Assembly (NCBI RefSeq): GCF_900104575.1 | Contig: NZ_LT629731.1 | Span: 1,347,051-1,411,050 of the forward strand | Origin: Bacillus tuaregi | GTDB taxonomy: Bacteria > Bacillota > Bacilli > Bacillales > Cytobacillaceae | DNA: 64,000 nucleotides | Direction of reading: 5' to 3' | Shown here: positions 1-64,000 of the stretch, piece after piece | Numbering within the stretch: the stretch's first letter is position 1 | How the letters are laid out: each line of letters starts with the position of its first letter | Program-made: the position numbers and the translations under genes | Notes under the pieces: generated by a model | Seen by the model: only the letters and a program-made list of their open reading frames with translations | What the model was told of the DNA's origin: nothing | Databases searched by the model: none

Positions 1-1176
1 TTTACGATTCCCTCAATGAAAAAAGTGGGTTATTCCCCGGTTTATTCGGGTGCGATTGAGGCAACTGCCGCAACAGGAGGAAGCATTTTACCACCTGTAA
101 TGGGTTCTGCTGCTTTCCTAATGGCTGAAATGACTGGGATTTCTTATTCCACAATCGCCCTTTCTGCTTTAATCCCAGGATTGTTATACTACTTAGCTAT
201 TTTTAGTCAGGTGCATTTCCAAGCGAAAAAGCTGAAAATGGCTGGCTATGAAGATGAAAATTTACCAACTGTTAGAGGCGTTATGAAGGAAATGGGACAA
301 TTTACGATTCCGATTCTTGTCCTCGTCATCGCATTAGAGCAAGGGTTAACCCCGGTTTTAGGAGCAATTCTTGCAACTGTTGCAACCATAATTGTTAGTT
401 ATTTTAAAAAAGAAACAAGATTAACACCGAAAAAGTTATTCCAAACCATGATTGATACAACAACAAGAATCTCTCCGTTAGTGGCTGTATGTGCTGCAGC
501 AGGTGTTGTAGCAGGGATTATTCAAGTAACGGGTCTTGGTGGAAAATTCTCTAGTCTTATTCATGCAGCATCAGGCGGTAGTGTCTTATTGACCATGCTT
601 GTGACAATGGTTGTTTGTATTATTTTCGGTATGGGTATGCCTACTCCAGCTGCATATGTTCTAACAGCAGTATTAGCTGCACCTATTATGATTGAAGTGG
701 GAATTGACTTATTGCAAGCGCATCTCTTTATTCTATATTATGCTTGTTTATCTGCTATCACACCACCAGTTGCTGTTGCTGCTTATGCGGCGGCTGCCAT
801 TGCAGATGCAAATCCAATGAAAATAGGCTTCCTGGCCTGTCGATTAGGATTAGTTGCGTTCATCATTCCATTTATGTTCGTGTACGATCCATCATTATTG
901 TTAATTGGTTCGACTACCTCCATTATCATCGCAATCGTAACAGCGATCATTGGGGTTATTACATTAGCCGCAGGTTTAGAGGGCTGGTTTGGTGTAACAA
1001 TGAAGAAATGGGAGCAAGTAGTGGTAGTCATTAGCGGAATTCTATTAATCTATCCAAATATTCTATTCAGTATTGCTGGATTAGTAGGAGTTGGTTTACT
1101 TTTAGTCCCTAAAATTCCGGCTTTTGTAAGAGATTTTAAAGGACAAAATATTCAACTAGAGCAGGCAGCAGAGTAA
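1..1176 (+). CDS. TRAP transporter fused permease, TAXI type (5' truncated by window)
   Basis: The reading frame is open to base 1, so the true start lies upstream; about 391 C-terminal residues are visible. The protein is almost entirely hydrophobic helices. It carries the glycine- and proline-rich stretches of the DctM-like domain (GATAATGGSILPPVMG near the visible start, and FGMGMPTPAAYV about 200 residues on), typical of fused DctQM permeases. These permeases import organic acids using an ion gradient and a TAXI-family binding protein. The next gene encodes such a binding protein, which supports the call. The substrate is unknown. The adjacent Rieske/dehydrogenase operon suggests an aromatic or other carboxylic acid, by inference only. 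Confidence 0.9.
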   Translation, partial: FTIPSMKKVGYSPVYSGAIEATAATGGSILPPVMGSAAFLMAEMTGISYSTIALSALIPGLLYYLAIFSQVHFQAKKLKMAGYEDENLPTVRGVMKEMGQFTIPILVLVIALEQGLTPVLGAILATVATIIVSYFKKETRLTPKKLFQTMIDTTTRISPLVAVCAAAGVVAGIIQVTGLGGKFSSLIHAASGGSVLLTMLVTMVVCIIFGMGMPTPAAYVLTAVLAAPIMIEVGIDLLQAHLFILYYACLSAITPPVAVAAYAAAAIADANPMKIGFLACRLGLVAFIIPFMFVYDPSLLLIGSTTSIIIAIVTAIIGVITLAAGLEGWFGVTMKKWEQVVVVISGILLIYPNILFSIAGLVGVGLLLVPKIPAFVRDFKGQNIQLEQAAE

Positions 1177-1241
1177 ACGACCCATTTGCATCAATTAGGA
1201 TGGGATGGATCGCATCATCAAAAAAACTAGGGGGAAATTTA

Positions 1242-2249
1242 ATGAAGAAACTCGTAAAAGGCTTAGCCATTTTATCAACATCACTCATGCTTCTAGCAGG
1301 CTGTGGCGGAGAAAAAACAGAAGAAAGCTCGGCGAAGGCAACTGACAATACAATGAAAGTAACGATTGCCGGCGGTTCAGCAGGGGGATTGTGGAGTACA
1401 GTTGGGGAAGGAATTGGAGAAACCATTAAGAGAGAGCATCCAGGTACTACCTTTACGTATCAGCCAGGACAGGATGGGGCAAATATCTTAACCGTAACAT
1501 CTGGACAAGCTAATTTTGGGATTGTTAGTGCTGCTGCAGCAAAATGGGCATATAACGGGGAGAATCCTTATCCAAATAAAATTGAAAAGGTGAGGACCGT
1601 TGCTTTTCTGCATCCAATGCCCTATCATTTCACCGTTAGTGAGGATTCAGGAATTGAGTCAATCGAGCAAATCGTAAATGAAAAATTACCTACGGTTTTA
1701 TCTGTTAACACGAAGGATTCACCAATGGAAATATCCAATCGCGTAGTGTTTGACGCTTATGGGACAAGCTATGAGGAAATCGAAAAAAATGGGGGAAAAA
1801 TCCAGTATACAGCCATTTCAAAAGCAAATGACCAAATTAAAGATAATAAAATGGATGGTACCATCTCTCCGCTTCCAACACCGGCAGGCAGTTTAATGGA
1901 GCTAAATTCAAGTAAGCCAATTAAAGTGCTTCCGCTTTCGGATAAAGCAATCAAACAATTGGAAGAGGAATTAGAAGCAAAGCCATATACGATTGAAGCA
2001 GGTACGTATCCATTTGCAGAAGAAGATATTCCAACCGTGTCCATTGATACAATCCTAATAACAAGTGCGGATACATCTGAAGAAATGGTGTATAACTTAA
2101 CGAAAGCAATGTATGAGAACTTAGATTATCTGTATACCGTTCACAAATCCTTTGAAGCAATGACAGCTGAAACGATTGCGGATGTAACAGGGGCTCCTTT
2201 GCACCCAGGTGCGGAAAAGTTTTATAAAGAAGCAGGTATTTTGAAGTAA
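1242..2249 (+). CDS. TAXI-family TRAP transporter substrate-binding lipoprotein
   Basis: A 335-residue lipoprotein. I chose ATG 1242 because it follows an AGGGGG ribosome site and begins a classical lipoprotein signal (MKKLVKGLAILSTSLMLLAGC); the open frame extends upstream to 1200 but adds no signal sequence. After the lipobox cysteine comes a linker, then the TAXI (NMT1/THI5-like) fold with an IAGGSAGGLWSTVGEGI-like N-terminal strand and a QDGANILTVTSGQANFGIV region. It would sit on the outer membrane face and deliver the ligand to the fused permease just upstream (66 bp gap). A weak hairpin follows the stop. The ligand cannot be read from sequence. Confidence 0.9.
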   Translation: MKKLVKGLAILSTSLMLLAGCGGEKTEESSAKATDNTMKVTIAGGSAGGLWSTVGEGIGETIKREHPGTTFTYQPGQDGANILTVTSGQANFGIVSAAAAKWAYNGENPYPNKIEKVRTVAFLHPMPYHFTVSEDSGIESIEQIVNEKLPTVLSVNTKDSPMEISNRVVFDAYGTSYEEIEKNGGKIQYTAISKANDQIKDNKMDGTISPLPTPAGSLMELNSSKPIKVLPLSDKAIKQLEEELEAKPYTIEAGTYPFAEEDIPTVSIDTILITSADTSEEMVYNLTKAMYENLDYLYTVHKSFEAMTAETIADVTGAPLHPGAEKFYKEAGILK

Positions 2250-2279
2250 TATTTTTTGATATTGGTAAAGGGAGTTAAT

Positions 2280-2325
2280 AGGATGGCAAACCAATAATAG
2301 GAGCTGTCATCCTCTCCTTTTATTT
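2280..2325 (+). terminator. Probable terminator after the TAXI gene
   Basis: A 9-bp stem (AGGATGGCA, 2280-2288, pairing with TGTCATCCT, 2305-2313, including one G-U pair) with a 16-nt loop is followed by a pyrimidine-rich CTCCTTTTATTTC tract. The U-tract is imperfect, so some read-through into the EamA gene is possible. Confidence 0.45.
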
Positions 2326-2412
2326 CATAAATAAAACGAATAGGTTTTCCTAATCTTAACGTATGAAAGGAGGAGCATAAGCCGAATAAAGAAGTGAATA
2401 GGAGGAACAGCA

Positions 2413-3360
2413 GTGGGTGAAATGTTAGCCATCTTTGCTTTGGTTTTGTTTTCAAGCAATATTATCATTACAAAAATAGCTTCATCAAGAGCAAATATGA
2501 ATCTAGGATTTCTCATTTCTGTTGGAATGAATATATTATTTGGCTCTATATTGCTTACAGTTCAGCTCTTATTTTTCAGTGAAGAGCCTATTGAATGGAA
2601 TACGAAGGGATTTTTCCTCTTTTTGCTGGGTGGAGTTTTTAGTACTTATTTGGGACGATGGTTCTTCTTTGAAACGATCGACAAGCTTGGGCCGACAAGG
2701 GCAAGTGCTTTTCAAACCAGCAACCCATTATTTACGGCTGTCATTGCCTGGCTATTTCTCGGTGAAATCTTGCACTGGACCGATGTAGCGGCTATTGTTT
2801 TAATTCTTTTCGGATTATTTTTAGTTTCCTTTGTCCCGCAGGTGGCTGCCAAGCAGGAAGCAGCAGCAGGGAGAGAGCAACAATCACCTAATCATCAACT
2901 GAAACAGTTTGTATCGATTAAGTGGCTCATACAATCTGGAATATTGCTGGCATTTCTTAGTTCACTATCCTATGCACTAGGAAACATAGTCAGAGGGGTG
3001 GCGATTCAAAGCTGGCAGGAGCCTATTTTAGGCGGCGTTCTAGGGGCGTTCGCAGGTTTTGTATTACATACGGTTACGAACAAGCACACTAGACATTTTT
3101 TCTTAGAGCTTAAAAAGTCAGATTCCATTGGCATTATTTTGTTCGCTATAAGCGGCTGTATAACAATTACGGCACAAATACTAGTGATTGCGTCGATGCA
3201 TTATATACCGATTTCAATCGCTAATCTTATTACCCTTTCGACGCCGGTGTTGGTTACACCTGTGAGTTATTTTCTTTTTAAAAATCAGGAAAATGTTACA
3301 GCCGTAACCATTCTAGGAATTATTCTTGTATTAAGTGGTATTACGCTTGTCATTTTATAA
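2413..3360 (+). CDS. EamA/DMT-superfamily transporter
   Basis: A 315-residue integral membrane protein with about ten hydrophobic helices in two EamA repeats. The first ends near the FGLFLVSFVP segment; the second begins after a hydrophilic linker around residues 145-165. The start is GTG 2413, seven bases after GGAGG (2401-2405). Family members export or import small metabolites, often amino acids or nucleotide-sugar-like compounds. The gene sits between the TRAP genes and the Rieske operon and could export a pathway intermediate, but nothing in the sequence defines its substrate. A similar EamA gene lies at 40092-41012, again beside a catabolic block. Confidence 0.85.
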   Translation: MGEMLAIFALVLFSSNIIITKIASSRANMNLGFLISVGMNILFGSILLTVQLLFFSEEPIEWNTKGFFLFLLGGVFSTYLGRWFFFETIDKLGPTRASAFQTSNPLFTAVIAWLFLGEILHWTDVAAIVLILFGLFLVSFVPQVAAKQEAAAGREQQSPNHQLKQFVSIKWLIQSGILLAFLSSLSYALGNIVRGVAIQSWQEPILGGVLGAFAGFVLHTVTNKHTRHFFLELKKSDSIGIILFAISGCITITAQILVIASMHYIPISIANLITLSTPVLVTPVSYFLFKNQENVTAVTILGIILVLSGITLVIL

Positions 3361-3579
3361 TCAATATTAACCCCTTCCTAAGATTATAAATAAATCTATA
3401 TAACTACCTATTAAAATACTGATTAGAATTATGACAATATATATTTTATACTATAAGCAAGTTAATAAGGCGCTTTATTTTTTTAACAAGATCCCTTTTA
3501 TGTAGCCATGGTAGAAGAAAAAATAACTGAACATTTTATATTTTAAAAAAATAAGTAAATATTATTGAGGAGGATTTCT
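3361..3579 (+). promoter_or_regulatory. AT-rich leader of the Rieske operon; promoter expected here
   Basis: This is 219 bp of very AT-rich DNA before the Rieske gene. ATGACA (3431-3436) followed 15 bp later by TATAAG (3452-3457), or alternatively TATACT (3447-3452), could be a weak activator-dependent promoter. I found no clear palindrome or hairpin. Confidence 0.3.
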
Positions 3580-4836
3580 ATGTTAACTCAAGAACAAAAC
3601 AAAACTTTGACACAGGTTGGTGCTGATACACCAATGGGAGAATTATTAAGAAGATATTGGCATCCGATTGCCGCAAGTACAGAGGTTGAAAAAATTGGCA
3701 CAACAAAAAAAGTAAAGCTTCTTGGCGAAGAATTAGTTTTATTCCGTGACAAATCAAACAACTTAGGATTAGTTGGTGATAGATGTGCTCACAGGGGTGT
3801 ATCACTTGAATATGGTTTTCCAACTGAGTGTGGAATTCGCTGTCAATATCACGGCTGGTTATATGATCGATTAGGTCAATGTACAGAACAACCGAATGAA
3901 CCGGAAACCAGTAATTTCAAAAATAAAATCAAAATTGCCGGTTATGAAGTAAAGGAATTGGGGGGCTTAGTGTTTGCTTATATGGGCCCTGCCCCTGCAC
4001 CAGAGCTACCAAAATGGGATTTATTTGTAAAGGATAATGTGGTTCGTACAATTGGTTTCGCCGTTATTCCTTGTAACTGGCTTCAAATCATGGAAAACTC
4101 CCTAGATCCAACACACTTAGAATGGCTGCACGGACATTATTTCGAGCATGTGTTTGAGCAGCAGGGTAGACCACAGGAGGAATGGAAAATTACGAAGCAC
4201 CACTTAAAAATCGGATTTGATGAATTTGACTGGGGAATTATTAAAAGGCGTGTGCTAGAAGGCCAAACGGAAGAAAATGAAGATTGGGCGATTGGACATC
4301 CAATTGTATTTCCATCGATGCTTCGTGTAGGGGATAGCGGTGCACATTCATTCCAAATCCGTGTTCCAATGGATGATGAAAATACTTTGCATTTCTGGTA
4401 TACATGCTTTGTTCCAAAGGATGGCGTAGAGGTGCCTGACGATTATCCAATTTCATTTTATGAATGTCCAATTACTGATGAAAATGGAAAGTATGTCGTT
4501 GATTACATTGACGGACAGGATATGATGGCATGGATTACCCAAGGAACAATTGCTGATAGGACAACAGAAAGATTAGGCACTTCTGATAAGGGCATTATTA
4601 TGTATCGACGGATGCTGCAGCGAGAATTAAAGAAGATGGAAAATGGTGAAGATCCAAAATGTGTGATTCGCGATCCAGAATTAAATGATTATATTGAGCT
4701 TCCGCAAGAGGAAAACAAGTTTAGTGAAGGCGGTTTATTATCTGGAGTAGCAAAGGAATGGAATACACGATATGCCCCCAATTTGGATGAAATCATAGAG
4801 ATTTGTAAAGGTGGAAAAGTTACTTCCAATCTGTAA
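3580..4836 (+). CDS. Rieske non-heme iron oxygenase, terminal component (phthalate 4,5-dioxygenase type)
   Basis: A 418-residue oxygenase. I chose ATG 3580 because a GAGGAGG ribosome site precedes it; an in-frame TTG at 3565 lies before that site. The Rieske [2Fe-2S] ligands are C69/H71 and C88/H91 (C-x-H-x16-C-x2-H). The mononuclear iron site is D176-x2-H179-x4-H184. The single-polypeptide length matches the phthalate/vanillate group of ring-hydroxylating or O-demethylating oxygenases, which need a separate reductase. No ferredoxin or reductase gene lies in this operon. The following Pht4-like dehydrogenase and class II aldolase-like gene would fit cis-dihydroxylation of a phthalate-like acid, then rearomatisation and decarboxylation. 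The exact substrate is inferred. Confidence 0.9.
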   Translation: MLTQEQNKTLTQVGADTPMGELLRRYWHPIAASTEVEKIGTTKKVKLLGEELVLFRDKSNNLGLVGDRCAHRGVSLEYGFPTECGIRCQYHGWLYDRLGQCTEQPNEPETSNFKNKIKIAGYEVKELGGLVFAYMGPAPAPELPKWDLFVKDNVVRTIGFAVIPCNWLQIMENSLDPTHLEWLHGHYFEHVFEQQGRPQEEWKITKHHLKIGFDEFDWGIIKRRVLEGQTEENEDWAIGHPIVFPSMLRVGDSGAHSFQIRVPMDDENTLHFWYTCFVPKDGVEVPDDYPISFYECPITDENGKYVVDYIDGQDMMAWITQGTIADRTTERLGTSDKGIIMYRRMLQRELKKMENGEDPKCVIRDPELNDYIELPQEENKFSEGGLLSGVAKEWNTRYAPNLDEIIEICKGGKVTSNL

Positions 4837-4879
4837 GCCTAAATGAAGAGGCAGTTATATGGGGAGATGTCTGGCAGAA

Positions 4880-4913
4880 CCATTCCATAGAGCAAGTGCT
4901 TATTATGGAATGG
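4880..4913 (+). repeat. Intercistronic inverted repeat between Rieske and zinc-ribbon genes
   Basis: CCATTCCATA (4880-4889) and TATGGAATGG (4904-4913) form a perfect 10-bp inverted repeat with a 14-nt loop; flanking CTGGCAG and CTGTCAG add partial pairing. There is no U-tract, so it is more likely an mRNA processing or stability hairpin than a terminator. It lies inside an open frame without a start (see findings). Confidence 0.5.
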
Positions 4914-4973
4914 CAGCTGTCAGATACAGCTTATCGTGCTGCTTCTTTTGATCTACTAAAGGAGTGAATGACC

Positions 4974-5174
4974 ATGGCTTTGAATGAACCATATACGATT
5001 AAACCAAAGTTTTGTCCAAATTGCGGTGAATCCTTGATGAATCCTAGGAGTCTATTAAATGAGTACTGGGTGTCAGATGATATTGCTTATTTTTGCTATT
5101 GCAGTGAATGTTCTTGGTCGGGAGAGATTGTTGAGATAAGCCGCGTGACTGCACCAGAGCTGGCAAGTAGTTAA
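4974..5174 (+). CDS. Small zinc-ribbon-like protein of the Rieske operon
   Basis: A 66-residue protein with two cysteine knuckles, FCPNCGES near residue 15 and CYCSECSW near residue 45, the arrangement of a zinc ribbon or a rubredoxin-like metal site. AAGGAG (4959-4964) is spaced nine bases from ATG 4974, while ATG 4968 is only three bases away, so I prefer 4974. It lies between the Rieske oxygenase and the aldolase-like gene and is clearly part of the operon (15 bp to the next ATG). Its function is unknown. Possible roles are a metal-site protein aiding the oxygenase or a partner of the decarboxylase-like protein. No database family is claimed. Confidence 0.75.
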   Translation: MALNEPYTIKPKFCPNCGESLMNPRSLLNEYWVSDDIAYFCYCSECSWSGEIVEISRVTAPELASS

Positions 5175-5189
5175 CTAGGAGGGGTTTAA

Positions 5190-5918
5190 ATGACGGAAAC
5201 ATTAGAAGAACTTAGGGAAAAGGTAGCGTTATCTTGCCGCATATTAGCGATGGAAGGTCTTGTTGATGAGACTTTAGGCCATGTAAGTGCCAGAATTCCC
5301 GGCGAAAATGAAATGTTGATTCGCTGTAGGGGGGAAGAGGAAAACGGGGTAAGATATACAACTGTGGATGCGATTAGAAGGGTGGATTTCGATGGGAACG
5401 GGGAAGACCTTCAAGGAATCTATCAGGTTCCAAAGGAATTATCGATACATGGTGAAATTATGAAAAACAGGCCGGAGGTAGGCTGTGTCATTCATGCTCA
5501 TCCACCGGCAGCGTTAATAAGCGGCATTACCAATCTTCCGCTCCGTCCGATCTTTGGAGCCTTTAATATCCCTGCAATGAGAATGGCTTTAGAGGGTGTT
5601 CCTATTTTTCAAAGGTCGTACCTTGTTACAAGACCTGAATTGGCAGCACCTTTGCTAGAAGAAATGGGAGATAAGCATATTTGTTTAATGAAGGGTCATG
5701 GTATCACGGCTACAGGAGCAACCATTGAAGAAGCGACCATCAATGCTTTGAATTTTAATACATTGGCGAAGATTACTTTGGAAGTGGCAAAGACAGGAAG
5801 GGAAGCCGAATCTATTTCTGAAGAGGATATCAGAGAGCTCCCTGACCTTGGGACAAAGTTTAATGCGAAATGGGTTTGGCGTTATTATGTGAAGAAGTTA
5901 CAAGAGGCAGAAAAATAA
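5190..5918 (+). CDS. Class II aldolase/adducin-family protein (possible decarboxylase)
   Basis: A 242-residue cytoplasmic protein, with AGGAGGGG shortly before ATG 5190. It shows class II aldolase features: the CVIHAHPPAAL segment with the metal-binding HAH pair around residues 100-102, and a later LMKGHGI histidine. The N-terminal GLVDETLGHVSAR segment is also typical. The family includes fuculose-phosphate aldolases and, in Gram-positive phthalate pathways, dihydroxyphthalate decarboxylases. Next to a Rieske oxygenase and a Pht4-like dehydrogenase, decarboxylation of a dihydroxylated aromatic acid is plausible but not proven. The following Gfo/Idh gene starts 26 bp after its stop. Confidence 0.82.
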   Translation: MTETLEELREKVALSCRILAMEGLVDETLGHVSARIPGENEMLIRCRGEEENGVRYTTVDAIRRVDFDGNGEDLQGIYQVPKELSIHGEIMKNRPEVGCVIHAHPPAALISGITNLPLRPIFGAFNIPAMRMALEGVPIFQRSYLVTRPELAAPLLEEMGDKHICLMKGHGITATGATIEEATINALNFNTLAKITLEVAKTGREAESISEEDIRELPDLGTKFNAKWVWRYYVKKLQEAEK

Positions 5919-5944
5919 TACATGTGAAAAGGGGGCTAGGAGAG

Positions 5945-7153
5945 ATGCCTGAACAAGATGGGGTTATTAATTTAGGTATAGTAGGACTTGGTATTGCCGG
6001 TACCTCGATGATACCAGCTATTTTGGAGCATCCGCATATTAGATTGGCAGGAGTGGCTACACGTAACAAAGAAAGATTGGAAAAGTTTGCCCGGGATTAT
6101 CAGGCTGAAACATTTTTTACGATAAATGAATTGTGTCAGAGTAACACGATTGATGCCATCTATATAGCGACACCTACTGAATTCCACAAGGATCATGTAA
6201 AAATTGCTGCTGAAGCGAAGAAGCATATTATTGTTGAAAAACCATTAGCGGTGACGCTTGAAGAAGCAGAGGAAATGATTAGGGTGGCAGAAGAAAACGG
6301 TGTCCAGCTGATAGTGGGCCATTCACATAGTTTTGAACCGCCCATCCAAAAAATGCAGGAAATTATTGATAGCGGCGAGCTTGGTAAGGTGACGATGATA
6401 CATAATTGGTATTACAATGATTGGCTGTATCGTCCGAGAACTCCAGAAGAGCTTAAGACAGAGCTTGGTGGAGGTGTCACCTACCGGCAGGGAGCCCATC
6501 AATTTGATATTATTCGTCTATTAGGCGGTGGACAGGTAAGAAGCGTCCGTGCGGTAACAGGTGTATGTGATCCAGCACGGCCAACGGAAGGGAATCATAC
6601 CATCTTTTTAGAATTTGAAAATGGCATTGCTGCAACGGCGGTTTATAATGGCTATGATCATTTTCATACAACAGAATTAACCTATGATATCGGAGAAGGT
6701 GGACCGCTGCAAAAAGCTACCCAATATGGTGCATCCCGTAGAGCCATCAAAGAAGCTGGGTCACAAAATCAGGAGGCTGCCTTAAAGACTGAGGCCGGCT
6801 ATGGAGGTAAGCGGGCTAAAAATTATGATGGAGCGGAAAAACATCATCCTTTCTTTGGCTTAACCATTGTTAGCTGTGAAAAGGGAGTAATCCGTCAGCA
6901 TCCAGACGGTCTGCTTGTTTATGGAGAGGATAAGAAATATATTGTACCGATTTCAAAAAAAGAAACAGGACGCTTGAATGTTTTGCAGGAGCTTTATCTG
7001 GCAGTTGTCAAACAAGAAAAGCCTATCCATGATGGTCATTGGGCTAGAGCCAATTTAGAAGTATGCATAAAAGCGCTTCAATCCTCGAAGGAAAGAAGAG
7101 AGTTACTGTTACAGTATCAGGTGCCTGTTGTTGATGAAGTAGGTGTTAAGTAA
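5945..7153 (+). CDS. Gfo/Idh/MocA oxidoreductase, Pht4-like dihydrodiol dehydrogenase
   Basis: A 402-residue NAD(P)-dependent dehydrogenase. ATG 5945 follows a GGGGGCTAGGAGAG ribosome region; the frame is open further upstream into the previous gene, but no better start is seen. The N-terminal Rossmann fold has GIVGLGIAGTSMIPA (about residues 12-26) and the family EKPLAVTLEEA motif near residue 100. The C-terminal half contains the long alpha/beta domain. The length, about 50 residues above a typical sugar-oxidising member, matches phthalate 4,5-dihydrodiol dehydrogenase Pht4. It probably rearomatises the dihydrodiol made by the upstream oxygenase. The family assignment is firm; the substrate is inferred. 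Confidence 0.85.
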   Translation: MPEQDGVINLGIVGLGIAGTSMIPAILEHPHIRLAGVATRNKERLEKFARDYQAETFFTINELCQSNTIDAIYIATPTEFHKDHVKIAAEAKKHIIVEKPLAVTLEEAEEMIRVAEENGVQLIVGHSHSFEPPIQKMQEIIDSGELGKVTMIHNWYYNDWLYRPRTPEELKTELGGGVTYRQGAHQFDIIRLLGGGQVRSVRAVTGVCDPARPTEGNHTIFLEFENGIAATAVYNGYDHFHTTELTYDIGEGGPLQKATQYGASRRAIKEAGSQNQEAALKTEAGYGGKRAKNYDGAEKHHPFFGLTIVSCEKGVIRQHPDGLLVYGEDKKYIVPISKKETGRLNVLQELYLAVVKQEKPIHDGHWARANLEVCIKALQSSKERRELLLQYQVPVVDEVGVK

Positions 7154-7196
7154 AGTCGTTTCTGAATTTCATTTTACACAAGGGGGAGGGGAAAGG

Positions 7197-8843
7197 ATGA
7201 ATGGTGCTCAAGCAGTTATTGAGACATTAAAGCGTGAAGGCGTAAAATATATCTTTGGTTTGCCCGGCACCACCATAATGCATCTACTCGATGCATTATA
7301 TGACGAACAGGAGATACGCTACATTTCCGTAAGGCATGAACAGATTGCAGCCTTTATGGCTGATGGTTATGCAAGAGCAACAGGTGAGATTGGAGTGTGC
7401 ATGGCATCACGGGGGCCTGGTGCAGCTAATTTAACGATTGGGGTACATAATGCCCATGCGGAATCGGTACCTATCTTGGCTTTACTAGGACAAGTTTCTG
7501 ATAGTGTGTATTACAAGGACGCTTTTGAAGAAATGGATTTGGTGAAGTTTTTTGAACCGATTACGAAATGGTCCATGGAGATTCACCAAACAGAAAGAAT
7601 TCCAGAATTATTACAAAGAGGAGTGAAAACCGCTCTTTCTGGAAGACCAAGACCTGTTGCTGTCTCTTTACCGCTAGATGTTCAGATAAAAGAGGTGGAA
7701 GAATTTACGTATCGTCCTATTTATCGCACCGATTCAAGGGTGGTTGATCTTCAGGGAATTCCAGCTGCTGTTGATTTGCTCAAAGAAGCAAAAAATCCAG
7801 TCATATTAGCAGGCGGGGGAATTGCGATTTCAAACGCAACAGATGTCCTGGTACAATTAGCAGAGCAACAATCTGTCCCTGTCCTAACTACCTGGAGAAA
7901 GCCAAATGTGTTTCCAAATGATCATGAGCTTTATTTCGGAAATGTTGGACCGGGTTGTCCTCCAGTCTGCTGGGAAATGCTTGAACAGGCAGATTTGGTA
8001 CTTGCGGTAGGTGTTCATTTTTCGGAATTTTCAACAAAAAGGTGGACAGCCATCTCTGAGGATGCGAAATTGATTCATATTGACGTGGACGAGGAGGAAT
8101 TAGGGAAGATTTATGTTCCTGATGTAGGTCTTTTAGGGGATGCGCGTGAAACAATCCGAAATATCATTGAGCAAATGGGTCCAGTGAATGAAAGGCTTCA
8201 AAATCGGGAATTGTATCAAGCTCTACGTCCAAAATACTCGAACGAAACGACTTTACCAAAGATATTGAACCATACACCAGTGGAATCATCAGCTGTTATG
8301 TCTGTCATTAATGAGATTGTGGAGGAAAAGAATCCTATTATTGTCGAAGATGCGGCAACATTTGGACCGTGGTTGACTCGCTTCGGAAAATTTCAGCCTG
8401 GTGGATTCTATGCAGCTGCAGGCGGTTCGATGGGATGGGGATTCCCGGCAGCAATGGGGATTCAATTGGCAAACCCGGACAAAGTCGTGATCAATGTAAC
8501 AGGTGATGGCGCATTCTGGATGGTTGCTCAGGATCTAGAGACAGCAGTACGGGAAAATATTCCGGTCATCAATCTTGTATTAAATAACTTTTGCTACGGA
8601 AACACTCGTGATCGTCAAAAGACCGGTCATAATGAAAGATATGTCGGCATTCACTATAACAATATCGATTTTGCTGCCTATGCTAAGTTACTAGGGGCAT
8701 ATGGTGAAAGAGTCGAGTCGTCTGAACAGCTTTATGGGGCGATACATAGAGCGATTGAATCAGGTAAGCCTGCTATCATTGACGTTATTCAAGATCCATT
8801 TGAAGGCCTCCCGCCGGGTGCGGTTCCGGCCATATCTAAATAA
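7197..8843 (+). CDS. Thiamine-diphosphate enzyme (acetolactate synthase / benzoylformate decarboxylase-like)
   Basis: A 548-residue ThDP enzyme. ATG 7197 follows AGGGGGAGGGGAAAGG; the frame opens at 7143 inside the preceding gene. The cofactor-activating glutamate lies in VRHEQIAAFMADGYARATG (about residues 45-63). The C-terminal ThDP/Mg motif begins at GDGAFW and ends about 30 residues later at LNN. No regulatory subunit gene is adjacent, and branched-chain synthesis genes are absent, so a biosynthetic acetolactate synthase is unlikely. Followed directly by an aldehyde dehydrogenase (16 bp gap), it could decarboxylate a 2-oxo acid to an aldehyde that the next enzyme oxidises. The reaction is inferred. 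Confidence 0.85.
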   Translation: MNGAQAVIETLKREGVKYIFGLPGTTIMHLLDALYDEQEIRYISVRHEQIAAFMADGYARATGEIGVCMASRGPGAANLTIGVHNAHAESVPILALLGQVSDSVYYKDAFEEMDLVKFFEPITKWSMEIHQTERIPELLQRGVKTALSGRPRPVAVSLPLDVQIKEVEEFTYRPIYRTDSRVVDLQGIPAAVDLLKEAKNPVILAGGGIAISNATDVLVQLAEQQSVPVLTTWRKPNVFPNDHELYFGNVGPGCPPVCWEMLEQADLVLAVGVHFSEFSTKRWTAISEDAKLIHIDVDEEELGKIYVPDVGLLGDARETIRNIIEQMGPVNERLQNRELYQALRPKYSNETTLPKILNHTPVESSAVMSVINEIVEEKNPIIVEDAATFGPWLTRFGKFQPGGFYAAAGGSMGWGFPAAMGIQLANPDKVVINVTGDGAFWMVAQDLETAVRENIPVINLVLNNFCYGNTRDRQKTGHNERYVGIHYNNIDFAAYAKLLGAYGERVESSEQLYGAIHRAIESGKPAIIDVIQDPFEGLPPGAVPAISK

Positions 8844-8859
8844 TAGGGAGGTCGAATGA

Positions 8860-10362
8860 ATGAGTAGTGTTGTACAATCAACTAAAGATTGGGCCGCATT
8901 AAAAGAAAAGCTATTACATCGAGAGTGGAAGATGCTGATAGGCGGAAATCTAGTTGGTTCTGTTAGTGGGACGACTTATATAACCTATAGTCCCTCAACG
9001 GGCGAGTTTCTTGCTGATATTCCATTCGCCCAAAAGGAAGATGTTGAATTAGCTGTTGAAGCAGCTAAGCAGGCTTTCGAGGTTTGGAAAAAGGTTCCTC
9101 CGTTAGAGCGGGCAAAGAAGTTAAAAGTGTTAATAGAAGAGTTCAAAAAGCATGCAGATGAGTATGCAGTCCTGGATGCAGTAGACGGTGGAAATCCGGT
9201 TTCTGCCATGGTATCAGATGTTCAGCTTGCAGCAGATATGATGGAATATACCGTAGGATTAGCAACTGAAATCAAAGGGGAAACGATTCCTTCAACAGGT
9301 TCTAATTGGCATCTGACAAAAAGAGAACCCTATGGAGTGATTGGGAGAATCATTCCCTATAATCATCCAATTATGTTTGCAGCGTCTAAGATTGTTGCCC
9401 CGCTTATTGCTGGAAATACAGTAGTCCTAAAAGCTCCTGATCAGTGTCCGCTATCATCACTTTTATTTGCAGAGCTATGCCAAGAGCTTTTACCAGCAGG
9501 GGTCGTGAATATCATAACAGGTGATGGAAGAACAACTGGTGATGCTTTGGTACGGAACAAAGAAATTAAACGGATTGCGTTAATCGGCAGTGTAGAAACT
9601 GGAAAGACGGTTTTAAAGTCGTCTGCAGAGGTGGGTATTAAGCACCTATCTTTGGAGTTGGGCGGAAAAAATGCGATGATTGTTTTTCCAGATGCAGATC
9701 TTTCAAAAGCAGTGGAGGGAGCTGTTCGTGGGATGAACTTTATGTGGTGTCAAGGTCAATCCTGTGGAAGCACGTCCCGGTTATTCTTACATGAAGATAT
9801 TCAAGATGAATTCATTCTGCGATTGATAAATAGAATAAACGAATTGAACATAGGTCTTCCAATTGACCCTGATACAGAGATGGGGTGCCTTGTTTCACAA
9901 GCTCAATATGACAAAGTAATGCATTATATTGAAACTGCTAAAGAAGAAGGGGCCGATTTGATTTATGGCGGTGGGAAACCTAAAGGGGATCAATTTAAAG
10001 ATGGGTTCTTTGTCGAGCCGACAGTGTTCAAGGATGTAACAGAAAATATGAAAATTTTTACGGATGAGATTTTTGGCCCGGTATTATCGATAATCAGCTG
10101 GGAAAATAAAGAAGATGTCTTCCGTCAAGCCAATAAACTACCATATGGCTTAACCGCTTCTGTTTGGACCAATCATTTTCCCACAGCGATTGAAACCGTT
10201 GATAGGATAGAAGCGGGATTCGTCTGGGTGAATGGAAGCTCAAGACATTTTATTGGTGTTCCTTACCAAGGATATAAGAATAGCGGTATTGGCTCTGAAG
10301 AAGGGCTGGAAGAAATCTTAAGCTATACACAGGTGAAAACGGTCAATTTTATGGTAGAGTGA
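8860..10362 (+). CDS. NAD(P)-dependent aldehyde dehydrogenase
   Basis: A 500-residue ALDH-superfamily enzyme; ATG 8860 is preceded by GGGAGG. Visible motifs are the N169-type IIPYNHP segment, the LELGGKN general-base glutamate motif (about residue 270), the GQSCGSTSR catalytic cysteine (about 300) and the EIFGPVLSI motif (about 400). It oxidises an aldehyde to a carboxylate with NAD(P)+ in the cytosol. As the last gene of the operon, right after a ThDP decarboxylase-like enzyme, it probably removes the aldehyde that enzyme makes. A strong terminator shared with the convergent LysR gene follows. A second ALDH lies at 60545-61999 in another catabolic cluster. Confidence 0.92.
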   Translation: MSSVVQSTKDWAALKEKLLHREWKMLIGGNLVGSVSGTTYITYSPSTGEFLADIPFAQKEDVELAVEAAKQAFEVWKKVPPLERAKKLKVLIEEFKKHADEYAVLDAVDGGNPVSAMVSDVQLAADMMEYTVGLATEIKGETIPSTGSNWHLTKREPYGVIGRIIPYNHPIMFAASKIVAPLIAGNTVVLKAPDQCPLSSLLFAELCQELLPAGVVNIITGDGRTTGDALVRNKEIKRIALIGSVETGKTVLKSSAEVGIKHLSLELGGKNAMIVFPDADLSKAVEGAVRGMNFMWCQGQSCGSTSRLFLHEDIQDEFILRLINRINELNIGLPIDPDTEMGCLVSQAQYDKVMHYIETAKEEGADLIYGGGKPKGDQFKDGFFVEPTVFKDVTENMKIFTDEIFGPVLSIISWENKEDVFRQANKLPYGLTASVWTNHFPTAIETVDRIEAGFVWVNGSSRHFIGVPYQGYKNSGIGSEEGLEEILSYTQVKTVNFMVE

Positions 10363-10373
10363 TTGTTTAGAAC

Positions 10374-10422
10374 GTCAATCTAACGAACTGAGGATATTCA
10401 GTTAAGTTAGATTGACTTTTTT
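10374..10422. terminator. Bidirectional terminator between the Rieske operon and LysR
   Basis: GTCAATCTAAC (10374-10384) pairs perfectly with GTTAGATTGAC (10406-10416), with inner AACTGA/TCAGTT pairing, followed by TTTTTT. It overlaps the 3' end of the minus-strand LysR gene. Confidence 0.9.
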
Positions 10423-11355
10423 AGTTAACTGTAGATTTTCAGCTGCATTTTCTAAAATAAAGTTCTTAAAGGTGTTGATGGTAGGCGGCAAATATACATC
10501 TTCTTTCATAATCATATAATTATTGATTTCAGCTTTGTACGTATTCGTAATGGGAACTTCCGTTAATTCTCCGTTCTTTAGCTCTCGTTCAATGGTCATA
10601 CGTGGAAGAAAACCAATTCCCAGCTGTGAGATAACAGCCATTTTAATGGATTCGATTTCATCCAACCGTAAAGATATATTACACTCGCTGAGGTTTAATC
10701 CAAGTTTTTGCAGTTCAATTTCAATAATTTCACCATGAGCTGTTTTAGGCAGTGAACCAATTAGCGGCGCTTTTTTCAAAATTTCTTGAATTGATCCATT
10801 CCAGGCTGCCCATTCAGAGCCAGCGGCACATACAAGCACCCAGTGATCTTTTTGGATTAAATAGGTTACGAGTCCCGGAGGGGGAGCTTGTTCGTTGGAG
10901 AACATGACGAAACCAGCATTGATTTTCTCTTCTAATACGTACTGACAGATTTGTTTGGTATTATCATAGTGAGTCGTTAATTCTAACTTTGGATATTGTT
11001 TCATGAAGTTAAGGATATATTGAGGTAACAAAAAGCGACCAATGGGACGGTTGCTTCCGATGGAGATTTCACCAGCTTCACCTGAAATTAACTCTTTCAG
11101 TGTTGAACGCAATTGTTTATCTAAGCTGAGTAATTGTGAAGCATATTGATGAACTAGAGTCCCGACTTCTGTTAGTTCAATATTATTTCCTTTTCGGACA
11201 AATAGCTTAGCACCAAATTTATTTTCTAGCGATTTTATTTGCATGCTTAGAGCAGGCTGTGTCATATGCAGACTTTGTGCTGCCTGAGTATAACTGCCAT
11301 ATTCGACCACATAATTGAAAAGCTGTATCTGATGAAGATTTACAGGTGTATCCAT
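10402..11355 (-). CDS. LysR-family transcriptional regulator
   Basis: A 317-residue regulator with an N-terminal winged helix-turn-helix (about residues 8-67; AAQSLHMTQPALSMQIKSLE is the recognition region) and a C-terminal periplasmic-binding-protein-like effector domain. The start codon follows a GTGGTGAT ribosome site on the minus strand. It converges on the Rieske/ALDH operon and shares its terminator, so it is the best local candidate to regulate that operon. LysR genes are more usually divergent from their target. The AT-rich palindrome at 11412-11435, about 60 bp before its start, may be an autoregulatory site. The effector is unknown. Confidence 0.9.
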   Translation of the reverse strand: MDTPVNLHQIQLFNYVVEYGSYTQAAQSLHMTQPALSMQIKSLENKFGAKLFVRKGNNIELTEVGTLVHQYASQLLSLDKQLRSTLKELISGEAGEISIGSNRPIGRFLLPQYILNFMKQYPKLELTTHYDNTKQICQYVLEEKINAGFVMFSNEQAPPPGLVTYLIQKDHWVLVCAAGSEWAAWNGSIQEILKKAPLIGSLPKTAHGEIIEIELQKLGLNLSECNISLRLDEIESIKMAVISQLGIGFLPRMTIERELKNGELTEVPITNTYKAEINNYMIMKEDVYLPPTINTFKNFILENAAENLQLTKKVNLT

Positions 11356-11411
11356 TAATAATCACCACTTTTTGATATGATGTAATAGGCTAAAGTATAT
11401 ATATTAGTCTA

Positions 11412-11435
11412 TATAATATCGATATAGATATTATA
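11412..11435. repeat. AT-rich perfect palindrome upstream of LysR
   Basis: TATAATATC (11412-11420) and GATATTATA (11427-11435) form a perfect 9-bp inverted repeat with a 6-bp spacer, in the 277-bp gap between the divergent LysR and HAD genes. It could be an operator, but such AT-rich palindromes arise easily by chance. Confidence 0.35.
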
Positions 11436-11632
11436 ATTATATAAGAAGCACTTGATATGTTTCAATAAATTAAGAATTTTTAGATAAAAGTGAAGTGAAG
11501 TTTGTTTACGAAGTCTATTTTCATTAATTTTGAACGAAGAAGTCTGCCTATTACTTCCTAGAAAAAATAGAATACCCAGGAAGAAAACTGTTAAAATAGA
11601 AGGAAAAGTAGAGGAAAGTGTGGGAGTAGCCT

Positions 11633-12277
11633 TTGAAATATGTGATGTTTGATTTTGATGGTACATTAGCCGATTCAAGCGATGTTTTTATGAAGGCCTG
11701 GAATACATATGCGGAGCAATACGATTTTCTTCCTGTTGTGAAGGAGGATTTGATCTTAACAAGAAATATGACCATTCAGCAGAGAGCGAAGCAATTTCGC
11801 TTTCCTATGCGTAAGTTACCGATGATATTACCTAAAATTTATCGCTATTTTAAAGAAAATATGAATGATGTAAAGCTGTTTGACGGGATAAAAGAAATGC
11901 TTGATACACTCGCAGAAAAGGGCTATCACATTACGATCCTGTCGTCCAACGCAAAGGAAAATATTGAGTTACTGTTAGAGCGGGAGCAAATAGATTCTGT
12001 TTCACAGGTGCTGAGCTCTAGTAAATTATTTGGCAAGGATACGGTCATCAAGAGGTTTTTGAAGCAGCAGCAGCTTCAGTCTGAACAGCTATTGTATGTG
12101 GGGGATGAAGTGCGGGACATTATAGCCTGCAACAAAGTCAGCGTTCCGTTTACGTGGGTCAGCTGGGGCTTAGATGGCTTGGAATTGGTCGCGAAGGAAG
12201 AACCCAAATATATTGTACATACACGGGAGGAGTTACTAGAAACCTTACTGCAGCATTCCGTTGTAATTGAAAATTAA
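11633..12277 (+). CDS. HAD-superfamily hydrolase (phosphatase-like)
   Basis: A 214-residue cytoplasmic protein starting at TTG 11633 after a GGGAG site. HAD motif I is FDFDGTLADS (about residues 6-15, nucleophile D plus acid/base D), motif II is the SSN around residue 104, and motif IV is GDEVRD around residue 160. The helical cap between motifs I and II fits phosphoglycolate-phosphatase-like members. The substrate is unknown. Part of this gene (11882-11991) recurs as a broken fragment at 14687-14795, so a duplication has occurred around the intervening V4R/GGDEF-EAL pair. Confidence 0.88.
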   Translation: MKYVMFDFDGTLADSSDVFMKAWNTYAEQYDFLPVVKEDLILTRNMTIQQRAKQFRFPMRKLPMILPKIYRYFKENMNDVKLFDGIKEMLDTLAEKGYHITILSSNAKENIELLLEREQIDSVSQVLSSSKLFGKDTVIKRFLKQQQLQSEQLLYVGDEVRDIIACNKVSVPFTWVSWGLDGLELVAKEEPKYIVHTREELLETLLQHSVVIEN

Positions 12278-12370
12278 GAATGGTGGGGAGGGAATATCGA
12301 TTGATGAATCAGATAATTCCTCAAGCAAAAATAATGAAATAAAACGAAACATCTGCAATTCTATTTAAAG

Positions 12371-12413
12371 AAGGATCAGTCACCGCATACAATGAATGCT
12401 GGTACTGATCCTT
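12371..12413. terminator. Bidirectional terminator between HAD and V4R genes
   Basis: AAGGATCAGT (12371-12380) pairs perfectly with ACTGATCCTT (12404-12413), with extra ACC/GGT pairing inside, and is followed by TCGTTTT on the plus strand. It serves the convergent HAD and V4R genes. Confidence 0.8.
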
Positions 12414-12429
12414 TCGTTTTCGAAGATAA

Positions 12430-12900
12430 TTAGATAGTTGTACATCTATTCTGTTCAAATCGAACCCAGTATTCACAATGCTCATCACCATTAACATTGC
12501 ATTTTACCTCTCGTACGCTTACAGCCCCGTCGTATGTCATAGAGATAGCACCTTCTAAAATAGCACCTTCTAAATCACAAACTAAATGACCTTCATGAAA
12601 AGGAAGTCCTTTACAGAAGCAATCTTCAATAACAATATGTAAATCGTGTTCGGTTTGATGGAGAATATGTGGCACACCAATCTTTAATTCTTGAAAAACA
12701 GATAATACGTCATCCAATGACTGAACGGGAAGGCTTTTTCCAATTTCTCTGCCAACCGTAATGGTCGTGTTTTTTCCTTTGAGCGGTAGTCCTTGGTACA
12801 TGCCAATTAAGCGGACAGAGCGAAATAACTCAAGTGGAACAGATGGCCCTAGTTTTTTTCGGTCTATTTTCTTCATATCTTCAAATGTGAAAATTCGCAT
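12430..12900 (-). CDS. V4R-domain (4-vinyl reductase-type) protein, candidate sensor
   Basis: A 156-residue soluble protein, with GGAGGAATAAGAG before the ATG on the minus strand. The C-terminal half has the V4R pattern: a CFCKGLPFHEGHLVCDLEG stretch, then glycine-rich strands and a VKCNVNGDEHCEYWV ending, with four to five cysteines that could bind metal. V4R belongs to the same fold superfamily as H-NOX (heme NO-binding) and TRAPP/Bet3 proteins and often acts as a small-ligand sensor. It is divergent from a PAS-GGDEF-EAL gene and shares one FNR-type palindrome with it, so a sensor for cyclic-di-GMP control under low oxygen or NO is plausible. The ligand is unknown. Confidence 0.75.
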   Translation of the reverse strand: MRIFTFEDMKKIDRKKLGPSVPLELFRSVRLIGMYQGLPLKGKNTTITVGREIGKSLPVQSLDDVLSVFQELKIGVPHILHQTEHDLHIVIEDCFCKGLPFHEGHLVCDLEGAILEGAISMTYDGAVSVREVKCNVNGDEHCEYWVRFEQNRCTTI

Positions 12901-12944
12901 CTCTTATTCCTCCATAGAGCCTATTGTGGGTATAATCTGCTACC

Positions 12945-12986
12945 ATTATAGATTATTTTCATTTAGGAAAGTTTGATTTAAATCAA
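12945..12986 (-). promoter_or_regulatory. Class II FNR-type promoter, minus-strand arm (V4R gene)
   Basis: The palindrome TTGATTTAAATCAA (12973-12986) is centred 29.5 bp before a perfect minus-strand TATAAT (plus-strand ATTATA, 12945-12950). The predicted start is near 12938, about 38 bp before the V4R start codon. This is the mirror image of the plus-strand arm. Confidence 0.75.
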
Positions 12987-13014
12987 TTTCTCTCTATATA
13001 AATATCGTTATAAT
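12973..13014 (+). promoter_or_regulatory. Class II FNR-type promoter, plus-strand arm (PAS-GGDEF-EAL gene)
   Basis: The same TTGAT-N4-ATCAA palindrome (12973-12986, centre 12979.5) lies 29.5 bp before TATAAT (13009-13014). The predicted start near 13021 puts the activator at -41.5, as in class II FNR/CRP promoters. There is no good -35, which fits activator dependence. Confidence 0.8.
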
Positions 13015-13028
13015 GATAAGAATGATAA
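13014..13028. promoter_or_regulatory. Degenerate Fur-type site over the GGDEF-EAL start
   Basis: TGATAAGAATGATAA matches the 7-1-7 Fur consensus at 11 of 14 positions and overlaps the predicted transcription start. It is weaker than the sites at 21186 and 23892. It is also readable as a direct repeat of AATGATA, so this is tentative. Confidence 0.35.
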
Positions 13029-13045
13029 TTTTGGAGGAAAACTGT

Positions 13046-14683
13046 ATGAAACCACCCGCCCTTTCAGTAACCAGCGATCTGTTCGATCAGATAGCAGCAA
13101 ATGTATTCATCACGAATCAGAACGGATGTATTCTAACTGTAAATTCATTCTATTTAAATAGGAGCGGTTATACTCTTGAGGAGGTTATCGGTCATACCAT
13201 TCAAGACTTTATAGAGGGGCTGGATCATCCAAATGGGGATTTGCAAGAAGAGGTGAGGCTGAAAATAAAAGGGAAACGTGCGGTACTCCAACAACTTCTA
13301 GTTAATCCAAGAAACCGGACTGTGACAGCAGAACCCTATACCATTTGGCTCTTGAAGGACTTTCAAGTATGCGGATACGATTCCTTAACCAATCTGCCCA
13401 ATCGTCACCTGATGAATCAAGAGATACAGAGAGCAATCGTTCAAGCACAGAAAAACAAATCAATTTTTGCTGTATTATTTTTGGATTTGGATCGCTTTAA
13501 ATTTGTCAATGATACATTGGGGCATTCATATGGTGATGATTTACTGCAGGAGGTCTCGGTGCGGATTAGAAAGGCCATTGGGACAAATCATACAATTTCC
13601 CGTATGGGTGGTGATGAATTTGTGTGCCTGCTGGAAGAAATTGAGAATGGACGTGAGGCAGAGGAAGTAGCGAGAAGAATCATTGATCAATTTTCCTTGC
13701 CGTTTCTTTTAAAAGAAACAGACCTTTATATGACCACAAGTATTGGAATCAGTTTGTACCCATTTGATGGTGACGAAGCGGATGTTCTGATTACCAATGC
13801 TGATTCTGCGATGTACGGTGCGAAGAAAAAGGGCAGGAATCAATATTCTAAAGCAAAGGTTGAATGGAATGCCGGGGGCTATGAAAAACTACTACTTGAA
13901 AACAGTTTGCGACAAGCAATAAAGGAGAATCAATTTGTCCTACACTTTCAGCCGCAAATACAGGTAAAGAAGAACCAAATTATGTCTATGGAGGCATTAA
14001 TCCGTTGGAATCATCCAGATTTAGGACTCCTGATGCCCGGAGAATTTATTCCAATCGCAGAGGAAAGTGGATTAATCCTGCAAATCGGTGACTGGGTATT
14101 ACGAACTGCTTGCGAAAAAATGAAACAGTGGCTTTATCATGGAAATCCGCCGATTCGAGTGGCAGTTAATTTAGCAGCCGGACAGTTTCTCCAAAGAAAT
14201 TTTGTGGAAAAAGTAAGACAAATCCTGGTGGATACGTCTTTGGATGCCTCTTATCTGGAGCTTGAGATAACAGAAAATATGGTCATGAACGATGTTAAGA
14301 CAGGGATTCAAGTCCTTCGCCAATTAAAGCAGCTAGGTGTCTATATTTCGATTGATGACTTTGGTACAGGTTATTCCTCACTTAATTATTTAAAGGAATT
14401 GACGGTCGATACATTAAAAATTGACCGTTCATTTATCTTTGATATTGAAAAAAATCCTAACAGTGTGGTTTTAACAAAGGCCATTACCGCTCTCGCACAT
14501 GATTTAAAATTGAACGTCGTTGCAGAAGGAGTTGAAACCTACAAACAACTATCACTCGTAAAACAATGCTCTTGTGATACTATACAAGGCTATTATTTCA
14601 CAAAGCCCCTTAGCTATGAAGAAACGGTATCGTATATACAAAGCTATGAAAAAAGTGGAGGGCGACTCCAACACCTTCTTTGA
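13046..14683 (+). CDS. PAS-GGDEF-EAL cyclic-di-GMP turnover protein
   Basis: A 545-residue soluble protein; ATG 13046 follows TTGGAGG. An N-terminal PAS domain (about residues 5-115; NGCILTVNSFYLNRSGYTLEEVIG) precedes a GGDEF domain with intact RMGGDEF near residue 190 and an EAL domain with MEALIRW near 320, DDFGTGYSSL near 440 and AEGVET near 495. Both catalytic signatures are intact, so synthase, phosphodiesterase or both are possible. There is no membrane segment. It is divergent from a V4R protein with a shared FNR-type box, suggesting low-oxygen or NO-responsive control. A decayed copy of part of the upstream HAD gene begins three bases after its stop codon. Confidence 0.9.
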   Translation: MKPPALSVTSDLFDQIAANVFITNQNGCILTVNSFYLNRSGYTLEEVIGHTIQDFIEGLDHPNGDLQEEVRLKIKGKRAVLQQLLVNPRNRTVTAEPYTIWLLKDFQVCGYDSLTNLPNRHLMNQEIQRAIVQAQKNKSIFAVLFLDLDRFKFVNDTLGHSYGDDLLQEVSVRIRKAIGTNHTISRMGGDEFVCLLEEIENGREAEEVARRIIDQFSLPFLLKETDLYMTTSIGISLYPFDGDEADVLITNADSAMYGAKKKGRNQYSKAKVEWNAGGYEKLLLENSLRQAIKENQFVLHFQPQIQVKKNQIMSMEALIRWNHPDLGLLMPGEFIPIAEESGLILQIGDWVLRTACEKMKQWLYHGNPPIRVAVNLAAGQFLQRNFVEKVRQILVDTSLDASYLELEITENMVMNDVKTGIQVLRQLKQLGVYISIDDFGTGYSSLNYLKELTVDTLKIDRSFIFDIEKNPNSVVLTKAITALAHDLKLNVVAEGVETYKQLSLVKQCSCDTIQGYYFTKPLSYEETVSYIQSYEKSGGRLQHLL

Positions 14684-14686
14684 CAA

Positions 14687-14795
14687 GACGGGATAAAGGA
14701 AATGCTTGATACACTGGAGAAAGGGGCTATCACATTACTATCCTGTCATCCAATGTAAAGGAACATATTGAGTTACTGTAAGAGAGGGAGCAAAT
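14687..14795 (+). pseudogene. Decayed fragment of the HAD hydrolase gene
   Basis: About 109 bp matches 11882-11991 inside the HAD gene with roughly ten substitutions and a 1-bp deletion near 14716. A TAA now interrupts the sequence that reads LLL in the intact gene. Shared stretches include ATGCTTGATACACT and ATTGAGTTACTGT. Both ends are missing, so it cannot be functional. The copy lies immediately after the GGDEF-EAL stop codon and before a terminator, which suggests a duplication or an insertion of the V4R/GGDEF-EAL pair. Confidence 0.85.
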
Positions 14796-14796
14796 C

Positions 14797-14828
14797 AAAA
14801 AACGCTTGGAATTTATTCAAGCGTTTTT
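14797..14828 (+). terminator. Terminator after the GGDEF-EAL gene
   Basis: AAAAAACGCTT (14797-14807) pairs with AAGCGTTTTT (14819-14828) around an 11-nt loop, with the T-run forming the 3' arm. It works in both directions in principle. Confidence 0.85.
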
Positions 14829-14970
14829 CAATCTTTCTATTTTTATTGACCAAATCTGACACTCCAAAAACTGAAGAGAAATAATTAAAATAAGGTTTTT
14901 CGATAATACTAAGCACTGTAAAAAGTAACAGGAATACAGGATCGGCTATCAGCTATGTGGAGGAAAGAGT

Positions 14971-16800
14971 ATGAAGGAAATAAAACCACCGAAAAAACCT
15001 CTTCTATATTATTATGGAATAACGCTTCTCATCATACTGCTGTTAAATTCGTTTATTTTTCCAGCTATTTTTGGGAATAAGGTAAACGAGATAGATTATG
15101 GCTCATTCCTAAATATGGTTGAGAATGGGAAGGTAGAAGAGGTTGAAATTGAAAATAACACGATTGTTTTTAAATCGAATGAAGGTGAAGAGGGGAAGCT
15201 CTACAAGACAGGAACCATTGAAGACCCTAAATTAGTCGATCGCTTACACGCAGCAGGTGTTGAATTCACGAGAGTCATTCCAAGGGAAACATCACCGATT
15301 CTTGGCTTCATGCTATCGTGGATTCTCCCTTTGATTATTTTCATTGCGATTGGCCAATGGGTTATGAAAAGAATGCAGAAAAAAATGGGAGGCGGGAATG
15401 CGCTTGCCTTTGGTAAAAGTAATGCAAAGGTCTTTGTCGAGGCCCAGACAGGGATTACCTTTGATGATGTAGCAGGGCAGGATGAAGCAAAGGAGGCTCT
15501 ACAGGAAATTGTTGATTACTTACACAATCCTAATAAATATAAGGACATCGGGGCTAATATTCCTAAGGGTGCCCTTTTAGTTGGACCTCCAGGGACAGGT
15601 AAAACCCTGCTTGCCAAAGCGGTTGCGGGCGAATCGAAGGTTCCCTTCTTCTCCATTTCCGGCTCTGAATTTGTCGAGATGTTTGTTGGGATGGGGGCTT
15701 CGAGGGTAAGAGATTTATTTAAGCAAGCCCAGGAAAAGGCACCCTGTATTGTTTTTATTGATGAAATTGATGCAATTGGGAAGAGCCGAAATTCCGGGCC
15801 AATGGGTGGGAATGATGAACGAGAGCAAACATTAAACCAGCTATTAACGGAAATGGATGGCTTTGATGCGGATAAAGGCGTCGTGATTTTAGCAGCGAGT
15901 AACAGACCTGAAACGCTTGATAAAGCGCTGCTTCGACCAGGCCGCTTTGACCGCCGGGTTCCGGTTGAATTACCTGACCTAAAAGGTCGCGAGGCGATAT
16001 TAAAGGTCCATGCAAAGGAAGTAAAGCTTGAGGATGGAATTGATTTAAATGTGATTGCAAGAGCAACATCAGGGGCTTCCGGTGCAGATTTAGCGAATAT
16101 TATTAATGAAGGAGCGCTAAGAGCGGTGAGAATGGGGCGGAATAAAGTGTCTCAAAGCGATCTTGAGGAATCAGTTGAGGTTGTGATTGCCGGCTATCAA
16201 AGAAAAAATGCGGTTATTTCCATGAATGATAAATTAACGATTGCCTATCATGAGATTGGACATGCCTTAGTTGCAGCTAAGCAAAGTCATTCCGCACCTG
16301 TTCATAAAATAACGATAATTCCAAGAACCTCCGGTGCTTTAGGTTATACGATGCAAGTGGATGAGTCCGAGCAAATTCTCATGTCAAAGGAGCAGGCATT
16401 GGATAAAATTACAACCTTTATGGGCGGACGTGCTGCCGAAGAGGTGATTTTCCAGCGAATTACCTCTGGTGCCTCCAATGATATTGAACAGGCGACCAAA
16501 ATTGCACGGTCCATGGTAACAAGGTTTGGTATGTCAGAGGAATTTGATATGATGGCCCTTGAAACCGTTAATAACCAGTATTTAGGCGGAGATACGACGC
16601 TGCTAGTATCAGCGGAAACAGCAGCTAAAATCGATCGTGTCGTCCTCGAAATCATTAGAACCTGTCATCAGAAAGCGATACAAATATTAGAGGAAAACAA
16701 AGAAATATTACATGAATTAACGAAGTATCTAGTTGAAAAAGAAACCATAACCGGTGAGGAATTTATGAATATCCTCGAATCGAAAATTTCCTTACAGTAA
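14971..16800 (+). CDS. ftsH: ATP-dependent zinc metalloprotease FtsH
   Basis: A 609-residue membrane AAA+ protease; ATG 14971 follows GTGGAGG. It has a transmembrane helix at residues 13-34, an extracytoplasmic loop and a second helix at about 111-131. The AAA domain has Walker A GPPGTGKT (205-212), Walker B IVFIDEID and the arginine-finger region LLRPGRFDRR. The zinc protease motif is HEIGH (about 428), where most FtsH proteins have HEAGH. It degrades misfolded or short-lived membrane proteins. It lacks the long hydrophilic C-terminal tail common in Bacillus FtsH and lies away from tilS/hpt, so it is probably a second paralogue rather than the housekeeping copy. Confidence 0.92.
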   Translation: MKEIKPPKKPLLYYYGITLLIILLLNSFIFPAIFGNKVNEIDYGSFLNMVENGKVEEVEIENNTIVFKSNEGEEGKLYKTGTIEDPKLVDRLHAAGVEFTRVIPRETSPILGFMLSWILPLIIFIAIGQWVMKRMQKKMGGGNALAFGKSNAKVFVEAQTGITFDDVAGQDEAKEALQEIVDYLHNPNKYKDIGANIPKGALLVGPPGTGKTLLAKAVAGESKVPFFSISGSEFVEMFVGMGASRVRDLFKQAQEKAPCIVFIDEIDAIGKSRNSGPMGGNDEREQTLNQLLTEMDGFDADKGVVILAASNRPETLDKALLRPGRFDRRVPVELPDLKGREAILKVHAKEVKLEDGIDLNVIARATSGASGADLANIINEGALRAVRMGRNKVSQSDLEESVEVVIAGYQRKNAVISMNDKLTIAYHEIGHALVAAKQSHSAPVHKITIIPRTSGALGYTMQVDESEQILMSKEQALDKITTFMGGRAAEEVIFQRITSGASNDIEQATKIARSMVTRFGMSEEFDMMALETVNNQYLGGDTTLLVSAETAAKIDRVVLEIIRTCHQKAIQILEENKEILHELTKYLVEKETITGEEFMNILESKISLQ

Positions 16801-16870
16801 AGCTGATAGTCAATGGCTTTTCATACAGAATGGATAGAATAGAAGCAGAAACCTCCTTCTATAAAGAAAA

Positions 16871-16900
16871 GAACCGTTGTACTTATAAGTGCAACGGTTC
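16871..16900. terminator. Bidirectional terminator between ftsH and the AGCS gene
   Basis: GAACCGTTG with AC (16871-16882) pairs with GTGCAACGGTTC (16889-16900), a near-perfect 12-bp stem with a short AT loop. AAAGAAAA lies on its left and TAATAATATT on its right, so it can act on both strands. Confidence 0.8.
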
Positions 16901-16908
16901 TAATAATA

Positions 16909-18327
16909 TTAACCGACTTTTCTCATGTTCTCCTTTTTAGCTAGCTTGTAATGATTCTCGAAGAAGTCATTTGTTTCATTAACGACCACCTTGCTTAGTA
17001 ATACTAAGGCAACGAGGTTTGGAATCATCATCAAGGCGTTGGCCATATCGGCAAAGGCCCATACCGTTGTTAAGCTTGTAATGGCACCGATTCCTGTTGC
17101 AAGAATATATATGAGGCGGTAGCCTAAAATTCCTCTTGTTCCAGCTAAATACTCAAAGCATTTTTCTCCATATACATACCAACCAACGATAGTGGAGAAG
17201 CCGAAGAAGATGACCGAAATAGCCACAATATATTCACCAACAACCCCAAGGTTTGCTGCAAACGCAGCCGATGTCAATTCACCACCATCCAGTCCAAGTG
17301 GGTGTGGCACTCCAGAAATGGCGCCGCCTGTTGGATCCCAGAAGCCAGAGAAGATAAGGACAAGTCCAGTCATTGTGCAGACAACAATGGTTACGATAAA
17401 AGTACCAGTCATGGCCACTAATGCTTGTTTAACCGGGTGGTCAGCTTTGGCGTTTCCAGCGATAAGGGCTGCAGTACCTAAACCAGCTTCATTTGAGAAA
17501 ATTCCGCGGGAAACCCCGTTACGTATGGCTTCAGAAACTAAAATACCGACAAATCCACCGGTTGCGGCAAGCGGGTTAAACGCATAGTAGAAAATTAATT
17601 TAAAAGCTGGAATAATTTGATCAATGTTCAAACCGATAATGATTAAGCAGCCACCAATGTATAGTACAGCCATAATAGGGACTATAAAGCTTGCTACATC
17701 ACTAATTCTTTGAATGCCGCCGATGATAATCAAAGCAGCTAAACCTGCTAGAATAATACCAGTTATTAAATAGTCAACCCCAAAGGAAGATTTCATAACG
17801 GCTGCAATGGTATTGGATTGAACACTGTTCCCAATTCCTAGTGCTGCAAATGCACCGAAAAAGGCGAAGGCAACCGCTAACCATTTGAATTTTCGACCAA
17901 GACCTCTTTCGACATAGTACATCGGTCCACTTGAATACTCCCCATTTTTATTTTTGACACGGTATTTCATGGCAAGCAATGCTTCTGCATATTTAGTTGC
18001 CATACCAAATAAACCGACAACCCACATCCAGAAAATCGCACCAGGTCCACCGACCGTAATGGCTGTTGCTACCCCAGCGATATTACCATTACCAATTGTT
18101 CCAGCCAAGGCTGTCATCAATGCTTTGAAGTTACTCACGTCACCTTCTGCATTCTTGTCTTCTTCAGATTCCTTGGAAAAACCTAATTTAAAAGCATACC
18201 CTAATCTTCTAAATTGAAGCCCCTTAAGCATAATCGTTAAAAGAACCCCAGTACCGAATAGAAGTATTAAACTTGGTGTACCCCATAAGACACCATTCAC
18301 TTTGTCTAACACGGCAAGTATATCCAT
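16909..18327 (-). CDS. AGCS-family alanine/glycine:cation symporter
   Basis: A 472-residue membrane protein with about eleven helices. I chose the start at 18327 (MDILAVLDKVNG) because AAGGGGGAGAC precedes it on the minus strand; an upstream extension to 18411 is hydrophobic-poor and lacks such a site. Family signatures include GNIAGVATAITVGGPGAIFW (about residues 90-110) and FSNEAGLGTAALIAGNA (about 280). It imports alanine or glycine with Na+. The gene stands alone, with a 316-bp AT-rich upstream region and a terminator shared with ftsH. Substrate specificity within the family cannot be resolved here. Confidence 0.93.
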   Translation of the reverse strand: MDILAVLDKVNGVLWGTPSLILLFGTGVLLTIMLKGLQFRRLGYAFKLGFSKESEEDKNAEGDVSNFKALMTALAGTIGNGNIAGVATAITVGGPGAIFWMWVVGLFGMATKYAEALLAMKYRVKNKNGEYSSGPMYYVERGLGRKFKWLAVAFAFFGAFAALGIGNSVQSNTIAAVMKSSFGVDYLITGIILAGLAALIIIGGIQRISDVASFIVPIMAVLYIGGCLIIIGLNIDQIIPAFKLIFYYAFNPLAATGGFVGILVSEAIRNGVSRGIFSNEAGLGTAALIAGNAKADHPVKQALVAMTGTFIVTIVVCTMTGLVLIFSGFWDPTGGAISGVPHPLGLDGGELTSAAFAANLGVVGEYIVAISVIFFGFSTIVGWYVYGEKCFEYLAGTRGILGYRLIYILATGIGAITSLTTVWAFADMANALMMIPNLVALVLLSKVVVNETNDFFENHYKLAKKENMRKVG

Positions 18328-18643
18328 TCGTGTCTCCCCCTTGATGATGATAATAAAATAGTAAGTGTTAACGCTTTCATTTAATCTAAAAAAATAATTC
18401 AACAAAATCATATACCTGGATGTCTGTTCATATCTGTACTAGTTGAAATAATTTGTTAGATTAAAAGGATAGTCTATTAATATTGGTCTATCTATCATTA
18501 ACTCTATTTCTATAAATAATATATTAAAAAACAATTGTTTTTGCAAGAAAATTTTAATGGTATTTAAAATATTTTTTATAGAATAATAATTCGGGCGAAG
18601 GAAGCCTTCTAGATAATGGAAGGTTTCTTTCGCCCGAAGAGTC
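18328..18643. other. AT-rich gap between the AGCS gene and the ABC permease
   Basis: This 316-bp stretch holds the upstream region of the AGCS gene and the terminator of the ABC unit (18590-18638). The remainder is AT-rich with no convincing ORF or operator. A promoter for the AGCS gene must lie here, but I could not choose one. Confidence 0.5.
18590..18638 (-). terminator. Terminator of the ABC transporter unit
   Basis: TTCGGGCGAA (18590-18599) pairs perfectly with TTCGCCCGAA (18629-18638), extended by GAAGCCTTC/GAAGGTTTC. On the minus strand an AT-rich tail (TTATTATTCTAT) follows. Confidence 0.85.
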
Positions 18644-20287
18644 TTAATCTTGAATTTGTTCCCATGTAACATTAAATGCAAGCTTCCAAAGAATTCCTAG
18701 GCAAACGATAGCGATAACCCCATAAAGATAGACCCCGAAAGGAATTAGCGTGCTTAGAAAGTGGAGTAGGGCAAACGCGCCGACAAAGAGCATGAGTCCG
18801 AATACAATCGCGCCGTTATTGTTTTGATTATATTGATCAAAGGACTCTGAAAAGGGAAGCGATTTTTTTAGAATCATAAAACAAATGACAGCGTAGCTAC
18901 AGGCATTGATAAAGACGACAAAAAGGTCCGGAAGTACTCTGATTCCAAATAGGACAATAAAAATCATACTTAGCAGCAGGTAAATCGGTAAATAAAGATT
19001 AAAGATAAACGCCTTTATCGTCCCGGTAAACATGGGCTTTAACCTTTCAATCGGGGCCACTCTGTACACCCAGGCTCCTTTATATTTGCCTGAAAACTTA
19101 AGGAGAATCATAATAGACGGTATGATAATTAAGCTGAAATAGATGGTTAAATACGATTTACTTGTCGATAGATGGCTAAGGTCTGTTTCAAAGCCGCTCA
19201 TAATAAAGATAAAAGGTATCACAATAGAGAAACCTAAAGAAGGGTAGACCTTTAATTTGAAATCACGTTCATTCTTCATCATGGAGCTAGCAAACCGGAA
19301 AAACGCTTTTTCCTCATGTGAACGGCAGATGACATGAAGAATGGCTAGTCTGAGCTTACTGCGTTTCTTTTCCTTAGTTTTCCCGTGATAGGTAAGTTTT
19401 TGCAGGCTTTGCTCAAATATTGGGCTTAACTTCAGATAAATTAATATTGAAAGCAGCGGCACTATAATACTAAGTACTGAAAATCCAACATATATAGTTT
19501 GAAAATCACTCATCATTAGCATCTCTATATTGGCACCATACCACATTGGGAAAATGAAGACATGCCACCACTTCGGATCAAGCGTGACCGTTAAGTCAAT
19601 AAATTCGAAGGAGCGAACAAGCAGTTGATAGCCAATCATAATCATAAGCGAGAGTCCGATTTGAACATAGTTAATAAGGTCCTTTAACCTTTCTCCATCA
19701 AAGAATCGAAGAATGAACAAATAGATGAGCGCTGTTAATACGATAATGAGCAGGTCTATTAGGACGAAATGGATAAAGGCTATAAGGAAAAATAAAAATC
19801 CATTTTTAATCAGACCTACCAGCAAAGGAATGCCTACCAGAGCAAGAGATAGAAAGGATAGATAAATAGCGACATGGACGATTTTGGCGGTGGCAATCGT
19901 TCTTCTGTCAACCGGCTTTGGATATAGTATGTTCCGATCACGGACATCTAGTAAGACCGAAGAAAAGTCTGATATCATCGATGTCATGACAAAAAAAGTA
20001 AAAATTCCATAGGTAAAGCTCATTTGAAACAGATAATTATCTCCAATCAGCATAAAAGGAATCATAAACAAGCCAAACAGCACATAAATCCACAGTGATT
20101 TAATATATTGATTCGAAGTTTCCTTTCCTTTCTTATTAGCATTCTGTGAAAAAATTGTCGGAACCCGTCTTCCATCCATGGTTAGCTTTAACTGGAGAAT
20201 TCTTCTCATGACAGGATAATCTACGCCAAAACGGATAAACCCCTTCTCAAACCGATCCAATAGCTTCAAAGTACGAAAATCCTGCAT
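18644..20287 (-). CDS. ABC transporter permease (exporter type)
   Basis: A 547-residue membrane protein with about twelve hydrophobic helices and no recognisable ATPase or substrate-binding domain. The N-terminal 60 residues are hydrophilic (LKLLDRFEKGFIRFGVDYPVM). It ends 3' to the ATPase gene, which stops two bases before this start, so the two form one transcriptional unit. It probably pairs with the ATPase as a drug, lipid or peptide exporter of the uncharacterised Bacillus type. No function can be assigned beyond transport. A strong stem-loop terminator follows its stop. Confidence 0.8.
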   Translation of the reverse strand: MQDFRTLKLLDRFEKGFIRFGVDYPVMRRILQLKLTMDGRRVPTIFSQNANKKGKETSNQYIKSLWIYVLFGLFMIPFMLIGDNYLFQMSFTYGIFTFFVMTSMISDFSSVLLDVRDRNILYPKPVDRRTIATAKIVHVAIYLSFLSLALVGIPLLVGLIKNGFLFFLIAFIHFVLIDLLIIVLTALIYLFILRFFDGERLKDLINYVQIGLSLMIMIGYQLLVRSFEFIDLTVTLDPKWWHVFIFPMWYGANIEMLMMSDFQTIYVGFSVLSIIVPLLSILIYLKLSPIFEQSLQKLTYHGKTKEKKRSKLRLAILHVICRSHEEKAFFRFASSMMKNERDFKLKVYPSLGFSIVIPFIFIMSGFETDLSHLSTSKSYLTIYFSLIIIPSIMILLKFSGKYKGAWVYRVAPIERLKPMFTGTIKAFIFNLYLPIYLLLSMIFIVLFGIRVLPDLFVVFINACSYAVICFMILKKSLPFSESFDQYNQNNNGAIVFGLMLFVGAFALLHFLSTLIPFGVYLYGVIAIVCLGILWKLAFNVTWEQIQD

Positions 20288-20289
20288 GA

Positions 20290-21069
20290 TTACATCTCCT
20301 CTACAACCGAAACAAATCGTTCACTCAGCTCTTGGTGCTGATGGAAGCCGGTAAGCTGGTTAAAGATTTGCTCGAGTGAGCCTTCAGTATTTTGCTGCTT
20401 TAATTGTTCAAAGGTACCATCGGCAGCAATTTTTCCGGCATGGAGAAGAATAATCCGGCTGCTAATCTTCTCCACGACATCCATGATATGGGAGGAATAG
20501 AAGATGGTCTTTCCTTGGGCAGCAAGCTGGGCCATGATTTCCTTGAAAACCATCACGCTGTTCGCATCTAATCCGTTAATCGGTTCATCAAAAAATAACA
20601 GCTCAGGATTATGTAATAGACTGGAGATGATTAATAGCTTTTGCCGCATACCCTTGGAATAGGAGGCAATACGAGAATGATAGACCTCGCCGATTCCGAA
20701 TAATTCCATTAAAGTCTTTGCCTTATAATCAGCAAGCTCAAAATCAAGGCCGTATAATTCACCAATAAAGGTTAAATATTCATGGCCGGTTAAATTATCG
20801 TATACCTCGGCTATTTCAGGTACATAGCCAATTTTTCGTTTGTACTCGATATCCCCGTCGGAAATATCACGGCCGAAAATGTTAATACTCCCTGAATAAT
20901 CTCCTTCAATCCCAAGCATCATTTTGACTGTCGTACTTTTACCAGCTCCATTTGGACCAATATAACCAATAATTTCTCCTCTTGTTACTTGAAAAGTAAC
21001 CCCATCTAAAACCGTTTTTGAACCATAGTTTTTTCTTAAATCTTTTATGGCTAAAATAACTTCCCCCAT
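20290..21069 (-). CDS. ABC transporter ATP-binding protein
   Basis: A 259-residue ATPase; I start it at 21069 because GGAGG lies just before that ATG on the minus strand. Walker A is GPNGAGKST (about residues 38-46), the signature region is SYSKGMRQKL and Walker B is LLFFDEPINGLD, followed by the H-loop in YSSHIMD. The C-terminal extension after residue 215 is typical of multidrug and bacteriocin-resistance (CcmA-like) subfamilies. It energises the permease encoded directly downstream. The tandem repeat TGTAACA-AG-TGTAACA at 21108-21123, about 40 bp upstream, could be a regulator site. The perfect Fur box at 21186-21200 is also upstream. Confidence 0.9.
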   Translation of the reverse strand: MGEVILAIKDLRKNYGSKTVLDGVTFQVTRGEIIGYIGPNGAGKSTTVKMMLGIEGDYSGSINIFGRDISDGDIEYKRKIGYVPEIAEVYDNLTGHEYLTFIGELYGLDFELADYKAKTLMELFGIGEVYHSRIASYSKGMRQKLLIISSLLHNPELLFFDEPINGLDANSVMVFKEIMAQLAAQGKTIFYSSHIMDVVEKISSRIILLHAGKIAADGTFEQLKQQNTEGSLEQIFNQLTGFHQHQELSERFVSVVEEM

Positions 21070-21107
21070 ATAAAAACCTCCATTTCGTGAACGATTACAC
21101 AAATATC

Positions 21108-21123
21108 TGTAACAAGTGTAACA
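21108..21123. repeat. Tandem TGTAACA heptamers upstream of the ABC unit
   Basis: Two exact TGTAACA copies (21108-21114 and 21117-21123) are separated by 2 bp, about 40 bp before the ABC ATPase start on the minus strand. This may be a binding site for an unknown regulator. Confidence 0.35.
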
Positions 21124-21185
21124 TGAACCCCCTAGACGCTAAAGGGAAGATACTCATTATTTAGTCGGGAATTTCAAAAATGTTT

Positions 21186-21200
21186 TGATAATGATTATCA
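21186..21200. promoter_or_regulatory. Perfect Fur-type box upstream of the flavodoxin unit
   Basis: TGATAATGATTATCA matches the Bacillus 7-1-7 Fur consensus (TGATAAT-N-ATTATCA) at all 14 fixed positions. It lies 16 bp upstream of the FNR-type palindrome. PerR and Zur sites are similar, but the match is to Fur. Confidence 0.8.
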
Positions 21201-21216
21201 ATTAATAGATGAAGAA

Positions 21217-21258
21217 TTGATTCAAATCAATTCATTTAAAAGGATAGTAGTCTATGAT
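21217..21258 (+). promoter_or_regulatory. Class II FNR-type promoter of the flavodoxin unit
   Basis: The palindrome TTGATTCAAATCAA (21217-21230, centre 21223.5) is followed 29.5 bp later by TATGAT (21253-21258), the same geometry as at 12973 and 23871. The predicted start is near 21265, leaving an 80-nt leader before the 43-residue ORF. Confidence 0.8.
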
Positions 21259-21343
21259 GTGTTTGTAATATAAACAATGTGAATGGATTACAAAACATAT
21301 AAGTGATTTCTATGTAACACGACTGAACAGGAGGGATTTCCCC

Positions 21344-21475
21344 ATGTGGAATATAACAGTCTTTATCAATCAAGAAGTGAAGATGTATGAATTTGACACG
21401 GAGGCTGAAGCAAGGGAAGCTTTCAAAAAAATAGAAGGAAACAACAAAATCTTGTCTGAGATTTTAGTATATTAA
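21344..21475 (+). CDS. Small ORF (43 aa) of the Fur/FNR-controlled flavodoxin unit
   Basis: A 43-codon frame beginning MWNITVFINQ and ending EILVY, with a strong AGGAGGG ribosome site nine bases before ATG 21344. The composition alternates strand-like and acidic helix-like segments (FDTEAEAREAFKKIEG), suggesting a small beta-alpha-beta unit. It is the first ORF after the FNR-type promoter at 21217 and is followed by flavodoxin 64 bp later. I do not recognise its family. The strong ribosome site and promoter position argue that it is translated. Confidence 0.65.
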   Translation: MWNITVFINQEVKMYEFDTEAEAREAFKKIEGNNKILSEILVY

Positions 21476-21539
21476 GCACCACTTAAATGCGAGTATGGAA
21501 GAGAAATCATAAATGAAAATTGGGATAGGAGAAGATAGG

Positions 21540-21995
21540 ATGAAGACGATAGTAGTTTACACAAGTATGACGGGAACGACCGAAAGAATGGCTCAAGTGA
21601 TTACAGATGAATTAACGAAAGCGGGCGATCAAGTCACGATGAAGGATGTATTTGAAGCGGATGCTTGGGAGCTAACATCCTATGAAAGAATTCTGCTTGG
21701 GTGTTATACATGGGGGGATGGAGAGCTGGCAGATGAAATCTTGGACTTTCATGATCAGCTAGAAAATATCGATTTAACCGGTAAATATGCTGCAGCATTT
21801 GGTCCCGGAAGCTCCTCTTATGACCAGTTTGCTCGGGCGGTTGATATTTTAGATGAGACTTTATCACGGAAAGGCTGCGAAATCATCACAAAAGGCTTAA
21901 AAGTCGATACATGGTCAGATGATGAGGAGAAAATCAAAGCGGACTGTGTAAATTTTGCTCAAAAAATAGTACATCTGACACCGCAAAGGGTATGA
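21540..21995 (+). CDS. Short-chain flavodoxin
   Basis: A 151-residue FMN protein. I chose ATG 21540, which gives the standard N-terminus MKTIVVYTSMTGTTERMA; an in-frame ATG at 21513 would add nine residues. The phosphate-binding loop is TSMTGTTE (residues 8-15). The FMN-stacking loops are around GCYTWGDGELADE (about 58-70) and FGPGSSSYDQF (about 90-100). Flavodoxin replaces ferredoxin as an electron carrier when iron is scarce. That fits the perfect Fur box and the FNR-type promoter upstream. The redox partners are not in the window. Confidence 0.9.
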   Translation: MKTIVVYTSMTGTTERMAQVITDELTKAGDQVTMKDVFEADAWELTSYERILLGCYTWGDGELADEILDFHDQLENIDLTGKYAAAFGPGSSSYDQFARAVDILDETLSRKGCEIITKGLKVDTWSDDEEKIKADCVNFAQKIVHLTPQRV

Positions 21996-22052
21996 ACAGC
22001 GTAGGAATCAACATTTTAGGTTAGAACAGCAGAAAGAGAGAAAACAAGTTTA

Positions 22053-22922
22053 ATGGATGGACAAAGAGTTGATGAAAACGATATTCGGGCGGAGGCAACT
22101 TACCATGATGTTGTAGGAAAGCTTATGGAGAGTTTTATTGAAAATGGTTCCTATAAACTTATGAAGGAACTCACTTTCGAAAAGGAAATAATCCAAAAGA
22201 ATATCCATGATCTTTTACGACATCATGAAGCGAAACGACATGAGATCGGGTATAATCTTGTCGCGAAATTTACGACGCGGAAGGTCTATCAATACGACTA
22301 TACAGGCTTGAACGAATTTTTGTATGATCGCGGGCTTCTGCAGGAGATAACCAGACTTACTAGTCGTAACCTAAAGAAGGATCAGGGGCTACTTAAAGTA
22401 TTTGCGCCTTATCGGCTACAACCCGAATTCTATATTAAACCATCATTCAATAAGGCGGGAAGAGAATTGCTGAAGGTGGAGAAATGTAGTGAATTGGATG
22501 TAAGCCTGGAGGAAGCTGCGAAGCTGAAAAGGGAAAACCATGAGTCTTTAAGAAAGGTACGTTTGGAGTATAAACGAGTCATAACACAAATAGAAAGCTA
22601 CAATAAACTTCTACCTGAACAGAAGGTAAAGCATAAATACGGATCACTATCTCGATTGCAAAAGCCTTTCACATATGATGTGAAAAGAATTACAGAACCT
22701 CACGCTATTCAGCTGTTAATGGAATTTGGTAAACCCAATATGGAAAAATTAGAATTGTATATAGCGAAAGGATTTATTTCAAATAGTGAGATAGAATCCT
22801 TTAGAGCGTTAAAGGATATAAAGTTAGAATTTGTCATACTGGATATAGATGAAGAAAGGGCTATATTAAGCTCTTTTCATCAAAGGAAGATGAGTAATCT
22901 GTCCAGTTATCTATCGCTTTAG
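22053..22922 (+). CDS. Unrecognised protein paired with a DnaC-like ATPase
   Basis: A 289-residue soluble, charged and largely helical protein with no signal peptide. Heptad-like stretches occur around residues 150-190 (LEEAAKLKRENHESLRKVRLEYKRV begins this region). I do not recognise a domain. It is followed 32 bp later by a DnaI/DnaC-like helicase loader, so a role in replication initiation of a phage or mobile element is possible. DnaD/DnaB-type proteins play this role elsewhere, but no clear DnaD motif is visible. The ribosome site is weak (GAGAG, about 16 bases away). ATG 22057 is out of frame. The pair interrupts the region between two Fur/FNR-controlled units. Confidence 0.6.
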   Translation: MDGQRVDENDIRAEATYHDVVGKLMESFIENGSYKLMKELTFEKEIIQKNIHDLLRHHEAKRHEIGYNLVAKFTTRKVYQYDYTGLNEFLYDRGLLQEITRLTSRNLKKDQGLLKVFAPYRLQPEFYIKPSFNKAGRELLKVEKCSELDVSLEEAAKLKRENHESLRKVRLEYKRVITQIESYNKLLPEQKVKHKYGSLSRLQKPFTYDVKRITEPHAIQLLMEFGKPNMEKLELYIAKGFISNSEIESFRALKDIKLEFVILDIDEERAILSSFHQRKMSNLSSYLSL

Positions 22923-22954
22923 TATATAGATCCACAGCAAAGTCAGGTGTTAGA

Positions 22955-23758
22955 ATGAAAAAAGTATCGAATCTATTAGCGCAGAAGGGAATGAACCTAG
23001 AACGAGAATTAATCAAGGTTGAAGGCTGTGTGAATTGCGGTAAAGAACTTAAAACCTACCGAATGCAAATCATTGGCGGTTCGAAAAAAGGTCAATGGCG
23101 GACAATTACACAAGAGTGTGATTGTTATCTATCACAGGAAGCTTTAGCCGCAGAATCTAAAATAAAGATAAAGCATTTTAGCAAGCTTTCAACCATTAAT
23201 CAATCTTTAAGGCAGGCTACCTTAGAAAACTATGTCCCTCATCATGATTCCCAATTTTCAGCTATGCAAAAGGCGATCGAATTTATAGAAAAGCTATCTC
23301 AAAATAAACAGGCACGATTGATCTATTATGGGGAACCCGGGCTTGGCAAATCTCACATAGCCGTTGGGATTGGGAAAATCGTTGAAGCTAGATTTCGTAA
23401 AACCTGTATGTTCTTAGAATTGCCAGCTTTAAAACAAATGATAAAATCCTCTTGGTCAAAGGAGAGTACTTATTCTGAACGGGACCTAATGAGGTCTATC
23501 GCTGAGGCTGATTTAGTCATACTTGATGATGTAGGTGCTGAAGGAATCACGCCTTGGACCAAGGAATTCATGTTTGCTATTTTAAATTCTAGATTATCAA
23601 AGAGTTTAATAGTGACGACCAATATGTCTCTGCCAGATCTATATATGGAATATGGAGCAAAAATAATCGATCGGTTTCTCGAAAATATGACTAAACAAGA
23701 TCTTATCAAAATAGAGGGAGAACACAGCTATCGATTAAAACACTTTATTGAAGACTAG
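22955..23758 (+). CDS. DnaC/DnaI-like AAA+ helicase loader
   Basis: A 267-residue protein. An N-terminal zinc-binding region has CVNCGKEL (about residue 25) and a later CDC (about 58), as in DnaI-type loaders. The AAA+ core has Walker A GEPGLGKS (about 127-134), Walker B LVILDDVG (about 185) and a sensor region IVTTNMS. Such loaders place the replicative helicase on DNA. IstB transposition helpers share this ATPase, but no istA-like gene or terminal repeats are present. The window shows no other replication genes, so this looks like a phage or integrative-element remnant, or a stand-alone cassette. A terminator follows. Confidence 0.8.
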   Translation: MKKVSNLLAQKGMNLERELIKVEGCVNCGKELKTYRMQIIGGSKKGQWRTITQECDCYLSQEALAAESKIKIKHFSKLSTINQSLRQATLENYVPHHDSQFSAMQKAIEFIEKLSQNKQARLIYYGEPGLGKSHIAVGIGKIVEARFRKTCMFLELPALKQMIKSSWSKESTYSERDLMRSIAEADLVILDDVGAEGITPWTKEFMFAILNSRLSKSLIVTTNMSLPDLYMEYGAKIIDRFLENMTKQDLIKIEGEHSYRLKHFIED

Positions 23759-23779
23759 GCGTGATTAAGTGAATAGTCA

Positions 23780-23812
23780 AAAAAAAGCTCAGCCATTGGT
23801 TGAGCTTTTTTT
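23780..23812 (+). terminator. Terminator after the helicase-loader pair
   Basis: AAAAAAGCTCA pairs with TGAGCTTTTTT around a GCCATTGGT loop (23780-23812), with the T-run as the 3' arm. It isolates the next Fur/FNR-controlled operon from the upstream genes. Confidence 0.9.
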
Positions 23813-23870
23813 CGTGCTAAGAAGGGTGATGAAAAAAATATTCCTATATTTATAGTAAAAATGATAAAAA

Positions 23871-23912
23871 TTGATTTCAATCAATTAATAATGATAATCA
23901 TTCTCATATAAT
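23871..23912 (+). promoter_or_regulatory. Class II FNR-type promoter of the mevalonate/qNor operon
   Basis: The palindrome TTGATTTCAATCAA (23871-23884, centre 23877.5) lies 29.5 bp before a perfect TATAAT (23907-23912). The predicted start is near 23919. A Fur-type box fills the gap between activator site and -10. Confidence 0.85.
23892..23906. promoter_or_regulatory. Fur-type box inside the mevalonate/qNor promoter
   Basis: TGATAATCATTCTCA matches the 7-1-7 Fur consensus at 13 of 14 positions and touches the TATAAT. Iron-loaded Fur bound here would block RNA polymerase. Confidence 0.8.
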
Positions 23913-23980
23913 GAGAGAGAAATCAATAGTCCATTCCATTATATAAAAAGATAAATAAGGAGTTGAAATAGAACATTCAT

Positions 23981-24241
23981 ATGGATACGAAAAACATTCA
24001 CTCAGGTGATAAAAAATCAAAAGAAAACATTGAGGTTTGGGAGGATCTTGTTTCTATTAAGGATTTGGTGAGAGCCCTGCTCATCATGAGTCTCACAACG
24101 ATGGGGGCCTATTTCCTTGCGCCAAATGATCCCCCTAAGCCATTATTCTTCGGTTTAGTGGGAGCCCTCATTGGGTTCATATTAACAAGTTTCATCATTA
24201 AACCTAAACGAATTTTACAAGAAGTTGAGAGTGAGGAATAA
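23981..24241 (+). CDS. Small two-helix membrane protein, probable transporter partner
   Basis: An 86-residue protein with a charged N-terminus (about 30 residues) and two predicted membrane helices (LVRALLIMSLTTMGAYFLA and LFFGLVGALIGFILTSFII). The stop at 24239-24241 lies two bases before the GTG of the TctA-like permease, so the two are translationally linked. It is shorter than TctB (four helices, about 150 residues) but occupies the TctB position, so it may be a reduced small subunit. AAGGAG (23958-23963) lies about 17 bases before ATG 23981, an unusually long spacing, so the start is uncertain. It is the first gene of the operon. Confidence 0.7.
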   Translation: MDTKNIHSGDKKSKENIEVWEDLVSIKDLVRALLIMSLTTMGAYFLAPNDPPKPLFFGLVGALIGFILTSFIIKPKRILQEVESEE

Positions 24242-24243
24242 GT

Positions 24244-25605
24244 GTGGATACTGCTTTAATTTTTCAAATGGTGGCAGCTGCTGCGATTGGAGCGGTGGTT
24301 TATACCATAATTGGAATTGCACCAGGAACAGATGAGACAGCAGTTATTGCACCGGTTACATTAGTTCTCGTGGTATCAGGGCTGCATCCTGTTGTCGTAC
24401 TGGCCTTTTTCATTTCTGCGATTGTCGCCCATAAGTTAACCGATTCGATTCCTGTTGCGACAGCCGGGATTCCTGGAGGAGTTATGGCTACCCCCATGGT
24501 GGAGCATGCATTAGTCTTGAAAAAACATGGATTGTCGGATGTTAGTATCCGTAAAATGGCCTCCGGCTCTGTGATTGGAACGATTATTGCGTTGCCTGTC
24601 AGCTTATTGCTGGCGCAAGCATTGATTCCGGTTGCTGAGATCATAAAGGATTATGGGGAGCTTTTATTTGTTTTTGGCGCGGTATTTTTAGCACTTATGA
24701 GTAAAAATAGGTGGCTTGCACTTGCCGCCATTATCCCTTTCGCTTTATTGATTCAAGGAATGCGATCCTTGTACTGGGAGGTTGGAGCCGTACCAGAAGG
24801 AACCAATGTATTTACTTCCTTTTTCTTAGGAATTACGATTGGACCCGTAATTTTAATTTTATTTGAATTACTCAATAAAGAGAATCGGAATCGTCTGCAG
24901 CGGTTTGATAAAAAGACGATTCAGTATAAAAGGACAAATGGAGAAAAAGGGTTTCCTAACCCGTTCAAAATTTTGACCAAAAAAGAATTAGCCGTAAGTT
25001 CTCTTTCATCCTTAATTGGAACCTTTACGTTTATTATGAGTGCTGTCGGGACTACTATCTTTGTCGGTGAAATGGTGTCCAGTCGAACGAAGGATCCTGT
25101 GGAAAAGGCATCCCTTTCAATTGCTAGTATGGAAGCACTGGCGAATGCCACCTATCTTTCCGGTACGCTGGTGCCTTTAATTGCATTAGGCATCCCCCTA
25201 TCATCGGTTGCCATGGGGCCGGCGAATCCATTATTTAATGCGCCTCCAGTCTTTAACTTAGAGCATAATCTGCATCATGTTTTATCGATGACTGACTTTG
25301 TTTGGGCAGCGGTGATTGGTGCGGTGATGGCTCTCATCTTTACGTATTTTATGACGATTAAATATTCACAGCAGATCTGTGCCTTTGTCTTTAAAAGAAT
25401 CCCGCATGAGGCGATATTGGGACTGTTCTTTAGCTTAGTATTATTGCTGGCTTTCATGGATGCCGGATGGATCAATGTCGGTGGTGTACTGTTAATCTCC
25501 ATTGTTGCAGGAGTGCTCCATAGATGGGGAATTAACTATGGGGTTCAGTTTATGGTTTTATACTCAGCTCCATGGATTGTCTCCCAGTTAGCTGGGCTTT
25601 TGTAA
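24244..25605 (+). CDS. TctA-like membrane permease of the mevalonate operon
   Basis: A 453-residue protein with about eleven membrane helices, starting at GTG 24244. The N-terminal IIGIAPGTDETAVIAPVTLV and the central GTLVPLIALGIPLSSVAMGPANPLF stretch resemble the glycine/proline signatures of tripartite tricarboxylate (TctA) permeases. No periplasmic TctC-type binding protein is encoded nearby. It lies directly before three mevalonate-pathway kinase/decarboxylase genes in one operon, so mevalonate or a related hydroxy acid is an attractive substrate. This comes from gene context only. The small upstream protein may be its partner. Confidence 0.72.
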   Translation: MDTALIFQMVAAAAIGAVVYTIIGIAPGTDETAVIAPVTLVLVVSGLHPVVVLAFFISAIVAHKLTDSIPVATAGIPGGVMATPMVEHALVLKKHGLSDVSIRKMASGSVIGTIIALPVSLLLAQALIPVAEIIKDYGELLFVFGAVFLALMSKNRWLALAAIIPFALLIQGMRSLYWEVGAVPEGTNVFTSFFLGITIGPVILILFELLNKENRNRLQRFDKKTIQYKRTNGEKGFPNPFKILTKKELAVSSLSSLIGTFTFIMSAVGTTIFVGEMVSSRTKDPVEKASLSIASMEALANATYLSGTLVPLIALGIPLSSVAMGPANPLFNAPPVFNLEHNLHHVLSMTDFVWAAVIGAVMALIFTYFMTIKYSQQICAFVFKRIPHEAILGLFFSLVLLLAFMDAGWINVGGVLLISIVAGVLHRWGINYGVQFMVLYSAPWIVSQLAGLL

Positions 25606-25630
25606 CAAAACATAATAAAAAGGAGGGCTT

Positions 25631-26584
25631 ATGATGGTCATCGCGACACCGCCTAAGGTTGGCATTGGACATGCACATAGTAAATTAATTCTAGTAGGTG
25701 AACATGCAGTTGTATACGGCAAGCCCGCCATTGCGATTCCCTTTCCGCTGGAAGTAACCTCTACCGTTGAAAGCAGAGAGGGTGAGGCGATGTTGGCATG
25801 CACTCACTATGTTGGCCTCTTGAATCAAGTACCGCAGCCTTTAAAAGGAATCGCTCTCTGTATCAATCATACATTAATATACCTGGGAAAACCCTTGAGC
25901 GGCCTACTGATTCGTCTTCAATCTGAAATTCCAATGGGACGCGGTTTAGGCTCAAGTGCAGCTATCGCAGTTGCAATCGTCCGAAGTCTATTTTCCTTTT
26001 ATGGAAGGCCCTTAACGCAGCATAAATTGATGGAGCTTGTTCACAAAGCAGAGGAGTATGCACATGGAAATCCAAGTGGAATTGATATGGCGGCTACCTC
26101 CAGTCATATGCCTATTTGGTTTCAAAGGGATAGAAAGGTGGATCCATTAACTGTTGGGAAAGCGCTGCATCTGGTTGTGGCTGACAGCGGAAAAATAGGA
26201 GATACCCTTTCAGCCGTAAAAAAGGTAAAAGAAAATTATCGATTAGAGCCTGCAAAAGTCAAAGGAGCCATCGAACAGGTGGAACAGATTGCTAAGCTGG
26301 CGAAAGTTGCCCTAGCAAAAGGTGATCTTCATATGCTAGGCAGCTTGTTAGATGCCAACCATGATGAATTAAGGACAATGGGTGTCAGCGATAAGGGTCT
26401 CAACCAGCTGGTTGAAACGGCAAAAAATGAAGGGGCACTGGGGGCAAAATTGACAGGCGGCGGCTGTGGAGGATGTATCATGGCTCTCGCCAATTCTCTT
26501 CATCATGCGGAGCAGTTAGCGAAAAGACTCTTGAGTGCAGGTGCTTATAAAACCTGGTATTTTACGATTGAAAATGATACTTAG
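25631..26584 (+). CDS. mvaK1: Mevalonate kinase
   Basis: A 317-residue GHMP kinase; ATG 25631 follows AAGGAGGG. Motif 1 is SKLILVGEHAVVYGKPAIAIP (about residues 17-37), typical of mevalonate kinases. The ATP loop is PMGRGLGSSAA (101-111), and motif 3 is KLTGGGCGGCIMAL near residue 276. NPSGIDMAATSS supplies the conserved aspartate. It phosphorylates mevalonate to 5-phosphomevalonate in the cytosol. The gene order mvaK1-mvaD-mvaK2 is that of staphylococci and other Gram-positive cocci. In this window it is linked to a TctA-like permease and a NO reductase instead of mvaS/mvaA. Confidence 0.93.
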   Translation: MMVIATPPKVGIGHAHSKLILVGEHAVVYGKPAIAIPFPLEVTSTVESREGEAMLACTHYVGLLNQVPQPLKGIALCINHTLIYLGKPLSGLLIRLQSEIPMGRGLGSSAAIAVAIVRSLFSFYGRPLTQHKLMELVHKAEEYAHGNPSGIDMAATSSHMPIWFQRDRKVDPLTVGKALHLVVADSGKIGDTLSAVKKVKENYRLEPAKVKGAIEQVEQIAKLAKVALAKGDLHMLGSLLDANHDELRTMGVSDKGLNQLVETAKNEGALGAKLTGGGCGGCIMALANSLHHAEQLAKRLLSAGAYKTWYFTIENDT

Positions 26585-26626
26585 ACATGAGGACTTAAAG
26601 TTTGCAAAAGGATGGGGAGGATATCG

Positions 26627-27673
26627 ATGCAAGCAACAGCAAGAGCCAATACAAATATTGCCCTGATAAAATATTGGGGAAAACGGGATGAGGACCTGTT
26701 TTTACCAATGAATAGTAGCATTTCCATCACATTGGATCAGTTTTATACCACAACAACGGTTCAATTTTGTGAATCGATTTCGGCTGACCTCTTTGTATTC
26801 AATCAACAGCTTGCGAATGAAGCAGAAACCCTTAAAGTAACCCGGTTTCTAGATATAGTGAGGAAAATGGCAGGGAAAGAATGGTTTGCCCTTGTGCACT
26901 CAACGAATAAGGTTCCAACTGCAGCTGGTTTAGCCTCCTCTGCCTCAGGATTTGCGGCATTAGCGGCCGCTTCTGCAAAAGCGATAGGCCTGGATTTAGA
27001 GGAGAAGGAATTATCCAAGCTAGCCCGTCAAGGGTCGGGCTCTGCCAGTCGATCTATTTTTGGTGGTTTTGTTGAATGGCAGAAGGGTACGAGAACAGAC
27101 GGAGACGATTCATATGCCAAGCCCATCCTACGAGAGCAGGATTGGAAATTGAGTATTCTTTCTGTGATTGTCGCATCGCGTGAAAAGAAAGTATCAAGCA
27201 GAGAGGGAATGAGGCGAACGGTTGAAACGTCTGCCTTTTATTCTGGGTGGCTGGAAACGGTAGAAAGAGATATGGAGATAGCAAGAGCGGCCATAAACGA
27301 GCGGGATTTTGAAAGGCTAGGCGAGGTAGTGGAAGCCAATGCATTAAAAATGCATGCCACGACATTAGGGGCGAAACCTCCGTTTACTTATTGGCAAAAG
27401 GGAACGATGGAAGTGATGACCCTCATTCAAAGCTTAAGAGCACAAGGAATGGCAGCCTATTTTACTATTGATGCTGGACCCAATGTTAAGGTTCTTTGTT
27501 TGCCAAAGGATGAACAGAGGGTTCGTGAAAAATTATTAATGCTTTCTACTGTTCAACATGTTTATACTTGCCATCCAGGTTCAGGAATTTCCTTTTTACC
27601 AACAAGTAAGAACAAAAAAATCCCATATGATTTAGAGAGTGATAGAAAAGATATTTGTTATTTAAGTAGGTGA
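26627..27673 (+). CDS. mvaD: Diphosphomevalonate decarboxylase
   Basis: A 348-residue GHMP-fold enzyme; I chose ATG 26627 because GGGGAGG lies seven bases before it, and an in-frame start at 26612 precedes that site. The N-terminus ATARANTNIALIKYWGKRDE is the diphosphomevalonate decarboxylase signature, followed by LPMNSSISITLD and a TAAGLASSASGFAALA phosphate loop near residue 100. It uses ATP to convert diphosphomevalonate to isopentenyl diphosphate and CO2. It lies between the mevalonate kinase and phosphomevalonate kinase genes, and the next gene begins only 7 bp after its stop. No isopentenyl-diphosphate isomerase gene is nearby. Confidence 0.94.
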   Translation: MQATARANTNIALIKYWGKRDEDLFLPMNSSISITLDQFYTTTTVQFCESISADLFVFNQQLANEAETLKVTRFLDIVRKMAGKEWFALVHSTNKVPTAAGLASSASGFAALAAASAKAIGLDLEEKELSKLARQGSGSASRSIFGGFVEWQKGTRTDGDDSYAKPILREQDWKLSILSVIVASREKKVSSREGMRRTVETSAFYSGWLETVERDMEIARAAINERDFERLGEVVEANALKMHATTLGAKPPFTYWQKGTMEVMTLIQSLRAQGMAAYFTIDAGPNVKVLCLPKDEQRVREKLLMLSTVQHVYTCHPGSGISFLPTSKNKKIPYDLESDRKDICYLSR

Positions 27674-27680
27674 ATGAAAC

Positions 27681-28787
27681 ATGACTAACTCAGAATGGAA
27701 GCTTCGAGTGCCTGGAAAGCTCATGATTGCCGGTGAATATGCCATTCTTGAGCCAAGGCAGCATGCTGTTGTGATGGCAGTTGACCGGTATATAACGGTT
27801 GAATTAAAGGAGAGTAAAGAAAATATTCTCTCTTTACCTCAATTAGGGCTAAGAGAGGTGACCTGGATAAACGATGGAGTTACACCGATTTTTAATAGAG
27901 GCGATTCCCGACTAAAAGTGATTCAGCAAGCCTTGAAAACAATGAATCAATATTTTCGGGAACAGTCAATAGAAATTAGAAACTGCCGGTTAACGATAAC
28001 GAGTGAATTGGTGGATATCGATGGACGGAAATATGGTCTAGGGTCAAGCGCTGCTATCACGGTGGCTGTTGTAGCATCGCTACTGGCATTCCATCGTATT
28101 CAGTTACCTTGTGAACAGCTATTTAAACTAGCAGCACTTTCTCATCTTCTAGCACAAGGGAATGGTTCTGGAGCTGATATTGCTGCTGCCACTTATGGTG
28201 GCTTGATAAATTACACGGCGTTTCGTCCGAATTGGCTTTTGGGCAAATGGAAGGAAGGAACAAAGCTTAATGAACTATTAGAAACATCATGGCCACAACT
28301 TTCCATTCGTCATATAACACTTCCGGCTGAGGTTGAAATAGGTACCGGGTGGACAAAAGTAACGGCAAGAACAGGTCCTATGGTGCAGAAAATTCAGAGA
28401 TTCCGCCTAACCGAGCCGCATCAATATCATTCTTTTTTGCAGGAAAGCTCTAGAGCGGTTACCCAATTCGTAAAAGGCATTGAAACGTGTAACTTTGATC
28501 GAGCGATGGTTGGTATTTCACAAAACCGGCAAGCTTTAAGACGGCTAGGAGCGTTTACAAATGTGCTGATTGAAACCCCTAAATTAACGAGATTATGTGA
28601 GATTGGTGAGAAATTTGGGAGTGCTAAACCTTCAGGTGCGGGCGGCGGAGATTGTGGAATCGCTTTAATTCAAAAACAACAGAAATCATTATTACATGAA
28701 GCCTGGAGAAAAGAAGGGATTATACCATTACATGTATCTTGTTCCCAAAAAGGATTTGTCGTAATGGAAATGATTCGTAGGTCATAA
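27681..28787 (+). CDS. mvaK2: Phosphomevalonate kinase
   Basis: A 368-residue GHMP kinase. Motif 1 is VPGKLMIAGEYAILEPRQHA (about residues 10-29), with the GEYAVL pattern of bacterial phosphomevalonate kinases. The ATP loop is YGLGSSAAITVAVV (about 117-130), GNGSGADIAA follows, and motif 3 is KPSGAGGGDCGIAL near residue 315. It converts 5-phosphomevalonate to diphosphomevalonate. With the two preceding genes it completes the mevalonate to isopentenyl diphosphate route. The gap of 74 bp to the NO reductase gene holds no clear terminator, so co-transcription is likely. Confidence 0.93.
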   Translation: MTNSEWKLRVPGKLMIAGEYAILEPRQHAVVMAVDRYITVELKESKENILSLPQLGLREVTWINDGVTPIFNRGDSRLKVIQQALKTMNQYFREQSIEIRNCRLTITSELVDIDGRKYGLGSSAAITVAVVASLLAFHRIQLPCEQLFKLAALSHLLAQGNGSGADIAAATYGGLINYTAFRPNWLLGKWKEGTKLNELLETSWPQLSIRHITLPAEVEIGTGWTKVTARTGPMVQKIQRFRLTEPHQYHSFLQESSRAVTQFVKGIETCNFDRAMVGISQNRQALRRLGAFTNVLIETPKLTRLCEIGEKFGSAKPSGAGGGDCGIALIQKQQKSLLHEAWRKEGIIPLHVSCSQKGFVVMEMIRRS

Positions 28788-28861
28788 TCGTCGACATAAA
28801 AGGCTAGAATTTAAGCTCCGAATTTTGAAAATGAATTTACGATGAGAGAGGATTGTTGAAA

Positions 28862-31231
28862 ATGAGTTTACCCTCATCTGCTCATAGCATGAATAATAGA
28901 CCAAAGAAAGCAGCCAATAGTTTTTTAAAATCAGTATTGGTTGGTACTTTATTACTGGTATTTACGGTTTTATTAGTTGGAGGATATTGGATATTTAAAG
29001 ACCAAGCACCAAGACCTCTTGTCACAACCACTGATGGTGAAGTATTGATGACAAAAGAGAGCATAATGGGAGGACAAGCCGTATTTCAAAAGTACGGACT
29101 AATGGACTATGGAAGTGTACTGGGAAATGGATCGTACATGGGTCCAGACTATACAGCGGAAGCGTTGAAAATCTATACCGAGGGAATGCAGGATTTTTAT
29201 GCAGCTGACGTGGAAGGGGTCATTTTTGACGAACTGACGATAAAAGAACAAGAACAGATTCGGGAAAAAGTGAAGGCGGAGATGAGGGAAAATCGTTATC
29301 TTGAAGAGACGGATACCCTTATTTTAACGGAAGCACAGGTCTATGGTCTTGAACAGGTTCGGGAATTTTATCAAAAAGTATTTACTGAAGGTGATGGCTG
29401 GGGATTACAGGAAAACCTAATTAAAGAAGAACATATGCCGAAAGAGGGACGCTCCTGGGTACATGAAGGAGATCAAATCACGCAAATTGCTGACTTCTTC
29501 TTTTGGACAGCGTGGCTCTCAAGTACCAACCGCCTGAACGATACGATTTCGTATACGAATAACTGGCCTTATTACGAGGATGCCGGAAATGTCATGAGCT
29601 ATTCAGCTATTTTATGGAGCGGTGGAAGTATTACGATTTTATCTCTTATTCTAGCCCTTATTCTTTTCCTATTCTTTAGGTATCAGTTAGAAATGAAAGA
29701 AGCTTTTTCACCAGGCAATTTTCCAAGAATTCATCTGGAGAAAATTCCAGTTACCTCTTCACAGGTTAAAGCAGGTAAGTATTTTGTTGTTGTGTCTATT
29801 CTTTTCTTCATTCAGGTTATGTTTGGTGCTTTATTGGCTCACTATTACACAGAGCCTGATTCTTTCTTCGGCATCAAGTGGATTGTCGAGCTATTACCGT
29901 TTAGTTTTTCAAAAGGGGCACATCTACAATTAGCTATTTTCTGGATTGCTACCGCCTGGTTAGGATTAGGAATTTATGTAGCCCCACTTGTTGGCGGGTA
30001 TGAGCCGAAGCATCAGGGTAAGTTAGTTAATATTCTATTTTGGGCCCTTGTCGTATTAGTCTTTGGCAGCTTAGCTGGTGAATGGTTAGGGGTTAATGGC
30101 TATCTTGGCAATGCTTGGTTCATGTTTGGTCATCAAGGATGGGAATATTTGGAGTTAGGCCGATTCTGGCAATATCTATTAGCCGCCGGAATGATGATTT
30201 GGTTGTTTATCGTCTTTAGGGGGATTAGGAGTGCCTTAAAGCGGGAAACGGATCGAGGTGGTCTTGTCCATCTCTTATTCTATGCATCCATTGGTGTACC
30301 GTTATTCTATGTTTTTGCTTTCCTAATTCAGCCGGATACAAGCTACACAATGGCCGATTACTGGCGTTGGTGGATTGTTCATTTATGGGTAGAAGGTATA
30401 TTTGAAGTCTTTGCCGTTGTCGTGATTGGTTTCCTATTAGTTCGCATGAAACTGGTAACGAAAAAATCAACGATTCGACAACTATACTTCCAAATTACGA
30501 TTTTACTAGGAAGCGGAGTTCTTGGAATTGGTCATCACTATTATTATAACGGCTCATCAGAAGTCTGGATTGCCATTGGCTCGGTCTTCTCTGCTCTAGA
30601 AATTATCCCGTTAACTTTATTGATTTTAGAAGCGTATTCACAATATAAAATGCTTCGAGATGGAGGGATTGATTTCCCTTATAAATCGACCTTCTGGTTC
30701 TTAATATCAACCGCACTTTGGAATTTAGTCGGTGCTGGTGTACTAGGATTCTTAATCAATCTGCCAGTTGTGAACTATTTTGAACATGGTCAGCAATTAA
30801 CACCGGCACATGCCCACGGGGCGATGATGGGGGTATATGGAATGTTTGCGATTGCGCTGCTTCTTTACTCCTTAAGAAATATCGTTAAGCCAAAGGCGTG
30901 GAGCGACAAATTCCTCAAATTCATCTGCTGGATGTTGAATATTGGATTAGCAGGAATGGTCTTTATTACTTTATTACCGATTGGGTTCATACAACTGAAG
31001 CTGGCTTACGATCAAGGCTATTGGGCATCCCGTGACCCAGAAACGTATTTTGGCATAGAAGCCGTTCAGAATTTGCTTTTAGTCAGATCAGTCCCGGATA
31101 CCATTTTCTTAATTGGTGTCATTGGGCTTGTCATCTTCTGTATTAAAGCACTGTTTAATCTAAGGAAGCCTACACACGGGGAGAATGAACTTCTACCGGT
31201 GCAGGACTTAGCAGCAGATGAAGAAGAATGA
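28862..31231 (+). CDS. norZ: Quinol-dependent nitric oxide reductase (qNor)
   Basis: A 789-residue heme-copper-oxidase-superfamily protein. I chose ATG 28862 after GAGAGAGGA; the upstream TTG codons are closer to the ribosome site. The N-terminal helix (about 22-44) and a roughly 200-residue extracytoplasmic domain are the NorC-like fused part that marks quinol-dependent enzymes. The catalytic half has many histidines, including HLWVEGIFEVFAVVV (with the conserved glutamates), GIGHHYYYNG and AHAHGAMMGVYGMF. It reduces 2 NO to N2O using membrane quinol, for NO detoxification or denitrification. It is last in the Fur/FNR-controlled operon with the mevalonate genes. No NO-specific regulator gene is adjacent. 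Confidence 0.95.
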   Translation: MSLPSSAHSMNNRPKKAANSFLKSVLVGTLLLVFTVLLVGGYWIFKDQAPRPLVTTTDGEVLMTKESIMGGQAVFQKYGLMDYGSVLGNGSYMGPDYTAEALKIYTEGMQDFYAADVEGVIFDELTIKEQEQIREKVKAEMRENRYLEETDTLILTEAQVYGLEQVREFYQKVFTEGDGWGLQENLIKEEHMPKEGRSWVHEGDQITQIADFFFWTAWLSSTNRLNDTISYTNNWPYYEDAGNVMSYSAILWSGGSITILSLILALILFLFFRYQLEMKEAFSPGNFPRIHLEKIPVTSSQVKAGKYFVVVSILFFIQVMFGALLAHYYTEPDSFFGIKWIVELLPFSFSKGAHLQLAIFWIATAWLGLGIYVAPLVGGYEPKHQGKLVNILFWALVVLVFGSLAGEWLGVNGYLGNAWFMFGHQGWEYLELGRFWQYLLAAGMMIWLFIVFRGIRSALKRETDRGGLVHLLFYASIGVPLFYVFAFLIQPDTSYTMADYWRWWIVHLWVEGIFEVFAVVVIGFLLVRMKLVTKKSTIRQLYFQITILLGSGVLGIGHHYYYNGSSEVWIAIGSVFSALEIIPLTLLILEAYSQYKMLRDGGIDFPYKSTFWFLISTALWNLVGAGVLGFLINLPVVNYFEHGQQLTPAHAHGAMMGVYGMFAIALLLYSLRNIVKPKAWSDKFLKFICWMLNIGLAGMVFITLLPIGFIQLKLAYDQGYWASRDPETYFGIEAVQNLLLVRSVPDTIFLIGVIGLVIFCIKALFNLRKPTHGENELLPVQDLAADEEE

Positions 31232-31258
31232 TAGTAGTAGGATTCGTTCAAATATGAA

Positions 31259-31765
31259 GTGATAAAAAGGCTAATAAAAAATTTTAGAGAAACACGCTTG
31301 AAACTGATAGCACTGATTAGTGATTTAATGGATGAGCAGCTGAATGTTACATTAAGTTCGGAATGGTGGTGGATTGCTCAAATACTCTATCATTTGTATT
31401 CAACGGAGAAGGAAATAGCCCAATTTGTCTTACAGTCTCTGAAAACAATTAGTAAAAAGGTAGAGGAGAGGGACGTATCTTTCATTGAAGCTTGTAATGT
31501 AATAGCTAAAGCTGCCGAAGTGCCGCCTGAGGCATTCTTCAGTAAAAAGGAAATCACTCAGTTATTAGAAGCATCGAGGTTTCAATATACACAAGCTATT
31601 TTTAATGAAACACATAAAAGATCTTTAACAGAAAAGTCAGTTGAGCATCCAGGCTTTGGAGAGATTAGTTTAAAGAATATGCTAGATGTGATTTGGTTAC
31701 ACGAAGAACAGCATCTTCAGCAACTGAAAGAAATAAAGCAGCAATTAGTTAAGTGCCCTAATTAG
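31259..31765 (+). CDS. DinB/YfiT-like metal-binding helical protein
   Basis: A 168-residue helical protein starting at GTG 31259, with no strong ribosome site. The pattern fits the DinB-like four-helix bundle: an early histidine in WWWIAQILYHLYSTEKEI (about residue 45) and the C-terminal WLHEEQHLQQLKEI (about 150) provide the usual three metal-binding histidines. Family members bind a divalent metal and include thiol-dependent transferases, but most are uncharacterised. It lies 27 bp after the NO reductase and could be read from the same transcript. There is no clear functional link. Confidence 0.7.
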   Translation: MIKRLIKNFRETRLKLIALISDLMDEQLNVTLSSEWWWIAQILYHLYSTEKEIAQFVLQSLKTISKKVEERDVSFIEACNVIAKAAEVPPEAFFSKKEITQLLEASRFQYTQAIFNETHKRSLTEKSVEHPGFGEISLKNMLDVIWLHEEQHLQQLKEIKQQLVKCPN

Positions 31766-31922
31766 TTAGCAATCTATTATCCATCTAATCTCCGTTACTT
31801 GAAATGGCCTATGGTACTCCCTATAAAAAAATCCGTTATTTATTGATGCCATGGCAACAGCTGTCTTGAATAGGAGCGATTAACTTAATCAATCCTTATA
31901 GAATATTACAGGGGTGAACTAT

Positions 31923-32243
31923 ATGGAGAAACAATCGATTCCTTCTTATCAACTATTTAATGAAGGTCATTTTTCAAAAAATATAATATTTAAAAGTAAC
32001 CATAGCCAGGTATTTCTGTTAAATTTACTGCCGGGTCAAGAGATGCCTTCTCATTATCACATCGGTGCTGAATTATACTTACATGTCCTTCAAGGCAGCG
32101 GAACATTTAGTATCGATGGACATGAGCTTATCGTAAGTCAAAATGAGGTGATACATTGTGATGGAACCCAGAGATTAGGCTTTGCTAATACAGGAAATGA
32201 AAATGTATCTATCTTTGTAACGCTTAGTAAAATGAATCGCTAA
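31923..32243 (+). CDS. Small cupin-domain protein
   Basis: A 106-residue single cupin. ATG 31923 is placed six bases after AGGGGTGA, while GTG 31914 overlaps that site. Cupin motif 1 is MPSHYHIGAELYLHVLQGSG (about residues 40-59), with two histidines and a glutamate for a metal. Motif 2 is less clear, around VIHCDGTQRLGFANTG. The barrel could bind a metal and a small ligand, or act as an isomerase or sensor. It stands alone between a DinB-like gene and the S-box leader, and its role is unknown. Confidence 0.8.
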   Translation: MEKQSIPSYQLFNEGHFSKNIIFKSNHSQVFLLNLLPGQEMPSHYHIGAELYLHVLQGSGTFSIDGHELIVSQNEVIHCDGTQRLGFANTGNENVSIFVTLSKMNR

Positions 32244-32376
32244 AAATGGATGGATGAAAGAGTGAAAAGAGATTCGGATATATGCATGATTCTGTTAATT
32301 TTTTACTTGAAAATGAGCTAAGGACATGTTAACATCATTAACAATATAATAATTCAAAAAAATAAAATAGCGATAA

Positions 32377-32496
32377 CTTCTTATCCAGAGCGGTGGAGGG
32401 ACAGGCCCTATGAAACCCGGCAACCATTAAGGCGAATTCTTGCCTTGAACGGTGCTAATTCCTGCAAAGGCAGCAGCCTTTGAAAGATGAGAGGAA
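32377..32496 (+). ncRNA. SAM-I (S-box) riboswitch aptamer
   Basis: The conserved S-box blocks are present in order: TATCCAGAG with GGTGGAGGGA (32382-32401), TGAAACCCGGCAACC (32411-32425), an AAGGCG/TGCCTT hairpin, GGTGCTAATTCC (32451-32462), then TGAAAGATGAGAGGA (32481-32495). The 5' TTCTTATC and 3' GATGAGAG strands form P1. It senses S-adenosylmethionine and, through the terminator at 32514-32544, switches the downstream MsrA-like gene off when SAM is high. The strand GATGAGAGG can alternatively pair with CCTCTC of the terminator as anti-terminator. A TATAAT at 32345-32350 may be its promoter. Confidence 0.95.
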
Positions 32497-32513
32497 TGTG
32501 TGTTAAACATACG

Positions 32514-32544
32514 AACCTCTCTTTTAAGCAAAGAGAGGTTTTTT
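32514..32544 (+). terminator. S-box expression-platform terminator
   Basis: AACCTCTCTT pairs with AAGAGAGGTT, followed by TTTT (32514-32544). It lies just downstream of the SAM aptamer, whose P1 3' strand competes with the left arm. Confidence 0.9.
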
Positions 32545-32584
32545 GGATGTTAAGAAGCTATCGCTCGAAAAGGAGCGAACGAAA

Positions 32585-32950
32585 ATGGAAAAAGCAGTAT
32601 TTGGTGCAAGCGGGTTCTTTAGTCAACAAGCATTTCAGACAGCCTTACGAGGGGTTGAAAAGGTTTCAATCAATCACCCGAGCGGGACAAACTTAGACAT
32701 AGTGGAAATATGGTTTAATCCATGGAAGGTATCCTACAAAGAGCTATTGGATTTATTTTTCGATCTACATGACCCTACGGCAAAAGAGGGACAGCCTGAT
32801 GATAATCAATCATTGATTTTCTTCGCTGATCATCATCAGCTTGCATTGGCTAAACAAAAGAAATGTGAGCTGAAGCCGTTTTTTAAAGATCGTATTATTA
32901 CACAAATTACTCCGTTTTGTGAACACACTCAATTCCATGCAGAGGCATAA
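32585..32950 (+). CDS. MsrA-like protein lacking the catalytic cysteine, SAM-riboswitch controlled
   Basis: A 121-residue protein; ATG 32585 follows AAAGGAG. It resembles peptide methionine sulfoxide reductase A: the start MEKAVFGASGFF aligns with the MsrA start that normally reads GCFWG, and WFNPWKVSYKELLDLFFDLHDPT matches the VSYEQLL-FWEIHDP region. The catalytic cysteine is missing (GFF replaces GCFW). The loop with conserved tyrosines and GHAE is deleted, and the protein is about 50 residues shorter than MsrA. It is therefore unlikely to reduce methionine sulfoxide by the usual chemistry. The S-box upstream ties it to methionine/SAM supply. It may be a methionine-binding or regulatory relic. 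Confidence 0.75.
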   Translation: MEKAVFGASGFFSQQAFQTALRGVEKVSINHPSGTNLDIVEIWFNPWKVSYKELLDLFFDLHDPTAKEGQPDDNQSLIFFADHHQLALAKQKKCELKPFFKDRIITQITPFCEHTQFHAEA

Positions 32951-33012
32951 AATAACAATTGTACGAAACCACAGAAAAAAACATCAGCTGAGAAATAGGA
33001 ATTATTCATAAT

Positions 33013-33046
33013 AAAACGGTGTGAAATTCAAGTTTCACACCGTTTT
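33013..33046. terminator. Bidirectional terminator between MsrA-like and Cache-GGDEF-EAL genes
   Basis: AAAACGGTGTGAAA (33013-33026) pairs perfectly with TTTCACACCGTTTT (33033-33046), with A- and T-runs on the two sides suitable for both strands. Confidence 0.92.
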
Positions 33047-33054
33047 CGTTCGAA

Positions 33055-35553
33055 TTAAAGAGTATTCACCTTTTGAATCAGCTGATCCCATTGTTGAAGG
33101 AAGTCCTCTGGTGTTAAGGGAGGACTGTAGAGATATCCCTGTATGTGCGTACACTGTTTCATTTGTAAAATATTCTTTTGTACCTGTGTTTCGACCCCTT
33201 CGGCAATGACCTCAAGCTGTAAATGCTGGGCCATCGAAATAATGGTTGAGACTATCGTATGATCCTGTTCATTCTCTGTGAGATCATGGATAAAGGATCG
33301 GTCAATTTTCAGACGGTCGATGGGGAGATGCTTTAAGTAATGCAACGAAGAATAACCTGTCCCAAAATCATCAATGGCAATTTTACAGCCTAAATTTTTT
33401 AGCTCCTGCATCGTTTTGGAGGCGTGCTCCATATTCATCATCATGCTTTCCGTAATTTCAAGCTCTAAAGCCTCTGGTGGTAATTCCGTTTCAAGCAGAA
33501 TCCCCTTCACCGTATCGTTCAGGTCCTGTGAATAAAATTGACGTGAGGACAGGTTCACAGCGATGCTTAAGGAGGAGTACCCGAGATTATGCCACTCCTT
33601 TAATTGTCTACACGATGTTCGAAGCACCCATTCACCGATGGGAATAATCAGTCCGGTATTTTCTGCCATCGGGATAAATTGGTCAGGTGAAATGGGACCA
33701 TAGCTTGGATGATCCCAGCGAAGCAATGCTTCCAACCCTTGTATCTTACCAGAAACAATATCTATCTGCGGCTGATAGACGAGACGAAGCTCTTGATTAT
33801 GCAAGGCATAATACAAATCGTTCTCCAAAACAAGTCGGTCAAGTGCTTTACCATCCATACATGACTTATACATTTTAAACGGAACCTGTTGTTGAGCTGC
33901 TTCTGTGAGCGCCATGTTGGCGTGCTTCAAAAGCTCGTCGTTGTCATCCCCATGCTGTGGATACAGTGCACCGCCTATCGTTACGGAAACGTTGAGAAGG
34001 AGATGCTTGACCTGCATCGGCTCGTTTATTCTAGCTTGAATCTGACTGCAGGCTGCAGCCAAATCCTTCTCATCTAAAGCAGGGTATAGGAGGGCAAATT
34101 CATCACCCGTGAGCCGACCAACAAATACATGTCCTGGAACGTGTTCTTTCAGCCTGTTCGCAACATTTTGGAGAATTAAATCACCAAAGGCATGTCCAAG
34201 CGCTTCATTAATTTGCTTGAATCGATTGATATCAATCATTAAGATAGCGAAGGATGGATGCTTGAGCATGACCTGTGCGAGTTTTTCTTTTACATAACGA
34301 AGATTTGGCAGCTGGGTTAATTCATCGTGGTATGCCATGTGTTCAATTCTTTCTTTGTCCTCTTTCTGTTTAGAAATATCACGGAATACAATAATCGACC
34401 CTGCCACTTTGCCATTTTCAAAGATGGGGCTTGCAACATACGAGACAGGAAATAAACGGCCGTTTTTTCTCAAGAACCAATCCTCTGAAATTCTATATAC
34501 CTCTCCATTTTGCAGGGGTTTGGTTACAGGACATTCTTCATTCGGAAAGGTGGACCCATCTTTCCGGCGATGAATTAAATCATGAAGGTTTTGATTGCGA
34601 CAATCTTCCTCTGTCCAGCCAAGCAGCTGCTCGGCCTCTGGATTCATATAGGTCATCAGCCCATTTGTATCCATAACAATCATCCCTTCTCCCATATAAG
34701 TGGTTACAGACTGGAGAAAGGCTTCGTTTTGGCGGATTTGATCCTCTGCTTTTTTTTGATTTTCTTTCATTATATTGAAATTTGAAACCAGTTCACCTAT
34801 TTCATCCTTGCTTGTGGCTTCAATCACATCTTCGGTATAGTCTCCGCGGGCAATGAGCTTTGCCTGATCGGCTACTTGTACAATAGGCTTTGTCAATCTT
34901 TTGGAAAACCATAGAATGACAATCACACCAGCAAATAGCGAGATCGCTAGGGTTATTAACAGAATATAAAGAACACGGTCCGCTCCTGCGTTAAAGTCGG
35001 GTAAATAGGCTCCAGCACAGACAATCCAATTCCAATGAGGCTCTTTTTCCGCATAAGTAATTTTGGGAACAATCTCATTAGGGTTATTGGGTAAAGGCCA
35101 TTCATAGGTGGTAAAGCCTCCGCCATTGTTAGCAGCCTTCACAATCTCTCTTGTAGAATAAACACCGTCTGTTGTCTTTACATCCCAGACATTCTTCCCT
35201 TCGTAATCAGGGTGTGCGAGTTCAACACCAGTGGAATCTATTATAAAAATAAAGCTTTGCTCTCCCAAGTTCAGGCGTGTATTAATGGGACGCTTTCCGT
35301 TTGCAGCCTTATTACCTAATAGGGAAACCTTTACTTGTTCCTGTGCCTCTTCGATTGAAATCCTGCCTGCTTTTACCTGCTTATCCAACGCGCCAATCAT
35401 TTCGATGGTTAATCGTACATTTGTCTTAAGCGATTGTGCACCTAGGTCATTTAAACTATCTGTGGAGGAATGATAGCCAATAAGTCCAATTAATAGACTT
35501 GGTACCGCAAGAAATAGCAGGGACATCACGATTAGTTTTAAGCGTATGGACAT
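33055..35553 (-). CDS. Cache-HAMP-PAS-GGDEF-EAL membrane signalling protein
   Basis: An 832-residue membrane protein. I chose the start at 35553 (MSIRLKL) after AAGGGG on the minus strand; ten upstream residues to 35583 add little. Order: membrane helix (about 5-25), extracytoplasmic Cache domain (about 30-190), second helix (about 195-215), HAMP, PAS (about 275-395), GGDEF and EAL. The GGDEF motif is degenerate (RLTGDEF). The EAL domain has LEALLRWDHP, DDFGTGYSSL and AEGVET intact, so phosphodiesterase activity is likelier than synthase. The Cache domain should sense an external small molecule. It faces a divergent helicase gene, and no linked effector is present. Confidence 0.9.
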   Translation of the reverse strand: MSIRLKLIVMSLLFLAVPSLLIGLIGYHSSTDSLNDLGAQSLKTNVRLTIEMIGALDKQVKAGRISIEEAQEQVKVSLLGNKAANGKRPINTRLNLGEQSFIFIIDSTGVELAHPDYEGKNVWDVKTTDGVYSTREIVKAANNGGGFTTYEWPLPNNPNEIVPKITYAEKEPHWNWIVCAGAYLPDFNAGADRVLYILLITLAISLFAGVIVILWFSKRLTKPIVQVADQAKLIARGDYTEDVIEATSKDEIGELVSNFNIMKENQKKAEDQIRQNEAFLQSVTTYMGEGMIVMDTNGLMTYMNPEAEQLLGWTEEDCRNQNLHDLIHRRKDGSTFPNEECPVTKPLQNGEVYRISEDWFLRKNGRLFPVSYVASPIFENGKVAGSIIVFRDISKQKEDKERIEHMAYHDELTQLPNLRYVKEKLAQVMLKHPSFAILMIDINRFKQINEALGHAFGDLILQNVANRLKEHVPGHVFVGRLTGDEFALLYPALDEKDLAAACSQIQARINEPMQVKHLLLNVSVTIGGALYPQHGDDNDELLKHANMALTEAAQQQVPFKMYKSCMDGKALDRLVLENDLYYALHNQELRLVYQPQIDIVSGKIQGLEALLRWDHPSYGPISPDQFIPMAENTGLIIPIGEWVLRTSCRQLKEWHNLGYSSLSIAVNLSSRQFYSQDLNDTVKGILLETELPPEALELEITESMMMNMEHASKTMQELKNLGCKIAIDDFGTGYSSLHYLKHLPIDRLKIDRSFIHDLTENEQDHTIVSTIISMAQHLQLEVIAEGVETQVQKNILQMKQCTHIQGYLYSPPLTPEDFLQQWDQLIQKVNTL

Positions 35554-35660
35554 GGTCAAATAACCCCTTAATCTATGGTTCATAGTTACTTAAATGAAGC
35601 TCTTCCTAAATAGTACAATAGATGGATGAACAATGAAAGTAATTATCAGTTGGAAGAAAA

Positions 35661-35773
35661 TTGTGATAATAGTAATTGCTTCTATACTTAGCAAATGCTT
35701 AGCTCTTCATCGCCCTATAGGAGAGGAAAGGGAGGTGGCAACAATGTGTCTATTCCCTTGTCATATTCCATGA
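35661..35773 (+). promoter_or_regulatory. Promoter and nine-codon mini-ORF in the helicase leader
   Basis: TTGTGA (35661-35666) and TATACT (35683-35688), 16 bp apart, form a plausible sigma-A promoter. Downstream, GGGAGGTGG precedes ATG 35744, which opens MCLFPCHIP with a stop at 35771-35773, 52 bp before the helicase start. It may be a leader peptide or chance. Confidence 0.35.
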
Positions 35774-35825
35774 TATACTAAAAAAACAAACATATATTCT
35801 TATTATGCAGTAAGCTGGTGATAGC

Positions 35826-38084
35826 ATGTCAATTGACGTTCATATAGCTGTTCGAACACTTGTGGAGTATGTGTTCAATGGAGGCAGCATTGATTCTCGT
35901 TTTCTATCTCAATCTACGTTAGTGGAAGGGACAAGAATCCATCAAAAAATACAAAAAACTTATCAGGATACAGATCAGAAGGAAGTCTATTTGCGGACAG
36001 AAATTCCATATGAACAGCTTACATTTGTTATTGATGGCCGATGCGACGGTCTTTTGTTTGATGATAATGAAGTCATAATAGACGAAATCAAGTCCTTTTC
36101 TCAGCCGTTAGAATCATTTACAGAGGAAGGCTATCCTGTTCACTGGGCCCAGGCAAAAATGTATGCTTATATGTATGCAAGAGACCATGAACTGGCAGAG
36201 ATAAACGTTCAATTAACCTATGTTCAGGTGGAATCCGAAGCGAAAAAAGTTCTTAAACGGAGCTTTACTTTTTCAGAATTAGAGAGCTTTGCAGCCGAAA
36301 TGGTGGAAGGGTATGCACCCTATGCGATACAGATGCAGAATCATCGCCAAAGCCGAAACGAAAGCATTCAAAAGCTGACATTTCCATTTAATAATTATCG
36401 AACAGGTCAGCGGAAATTAGCAGGGGCTGCCTATAAAACCATTGTCGAGGAGAAAAGTCTGTTTGCGATGGCGCCTACAGGAATCGGCAAGACCATCTCT
36501 ACGCTTTTTCCAACTGTAAAGGCAATGGGAGAGGGGCATCTCAATCGACTATTTTATCTCACAGCCAAAACAATCACGCGGACAACCGCAGAGGAAGCCT
36601 TCACAAGAATGCGGGCAGATGGTCTTGATTTTCATTCCATTACTATTACGGCTAAGGACAAGATTTGTTTTAAAGAAGAAACAATCTGCCAAAAGGATTA
36701 TTGTGAGTATGCGAATGGTTACTATGACCGAATTAATGAAGCGATTCTTGATATTTTAGCGAATGAAGACGGAATAACCCGTGATGTTCTGGAGGTTTAT
36801 GCGCACAAGCATAAGGTTTGCCCGTTTGAGTTCTCGATTGATCTGGCCTATGAGGTAGATGCGATCATCTGTGATTACAATTATATATTCGACCCACGGG
36901 TATCGCTAAAACGGCTGATAGAGGATCAAAAGAAGTCTACGGCACTCCTAGTGGATGAGGCGCATAACCTGGTTGACCGAGGACGGGAGATGTTTTCTGC
37001 TTCATTAAATAAAAGGACCTTTCTTCAGTTAAAAAAGGAATACAAGGGTACGCCTGTATATCAGTCTGCTTCTGACGTGAACGCCTGGTTTATCCAATTA
37101 AGGAAAGAAAGGACAGAACCTACCTCTCTATTAGAAGAACTGGACAGTGATTTGCTGCAGCTGCTTATGGAATTTGTCGAAGCGGCAGCAGATGTTTTGA
37201 AAAAGAATAGCTCCCAGATACTCTTAGATGCGTATTTTGAAGTGAAAAACTTTCTTAAGATCGTCGAGCTTCTGGATGATCTTTATGTCATTTACTGTGA
37301 GATCGTGAAGTATGATGCTTATCTCAAGCTCTTTTGTATCAACCCTGCGAATTCGCTTCAGAAAATGGGGAAAGGATATCGCAGCAAGGTGTTTTTCTCC
37401 GCAACGCTTTCACCGCTCCCGTATTATCAGGATATTCTAGGCGGGAAAGAGGAGGATTATCATCTTATGCTGCCGTCGCCATTCTCAAGGGAGCAGATGG
37501 ATGTTTTTATTAAACCCTTATCGACCCGTTATCGGGATCGAGAGCATACAAAGGAAGAAATTGTGGCAAACCTATTGTCTTTGCTTCAAAATCGTCCGGG
37601 GAATTATTTAGTGTTTTTTCCATCCTATCAGTATTTGCTGAACGTATATGAACAGTTTAAACAAATGGATACAGAGACAGCTACATTGCTGCAATCAATC
37701 GGGATGACTGAGGAGGAGAGAGAAGCGTTTTTGCTCAGGTTCCAGCCGAACCAACAGGAAGCCTTGCTGGGATTTGCAGTCCTCGGAGGCATTTTTTCAG
37801 AGGGAATCGATTTAATCGGCGACCGTTTAAATGGTGTGGTAGTCGTAGGCGTTGGTTTACCGCAGCTATGCTTTGAAAGAGACCTAATAAAGGATTTTTT
37901 TAACAAGCAAGGAAAAAATGGTTATCACTACGCCTATGTCTACCCAGGTATGAACAAGGTACTCCAGGCTGGAGGCCGCTTAATCCGTTCAGAAAATGAC
38001 CATGGCACCATTGTCCTCATCGATGACCGGTTTCTGCAAAAGCCTTACTACCAGCTCCTTCCACGGGAATGGAGAGACGGGTAA
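35826..38084 (+). CDS. DinG/XPD-type Fe-S helicase with N-terminal nuclease domain
   Basis: A 752-residue superfamily 2 helicase. The N-terminal about 170 residues resemble the PD-(D/E)XK/Cas4 nuclease fold: GRCDGLLFDDNEVIIDEIKS carries the D...E-x-K pattern near 70-90, with QAKMYAYMYA after it. Walker A is APTGIGKT (about 215-222). Four cysteines between about 282 and 346 (ICFKEETIC, DYC, VCPF) mark the XPD-type [4Fe-4S] domain. DEAH appears in LLVDEAHNL, and motif VI is GGRLIRSENDHG near the end. It should unwind DNA 5' to 3' in repair. It stands alone and divergent from the Cache-GGDEF-EAL gene. Confidence 0.9.
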   Translation: MSIDVHIAVRTLVEYVFNGGSIDSRFLSQSTLVEGTRIHQKIQKTYQDTDQKEVYLRTEIPYEQLTFVIDGRCDGLLFDDNEVIIDEIKSFSQPLESFTEEGYPVHWAQAKMYAYMYARDHELAEINVQLTYVQVESEAKKVLKRSFTFSELESFAAEMVEGYAPYAIQMQNHRQSRNESIQKLTFPFNNYRTGQRKLAGAAYKTIVEEKSLFAMAPTGIGKTISTLFPTVKAMGEGHLNRLFYLTAKTITRTTAEEAFTRMRADGLDFHSITITAKDKICFKEETICQKDYCEYANGYYDRINEAILDILANEDGITRDVLEVYAHKHKVCPFEFSIDLAYEVDAIICDYNYIFDPRVSLKRLIEDQKKSTALLVDEAHNLVDRGREMFSASLNKRTFLQLKKEYKGTPVYQSASDVNAWFIQLRKERTEPTSLLEELDSDLLQLLMEFVEAAADVLKKNSSQILLDAYFEVKNFLKIVELLDDLYVIYCEIVKYDAYLKLFCINPANSLQKMGKGYRSKVFFSATLSPLPYYQDILGGKEEDYHLMLPSPFSREQMDVFIKPLSTRYRDREHTKEEIVANLLSLLQNRPGNYLVFFPSYQYLLNVYEQFKQMDTETATLLQSIGMTEEEREAFLLRFQPNQQEALLGFAVLGGIFSEGIDLIGDRLNGVVVVGVGLPQLCFERDLIKDFFNKQGKNGYHYAYVYPGMNKVLQAGGRLIRSENDHGTIVLIDDRFLQKPYYQLLPREWRDG

Positions 38085-38218
38085 GGGGTAGGCTAGTAAT
38101 TGTTTTGGTTTTTATTAGGAAAAGTTCAGATTCTAGTCATGATGAACTAACATAAGCTAATAGTGATAGGCTTTGAGAGGTAATAGGAAATGAAACCAGT
38201 ATAGAATGAGGTGTAGTC

Positions 38219-38635
38219 GTGAGGAAGGTATGGATGTTCTTACTGCTAGGATTATGGCTTGTCGGGTGTGGAAAGGGTGGAAGTGGGAGCTTGGAAAGTG
38301 AGATGAATGCTTCCTTACAGGAAACAAATCCGTTCGTTTTTCAATATGAAGTAAGCAATCGAACAGACAAGGATATCACGCTTGACTTTTCTAGCTCGCA
38401 GCGGTTTGATTACTCAGTGAAGAATGATCAAGGAGAACAAATCTATCTTTTTTCCAGTGTGACGATGTTCATGGCGGTACTAGGAGAGGAAACGATCAAG
38501 CAGGGAGAAACATTAAGCTACGAAATCAATCTACAGGAATTGGATTTGAAAGAGGGGAATTATTCATTATCGGTCTGGTTGACACCAACAGAGGGTGAAG
38601 CCTATCAAGTGACGAAGGAAGTAACTGTGAAATAG
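38219..38635 (+). CDS. BsuPI-domain lipoprotein
   Basis: A 138-residue lipoprotein starting at GTG 38219 after GAGGTG. The signal peptide MRKVWMFLLLGLWLVGC ends in a lipobox cysteine (LVGC, residue 17). The mature part matches the BsuPI (intracellular protease inhibitor) immunoglobulin-like domain: VSNRTDKDITLDFSSSQRFD and the ETIKQGETLSYEI stretch. Exported BsuPI proteins may bind proteases or other extracellular partners. The gene is alone, with a short hairpin after its stop. Codon use and length are normal for the family. Confidence 0.8.
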   Translation: MRKVWMFLLLGLWLVGCGKGGSGSLESEMNASLQETNPFVFQYEVSNRTDKDITLDFSSSQRFDYSVKNDQGEQIYLFSSVTMFMAVLGEETIKQGETLSYEINLQELDLKEGNYSLSVWLTPTEGEAYQVTKEVTVK

Positions 38636-38641
38636 AAGGGT

Positions 38642-38671
38642 GGACATGGGGTGAATCCTGTGTCCTTTTTT
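38642..38671 (+). terminator. Terminator after the BsuPI lipoprotein gene
   Basis: GGACA pairs with TGTCC with additional GGG/CC pairing inside, followed by TTTTTTGG (38642-38671). The stem is short but the U-tract is good. Confidence 0.6.
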
Positions 38672-38787
38672 GGTTTGATAGCTCTCTTAGAAACGAATGA
38701 ATCATCGAACTGGAAAAATTTGTTTTCCAATCTATTCCTGTTAAGAAGTATAATAGGTTTGTAGCTTAATATAGGAGATATAAAAAA

Positions 38788-40062
38788 TTGGAAAAACAAA
38801 ATAATTCGTACAGGTGGATTGTTTTTAGTTCTGTATTACTTGCGTATTTTTTAATTGTGAGTCAAAGAACAGCGCCTGGTTTGATTACCGATCAGGTTAT
38901 GAAAGATTTTCAAATTTCTGCTGCTGTTGTGGGATTAATCACCAGCATTCAATTTGTAGCCTATTCCGGCCTGCAGATTCCTGTTGGTCTTTTGTCTGAC
39001 CGTTTTGGGCCCAACCGCTTTTTGATTATCGGAACATTATTAAATGGCATAGGGACCATCCTCTATAGCCTGGCAACCCATGAATCTATTTTACTCTTTT
39101 CCAGATTATTAGTTGGAGTCGGAGATGCTACGATATGGGTGAATGTGGTGTTAATCTTAAATCAATGGTTTAAGGGTGGGGAATTTACGAGATTACTTGG
39201 ATTAGCGGGTGTGGCTGGAAGTCTTGGCTCGCTTTTAGCCACGGTTCCTTTTTCATCGCTTATCACCCTTGCTGGCTGGAGACCTGTATTTTTATCAACC
39301 GGGATTGTCTTATGCTTTATTTCCGGGCTGCTTTATTTTGTCCTGGAAAAAAAAGCAAAGCAAAACGGCAAAAAGGATTTAACAGCGCTTGTTCGACAAC
39401 CACAAAAGCATGAAAAAACATCGACAATACTAAAACGAGTGCTGTCAAGCAGACAGGCATGGGCAACCTTTTTCTGTCACTTTGGTGTAGTCGGTACATA
39501 TGTTGGATTTATCGGTTCATGGGGAGTCCCTTATGGGATGAATGTACTGGAGGTCAGCCGCTCTGCCGCCAGTCAGTTAATGATGTACGGGTTAATTGGG
39601 GCCATTGCGGGATCCTTACTAATTAGTCAATTTACCAGTAGACTAGGATCAGTCAAACGTTCCTATCTCGCTATTCAAATCATGATTTTCCTCAGCTGGG
39701 TCACTTTATTTGTGATTGAGAAGCCGCCATTCATGCTCGCTATCTTCCTTTTGTTTTTGATTGGCTTCGGGCATGGGGGCGGTCCGTTAACGTTTGCCAT
39801 TGTCCGCAGCACCTTTCCGCAGAAGGAAGTAGGTGTGGTGACTGGATTTGCCAACACTGGAGGGTTTATCAGTGCGGTATTATTACCATTTTTCTTTGGG
39901 CAAGTGCTTGATATGTTCCAGCTGGCTCCCGTTGAAGTGGGTTACCACTATGGATTACTGATCCCTGTCATTTTCACTCTAATCGGTCTTATCGGTGGTA
40001 TGCTGATAAAAGAACAGCAAAAGAGTACGAAGCCATTGGCAAAATCAAGCGAGATTATCTAA
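38788..40062 (+). CDS. MFS transporter
   Basis: A 424-residue major facilitator with about twelve helices, starting at TTG 38788 after GGAGATA. The loop 2-3 signature is LLSDRFGPNRFLIIG (about residues 67-81). The N-terminus FLIVSQRTAPGLITDQVMKDF and the GGFISAVLLPFFFGQVLD segment near residue 350 resemble the NNP/OPA-like acid or sugar-phosphate porters more than drug exporters. The substrate is unknown. It is followed by a bidirectional terminator and a convergent EamA gene. Confidence 0.9.
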   Translation: MEKQNNSYRWIVFSSVLLAYFLIVSQRTAPGLITDQVMKDFQISAAVVGLITSIQFVAYSGLQIPVGLLSDRFGPNRFLIIGTLLNGIGTILYSLATHESILLFSRLLVGVGDATIWVNVVLILNQWFKGGEFTRLLGLAGVAGSLGSLLATVPFSSLITLAGWRPVFLSTGIVLCFISGLLYFVLEKKAKQNGKKDLTALVRQPQKHEKTSTILKRVLSSRQAWATFFCHFGVVGTYVGFIGSWGVPYGMNVLEVSRSAASQLMMYGLIGAIAGSLLISQFTSRLGSVKRSYLAIQIMIFLSWVTLFVIEKPPFMLAIFLLFLIGFGHGGGPLTFAIVRSTFPQKEVGVVTGFANTGGFISAVLLPFFFGQVLDMFQLAPVEVGYHYGLLIPVIFTLIGLIGGMLIKEQQKSTKPLAKSSEII

Positions 40063-40108
40063 AAAAACAGCGTATAGAGCATGAAACTGCTTTATACGCT
40101 GTTTTTTT
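40062..40108. terminator. Bidirectional terminator between MFS and EamA genes
   Basis: AAAAAACAGCGTATAGA (from 40062) pairs with the complementary TTTATACGCTGTTTTTTT (to 40108). It contains the last codons and stop of the minus-strand EamA gene. Confidence 0.9.
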
Positions 40109-41012
40109 CTGAATGAACCAAAACAGGCTGTTTCTTTGGCAGGTTTAATAGGGTAATCGCTCCTAACACAAGCAGTATTCCTACTATGGCTAACAGTGTA
40201 GGTACCTCTTGATAGAGAAATATACCGAATAGGGTGGCCGCAACTGGTTCACAGGATGATAAAATCGCCGCACGGCCTGTATCTACATACTTCATTCCCC
40301 ATGTAAATAAAATATAGGGTGCTACACTGGCGATAACGGCATGCAAGAGTAGAAAGGATCCAAAGTAGAAGGGTGATTCTTGTAAGGCAAGATTGATCGG
40401 TCCAAAATCAGTAAATAGCGCACCGCCTAAGCTGGCAAATAGAAAGCTGTATACGTTAATAGTCAGTGACTCATAGCCTTTATTCATTGCGAATCGTGAA
40501 AAAATACTATATAACGCATAACCAAAGCTTGCAGCAATCCCCAAAATGAGACCGGCTAGGGAGAATGTGATGGCATTTTCAAATAGGCCACTGACCAGCA
40601 TACAGCCAATGATAGCCAATGTGACGGCTATTAATTTGATGGGTGTCATCTTTTCTCGAAAAAGGATGGCTGATAGCAGTAGCACAAAGATAGGTGCTGT
40701 ACAAAGTAAAGTAGCAGCTAATGATAGTGTGACCAAACTAATCGTCTGATTGTAGAGATAATTAAAAAGCAGCATGCTGACAATGCCTGTGCCGACAAAG
40801 AGCCAGCTGTCCTTTAGTTTTATTTTTAATAACTCTCTTTTATAAAATAGAACCCCAATAAACGTGATAATAAACGCTCCCAGCATTCTTGTTTCGACAA
40901 TCGACATCGCATTTAATCCATAGCCTTCCAGTGCCCTGACAAAAAGTCCTACCGAGCCCCACATGCATCCTGCAATGACAATGACAAATGGAGCCAAATT
41001 TTTCAACATCAT
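40092..41012 (-). CDS. EamA/DMT-superfamily transporter
   Basis: A 306-residue membrane protein with about ten helices in two EamA repeats (first about residues 8-140, second about 150-290), preceded by GAGGAGAGG before two consecutive ATGs on the minus strand. The CEPVAATLFGIFLYQEVPT segment in the last repeat is typical of the family. The substrate is unknown. Its 3' end is embedded in the terminator shared with the MFS gene. The upstream 459-bp region also carries the operator of the catechol dioxygenase unit on the plus strand. Confidence 0.87.
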   Translation of the reverse strand: MMLKNLAPFVIVIAGCMWGSVGLFVRALEGYGLNAMSIVETRMLGAFIITFIGVLFYKRELLKIKLKDSWLFVGTGIVSMLLFNYLYNQTISLVTLSLAATLLCTAPIFVLLLSAILFREKMTPIKLIAVTLAIIGCMLVSGLFENAITFSLAGLILGIAASFGYALYSIFSRFAMNKGYESLTINVYSFLFASLGGALFTDFGPINLALQESPFYFGSFLLLHAVIASVAPYILFTWGMKYVDTGRAAILSSCEPVAATLFGIFLYQEVPTLLAIVGILLVLGAITLLNLPKKQPVLVHSEKNSV

Positions 41013-41471
41013 TTCTGTCCTCTCCTCTGACTAATTTGTTCAGCAAATATGACTACTAGATGTATTTCATAAATAGTCAAAATCTGATTAATTGAAATAT
41101 TCTATATAATTATTAGGAATCCTGTATTTTTTACGCTCAAAAAACCCGGGATTCCTGAAAAGTGGGTAAATGCTAAGGGGAATTGGCTGTTTATCGCTAA
41201 TGTAACAGAAGGAAGATTTCTACCATAGTAGATGAAAAAGGCTAAGGTTCATTTAAGCCAGATAAGGGCTGGTAGGTTGTAATAGTGATGCAGTTTTGGA
41301 TGAAACAGGTTTACGAAGCTAGTATATTCAAGAAATTTCTTAAAGGTTCTTTAAGAAAAGTCATTATAGTCGTTATCCTTCATTTCGATTATTTTGGAAA
41401 TAGAGGGAGCCTTAGTGATTCGAGAAGATGACGATGTTCCTAAATCATATAGACTACTTGGAGGGGATATT
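41013..41471. other. 459-bp regulatory gap between EamA and catechol dioxygenase
   Basis: It contains the EamA promoter region (not resolved), a perfect 8-bp inverted repeat AGGAATCC/GGATTCCT (41115-41122 and 41149-41156) enclosing further T-run/A-run pairing, and the shared palindrome with its -10 at 41337-41370. I see no coding gene here; the open frame 41394-41471 merely extends the dioxygenase frame upstream of its ribosome site. Confidence 0.6.
41337..41370 (+). promoter_or_regulatory. Shared palindromic operator/promoter, copy 1 (catechol dioxygenase)
   Basis: TTCTTAAAG (41337-41345) and CTTTAAGAA (41349-41357) form a perfect 9-bp inverted repeat, followed by TATAGT (41365-41370). The palindrome sits where a -35 would be, so an activator or repressor is implied. 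The same arrangement with identical spacing occurs at 43987. Confidence 0.65.
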
Positions 41472-42386
41472 ATGGCAAGAGTAATGCGACTAGGTCGAGT
41501 GGAGCTCAAAGTACTAGACTTGGAACAATCAGTAGAATACTATACGAAAATTATTGGTTTGGAAGAAACCGGTCGATATGGTGATAGTGTATATTTAAAG
41601 GCATGGGATGAATATGACCATCATAGCTTAATTTTAACAAAATCCAACACAGCAGGAATTGCCCACTTTGCCTTTAAAGTGGAGTCATTAGATGACTTAG
41701 CCTACTACGAAAAGAAAATTGAACAGTTTGGCTGTAAAACCTCCCGCATCTCTAACGGAACAAGACTTGCAGAAGGGGAAGCAGTACACTTTATTTTGCC
41801 AACGGGCCATCATTGTGAGCTATATTATGAAATGGAATTCCTTGGGACTGCTGTCGGAACCTTGAATCCACATCCATGGCCGTTAGGAAAGCAAGGGATT
41901 GCTCCGCATCGGTTGGATCATTGCCTATTAACAGGAGATGATTTGAAAACGGTCACAAGATTCTTTGTGGAAGCGTTAAATTTCAGACAGAGTGAAAGAA
42001 TCACTTCGATTGATGGGGAAGAGCTATTAGGCTCCTTCTTATTTACAACGAATAAGGCCCATGATATAGCTTTTGTAAAAGGACCGGATGAAAAGCTTCA
42101 CCATGCTGCTTTCTTTGTTGATTCTCTTCATGAGGTATTTAAAGCAGCGGACCTTTTAGCTATGTATGAGGTTCCGTTTGAGGTAACCCCAACAAGGCAC
42201 GGCATCACAAGGGGAGAAACGATTTATTTCTTTGATCCTTCAGGAAATCGGAATGAAGCCTTTGCGAGTGGCTATATCACTTATACAGATTTCCCTACAC
42301 TTACCTGGACAGAAGATAAAATTGGACAAGGGATTTTCTATCACCGTAGAGAATTAGTAGAATCCTTTATGAAGGCATTAACTTAA
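41472..42386 (+). CDS. Catechol 2,3-dioxygenase (extradiol, VOC family)
   Basis: A 304-residue two-domain vicinal-oxygen-chelate dioxygenase; I chose ATG 41472 after GGAGGGG. The iron ligands fit HRLDHCLL (about residue 150), HHAAFFVDS (about 214) and the glutamate in NRNEAFASGY (about 265), followed by the conserved tyrosine. The first-domain N-terminus LGRVELKVLDLEQSVEYY is typical. It opens catechol-type rings between C2 and C3 to a muconic semialdehyde. The next gene encodes the XylT-like ferredoxin known to reactivate such enzymes. The rest of the meta pathway is not in the window. Confidence 0.92.
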   Translation: MARVMRLGRVELKVLDLEQSVEYYTKIIGLEETGRYGDSVYLKAWDEYDHHSLILTKSNTAGIAHFAFKVESLDDLAYYEKKIEQFGCKTSRISNGTRLAEGEAVHFILPTGHHCELYYEMEFLGTAVGTLNPHPWPLGKQGIAPHRLDHCLLTGDDLKTVTRFFVEALNFRQSERITSIDGEELLGSFLFTTNKAHDIAFVKGPDEKLHHAAFFVDSLHEVFKAADLLAMYEVPFEVTPTRHGITRGETIYFFDPSGNRNEAFASGYITYTDFPTLTWTEDKIGQGIFYHRRELVESFMKALT

Positions 42387-42416
42387 TAAAAGAGGAGAAA
42401 TGAAAGGAGGTATTCT

Positions 42417-42728
42417 ATGTTTAATGTAAAGCTTTATGCACGTGGGCAGGAATTTAATTATGCCTGTTCAACTGCTGTCACGCCATTACAGGCCGCACGT
42501 GATCAGTTTATTCCGATTCCAACCGGCTGTCGGCGTGGAGGCTGTGGACTGTGCAAGGTTAAAGTCATGGAAGGAAAATTCAACCAAGAAATGGTTCGCT
42601 CTCATGAAGCGTTGTCAGATGCAGAATTAGCTAACGGGTATGCACTAGCCTGTTGTATGGTGCCAGAGAGTGACTTAAACATGATTATGGCAGAGGAATA
42701 TGTGAAACAAGAAAAAGTAGAATCATAG
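42417..42728 (+). CDS. XylT-like [2Fe-2S] ferredoxin
   Basis: A 103-residue plant-type ferredoxin with AAAGGAGG before ATG 42417. The cluster ligands are CRRGGCGLC (about residues 38-46, C-x4-C-x2-C) with a fourth cysteine in YALACCMVP (about 80). In xyl-type operons such a ferredoxin re-reduces oxidised iron in catechol 2,3-dioxygenase. The placement 30 bp after the dioxygenase stop supports that role here. It could also serve the P450 or Rieske oxygenases, which lack obvious dedicated electron donors in this window. Confidence 0.9.
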   Translation: MFNVKLYARGQEFNYACSTAVTPLQAARDQFIPIPTGCRRGGCGLCKVKVMEGKFNQEMVRSHEALSDAELANGYALACCMVPESDLNMIMAEEYVKQEKVES

Positions 42729-42752
42729 TTTCCTCTGATTTCAAAAGGATAG

Positions 42753-42797
42753 AATAAAAGGCATAACTAGTAGATTTAACTAGTTATGCCTTTTATT
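42753..42797. terminator. Bidirectional terminator between ferredoxin and LysR genes
   Basis: A near-perfect 19-bp stem (42753-42771 with 42779-42797; core AAGGCATAACTAGT/ACTAGTTATGCCTT) with A- and T-rich arms, between convergent genes. Confidence 0.92.
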
Positions 42798-42825
42798 TCT
42801 GTTTAGAGTGGTGACGTAGCTGAAT

Positions 42826-43737
42826 TCACCTGCTTGCGATAAGAGGTGCTTGTATCACTTCGTGCTGTAGAATTTTTTGTAGATGCTGTTTAATGAGTTT
42901 ACTATTTTTCTGATTTTCTCTCCGATAAATAATGGAAAAGCGGGTGTCAAATTGGAAATCCTTGATGTGTACGATCGAAAGCTGGCCGCTCTCGATTTCT
43001 TTTTTTACATCCGGATAACTTAAAACGGCAAATAAGCCTTTCCCACTCATGACAGCACTTTTTATGGTTTCAATATCACTGATTTCTATAATGTTTTTGA
43101 GGAAGGATAATCCTCCTTGGGCTAATTTGGCACGTTTCTTGGCATGCGGAGCCATCAAAAACGTATGCGGTTCCAAATCTTTTTTTACAACCCTTTTATT
43201 GCCTGCAAACGGATGTCCCGGTGAACAAATGATCACTAAGGGAATCGAAAAAATAATATCATGATCTAATTGTTTAGTTTGGTAGACTTGTGTAATCATG
43301 CGGGTGGATACTAAACCAAATTGTAAAGATTCCTTTTCAACCTGCGTACAGGTATCAAACGAAGGAGACGGGGTAAAGTTTATATCTAATGAAGTAAAGG
43401 ATTGTGTTTTCTTTAATGATTGATTCAATAGACTATAGATGACATGTGTTACACCAATCGATACAGATTGTGCAGTCTGTTTTAATCGGGTTAGTCTTTC
43501 TTCTAAGCTTTGATTAAGATGTTCGATTTCTAGAGCATATTTATAAACCTCTAAACCAGAAGCTGTTAGCTTTATGTTTCTTCCAGAACGTTCGGTCAAT
43601 TTAACCCCAAAATGACGTTCAATTTCTCGAATATGGCCACTGACTGCCGCTGGACTTGTCAGCATCTCCTTTGCCGTCTCTGAGATGCTCTCTAACTCTA
43701 CTACCCTGCAAAAAACAGATAAGTTGTAAAAATTCAC
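42826..43737 (-). CDS. LysR-family transcriptional regulator
   Basis: A 303-residue regulator, GTG start at 43737 after GAGGTGAT on the minus strand. The winged helix-turn-helix spans about residues 1-60 (SISETAKEMLTSPAAVSGHI), and the effector domain starts near 90. It is convergent with the catechol dioxygenase/ferredoxin unit and divergent from the cupin/P450/TRAP unit. It lies between two copies of the same palindrome (41337 and 43987) and is the best local candidate to bind them. LysR sites usually contain T-N11-A; the TTCTTAAAG repeats could fit an LTTR activation site but this is not shown. Confidence 0.9.
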   Translation of the reverse strand: MNFYNLSVFCRVVELESISETAKEMLTSPAAVSGHIREIERHFGVKLTERSGRNIKLTASGLEVYKYALEIEHLNQSLEERLTRLKQTAQSVSIGVTHVIYSLLNQSLKKTQSFTSLDINFTPSPSFDTCTQVEKESLQFGLVSTRMITQVYQTKQLDHDIIFSIPLVIICSPGHPFAGNKRVVKKDLEPHTFLMAPHAKKRAKLAQGGLSFLKNIIEISDIETIKSAVMSGKGLFAVLSYPDVKKEIESGQLSIVHIKDFQFDTRFSIIYRRENQKNSKLIKQHLQKILQHEVIQAPLIASR

Positions 43738-44180
43738 TCTATCACCTCAAAGATATTTTTATGAAAATATTGAATTTTTAGATAATTCTTAAACGAAATA
43801 TTCGACATAAAAGAGTTTTGTCCTTCAATGTTTTTGCAAATATAATAAAACTTTACTCATTCTTCTAGTAATTTGTAATGAGCGAGGATATTTTGTAGTT
43901 AAATTTGTCAGGATAAAGTCAGTTGTGTTCAAGTTTTTTCCACATTATACCAATATATATCTTAAAATATCAGAACTTTAAGAATTTTCTTAAAGGTATA
44001 TTAAGAAAAATCGGTATAGTAGATGTAAGCGTTTTGATTTATGATTTTTATAGAAGTTGATGACTGGCATATTTAGATTATAATCGATTAAATTAATAGA
44101 AAATTGAAAATATTGTCTAAGCTATGCAGGTTTCCATCACGTAAGTTGACTTCTCAAAAAAAGAAAAGGGAGAGATTATC
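43738..44180. other. 443-bp regulatory gap between LysR and the cupin gene
   Basis: It is AT-rich and holds the LysR leader, the shared palindrome with its -10 (43987-44020) and a 160-nt untranslated leader before the cupin gene. I see no coding frame and no convincing terminator in the leader. Confidence 0.6.
43987..44020 (+). promoter_or_regulatory. Shared palindromic operator/promoter, copy 2 (cupin/P450 unit)
   Basis: TTCTTAA (43987-43993) and TTAAGAA (44001-44007) form a perfect inverted repeat with a 7-bp spacer, followed by TATAGT (44015-44020). The spacing from repeat to -10 is identical to copy 1 (28 bp start to start). An overlapping CTTTAAGAA to TTCTTAAAG inverted repeat extends it upstream. 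Confidence 0.65.
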
Positions 44181-44786
44181 ATGGTAGAAAAGCAAATGAC
44201 AGAACAAAAAACGAAATATGGAAAGTATATTGCCCAAATCGGTTGGGGGCCTGAATCAAGAAATCTAACAAGAGAAGAAGTAATTGAAAAAAGAATTACT
44301 CCTCCGCTAATTGGTGATGCTTTCAACTTGCCAACAGCGACGCATCATATTGAGTCATGGGTAATCCCTGAACCAAAGGCCTTTAGTGCCATGAGTCCTA
44401 GGGGAGGAATCCATAAGCACTTAGACTGCAGACCGCCAGGGATGTTTGCTGAAGATGATGAAACATCTATGCTGGATAATTCACCACATTATCACACTTA
44501 TGATGAAGTATATCTCTTTACCGGAACAAATCCATACGACAACAGAGATTTAGGCGGGGAAGTTGAGCTTTGGTTAGGACTTGGTGACCAAGCTGAAAAG
44601 TTTACCTTTGATAAACCAACAATGGTTCATGTACCGGCAGGACTTGTTCATGGTCCATTAGTTTTTCGTAGGGTAGATGACCCTGCCCGTCCGATTAACT
44701 GGGTAGTATTCTATGATTCTCCAGTGCTTAGCAATGTTCACGTTCGCATGCTACCTCCAGGTTTTAAACAATTAGATGAAGAATAA
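44181..44786 (+). CDS. Cupin-fold protein of the P450/TRAP operon
   Basis: A 201-residue soluble protein; GGGAGAG precedes ATG 44181. A cupin motif lies at HYHTYDEVYLFTGTNP (about residues 98-113), with two histidines and a glutamate, and VPAGLVHGPLVFRRV (about 155) supplies the last histidine. A second histidine cluster (HKHLDCRPP) is near residue 75. It may be a dioxygenase, isomerase or metal-dependent hydrolase acting on the operon's substrate. It is the first gene of the unit, followed by an intercistronic hairpin and the P450. Confidence 0.75.
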   Translation: MVEKQMTEQKTKYGKYIAQIGWGPESRNLTREEVIEKRITPPLIGDAFNLPTATHHIESWVIPEPKAFSAMSPRGGIHKHLDCRPPGMFAEDDETSMLDNSPHYHTYDEVYLFTGTNPYDNRDLGGEVELWLGLGDQAEKFTFDKPTMVHVPAGLVHGPLVFRRVDDPARPINWVVFYDSPVLSNVHVRMLPPGFKQLDEE

Positions 44787-44807
44787 TAGGAAAGTATCCT
44801 TATTCAA

Positions 44808-44844
44808 AAGTAGGAGAATGCTTAACTGCATTTTTCTCCTACTT
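44808..44844 (+). repeat. Intercistronic hairpin between cupin and P450 genes
   Basis: AAGTAGGAGAA (44808-44818) pairs perfectly with TTCTCCTACTT (44834-44844) around a 15-nt loop; no U-tract follows. It is probably an mRNA processing or stability element that adjusts expression of the cupin relative to the P450. Confidence 0.6.
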
Positions 44845-44867
44845 CTAATGAAAGAAAGGTGGTAAAA

Positions 44868-46031
44868 ATGAGTAACTATAAATCTGATCTTCATAATCCG
44901 GATCTTAAGAATCCAGCATTAGAATTTGAAGAGCTGCGTTCGAAATGCCCTGTTTCACATACTGATGGTTTTGGTGGAGGCTGGAACATTAGCAGACATG
45001 AAGATATTGTCAAAACAACACTAGATCCTGGAACGTTTTCCAATGCTGGTGCGATTAGATATCCACATATGCCACGGTTCCCTTTTGAAGCAGATCCCCC
45101 CCTTCATACGCCATACAGAAAAGTCATGCAAGAGTTTTTTACCGCCAAGAAAATGATAACCTTCGCAGATAAAGTAAGACCAATTGCCATCGAGCTGCTA
45201 GAGCCTATTGTGAATAGAGGCTATGGGGATATTGCAAAAGAAGTGCATTATCCGATGCCAGTCCGTGGCATCATCGCATTTCTTAATCTGCCTGACAAGG
45301 ATTGGCCGCGTATTATGCATTGGGCTGAAGAGCTTTACTATAGTGCGGCCGAAGGGGATTTTGCCAGACGGAACGCTGCTGCAGAAGAACTAGAAGAATA
45401 TTGTCGAGCGGCAGTCGCTGACAGACGTGAAAATATGCTAGATCCAAAAGAGGATTTGCTCAGTAAAATGCTACATAGTAGCATGGAAGATGACAGCGGA
45501 ACTGTTACTGAGAACTTAATTGTCGGAACATTGCATTTATTATTAACAGCAGGACATGAATCGACTACAAGCTCGTTAGGAATCATTGTTAATTATTTAG
45601 CCACCCATCCAGAGGACCGGAAGAGGTTGCAGGAAGAACCGGAGTTGATTCCTAATGCGATTGAGGAAATATTACGATATGAATCACCCGTACAATTTCA
45701 TCCGAGATATGTAACAAAGGATACGGTGATACAGGGACAAGAAATTAAAGCAGGAGAAAAGGTATTTTTACAATGGGGCTCAGGAAATCGAGATGAAGAA
45801 GTATTTCCGGATGCAGATCAATGTATCATCGATCGTGATACGAAGAAAAGTCTTGTTTTTGGTTCTGGGATTCATAAATGTATTGGTGCCCCTATTGCCA
45901 GAACACAACTGAGGGTTGTCATAGAGGAACTGTTAAAGAGAACAGGCTCATTCCAGTTAAATGGAGAGATTCAAAGAATCGGTTATACCCGATATGGAGT
46001 TAGTTCCTTGCCAATCTTATTTGATAAATAA
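44868..46031 (+). CDS. Cytochrome P450
   Basis: A 387-residue soluble bacterial P450. I chose ATG 44868 after AAAGGTGG; GTG 44859 lies inside that site. The I-helix oxygen motif is TAGHESTTS (about residues 225-233), the ExxR pair is in EEILRYESP (about 265-273), and the heme-thiolate motif is FGSGIHKCIGAPIAR (about 330-344, with C337 as approximate ligand). It needs a ferredoxin and reductase; the XylT-like ferredoxin 2 kb upstream is one candidate. In this operon it probably hydroxylates or O-demethylates the compound imported by the following TRAP transporter. The substrate is unknown. Confidence 0.93.
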   Translation: MSNYKSDLHNPDLKNPALEFEELRSKCPVSHTDGFGGGWNISRHEDIVKTTLDPGTFSNAGAIRYPHMPRFPFEADPPLHTPYRKVMQEFFTAKKMITFADKVRPIAIELLEPIVNRGYGDIAKEVHYPMPVRGIIAFLNLPDKDWPRIMHWAEELYYSAAEGDFARRNAAAEELEEYCRAAVADRRENMLDPKEDLLSKMLHSSMEDDSGTVTENLIVGTLHLLLTAGHESTTSSLGIIVNYLATHPEDRKRLQEEPELIPNAIEEILRYESPVQFHPRYVTKDTVIQGQEIKAGEKVFLQWGSGNRDEEVFPDADQCIIDRDTKKSLVFGSGIHKCIGAPIARTQLRVVIEELLKRTGSFQLNGEIQRIGYTRYGVSSLPILFDK

Positions 46032-46097
46032 TATTTGTGCTGGAAGAGAAGGTAAGAGTTTAAGAGAATTTAATGATCTTTGGGGGGTTAATAAAAA

Positions 46098-47129
46098 ATG
46101 AAAAAGCGTTTCTTTGTCACTATAGTATTCTTATCGATTTTCTCATTACTAGCTGCCTGTTCTTCCTCCTCCTCAAGTAGTGATGGGGGAGGCGGAGAAA
46201 GTCATAATTGGACCCTTACTTCAAGCTTTCCAGCAGGCCATAATATGAACAATGTCCTTCATAATTTAAAGGATGAACTAGAAAAGCGGACAGATGGTGC
46301 CATTAAAATCACACTCCATGAGGATACACTTGGAAAACCGACTGAAGCATGGGATATGGTTAAGGATAATACGATTCAAATGACCTACACTGGTGAAGCT
46401 TATAATCCTTCACGTATGCCTGTCACAAATATGATAGCGCTTCCGTTTGAAGTAACAGATCCAACATCAACGTCTGAGCTGCTTAAAAAGTGGGAAGAGG
46501 AAGGCAATCTTAAAGAATTGACAGATAGTTTTAAGGTTTTAGGCTATTTACCTACTACAGCCAATCATCTATTCCTTCGTGATAAAAAAGTGGAAAAAAT
46601 GGAGGATTTAAAAGGGTTAAAGATAAGATCTGTATCTTCGACACAAGCAGAAATGCTTTCAGCATTGGGCTCATCAGCCGTAACGATTTCAGGTTCTGAG
46701 GTATATATGAGTCTGGATCGCGGTGTAATTGATGGTACCTTGACAGGTGTTGATAATGTAGTAGACCGAAAATTATTTGAAGCTGCAGATTTTGCACTTA
46801 AGCTTCCATTATATGAGGCTGCTTTTAGCTTATTAATGAATAAAGAAACCTGGGAATCCCTTACACCTGAATTACAAGAAACGGTACAAAGTGTGGCAGA
46901 TGAAGTAATAGGTGAAGAGATTAAACGGGTAGAGGCTATGGACAATGAATTATGGGAAAAGCTTGAGAAAGAAGATTTAATGGAAGTTTATACCTTATCA
47001 GAGGATGAACAAAAAAGATGGCATGAAGCAACAAAAAATGTAGCGGATAAATATGCTGAAGAGATTGAAAAACAAGGCTATCCAGGTAAAGCCGCGTTAG
47101 AAACAATGAGAGATGCCGCTGGTAAATAA
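46098..47129 (+). CDS. TRAP transporter DctP-type substrate-binding lipoprotein
   Basis: A 343-residue lipoprotein. The signal MKKRFFVTIVFLSIFSLLAAC ends at a lipobox cysteine (residue 21), followed by a long serine/glycine linker (SSSSSS, GGGGE). The mature part has the DctP fold, with the conserved arginine expected around LKGLKIRSVSS (about 170) and YMSLDRGVIDGTLTG (about 210). It captures an organic acid for the DctQ and DctM proteins encoded immediately downstream. A strong GGGGGG ribosome site lies before the ATG. The ligand is unknown but probably the P450/FAD-dehydrogenase substrate. Confidence 0.93.
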   Translation: MKKRFFVTIVFLSIFSLLAACSSSSSSSDGGGGESHNWTLTSSFPAGHNMNNVLHNLKDELEKRTDGAIKITLHEDTLGKPTEAWDMVKDNTIQMTYTGEAYNPSRMPVTNMIALPFEVTDPTSTSELLKKWEEEGNLKELTDSFKVLGYLPTTANHLFLRDKKVEKMEDLKGLKIRSVSSTQAEMLSALGSSAVTISGSEVYMSLDRGVIDGTLTGVDNVVDRKLFEAADFALKLPLYEAAFSLLMNKETWESLTPELQETVQSVADEVIGEEIKRVEAMDNELWEKLEKEDLMEVYTLSEDEQKRWHEATKNVADKYAEEIEKQGYPGKAALETMRDAAGK

Positions 47130-47171
47130 AGAAGAGATTGGATTGAAATAAAAGATGTTGGAGGTAAATGG

Positions 47172-47783
47172 ATGAAATCAACGATTATTCCAGATAAGAA
47201 TCGTTCTGTTGAAACGGGAGATCAATCCTCTAGCCCCAAAAAACCACTATTGATTAACCGATTGACTCGATATTTGAGTTATGTCGGTATGGTAGTCATG
47301 ATGGGGATGGTGCTGCTAGTTACCATCGATGTAGCCGCTCGTTATGTGTTCAATAATCCGATAAATGGGTCAACCGATATTATTGAAATCATGATGGTCA
47401 TTGTGGTTTATAGCTGTCTTGCTTATGGAGCTACAGAAGATAAGCATGTACGGATTGATTTCCTATACAGTCGACTTTCAACCGTTGCAAGGGGTTATGT
47501 GGACATTGTTACCTCCATTCTTAGTATCTTAATTGTTGTATTAATTTCTTGGCAATTAGGAGAGAGAGCCGTCAATATCATCAATAATCCCCCAGGACCA
47601 ACAACAACCTATTTTGGTTGGGAACTCATGCCATTTATTGCCTTTGCTTCTTTTGGAAGTGCCTTATTAGCTATTCAGCTCTGCACATGGCTGTATCAGG
47701 CAGTCAAACAGGCATTTGGGAAAAGCACAGACTATCAAAGCACTGTACATGAAAGTGAAGCTGTTCCATCACCGCAAGAATAA
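47172..47783 (+). CDS. TRAP transporter DctQ-type small membrane subunit
   Basis: A 203-residue protein with four membrane helices between about residues 35 and 185 and hydrophilic tails at both ends. ATG 47172 follows GGAGG. The AARYVFNNPINGSTDIIEIMM segment (about 55-75) and the KHVRIDFL motif are typical of DctQ. It pairs with the DctM protein to form the TRAP permease. It lies between DctP and DctM genes in the standard order. Confidence 0.92.
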   Translation: MKSTIIPDKNRSVETGDQSSSPKKPLLINRLTRYLSYVGMVVMMGMVLLVTIDVAARYVFNNPINGSTDIIEIMMVIVVYSCLAYGATEDKHVRIDFLYSRLSTVARGYVDIVTSILSILIVVLISWQLGERAVNIINNPPGPTTTYFGWELMPFIAFASFGSALLAIQLCTWLYQAVKQAFGKSTDYQSTVHESEAVPSPQE

Positions 47784-47861
47784 ACGAATGAAAAACCATT
47801 CCATACAAAGAATTTTAGATAGCGAAAGCGTATAACGGATATTAACGAAATGGTGGTGAGT

Positions 47862-49169
47862 ATGTTGGATCCAGCAATGATTGGGATCATAGGATTCCTT
47901 GTAATGTTTGCTCTATTGTTTCTAGGAATGCCGTTAGGTCTTGGGATGGCACTGGTCGGATTTGGTGGTTTTGCTATCCTCTCCGGGGTAGATGGAGCTT
48001 TAAATCAGTTGGGAAGGATCCCTTTTTCAACCGTTGCTAGTTACACTTTTAGTGTTCTCCCGCTGTTTGTCTTGATGGGTGAATGGCTGTCACATTCAGG
48101 GATGATGACCAAATCATTTAGTGCCGTTCAGAAAACTGTCGGCCGCTTACCTGGAGGACTGGCAATGGGAACGGTTGCAACGTGTACTATCTTTGCTGCC
48201 TGTACCGGATCAAGCTTAGCTACTTCTCTGACGATGACAAGAGTTTCCCTGCCATCGATGCGGAAATATAAGTATGATGACAAATTATCGTTAGGTGCGA
48301 TTGCTGCTGGAGGAACATTAGGCATTTTGCTCCCTCCAAGTTCACCGATGATTGTCTATTCTATTATGACGGGTGCTTCTATTGGTTCCTTATTTATTGC
48401 CGGTGTCATACCAGGTCTATTATTGTCAGCAATGTTTATGCTAGGTATCTATCTTCAATGTAAAATGAAGCCAGAGCTTGGACCGGCTGCGGAGAAATCT
48501 AGCATTGGAGAAATTCTAGCAGCTTCTAAATCTCTATGGATGCCTTTTCTCCTTGTCTTTATCGTCCTTGGCGGAATTTGGGGCGGTGTCTTTTCTTCAT
48601 CTGAAGCGGGTGGTATTGGTGCCTTTTTTGCTCTAGTAACGCTTGTGATGCTAAAAGGCTTTGATATGAAGGGGATCCTAACAGGACTAAAGGACACAGT
48701 CCTTACAACAGCTATGATTTTACTCATCATTATGGGTGCGATGATTTTTGGTGAGTTTATGACGATTAGCGGTGTAACGACGATGCTTGCAGAATTTTTT
48801 ACAAGTCTTCCATTTAGCAGTACAGGAATCCTTCTTATGATTCTATTAATGTATATCATATTAGGCTGTGTGTTGGATTCATTGGCGATGCTCCTATTAA
48901 CACTGCCGCTCGTATTTCCAGTGATTGAATCCATTGGGATTGATCCGATTCTTTTTGGAGTTTTACTAGTGATTACGATTGAAATGAGCTTCATCACACC
49001 ACCGCTTGGAATGGTTGTCTTTGCCCTAGCAGGTGCTGTCAAGGATGTACCGATGACAAATATTTTCCGCGGTGCGATGCCATTCTTTGTTATTATGGTT
49101 ATCTTTCTTGGAATCCTAGTGGCATTCCCAGATATTGTACTCTGGCTACCGGAAACGATGCGAAGTTAG
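47862..49169 (+). CDS. TRAP transporter DctM-type large permease subunit
   Basis: A 435-residue membrane protein with about twelve helices. I prefer ATG 47862, which follows GGTGGTGA; ATG 47850 four codons upstream lacks a ribosome site. Signatures include GMPLGLGMALVGFGGFA (about 20-36), FAACTGSSLATSLTM (about 105) and LLPPSSPMIVYSIMTGASIGSLF (about 150). It forms the ion-driven translocation channel with DctQ. The last gene of the transporter is followed 78 bp later by the FAD dehydrogenase gene. Confidence 0.93.
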   Translation: MLDPAMIGIIGFLVMFALLFLGMPLGLGMALVGFGGFAILSGVDGALNQLGRIPFSTVASYTFSVLPLFVLMGEWLSHSGMMTKSFSAVQKTVGRLPGGLAMGTVATCTIFAACTGSSLATSLTMTRVSLPSMRKYKYDDKLSLGAIAAGGTLGILLPPSSPMIVYSIMTGASIGSLFIAGVIPGLLLSAMFMLGIYLQCKMKPELGPAAEKSSIGEILAASKSLWMPFLLVFIVLGGIWGGVFSSSEAGGIGAFFALVTLVMLKGFDMKGILTGLKDTVLTTAMILLIIMGAMIFGEFMTISGVTTMLAEFFTSLPFSSTGILLMILLMYIILGCVLDSLAMLLLTLPLVFPVIESIGIDPILFGVLLVITIEMSFITPPLGMVVFALAGAVKDVPMTNIFRGAMPFFVIMVIFLGILVAFPDIVLWLPETMRS

Positions 49170-49247
49170 CGTATCAGGGCATATTACACTTAAATAATTC
49201 AGAAAATTCAGTTAAATAAAATGGTGAATGGAAGGGAGAATTTTAAT

Positions 49248-50732
49248 ATGAAACAAAGAGAACAATTTGATGTCGTCGTCATTGGAGCAGGAATTGCTGC
49301 ATCTGCTTCAGCTATCACTGCAGTTGAAAAAGGGGCAAGAGTTCTCATGATTGAGAAAGCTCCAAAACATGAAGCAGGGGGCAACGGTCGTTATACAGGC
49401 GGCGGATTCCGGATTGTCCATAAAGGAAATTCTGAGCTCTATAACTATATGACGGGGATTCCAGAAAGCCAGCGACAATTAATTGATGTTAAGGAATACA
49501 CAGAGGATGAGTTTTATTCCGATATCATGCGTGTCACAAACGGCTTGGCAGATGTAGGGTTAACCGAAATGGTTGTTAAGGAATCCAATAATGCCTTTAA
49601 ATGGGTAGATTCCTTAAACATTGGCTGGGACGTTAACTATGATATGGCCACAAGAGTAGGCGAACGAATGGTGTTTACACAAGGCGCGATTCCTTTAAAT
49701 GTAAAAGGAGGCGGAGAAGGCTTTGTTGATTCGATGATTGAAATTGCCATCAAAAAGGGCGTTGAGGTTCGCTTTGAAACAAGTGCAACAAAGCTTTTAG
49801 TTGATGAGGATGGAGCGGTTTGCGGTGTAAGAACGAAGAGCAAGGGTGAAGGTCAAGATATTTACGCCAACTCGGTGATTCTTGCTGCCGGCGGTTTCTC
49901 TGCTAATGCCGAGATGCGTGCCAAGTATTTAGGCAAGGGCTGGGATTTGGTTAAGGTCAGAGGCTCTAAGCATAATACCGGTGAAGTGATCAAAATGGCG
50001 TTAGACGCAGGGGCGCAACCTACAGGTGAATGGAGCGGGTCCCATTGTACACAAATTGATCTTAGTGCAGCGAATGTCGGCGGCGGTTTAAGTACGGACC
50101 GTAAGTCCTATACGTTTGGGATTTTAGTGAACACAAATGGAGAACGCTTCTTTGATGAAGGCGAGGATTTCCATGGCTACACTTATGCGAAATTAGGCAG
50201 AATTACGCGAGACCAGCCGAACGGCGTGGCTTTCCAAATCTTTGATTCAAAGGTATTTGACCTACTAATGAGTGATTATTCCCACCAAACACCTGTTGAG
50301 GCCAATTCAATTGAAGAACTAGCAGAATTGCTGGACATTTCTGTCGAGGCGTTGAAAAAGACGGTCGAAGAATATAATGCAGCCGTTGTAGATGGTCCGT
50401 TTAATCAAGCAGAACGTGATGGGAAGCACACGACAGGTCTTGCGATTAATAAATCCAATTGGGCGCAAAAAATTGATCAAGCTCCATTTAGAGCCTACCC
50501 GGTTACTTCCGGAATTACCTTTACCTTTGGCGGCGTGAAGGTCAACAAAAATGGTCAAGTGCTGGATGTAACCAATCAGCCAATTAAAGGGTTGTATGCA
50601 AATGGTGAATTAGTCGGTGGCTTCTATATCGGAAACTATCCAGGAGGATCTGGGATTGTACGAAATTTAGTGTTAGGTCGTAAGGCTGGGAAGCATGCAG
50701 CTTTAGCAGATGGAATGGTCAAAACAAACTAA
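49248..50732 (+). CDS. FAD-dependent dehydrogenase (fumarate reductase/tricarballylate dehydrogenase type)
   Basis: A 494-residue flavoprotein; I chose ATG 49248 after GAAGGGAG (an upstream frame starts at 49221). The dinucleotide fold is VVVIGAGIAASASAITAVE (about residues 8-26), followed by the EKAPKHEAGGNGRYTGGGF substrate-FAD region and a C-terminal FTFGGVKVNKNGQVLD segment with YANGELVGGFYIGNYPGGSG. It belongs to the FAD_binding_2 group with tricarballylate and ketosteroid dehydrogenases and urocanate reductase. It is followed by EtfBA, so electrons probably pass to ETF and then quinone. It should oxidise a saturated acid or ring supplied by the TRAP transporter. Confidence 0.88.
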   Translation: MKQREQFDVVVIGAGIAASASAITAVEKGARVLMIEKAPKHEAGGNGRYTGGGFRIVHKGNSELYNYMTGIPESQRQLIDVKEYTEDEFYSDIMRVTNGLADVGLTEMVVKESNNAFKWVDSLNIGWDVNYDMATRVGERMVFTQGAIPLNVKGGGEGFVDSMIEIAIKKGVEVRFETSATKLLVDEDGAVCGVRTKSKGEGQDIYANSVILAAGGFSANAEMRAKYLGKGWDLVKVRGSKHNTGEVIKMALDAGAQPTGEWSGSHCTQIDLSAANVGGGLSTDRKSYTFGILVNTNGERFFDEGEDFHGYTYAKLGRITRDQPNGVAFQIFDSKVFDLLMSDYSHQTPVEANSIEELAELLDISVEALKKTVEEYNAAVVDGPFNQAERDGKHTTGLAINKSNWAQKIDQAPFRAYPVTSGITFTFGGVKVNKNGQVLDVTNQPIKGLYANGELVGGFYIGNYPGGSGIVRNLVLGRKAGKHAALADGMVKTN

Positions 50733-50755
50733 GACAATCTTGAAGGAGTGATAGA

Positions 50756-51523
50756 ATGCGCATTGTAGTATGCTGCAAAGCAGTTCCTAGTTGGGTAGAC
50801 AATCTAGAATATGATGAACAGGAAAAGAAAATCAATTATGACAGCAGTGCGTTGGTGATGAATGAATCAGATGAAGCCGCGTTAGAAGAAGCTTTGTTTC
50901 TGAAAAAGGAATATGGCGCAGAGGTCATTGTTTTAACTGTCGGCGGTTTAACTTCACAGGAAATGCTCTATCAATCCATGGCAAAGGGGGCTGACCGAGT
51001 GATTCGGGTCAGCTCCGACCAAGCCGATGATGCAGCGGAGATTCTAGCTAAAGCTATCCAAAAGCTAGAATGTGATTTAGTACTTACGGGTGTCGAATCA
51101 AGTGATAGCATGACGGCAAAGACAGCGATGCTCTTGGCTGAGGAGTTACAGCTCCCACATGCTTTTGTTGTAACCCATATTGAGTATGATGAAACACAGC
51201 AAATCATGAAGGCGACATCCGAGCTTGGACAGGGACAATATGAAGTGCTTGGTTTATCATTTCCAGCTTTAATATCGATTCAATCAACGACAAAACCTAT
51301 TACGCAAGCATCTGTTATGAAAGTACTCCAGGCCCGTAAGAAAAAGGTGGAATCCATGACACTTGATAGTCTGGGATTAAATCAAGACAACCATTCCAAT
51401 CAAGCCTTTACCATTGTCGATTTATTTGATCCGCCGGTCAATGATGCCTGTGAAATCATTGAAGGAGACCTTGATGAAATCTCAACTGTCTTAATGAGGA
51501 GGATTGCTGATGCAGCTAGATAA
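50756..51523 (+). CDS. etfB: Electron transfer flavoprotein beta subunit
   Basis: A 255-residue protein with the EtfB beginning RIVVCCKAVPSWVDNLEYD and the conserved MNESDEAALEEAL (about 38-50) and GADRVIRV segments. It binds AMP and forms the ETF heterodimer with EtfA. The stop overlaps the start of etfA by 14 bases, so they are translationally coupled. It is 23 bp downstream of the FAD dehydrogenase, its presumed electron donor, and is thus probably a dedicated catabolic ETF rather than the fatty-acid oxidation one. Confidence 0.92.
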   Translation: MRIVVCCKAVPSWVDNLEYDEQEKKINYDSSALVMNESDEAALEEALFLKKEYGAEVIVLTVGGLTSQEMLYQSMAKGADRVIRVSSDQADDAAEILAKAIQKLECDLVLTGVESSDSMTAKTAMLLAEELQLPHAFVVTHIEYDETQQIMKATSELGQGQYEVLGLSFPALISIQSTTKPITQASVMKVLQARKKKVESMTLDSLGLNQDNHSNQAFTIVDLFDPPVNDACEIIEGDLDEISTVLMRRIADAAR

Positions 51524-52499
51524 GGAATATAACGATATCTTCATATTAGCAGAAGCTAAAAATGGGGAACTGGATACATTAGCCCTGCAAATGGCAAGCC
51601 GCGGCAGACAGCTGGCGGACGAGTGGGGCTGTGAACTAAATGCTTTAATTCTGGGACATGACCTGGAATCACATGTCCAGCAACTATCAGATAAAGGCTT
51701 TAACCATATCTATGTTGTGGATGATGAAGAGTTTGAACCGTATCATCCTGAAGTTTACGTGAATGTCGTGACTAAGTTCATAAAGGAGCAAAAACCATCC
51801 TTAGTATTAGTTGGTTATACGTATTTAGGTATGGAGTTAGGTCCGATTATATCAAAGCGATTAGGAACAAATCTCCTAAGCAATTGTGTGGATATTGCCT
51901 ATGAAAATAACAGTCTGTTTGTGACAAGGCCGATGTTTAATGGTGATGTATTTGCCAAACTCGAGGTGAATGAATTACCGCTTATTGCCAGTGTCCAGAA
52001 AAATTACCTTCCACCAATCGAAGGAAGCTTTCTTCCGGCTAAAGTTATCGCGGTCCAGCATAACCAGCAAGCGGCAGAAACAAGAGCCAAAATATTATCG
52101 ATTCTTAGTCCTAATATTGAAGGAATTGATATTACCAAAGCAGAGATTCTTGTGTCTGTTGGTAGAGGTATTGGAACGAAGGAAAATATCGAGCTAGCAA
52201 GAAAGCTGGCTGAAAAATTAAACGGAACTGTGAGCGGCTCACGTCCAATAACCGATATGGGATGGCTGCCGCATGAATGTCATGTCGGTATTTCAGGCCG
52301 GATTGTCCGTCCGAAAATCTATATCGCACTAGGAATTTCAGGAGCATCCCAGCATGTTGCTGGTATGGTCGATTCACAATATATCATTGCCATCAATAAT
52401 GATCCAAACGCCCCTATTTTCAGGGTAGCAGACTGCGGAATCGTTGGTGACATTATGGAAGTCGTACCAGCCCTTTTAGAAAGCGTCCCACAGGCCTAG
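51510..52499 (+). CDS. etfA: Electron transfer flavoprotein alpha subunit
   Basis: A 329-residue protein. ATG 51510 follows TGAGGAGG and overlaps etfB. The C-terminal FAD-binding domain is clear: VGRGIGTKENIELARKLAE, GSRPITDMGWLPHECHVGISG, and ALGISGASQHVAGMVDSQYI with NNDPNAPIF. The N-terminal domain is less conserved. It carries the FAD that accepts electrons from the FAD dehydrogenase; the downstream ETF:quinone oxidoreductase is not in the window. Two CapA-like genes follow in the same direction. Confidence 0.93.
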   Translation: MQLDKEYNDIFILAEAKNGELDTLALQMASRGRQLADEWGCELNALILGHDLESHVQQLSDKGFNHIYVVDDEEFEPYHPEVYVNVVTKFIKEQKPSLVLVGYTYLGMELGPIISKRLGTNLLSNCVDIAYENNSLFVTRPMFNGDVFAKLEVNELPLIASVQKNYLPPIEGSFLPAKVIAVQHNQQAAETRAKILSILSPNIEGIDITKAEILVSVGRGIGTKENIELARKLAEKLNGTVSGSRPITDMGWLPHECHVGISGRIVRPKIYIALGISGASQHVAGMVDSQYIIAINNDPNAPIFRVADCGIVGDIMEVVPALLESVPQA

Positions 52500-52530
52500 A
52501 AAAAACTTAAGGAAAATTGGAGGAGAATGT

Positions 52531-53649
52531 ATGTCAAAGAAACCTATTACAGTACTTGGTGTTGGAGATGTCATCATTGACCGGGAAGAGCCGGAAACGA
52601 TATTTGAGCATGTAGCGGAAGTGATGCGTGCAGGAGACATTACCTTTGCCAATTGTGACCAAACCTATTCTGATATTGGTTATGCGATACGTGGCAGCGC
52701 CACCTATTCTGCGAGTCGAAATATTCCAGCACTGCTTTATGGAGGCTTTGATGTCCTCTCATTAGCGAATAACCACACACTAGACTGGGGCAGAGAAAAT
52801 TTAGTGGACACGATGGATAAATTAGATGAGGTCAACCTGCCATACTGCGGTGTTGGTAGAAATATGGAGGAAGCCAGAAAACCGGTCATTCTAGACCGAG
52901 ATGGAACCAAGGTTGGCTTTTTAGCCTATTCCTGCGTTCATCCTAAAGGCTTTGAAGCGGATGCAAAAAAATCGGGTCTAGCACCTGTACGCATCTGGAC
53001 CATTTATGATCAGATTGATTATCAGCCAGGAACACCGCCAAAGATTGTGTCCATGGCCTATAAGGAAGATTTAGAGGCCATGGTTGAAGATATCAAGAAA
53101 TTAAAGCAGGAAGTGGATGTTGTCGTGGTGTCTTATCACTGGGGACAGCATATGATTCCACGCGTGATTCCGATGTATTGCCATGAAGTCGGTCATGCAG
53201 CGATTGATGCAGGAGCGGACTTAATCCTTGGCACTCACACCCATATTGCCAAAGGAATCGAAATGTACAAAGGGAAAGCGATTTTCTATTCGACAGGGAA
53301 TTTTGCGGCAGAAATTGGACCTGGAACGGCCGATGGACCAGGCGGTCCACCATCAGGATTATTAGAAAGATACAATATAACGGCTGATCCGGAGCTGCCA
53401 AAGGGCTATATTGCTCGTGAGGCACGAAACACGATGATTGCCAAGGCTTATATTGAGGATGGTGAAATTAAGAAGGTTACCTATATTCCATGCTATATCA
53501 ACAATGATTGTGAACCGGAAATTGTCGTAAAGGACGATCCATTAGGTCAGGGTGTGTTTGATTATATTGACGATATTTCTAAGAGTGAAGGACTAAATGT
53601 TGAGTTTAGCTGGGATGGGGATGAAGTATTAATCCAATCTAAAGACTAG
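52531..53649 (+). CDS. CapA-like metallophosphatase-fold protein
   Basis: A 372-residue protein of the PGA_cap (CapA) family, related to calcineurin-like phosphoesterases. It has GVGDVIIDREEPE at the N-terminus (about 8-20), LANNHTLDWG (about 84-93), SYHWGQHMIP (about 205) and the LGTHTHIAKGIEMYKGKAIFY region (about 235). No signal peptide or membrane helix is visible, whereas poly-gamma-glutamate CapA proteins are membrane-bound. GGAGG precedes the ATG, 32 bp after etfA. It is followed by a second, different CapA-like protein. In this catabolic context a hydrolase or ring-opening role is conceivable, but the reaction is unknown. Confidence 0.8.
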   Translation: MSKKPITVLGVGDVIIDREEPETIFEHVAEVMRAGDITFANCDQTYSDIGYAIRGSATYSASRNIPALLYGGFDVLSLANNHTLDWGRENLVDTMDKLDEVNLPYCGVGRNMEEARKPVILDRDGTKVGFLAYSCVHPKGFEADAKKSGLAPVRIWTIYDQIDYQPGTPPKIVSMAYKEDLEAMVEDIKKLKQEVDVVVVSYHWGQHMIPRVIPMYCHEVGHAAIDAGADLILGTHTHIAKGIEMYKGKAIFYSTGNFAAEIGPGTADGPGGPPSGLLERYNITADPELPKGYIAREARNTMIAKAYIEDGEIKKVTYIPCYINNDCEPEIVVKDDPLGQGVFDYIDDISKSEGLNVEFSWDGDEVLIQSKD

Positions 53650-53706
53650 ATTCATAGACTTACAGACTGCTGACCTAGCATTCATAAAGCATTACTTACT
53701 CATCGC

Positions 53707-53761
53707 TAAGATGTCAGGTTATTAAAGCAACACTTTATCATTGCTGCTGCCTGGCATCTTA
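53707..53761 (+). repeat. Intercistronic hairpin between the two CapA-like genes
   Basis: TAAGATGTCAGG (53707-53718) pairs with CCTGGCATCTTA (53750-53761), 12 bp including one G-U, enclosing an AGCA/TTGCT mini-stem. No U-tract follows. It probably separates expression of the two CapA-like genes. Confidence 0.5.
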
Positions 53762-53804
53762 CCGCAAATGTGAATTGAATACATATATTCCTTGGGGGTG
53801 TCCT

Positions 53805-55145
53805 ATGAAGGATTTTAAGATTGCTGTAACAGGAGATTCAATTATAAACCGTCGGATTTCAGTTCAAGAGGAACCTGGTTTTTTATCATTGGTCAATGTG
53901 CTAAGAGAGGCAGATGTATCCTATACCCATTTTGAATCATTAATCCATGATTATGATGGGCCTGAGGTCTATCCTGCCGCAGAGGCTGGCTGGACGTGGA
54001 TGCGCTCCCCAAGGTTTGTGGCGGATGAATTGAAATGGGCAGGCTTTAATTTGGTTTCACATGCGTCCAACCATGCTTTAGATTATTCCTACGGCGGCTT
54101 ATTCTCCACCTGGAGGGCACTTGATGGAGCAGGACTCGTACACGCAGGAACAGGGAGAAATCTAGGTGAAGCCAGGGAACCGAAATATCTTGAGACAGCA
54201 AAGGGACGAGTCGCGCTTATTTCAATGAGCTCAACCTTTACTGGCTGGGCGAGAGCAGGAGAAACAAGACAAGACGTGAAAGGCAGACCAGGACTCAATC
54301 CGCTCCGTTATTATTACCGTGCAGACCGTACCATCATTGAAACGATAAAGGATCTTGCTTTTAAAATGGGCTGGGGCATCGCAAACAAGGGGAAGGAATG
54401 GTATTTTAACGCGCCAGGGACGATGATGGCGATTCAACGCTTTGTTGAAAGTGACGAACCGGGAATCACTACGGTTGTAGACGAAGATGATGCTGCGGGT
54501 AATTTGAAAGCCATTAAAGAAGCCGCAAGACAGGCAGATCATGTAATCGTAGCCCTGCACAGCCATGAAATGCATCCAGAAAAAGGGTTAAATGTACCAG
54601 CTATGTTTGTTCAAGACTTTGCCAAGTCATGTATTAATGCGGGTGCGAGTGTCTTTGTCGGTCAGGGCAGCCATGCACCGCTGCGAGGGATTGAAATTTA
54701 TAACGGAAAACCAATCTTTTACGACCCAGGTGATTTCTTTGCCATGAGCAGTACGGTAACAAGACTGCCGGCTGATTTCTTTGCAAGACCTGGTTATGAA
54801 CCTGAGTTAAAAAACGGTCATGCCACGACGGCAGATGGTTTCGATGCTCGTGATGCCTTACCAAAACCATTAAACCCACCTGGCGGACATTTTGCGGTGA
54901 AGGTTTTCGGCTCGATTATTCCTGTGTGTACATTTAATGAAGCAGGAGAATTTACCGAGCTAGTCCTTTATCCAGTCACGATGGATCATAAACCGCGCTC
55001 GACTGGCGGCATCCCAAGGCTTGCTGAAGGAGAGCTAGGTAAACAAATTATCGAATATTTAGGCGAGCTAGCCGCTCCTTTTGGTACTAGTATTGAATAT
55101 TCAGATGGTAAAGGGGTGGTACAGCTAAAGCATCCCGTTAAGTAA
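53805..55145 (+). CDS. Second CapA-like metallophosphatase-fold protein
   Basis: A 446-residue PGA_cap-family protein. I chose ATG 53805 after GGGGGTG; the frame extends to 53775. Motifs are TGDSIINRRISVQEEPG (about 8-24), SHASNHALDYSYGG (about 85-98), ALHSHEMHPEKG (about 250) and VGQGSHAPLRGIEIYNGKPIFYDPGDFF (about 285). It is longer than the upstream paralogue and clearly diverged. It has no signal peptide and is probably cytosolic. It may act on a related intermediate or form a hetero-oligomer with the first CapA-like protein. Confidence 0.8.
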   Translation: MKDFKIAVTGDSIINRRISVQEEPGFLSLVNVLREADVSYTHFESLIHDYDGPEVYPAAEAGWTWMRSPRFVADELKWAGFNLVSHASNHALDYSYGGLFSTWRALDGAGLVHAGTGRNLGEAREPKYLETAKGRVALISMSSTFTGWARAGETRQDVKGRPGLNPLRYYYRADRTIIETIKDLAFKMGWGIANKGKEWYFNAPGTMMAIQRFVESDEPGITTVVDEDDAAGNLKAIKEAARQADHVIVALHSHEMHPEKGLNVPAMFVQDFAKSCINAGASVFVGQGSHAPLRGIEIYNGKPIFYDPGDFFAMSSTVTRLPADFFARPGYEPELKNGHATTADGFDARDALPKPLNPPGGHFAVKVFGSIIPVCTFNEAGEFTELVLYPVTMDHKPRSTGGIPRLAEGELGKQIIEYLGELAAPFGTSIEYSDGKGVVQLKHPVK

Positions 55146-55229
55146 TGTTTGTCATGCTTCAAAATCTCACAGACTCTAGAATTCACTGACTAAATAGATA
55201 GATAATCATATAAGTTTGGGGTTTTTCTT

Positions 55230-56534
55230 ATGAGCGATATTTTGGTCAATGTACTTTTCCTACTCGTGATGCTCTTTTTAACGCAGCTCTTTCTGGAAGT
55301 GTACAAAAAGGATTTTACAACGAAGGACATCAAAATATTTATGTTTCTATCAGGATTGGTGTCTTTTATCTTTTTCGTCATTTTTCCATTTGCTAGTAAT
55401 GAAGGGGTTAATTATGACATCCGCGTTGTTCCTTTTATTGTTGCCAGTTTATATGGGGGACCCTTAGCAAGTATTATCTTATACATTTCTGGATTTATTG
55501 TCCGATTAGGGTTAGGAATCGAAGAGGCGACATGGATTACGGCATTTATTTATGCTTTGATTCCACTATTAACCTTCTTTTTTTACAAACCATTCTTTCA
55601 TGCGACGAAGAGTAAAAAACTATGGATTTCGATTTCTATTTTATTCATTCATATGTTTTTCAGTACATTGATGAATAACTTCATTTTTCAAGTGGCAGCC
55701 CCGTCCAATATACTACTAATCGGATCCTTGATTAAATTAGGGTGTATTGTCCTGACGGTCATTACAAACGAAAAAATTCTCTATAATCACAAAATGAAGA
55801 ATGAATTGCTTGAAATGGAAAAGATGGAAATGGTCAGTCATTTAAGTGCATCTGTTGCACATGAAATTCGAAATGGTTTAACAGGTGCGAAAGGATTTAT
55901 TCAGCTGTTAAAGGAGGAAGAGAAGGATCCACTTAAACAGAAATATATTGAAATTGCCTTGAATGAAATGGAAAGATCTGATTCGATAATTCGTGATTTT
56001 CTTACCTTTGCCAAACCAGCTCCAGAAAAGGTAGAAAAGATTAATGTAGGGCAGCTAATGAACGATTTAATCGATATTTTACAGTCTCTTTCAAATATGA
56101 GCTCGATTGAAGTGAAAAAGCAGCTTTTCCCTTTTTACATCACTGGGGAAAGAAGAATCGTGCAACAGGCATTCTTAAATATGCTGAAAAATGCCATTGA
56201 AGCGATGCCTAATGGTGGAGAATTATTCATTTCGATGAAGGAACATAAAAAACAATATGAAATCGTCATCCAAGATAGTGGGTTGGGGATGGATGAAGGG
56301 CAAATGAAACGATTAGGCAAGCCATACTTTACAACCAAGGGTCAGAAGGGAACTGGATTAGGGTTAATGGTCGCTTATCGGGTGATCGAGCAATTAAACG
56401 GACAGATTAAGGTGAACAGTGAAAAGGGAAAAGGCACGGAGTTTCATATTTATTTGCCTTGTGCAGGAGAAAAGCAGGAAATTGTTCACGTTGACCAAAG
56501 CATGCAGCAGGGTGAAATCCAAATGCATTCTTAA
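55230..56534 (+). CDS. Membrane sensor histidine kinase with 5TM (LytS-type) input domain
   Basis: A 434-residue kinase. The N-terminal five to six helices match the 5TMR-LYT pattern (GVNYDIRVVPFIVASLYGGPLASI about 65-88; GLGIEEATWITAF about 100). The dimerisation/phosphoacceptor helix is SASVAHEIRNGLTGAKGF (about 208-225). The ATPase domain has NMLKNAIEAMPNGG (N box), GLGMDEGQM and GTGLGLMVAYRVIE. It resembles sporulation kinase KinB and other orphan kinases. No response regulator gene is nearby. It sits between the CapA-like genes and the second TRAP cluster and may sense an external signal related to uptake. Confidence 0.9.
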   Translation: MSDILVNVLFLLVMLFLTQLFLEVYKKDFTTKDIKIFMFLSGLVSFIFFVIFPFASNEGVNYDIRVVPFIVASLYGGPLASIILYISGFIVRLGLGIEEATWITAFIYALIPLLTFFFYKPFFHATKSKKLWISISILFIHMFFSTLMNNFIFQVAAPSNILLIGSLIKLGCIVLTVITNEKILYNHKMKNELLEMEKMEMVSHLSASVAHEIRNGLTGAKGFIQLLKEEEKDPLKQKYIEIALNEMERSDSIIRDFLTFAKPAPEKVEKINVGQLMNDLIDILQSLSNMSSIEVKKQLFPFYITGERRIVQQAFLNMLKNAIEAMPNGGELFISMKEHKKQYEIVIQDSGLGMDEGQMKRLGKPYFTTKGQKGTGLGLMVAYRVIEQLNGQIKVNSEKGKGTEFHIYLPCAGEKQEIVHVDQSMQQGEIQMHS

Positions 56535-56601
56535 GTAAAATGAAACCTTCAAATCTAATACAGAACGAGAGAATAGGGGGGGGATAAAATAAAATCAAAC
56601 G

Positions 56602-56620
56602 TGTTCCATCTCTTGGAACA
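56602..56620. promoter_or_regulatory. Candidate IclR operator upstream of the second TRAP operon
   Basis: TGTTCCA (56602-56608) and TGGAACA (56614-56620) form a perfect 7-bp inverted repeat with a 5-bp spacer, about 125 bp before the dctP gene whose operon encodes an IclR regulator. The shape fits IclR-family sites. Confidence 0.5.
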
Positions 56621-56745
56621 GCCAGATTGTATTAGTCTTTATAGCGGTTAAAATGATAATACAAACGCTTAATTGTACCCAATAGTAGAACACTGGAGAA
56701 AGCTTGTGTCTAAAAAAAATCGAGTGAATGGGGGGATTGGATAAG

Positions 56746-57762
56746 ATGAAGAAGAAAATCGCTTTTTTAATTGTACTTTTAATATTCATCATTATGTCGG
56801 CAGCATGTGGCAATGAACAAAGCAGCGGAAATAATCACACAGAAAAGGGAGCCGAACAAAAAATCAAAATCGGTCATCTTGCTCCTGAAAATAACGTCTG
56901 GCACGAGAGTCTTCTAAAGTTTGACGAGGAATTGAAGGCTCGTTCGGATGGTCGTTTAAGACTTGATATTTATCCGAATGCTACATTAGGGAATGAAACG
57001 GATATGTTTCAGCAGGTACAGGCAGGCTCCCTAGATATGATGATTGTTACAGCTGCAGAAATGGCGAACTATTCAGATTCCTTCTCAGCCTGGTTTATGC
57101 CTTTTATTCTTAAAGACCACGAAGATTCCTATAAAATGGCAGCTACAAGTGAAGCTTTAGGGTTATTTGATCCTATCAATGGTGTAGAAGGCTTAGGCTA
57201 TTATTTCGCTGGAATGCGCCATGTTCTAACAAAGGATGATCCAATAACCGATATAAAAGATTTCAAAGGTGCTTCGATTCGAGTAACACCAAGTCCAGCC
57301 ATAGTTGATTTCTGGGAAAAAATTGGGGCAGGTCCCACACCGGTCCCACTACCTGAATTATACAGTGCCTTTCAAACAAATGTGGTGAATGTCATCGACA
57401 TCGATTTAGATGCTACGATAGGAAATGCCTATTACGAGGTAGGAGATCAATTAACGACGATGAATCATATGGTGTGGGCAAGCGGAGTGGTAATGAACGA
57501 AGCTCTATGGTCAGATTTTTCTAAAGAGGATCAAAAAATGATAAAGGAAGCCCTGCAGGTTTCTATTGATTTTAATAAAGAGAATAATATGGAGCGAGAA
57601 GAAGCAAATCTAAAAGCGTTTAAAGAACAGGGGGGAAAAGTGACAGAGCTTTCCAATTTAGACCCGTTCATGAAGGTAGCCGAGGAAATCCATAAAAAAT
57701 ATGGTGGTCAAGATCCATCCATTCAAGCTTTCATCGATAAAGCAAAAGAGATAGCAAAATAA
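56746..57762 (+). CDS. TRAP transporter DctP-type substrate-binding lipoprotein
   Basis: A 338-residue lipoprotein. I chose ATG 56746 after GGGGGATT; it starts MKKKIAFLIVLLIFIIMSAAC with the lipobox cysteine at residue 21. The mature DctP fold has KIGHLAPENNVWHESLLKF (about 45), KGASIRVTPSPAIVDFW (about 180), with the conserved arginine, and VNVIDIDLDATIGN (about 220). It begins the second TRAP operon, followed by DctQ, DctM, IclR, ALDH and Rieske genes. The ligand is probably an aromatic or cyclic acid processed by those enzymes. Confidence 0.92.
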   Translation: MKKKIAFLIVLLIFIIMSAACGNEQSSGNNHTEKGAEQKIKIGHLAPENNVWHESLLKFDEELKARSDGRLRLDIYPNATLGNETDMFQQVQAGSLDMMIVTAAEMANYSDSFSAWFMPFILKDHEDSYKMAATSEALGLFDPINGVEGLGYYFAGMRHVLTKDDPITDIKDFKGASIRVTPSPAIVDFWEKIGAGPTPVPLPELYSAFQTNVVNVIDIDLDATIGNAYYEVGDQLTTMNHMVWASGVVMNEALWSDFSKEDQKMIKEALQVSIDFNKENNMEREEANLKAFKEQGGKVTELSNLDPFMKVAEEIHKKYGGQDPSIQAFIDKAKEIAK

Positions 57763-57796
57763 GCAGGAAAATCTTCAGAAGGGAAGAGACTAATAT

Positions 57797-58354
57797 ATGA
57801 ATCAAGAAATGGAAAATAAAAGCTTGTTAGCTACTAACCAAAAGGATGATTTATCAATCATAGTTGAGGCTGACACACATTGGATTGATCATATATTAAA
57901 CCGCTTAACAAAGGGAATCGAGATACTCGCCATGATTAGTGTCGGAATCATGTGTATAAGCTTAATCTTCGGGATTATTTTTCGAAAAATTTTGAAAAAT
58001 CCCCTTGTTGGGACTGATGAAGTAGCGATGTTCTTCATGCTCTGGATTACCTTTTTGGGTGCCTGTATTGCTTTAAGTAAAAGGGATATGGTTGCGGTAA
58101 CCTTTATCGTTGAAAAGCTGCCTGCAGCCATGCAAAAAAAGATAAAGATTCTTTGTCAAATCTTCATCTTAGGAATTTCAGCAATGCTTTTCTATTACGG
58201 CTATCAATGGGTTATGACAACGGCCCTGATGCAGGCAACAACAGCCGCTTTAAAAATACCGATGTGGATTCCTAATCTAATATTTCCACTATCTATGTTG
58301 ATTATGGTCATCTATAGTACGGCTAATATACGATACTATCTGAAGCAAAGCTAA
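57797..58354 (+). CDS. TRAP transporter DctQ-type small membrane subunit
   Basis: A 185-residue protein with four membrane helices after a hydrophilic N-terminus of about 40 residues. FRKILKNPLVGTDEVAMFFMLWITFLGA (about 68-95) carries the DctQ signature. It lies 34 bp after dctP and 25 bp before dctM, in standard order. Confidence 0.9.
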   Translation: MNQEMENKSLLATNQKDDLSIIVEADTHWIDHILNRLTKGIEILAMISVGIMCISLIFGIIFRKILKNPLVGTDEVAMFFMLWITFLGACIALSKRDMVAVTFIVEKLPAAMQKKIKILCQIFILGISAMLFYYGYQWVMTTALMQATTAALKIPMWIPNLIFPLSMLIMVIYSTANIRYYLKQS

Positions 58355-58379
58355 AACCCTATCGTAAAGGAATGAAATC

Positions 58380-59657
58380 ATGATGCTAATTGCGGGAATC
58401 GTGTTTCTGGTACTCCTTCTCATTGGCTTACCGATTGCCTATGTGTTAGGAGCCACTACCATCGTCTATATGCTGATATCTGAAAATCTAAACATGCTGG
58501 TTTCCATCCCGCAAAAGATGTCAACAAGCGTTCAAAATTATGGGTTACTGGCTATTCCATTGTTCGTTCTAGCAGGAGAATTAATGAATCGCGGTGGGAT
58601 TACCTCTAGGTTAATTGGATTATCACAGGTTCTGGTTGGACATTTTCGTGGGGGCTTAGCTTATGTAAATGTCGTGACCAATATGTTTCTTGCTTCCATA
58701 ATTGGCTCAGCAAATGCTCAGACGGCAATGATGAGTAAGGTCATTGTTCCGGAAATGGAGAAGCAGGGCTATAAAAGGGAATTCAGCTCAGCATTGACTG
58801 CATCCGCCTCCTTAATAGGACCAACGATTCCTCCTAGTATTCCCTTCATTCTATATGGCGTCTTAGCAGAGGTTTCGATTGCCAGTATGTTTATTGGAGG
58901 AGTGATTCCAGGGATTCTATTAGGGCTCGGATTTGTACTATTAATTATTCTTTTTTCGATAAAAGAAAAATATCCAAAACAGACGAAGGCTACCGTAAAA
59001 GAAATGATGAAATCAGTACTAATTGCATTACCGAGTATTTCTATACCGTTACTTATTGTTTTAGGAATCCTGTCCGGGGTTTTTACAGCAACGGAATCGG
59101 CAGCCATTGCTAGTTTATTAGCTTTTCTGGTCGGATCCTTTTTCTATCGTGAATTAAAACTAAAGGATCTTCCTAGCATTCTAGTGAATACGGCAGTTAT
59201 TACCTCTATTGTTACGTTTATCGTTGCAATGGCGACGATGTTTGGCTGGCTTATATCATTTGAGAAAATACCACAGATGATTGCTTCCTTCTTAGTGAAC
59301 ATTACGGAAAGCCAGTTTGGATTTCTATTAATCTGCCTTTTCTTATTTTTAGTCATTGGCATGATTATGGAAGGGGCGGCAGCTATGATTATTCTGGTCC
59401 CAGTCATGTTGCCTATTGCTGTTCAATATGGAATTGACCCCGTTCATTTTGGGATTATGATCTGTCTCAATTTAACCTTAGGATTAATTACCCCTCCGGT
59501 CGGAACTGTCTTATTTATCACATCATCTATTACAAAGATTTCATTTGAGAAGCTTTCAAAGGTAATCATGCCATTTTTCGCCGTTGGAGTGGTTGTACTC
59601 CTTATTGTGACTTATATTCCCGCAGTCACCACTTGGTTACCGTCCTTCATTAAGTAA
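58380..59657 (+). CDS. TRAP transporter DctM-type large permease subunit
   Basis: A 425-residue membrane protein with about twelve helices, starting ATG-ATG at 58380/58383. Signatures are IGLPIAYVLGATTIVYM (about 13-29), SANAQTAMMSKVIVPEME (about 105) and TIPPSIPFILYGVLAEVS (about 145). It completes the second TRAP transporter. It differs from the first DctM and is not a recent duplicate by eye. The IclR gene begins 32 bp downstream. Confidence 0.92.
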   Translation: MMLIAGIVFLVLLLIGLPIAYVLGATTIVYMLISENLNMLVSIPQKMSTSVQNYGLLAIPLFVLAGELMNRGGITSRLIGLSQVLVGHFRGGLAYVNVVTNMFLASIIGSANAQTAMMSKVIVPEMEKQGYKREFSSALTASASLIGPTIPPSIPFILYGVLAEVSIASMFIGGVIPGILLGLGFVLLIILFSIKEKYPKQTKATVKEMMKSVLIALPSISIPLLIVLGILSGVFTATESAAIASLLAFLVGSFFYRELKLKDLPSILVNTAVITSIVTFIVAMATMFGWLISFEKIPQMIASFLVNITESQFGFLLICLFLFLVIGMIMEGAAAMIILVPVMLPIAVQYGIDPVHFGIMICLNLTLGLITPPVGTVLFITSSITKISFEKLSKVIMPFFAVGVVVLLIVTYIPAVTTWLPSFIK

Positions 59658-59689
59658 AAGTAAAAACAACTTGAAAGGGGTGGTGAAAA

Positions 59690-60508
59690 TTGGAGAAAGG
59701 TGATGTGCAGCCATTTAAGGTGCAAAAGGAACAAATGCAAATAACATCCGTTCAAAAAGCATTACGAATATTAAAGCTGTTTTCCCATAAGGACCCAGAA
59801 TTAGGGGTAAGCGAGATAAGCAGAAGGCTTGGCATCGCCAAAAGTACGGTTAGTCGATTGGTCCAAATCCTTTGTCAAGAGGGTTTGTTAAAGAAGAACC
59901 CAGAAACACGGAAATATCATTTGTCCCTGACGGTGTTTGAAATCGGGTCCATTGTTTATCAAGAAATAGACATTGTTCAAGTGGCCCTGCCGCTTTTGAA
60001 GAAGCTGTTACCAGTCGTAAACGGAGTGATACAACTGGCAATCTATGATAACGGTGGCATTGTCTATTTATTAAAGCTCCCGGAGCATCATGATCAACAT
60101 GTGATTAATTCAATGGGGAAAAGAGTTCCTGCTCATTTGACAGCAGCTGGGAAAGCGTTATTAGCCTTTCAAAGTGATGAAGAAATTGCCCAATATATAT
60201 CAAAACCCTTGGAACGAAGTACAGAGCAGACAATTACTTGTTCCGATAAGCTTTGGAATGAATTAATTAAAATCAGAGAATCAGGCTATAGTACCTCATT
60301 TGGAGAATATCAGGAAATGGTTGGGGCTGTCGCTATCCCGATAATGGATGAAGAGGGAAAGGTTATGGCTTCCTTAAGTGTAACCAAACCTAAAAACCTA
60401 CTAAATTCTAATCAAATTCAGCGGATTTTACCAGAAATGAAAATGAAGGGTCGAATCATTGCTGAACGATTAGAAGGAATGACCTGGGAACATCCATTGT
60501 TTTCATAA
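59690..60508 (+). CDS. IclR-family transcriptional regulator
   Basis: A 272-residue regulator starting at TTG 59690 after GAAAGGGGTGG. The N-terminal winged helix-turn-helix is ALRILKLFSHKDPELGVSEI to SRLVQILCQEG (about 22-65). The C-terminal effector domain includes PAHLTAAGKALLAF (about 143-156) and YSTSFGEYQEMVGAVAIPI (about 202-220). It lies between the TRAP genes and ALDH/Rieske genes and probably controls the whole operon through the palindrome at 56602. IclR proteins can repress or activate in response to aromatic acids; which applies here is unknown. Confidence 0.92.
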   Translation: MEKGDVQPFKVQKEQMQITSVQKALRILKLFSHKDPELGVSEISRRLGIAKSTVSRLVQILCQEGLLKKNPETRKYHLSLTVFEIGSIVYQEIDIVQVALPLLKKLLPVVNGVIQLAIYDNGGIVYLLKLPEHHDQHVINSMGKRVPAHLTAAGKALLAFQSDEEIAQYISKPLERSTEQTITCSDKLWNELIKIRESGYSTSFGEYQEMVGAVAIPIMDEEGKVMASLSVTKPKNLLNSNQIQRILPEMKMKGRIIAERLEGMTWEHPLFS

Positions 60509-60544
60509 TAGGAAAAAAATCATTACTAAAGGAGGTAGGCCATC

Positions 60545-61999
60545 TTGATTAAGGCTGCCGTAGAAAAAATAGATAATTTTTTTGGTCACCAAGAGGTAAA
60601 ATCGACCGAATATTTCGATGTGTATGATCCTGGAATGTTTACCGATGTAGTGGCAAAGGTAGCGAAGGGGAATAGTGAAACGGCCGATCAGGCTGTTCAA
60701 ACCGCGTATCAGGCCTATCGGGAATGGAAAGAGGTCCCCTTAACAGAAAGAATTGAGCTAGTGAAGAAGGCTGCCGTTGTATTAGAAGAATCAACCGAAA
60801 CCTTAAGACCCTTACTGATAAGAGAGAATGGCGGGACGGTTAAGGAGTCCACTGCCGATTTTATGAGAGGGGCCAGTATTATTCATAATATGGCAGAGCG
60901 GGCAGAAGCGTTTCTAGAACCAACACAGTTTGAAAATAAAGTGAGCTGGATGAGCATTGAAAAGACTCCCATAGGGGTTATTGGACTAATTGTTCCTTGG
61001 AATTCTCCTATTATCTTAACCATGGCTAAGTTGGCACCTGCCTTATTAGCTGGAAATACGGTAGTCGTAAAACCTTCACGGGATGCTCCTGTTGCCTTGA
61101 CATTGGCCTTAAAAGCAATGGCGAAGATCCTACCACATGGTGTTATTAATGTGGTAAATGGAAGATCAGATGTCACGATTACACTGACAGAGCATCCTCT
61201 AGTGAGAAAGATTTCCTTTACCGGTGGTACGGAAACGGGCAGCTCGATTATGGCTAGTGCCGCATCCACGATAAAAAAGGTTAGTTTAGAGCTTGGGGGT
61301 AATGACCCCGCTATCATTTTGGATGATGCCGATGTTAATAAAATCATGCCAAGGCTATGTAAAGGGATTTTCACAAGAGCTGGGCAAATCTGCTTTGCTG
61401 TGAAGCGGGTCTATGTTCCAAGCCATATGATGAATTCTGTGTATGAAGCGATGTCGGAGCTTGTGAATGAGTATCAGGTGGGCCATGGCTTGGATGAGCG
61501 GACAACATTTGGGCCATTAATTAATCAGAAGCAATTTGATTATGTTCAAGGCTTAGCGAACAAAGCACGCCAATCAGGTGCTACGGTCAGACAGGTAGGG
61601 AAAAAGGTTGATCAAGAGCAATGGGTTAACGGCTATTATATGCTGCCATCGATTGTTCGGGATATTGATCCTCGTCATGAATTGGTTGTTAGTGAACAGT
61701 TTGGACCGGTGATTCCGTTAATCTCGTACAACTCGATTGAAGAAGCGATTGAAATGGCGAATGGAACTGAATTTGGATTATGCTCCTCTGTATGGTCTGA
61801 GGATACGAACCATGCATTAGCTGTAGCCCGGCAGCTAGAAGCGGGCGGTACCTTCATCAACAGTCATAACGTTGATTCACTATCACTTGATATGCCGTTT
61901 GGCGGTGTTAAACAAAGTGGATTAGGAAGAGAAAGAACAGAGATTGGTTTCTCTGATTACGTTGAATATCAAGCCATTCGTATGTTGAAAGAAAATTAA
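60545..61999 (+). CDS. NAD(P)-dependent aldehyde dehydrogenase
   Basis: A 484-residue ALDH starting at TTG 60545 nine bases after AAAGGAGG. Motifs are VPWNSPI (about 150), LELGGNDPAI (about 255), GQICFAVKR with the catalytic cysteine (about 288) and EQFGPVIPL (about 385). It would oxidise an aldehyde or semialdehyde in the Rieske-initiated pathway. Only modest similarity to the ALDH at 8860 is apparent by eye, so the two probably handle different substrates. It precedes the Rieske alpha gene by 27 bp. Confidence 0.92.
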   Translation: MIKAAVEKIDNFFGHQEVKSTEYFDVYDPGMFTDVVAKVAKGNSETADQAVQTAYQAYREWKEVPLTERIELVKKAAVVLEESTETLRPLLIRENGGTVKESTADFMRGASIIHNMAERAEAFLEPTQFENKVSWMSIEKTPIGVIGLIVPWNSPIILTMAKLAPALLAGNTVVVKPSRDAPVALTLALKAMAKILPHGVINVVNGRSDVTITLTEHPLVRKISFTGGTETGSSIMASAASTIKKVSLELGGNDPAIILDDADVNKIMPRLCKGIFTRAGQICFAVKRVYVPSHMMNSVYEAMSELVNEYQVGHGLDERTTFGPLINQKQFDYVQGLANKARQSGATVRQVGKKVDQEQWVNGYYMLPSIVRDIDPRHELVVSEQFGPVIPLISYNSIEEAIEMANGTEFGLCSSVWSEDTNHALAVARQLEAGGTFINSHNVDSLSLDMPFGGVKQSGLGRERTEIGFSDYVEYQAIRMLKEN

Positions 62000-62026
62000 A
62001 TTCAAATAAAAGGAAGTGGAGATAAA

Positions 62027-63361
62027 TTGAATAAAACGATTCATAAAGATCATATATCAAACATTAGGGATTTACTGCAAACGGGTAAGCTCCCGCAATG
62101 GATTATGACAGATCCTGAAATTCATCAATTAGAGATTGAAAAAATCTTCAGCAAAACCTGGAATTTTATCGCACATGAATCTGAGATTCCAAACAAAGGG
62201 GATTATGTGTCAAGGTGGATTGTTCAAGACCCGATCCTGTTAGTTCGTAATGGCGAGGGTGAAATCAATGCCTTCATTAATTCCTGTACACATCGGGGTG
62301 TTCATTTATGTCCATCGGATTTAGGCAATAAGAAAGCCTTCACCTGTCCGTATCATGGCTGGACCTTTAATATGGATGGCGATTTAGTCGGGATACTAGC
62401 CGGGAATAAAATATACGGCGAAGAAATGGATAAAAAAGAGTGGGGGCTTAGGAAGGTTCCAAAGGTTGAAAGCTATCATGGATTAATTTTTGCTTCTTTA
62501 AACCCAGATGCAGAACCGTTAGAAAAGTACTTAGGCGGATTAAAATGGTATTTCGACATTATGCTGGGCAGAAGTAATAAAGGGATGGAGGTCATTGGGG
62601 CACCACAGCGCTGGGTAGTGGATACGAATTGGAAGGTAAGCGCGGAAGTGTTTGTCGGTGATGCTTATCATACCGCCATGACACACCGCTCAACAGTTGA
62701 ACTGGGAATCAGTCCGAAGGATCCGTTATTTGCCAGCAATGGTTATCAAGTCCAACTTGAGCAGGGACATGGTATCAACGTAATTCAACCGCCAAAGTCT
62801 GTGTCCATTCCACCATATCAAGGGCTTCCGGAAGAAATGTGGCCGATGTTTCATGAAAACTTAACCGAAGAACAGTTATCTGTCTTTAAAAAGACGATGG
62901 TGTTCAATGGAAACTGCTTCCCTAATCTTTCCTTCTTAAGTCCAATGCACGGAAAAGGGGAACATGAGAACCTAACAAACTTCTTAACGATTAGACAATG
63001 GCGTCCACTTGGACCTGACAAGATTGAAGCATGGTCATGGATATTGGTCGATAAAGAAGCACCGCAAGAATTTAAAGAAAATTCTTACAAAAGATACGTG
63101 AATACATTTGGACCTGGTGGAACATTAGAGCAGGATGATGCAGAGCTATGGACAAGACTTGCGGATGCGAGCAAAGGTGTAACAGCTCGGGATAAGACCT
63201 TACATTTCAATAACGTCGTGAATTATTTGATGGGAATGGATGTTGTGGAGCCTGTTGACGATTTTCCAGGACCGGGCATTGCCTATCCAACGACCTTCTT
63301 GGATGTAGTACACCGAGGTTTTTATGAATACTGGCAGGAATTAATTTCGAAAGAATCTTGA
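62027..63361 (+). CDS. Aromatic-ring-hydroxylating dioxygenase alpha subunit
   Basis: A 444-residue Rieske oxygenase large subunit starting at TTG 62027 after GGAAGTGGAG. The Rieske cluster is C87/H89 with C107/H110 (C-x-H-x17-C-x2-H). The mononuclear iron site is D212-x2-H215-x4-H220. It pairs with the beta subunit gene 18 bp downstream, the architecture of naphthalene/benzoate-type dioxygenases. This differs from the stand-alone Rieske at 3580. It should add O2 to an aromatic ring to form a cis-dihydrodiol. The ferredoxin and reductase may lie past the window end. Confidence 0.93.
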   Translation: MNKTIHKDHISNIRDLLQTGKLPQWIMTDPEIHQLEIEKIFSKTWNFIAHESEIPNKGDYVSRWIVQDPILLVRNGEGEINAFINSCTHRGVHLCPSDLGNKKAFTCPYHGWTFNMDGDLVGILAGNKIYGEEMDKKEWGLRKVPKVESYHGLIFASLNPDAEPLEKYLGGLKWYFDIMLGRSNKGMEVIGAPQRWVVDTNWKVSAEVFVGDAYHTAMTHRSTVELGISPKDPLFASNGYQVQLEQGHGINVIQPPKSVSIPPYQGLPEEMWPMFHENLTEEQLSVFKKTMVFNGNCFPNLSFLSPMHGKGEHENLTNFLTIRQWRPLGPDKIEAWSWILVDKEAPQEFKENSYKRYVNTFGPGGTLEQDDAELWTRLADASKGVTARDKTLHFNNVVNYLMGMDVVEPVDDFPGPGIAYPTTFLDVVHRGFYEYWQELISKES

Positions 63362-63379
63362 TTTAGAGGAGGTACTTTA

Positions 63380-63913
63380 ATGGTTGAAATAAAGGAGCAA
63401 AATCAATATATCGTAAATTTAGAATTACAAAATGAAATTACCTTGTTTTACTATCGTGAAGCAGAGCTATTGGATACAAGAGACTATCATTCATGGTTTC
63501 AACTGCTTTCCGAGGACATTATCTACCGTATGCCGTCACGGGTGACCCGTGATAGCTCAAGCGGCTCAGACATCATTGATGAGATGAGCTATTTTGAAGA
63601 CGATTATACCACGATGAAAACAAGAGTGGACCGTCTTTATACGAAGTCTGCCTGGTCTCATGATCCGCCATCGCGGACTCGTCACTTTATCAGTCATGTT
63701 CGCATGAAAAAAGGTGAAAAAGAAAATGAATTAGAAGTGAAAAGCTATTTTCAATATATCCGTAACCGGGGCAATCAAACCATCAATGACCAGCTAACAG
63801 GAGAGCGTGTGGATATTCTCCAAAGAGTGGGCGAAGACTGGAAAATTGCGAAAAGAACGATTTATCCTGATCATGCTGTGATTGGAACATTAAACCTGCA
63901 TAACTTTTTCTAA
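63380..63913 (+). CDS. Aromatic-ring-hydroxylating dioxygenase beta subunit
   Basis: A 177-residue protein of the small SnoaL/NTF2-like fold typical of dioxygenase beta subunits, with EITLFYYREAELLDTRDYHSW near the N-terminus (about 13-33) and the WKIAKRTIYPDHAVIGT ending. AGAGGAGG lies before ATG 63380. It supports alpha-subunit assembly into an alpha3beta3 enzyme. It is immediately followed by the start of another gene at 63933. Confidence 0.92.
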   Translation: MVEIKEQNQYIVNLELQNEITLFYYREAELLDTRDYHSWFQLLSEDIIYRMPSRVTRDSSSGSDIIDEMSYFEDDYTTMKTRVDRLYTKSAWSHDPPSRTRHFISHVRMKKGEKENELEVKSYFQYIRNRGNQTINDQLTGERVDILQRVGEDWKIAKRTIYPDHAVIGTLNLHNFF

Positions 63914-63932
63914 CGAAGGTGGGACAAATACA

Positions 63933-64000
63933 ATGGGAAAACAGGAAAATTTAACCGAATTTCGGAAGGTGATTGCCGAGCAGCGGAAACCCTTACCAAG
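63933..64000 (+). CDS. Partial CDS cut by the window end
   Basis: ATG 63933 follows GAAGGTGGGA and opens a frame running to the end of the window (MGKQENLTEFRKVIAEQ...). The first 22 residues are too few to assign. Its position after the beta subunit suggests a further pathway gene, such as a dehydrogenase, ferredoxin or decarboxylase. Confidence 0.6.
   Translation, partial: MGKQENLTEFRKVIAEQRKPLP

What the first reader, a model, noticed from the sequence alone, without database searches (positions are those of the whole stretch)
23871..31231. Iron- and FNR/NO-controlled lower mevalonate operon with a candidate importer and NO reductase
Seen: one promoter with an FNR-type palindrome at class II spacing (23871) and a 13/14 Fur box overlapping the core promoter (23892). 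It is followed without a terminator by a two-helix protein, a TctA-like permease, mevalonate kinase, diphosphomevalonate decarboxylase, phosphomevalonate kinase and qNor. HMG-CoA synthase and reductase and IPP isomerase are absent from the window. Known: Bacillaceae normally make isoprenoids by the MEP pathway, whose IspG and IspH carry [4Fe-4S] clusters damaged by NO and limited by iron; qNor removes NO. Inference: the operon is an Fe-S-independent salvage route that imports mevalonate and converts it to IPP when the MEP pathway fails. I know of no described system pairing these parts.
Basis: partly seen in the sequence, partly recalled or inferred. Interest (0 to 1): 0.92.

Follow-up and report, generated by a model that had tools for sequence, protein, structure and literature searches.

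The report
Iron-switched mevalonate scavenging operon in Bacillaceae
A Bacillus-like bacterium carries, behind what looks like an iron-starvation switch, genes that most likely let it import mevalonate from outside and turn it into essential isoprenoid building blocks without the iron-sulfur enzymes of its normal route, which would be an unrecognised nutritional backup with a candidate mevalonate importer.

Summary
One promoter with a TTGAT-N4-ATCAA site and a 13/14 Fur box precedes a small protein, TctA-type permease, MvaK1, MvaD, MvaK2 and qNor. The genome has IspG, IspH and type-2 IDI, but no HMG-CoA reductase and no HMG-CoA synthase over cut-off. Related loci support salvage. The small protein + permease pair lies beside lower mevalonate genes in 21 of 31 loci; all 21 genomes have IspG, none HMG-CoA reductase. 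In 7 other loci the pair follows HMG-CoA reductase; distant homologues on two alphaproteobacterial plasmids sit in reductase-permease-lyase operons. Mevalonate is the metabolite these contexts share. A Fur box of at least 12/14 precedes 15 of 18 Bacillaceae operons plus the window (background 5 of 186), but only 18 of all 30 salvage operons read, 0 of 3 clostridial; it precedes none of 7 reductase-kinase operons. The NO part is lineage-specific: qNor in 3 of 31 loci, the FNR-type site in 6 of 18. Best reading: Fur-controlled import of external mevalonate as an Fe-S-free bypass of the MEP pathway. Transport and regulation are inferred, not measured.

The parts
23871..23884 (+). FNR/CRP-family palindrome TTGATTTCAATCAA, centre about -41.5
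   Evidence: same type of site exactly 21 bp before the Fur box start in 6 of 18 promoters
23892..23906 (+). Fur box TGATAATCATTCTCA (13/14) between the upstream site and the -10
23907..23912 (+). -10 element TATAAT
   Evidence: in the alignment of 6 promoters identical in 5, one base different in L015
23981..24241 (+). small protein, 86 aa, two hydrophobic stretches, constant partner of the permease (TctB-like in position only)
   Evidence: no family match; present directly before the permease in all 38 loci given
24244..25605 (+). TctA-family permease, proposed mevalonate importer
   Evidence: PF01970 113.6 bits; genomic contexts
25631..26584 (+). mvaK1, mevalonate kinase
   Evidence: TIGR00549 259.8 bits, cut-off 163; PDB 2oi2
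26627..27673 (+). mvaD, diphosphomevalonate decarboxylase (an earlier start at 26612 is possible)
   Evidence: TIGR01240 370.8 bits, cut-off 171; PDB 5v2l
27681..28787 (+). mvaK2, phosphomevalonate kinase
   Evidence: TIGR01220 313 bits, cut-off 166; PDB 3k17
28862..31231 (+). quinol-type nitric oxide reductase (qNor), lineage-specific addition
   Evidence: PF22085, PF00115; PDB 3ayf 1323 bits; at this place in 3 of 31 kinase-type loci

Best explanation
This is a mevalonate salvage operon. The small protein and the TctA-type permease import mevalonate made by other organisms. MvaK1, MvaK2 and MvaD convert it with ATP to IPP, and the type-2 IDI encoded elsewhere in the genome makes DMAPP. None of these steps uses an iron-sulfur cluster (established enzymology, recalled). 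The MEP pathway is the normal route; [quoted passage not shown] Fur represses the operon while iron is plentiful, so salvage is switched on when iron is short. In this lineage an FNR/CRP-family regulator adds an anaerobic or NO-related signal and qNor has been appended. Shown here: gene content, no HMG-CoA reductase found, IspG and IspH present, conserved contexts, an operator conserved in many relatives. Inferred: substrate and direction of transport, Fur binding, physiological role.
For: Own genome: IspG, IspH, IDI-2, a GHMP kinase read as IspE; no HMG-CoA reductase, no HMG-CoA synthase over cut-off. Permease context: beside lower mevalonate genes in 21 of 31 loci (all three genes seen in 19; L010 is cut inside mvaD, L034 shows only mvaK2), directly after HMG-CoA reductase in 7 of 31; of the other three, L022 has a reductase elsewhere and L027, L037 are cut by contig ends. 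HMG-CoA reductase in 0 of these 21 genomes, IspG in 21 of 21. In 397 genomes of the order: MvaD over cut-off in 33, permease of at least 55% identity in 24, 22 of them with MvaD; the other two have HMG-CoA reductase next to it. Intact permease near mvaD in 15 of 19 MvaD genomes without HMG-CoA reductase and 1 of 14 with it. Alphaproteobacterial homologues (36-38%) sit in reductase - hypothetical - permease - HMG-CoA lyase operons in 2 of 2 annotated records opened (a third had no annotation). Fur box of at least 12/14 in 15 of 18 Bacillaceae salvage promoters against 5 of 186 other upstream regions, and in 3 of 3 differently ordered f15 operons that carry the permease.
Against: No transport or expression data. 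Fur box under 12/14 in 12 of 30 kinase-type loci read: 3 of 18, 3 of 3 clostridial, 6 of 9 others, 4 of these at 10/14 or less. G130, which has the upper pathway, keeps a 13/14 Fur box before a broken permease, so the box is not confined to genomes without it. On the permease tree the change between kinase and reductase contexts within Bacillota needs only one event, and the genome counts are not corrected for relatedness. G379 has both the operon with permease and an HMG-CoA reductase. Two genomes without the reductase (G237, G324) lack the close permease. Completeness is not told for the 31 genomes, some of which are MAGs. Availability of mevalonate in the habitat is unknown.
Confidence: 0.78

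Rival explanations
1. The permease carries a different branched hydroxy acid (for example 3-hydroxy-3-methylglutarate) or exports an intermediate, and the kinases serve an unknown internal mevalonate source.
For: TctA-family transporters commonly carry di- and tricarboxylates (recalled), and no solved structure matches the permease by sequence.
Against: No HMG-CoA reductase in 21 of 21 kinase-type genomes, and mevalonate is the shared metabolite of the kinase and reductase contexts.
Confidence: 0.1
2. The operon is a nitric oxide and anaerobiosis defence module; qNor and the FNR-type site are its core and mevalonate salvage protects isoprenoid supply while NO damages Fe-S clusters.
For: FNR-type site exactly 21 bp before the Fur box in 6 of 18 promoters, with variable middle and flanks; qNor in the window, L013 and L031, all three with that site.
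Against: qNor in only 3 of 31 kinase-type loci; 10 of the 18 promoters have neither FNR-type pattern in 300 bases; TTGAY-N4-RTCAA also occurs upstream of 10 of 186 background genes.
Confidence: 0.15
3. The iron signal marks the source, not the sink: iron-starved fungi channel mevalonate into siderophores (recalled), and the bacterium takes up mevalonate when it meets such fungi.
For: A Fur box before a scavenging permease.
Against: The retained MEP route with Fe-S enzymes (IspG in 21 of 21 genomes) explains the iron link more directly; no siderophore-processing gene is among the operon's genes.
Confidence: 0.06
4. Ordinary mevalonate pathway whose upper genes lie elsewhere.
For: Some relatives do have a thiolase-mvaS-mvaA cluster elsewhere.
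Against: HMG-CoA reductase search of the whole genome, rated 100% complete, found nothing, nor in the 21 kinase-type genomes.
Confidence: 0.03

Closest known systems
Lower mevalonate pathway of Gram-positive cocci (mvaK1-mvaD-mvaK2; Staphylococcus, Streptococcus; recalled)
   Same: Same three enzyme families; a S. aureus mvaS mutant could not grow without mevalonate (PMC6052127; start of abstract and passages seen).
   Different: Here no upper pathway was found, a permease is built in, MEP enzymes are present and a Fur box lies at the promoter.
Mevalonate growth-factor requirement of sake lactobacilli (hiochi bacteria; recalled, no paper read; search listing only)
   Same: External mevalonate feeds isoprenoid synthesis.
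   Different: Those are auxotrophs; here salvage would be optional beside the MEP route, and a candidate importer is named.
Mevalonate catabolism (Pseudomonas mevalonii type: HMG-CoA reductase and lyase; recalled)
   Same: The same permease pair occurs with HMG-CoA reductase in relatives, and distant homologues with reductase and lyase on two alphaproteobacterial plasmids.
   Different: There mevalonate is a carbon source; here it is kinased to IPP.
Tripartite tricarboxylate transporters (TctABC)
   Same: TctA-family permease after a small membrane protein.
   Different: No TctC binding protein in the operon; the small partner matches no Pfam or NCBIfam model.
Iron-sparing substitutions (flavodoxin for ferredoxin, Fe-S-free isoenzymes; recalled)
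   Same: Fur-controlled replacement of an Fe-S dependent function.
   Different: A stretch of a pathway is bypassed by importing a metabolite.

Membership tests
Lower mevalonate pathway | MvaK1, MvaD, MvaK2 over curated cut-offs | tested here: met
   solved homologues
Complete mevalonate pathway | HMG-CoA synthase and HMG-CoA reductase in the genome | tested here: not met
MEP pathway as main route | IspG and IspH present | tested here: met
   a GHMP kinase is read as IspE; Dxs, Dxr, IspD, IspF not searched
Tripartite tricarboxylate transporter | TctA-family permease | tested here: met
   PF01970 113.6 bits, cut-off 28.9
Tripartite tricarboxylate transporter | TctC binding protein in the operon | tested here: not met
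   no such ORF among those of at least 90 aa in 23981-31231
Tripartite tricarboxylate transporter | TctB small subunit | tested here: inconclusive
   86-aa partner conserved but no Pfam/NCBIfam match
Mevalonate transporter | mevalonate uptake | not testable with these tools
   genomic context only
Fur regulon | Fur box at the promoter, conserved in relatives | tested here: met
   15 of 18 Bacillaceae salvage promoters of the first set; 18 of 30 kinase-type loci in all
Fur regulon | Fur binding and iron response | not testable with these tools
   -
FNR regulon | TTGAT-N4-ATCAA site at class II position, and a regulator able to read it | tested here: inconclusive
   site conserved in 6 of 18; one genome protein (L072) has a TPETISR recognition helix and cysteines near its start (what such a helix reads is recalled)
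qNor | NorB catalytic domain fused to cytochrome c-like domain | tested here: met

The most novel reading that the evidence does not exclude
Bacillota carry an iron- (and, in some lineages, oxygen/NO-) controlled switch between two isoprenoid routes: under iron plenty they make IPP by the Fe-S dependent MEP pathway, and under iron starvation they draw on mevalonate released by neighbours, using a two-part, binding-protein-free TctA-type mevalonate importer that constitutes a new transporter family shared with mevalonate degraders across phyla.
Probability: 0.6. Interest if true: 0.87.

Novelty: new variant of a known kind. Interest (0 to 1): 0.8.

Why it matters
It would identify a bacterial mevalonate importer family, suggest mevalonate as a shared nutrient in microbial communities, and show that bacteria can escape the iron cost of the MEP pathway by nutrition rather than by a replacement enzyme. 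It also bears on how MEP-pathway inhibitors act on bacteria where mevalonate is around. The importer would be a useful tool for isoprenoid engineering.

Tried and rejected
Hidden upper pathway in the own genome: searched for HMG-CoA reductase and synthase, not found over cut-off; the ORF of the weak synthase hit reads as FabH. Atypical decarboxylase or kinase routes: the alternative models (phosphomevalonate decarboxylase, archaeal PMK, mevalonate-3-kinase) score below their cut-offs. NCBIfam's 'degradative' label as a mark of catabolic reductases: it is also given to the 4 reductases scanned from beside mvaS (340-369 bits) and to the one of G379 (350), against 406-465 bits for the 11 scanned from beside the permease, so the label alone was not used. 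Plasmid carriage: in 72,556 plasmid records only 34-38% homologues in 5 records at E 1e-60. Solved structures of the permease: none by sequence. Several swaps of permease context within Bacillota: the tree (quick method, 43 rows, 36 labelled) needs only one. Literature: 10 searches listed nothing that I could recognise, from titles and abstract starts, as describing such an operon or a TctA-type mevalonate transporter; three papers were opened for passages only; most subscription journals are not in the library.
Full report
Observation. TTGATTTCAATCAA (23871-23884) is followed by a 13/14 Fur box that starts 21 bases further on (23892-23906) and at once by TATAAT. A hairpin with flanking A and T runs at about 23780-23812, read by eye and not listed by the scan, lies between the DnaI-like gene upstream and the operon. 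The genes are a small protein (86 aa, no family), a TctA-family permease, MvaK1, MvaD, MvaK2 (over curated cut-offs) and a qNor. The scan lists no terminator-like site in the 74-base gap before qNor (its total, 6, is no more than shuffles give), so co-transcription is plausible but not shown.

The genome. It is rated 100% complete with 1.85% contamination (4.86 Mb). It has IspG, IspH, a GHMP kinase that I read as IspE and a type-2 IPP isomerase. HMG-CoA reductase gives no match and HMG-CoA synthase none over cut-off (the ORF of the weak hit reads as FabH). So the lower mevalonate pathway stands without an upper half that I could find, beside MEP enzymes. Dxs, Dxr, IspD and IspF were not searched.

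What the permease goes with. A scan of genome contigs with the permease gave 31 loci. In 21 the small protein + permease pair, or the part of it on the contig, lies next to lower mevalonate genes: all three of mvaK1, mvaD and mvaK2 in 19, while L010 is cut inside mvaD and L034 shows only part of the permease and mvaK2; in three clostridial loci the order is mvaK1-mvaD-small-permease-mvaK2. In 7 the pair follows an HMG-CoA reductase gene, with an HMG-CoA lyase gene between in L033. L022 has a reductase elsewhere in its genome, and L027 and L037 are cut by contig ends. Whole-genome searches of the 31: HMG-CoA reductase in 8, none of them among the 21 kinase-type genomes; IspG in 26, including all 21; type-2 IDI over cut-off in 30 of 32 genomes with the own one. 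An IDI-2 gene sits close to the kinases in 12 of the 21 loci. Completeness of these genomes is not told, and some are MAGs.

A sample of the order. Of 397 genomes, 33 have MvaD over cut-off. The own genome and 18 of the other 32 lack HMG-CoA reductase. An intact permease of the close kind lies near mvaD in 15 of those 19 and in 1 of the 14 with the reductase (Fisher 6e-5, not corrected for kinship; 8 of the 14 are one family, f14). In the 14, the reductase is in the same operon as the kinases in 7, beside HMG-CoA synthase and thiolase in 6 regions read (two of the synthases confirmed by NCBIfam), and without such neighbours in G379. In G130, which has the thiolase-synthase-reductase cluster, the permease beside the kinases is in pieces. 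Searching the same 397 genomes for the permease found 28 at E 1e-90 and 24 with at least 55% identity: 16 near the kinases, 1 split from them by a contig end (G261), 5 beside HMG-CoA reductase and 2 (G233, G424) detached in genomes that have the kinases elsewhere. Exceptions: G379 has operon, permease and a reductase; G237 (80% complete) and G324 lack both reductase and close permease, G324 having a 38% homologue divergent from its mvaK1.

Beyond Bacillota. On plasmids of Roseomonas gilardii and Lichenicola cladoniae, 36-38% homologues lie in the order degradative HMG-CoA reductase, hypothetical protein, permease, HMG-CoA lyase. A third record opened has no annotation there; two more hits were not opened. 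The substrate common to the kinases and the reductase is mevalonate. This triangulation is the main argument that the permease imports mevalonate. Within Bacillota the change of context needs only one event on the tree, so the alphaproteobacterial operons matter as a second, distant instance of the catabolic context.

Iron control. Upstream of the operon, 15 of 18 Bacillaceae-type loci (the window and 17) have a Fur box of at least 12/14, reached by 0-2 of 200 shuffles each, against 5 of 186 upstream regions of other ORFs in the same loci (Fisher 6e-16). Three of those five background hits are in this window: one is the perfect box at 21186 and two are one 12/14 site seen from both sides. Three operons of a distant family (f15), with the order mvaK1-mvaD-mvaK2-idi2-small-permease, have 14, 12 and 12 of 14 before mvaK1. 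Against this, six further kinase-type loci score 9-11 and three clostridial ones 10-11. In total 18 of 30 kinase-type loci read reach 12/14; L027 (12/14) is left out because its contig ends after the permease. Controls: 0 of 15 upstream regions from the loci without kinases (8 before the small gene, L022 included, and 7 before the reductase) and 0 of 7 reductase-kinase operons. G130, with the upper pathway, keeps 13/14 before its broken permease. So the iron box goes with the salvage arrangement rather than with the enzymes as such, with many exceptions. One reductase-type locus, L011, carries a sigma-54 activator gene upstream instead.

The FNR-type site and qNor. TTGAY-N4-RTCAA starts exactly 21 bp before the Fur box in 6 of 18 promoters, with the two half-sites conserved and the middle and flanks freer. 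Two others have TGTGA-N6-TCACA further upstream. The first pattern also occurs in 300 bases upstream of 10 of 186 background ORFs, the second of 1. The genome encodes several Crp/Fnr-type proteins (9 matches over cut-off); one (L072) has a TPETISR recognition helix of the kind that reads TTGAT (recalled) and cysteines near its start. qNor is at this place only in the window, L013 and L031 (3 of 31 kinase-type loci: the window, 21, 9; L010 ends before that place). The NO element is therefore a local addition. A flavodoxin gene follows the operon in L013 (after qNor) and L038 (after mvaK2). In the window a perfect Fur box and an FNR-type site lie between an ABC ATPase gene and a small ORF followed by a flavodoxin gene; which unit they serve is open.

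Mechanism and novelty. [quoted passage not shown] also in the start of the abstract of PMC11218510, listing). Fur repression then makes salvage an answer to iron shortage. The permease step and the regulation are inferred. A review of isoprenoid pathway diversity (PMC13001223, 12 passages of a term search) discusses incomplete and dual pathways, and those passages mention no such salvage; PMC12405511 (passages) says that mevalonate import systems exist in several bacterial species, without the passages naming them. Ten library searches (named under Tried and rejected) listed nothing recognisable as this operon. I rate it a new variant of a known kind: known enzymes and known mevalonate feeding, with an unrecognised importer candidate and iron control.

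Noticed in passing
window 21186-21230: A perfect Fur box (TGATAATGATTATCA) and TTGATTCAAATCAA lie between an ABC ATPase gene (-) and a small ORF plus flavodoxin gene (+): a second Fur + FNR-type control region 2.7 kb from the operon.
   Followed up: partly
L077, about C16:1827 kb of the own genome: A second qNor-like reading frame (64% identity over 216 aa, running to the locus end) lies beside a Crp/Fnr-family regulator gene.
   Followed up: no
window 12973-12986: TTGATTTAAATCAA lies just before a gene (13013-14683) that reads as GGDEF/EAL-type.
   Followed up: no
L128 and L129 (Roseomonas gilardii, Lichenicola cladoniae plasmids): HMG-CoA reductase - hypothetical - TctA permease - HMG-CoA lyase operons: likely mevalonate degradation units.
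   Followed up: partly
L090 (G130): Lower mevalonate operon with a permease in pieces and a 13/14 Fur box, in a genome that has a thiolase-mvaS-mvaA cluster elsewhere: looks like salvage giving way to a full pathway.
   Followed up: partly
L124, L125, L126, L106: A 38-41% paralogous permease with a small partner, without mevalonate genes in the stretches fetched for three f14 genomes, but divergent from mvaK1 in L106.
   Followed up: no
L013, L105, L108, L109, L122 and window 22955-23758: A DnaI-like gene recurs near the salvage genes or the permease in distant families (L122 by eye), hinting at an old shared chromosomal location.
   Followed up: no
L011 6888-8285; L029, L033, L121: Reductase-type loci carry a sigma-54 activator (Pfam, L011) or what read by eye as XRE-type regulators, as expected for inducible catabolism.
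   Followed up: partly
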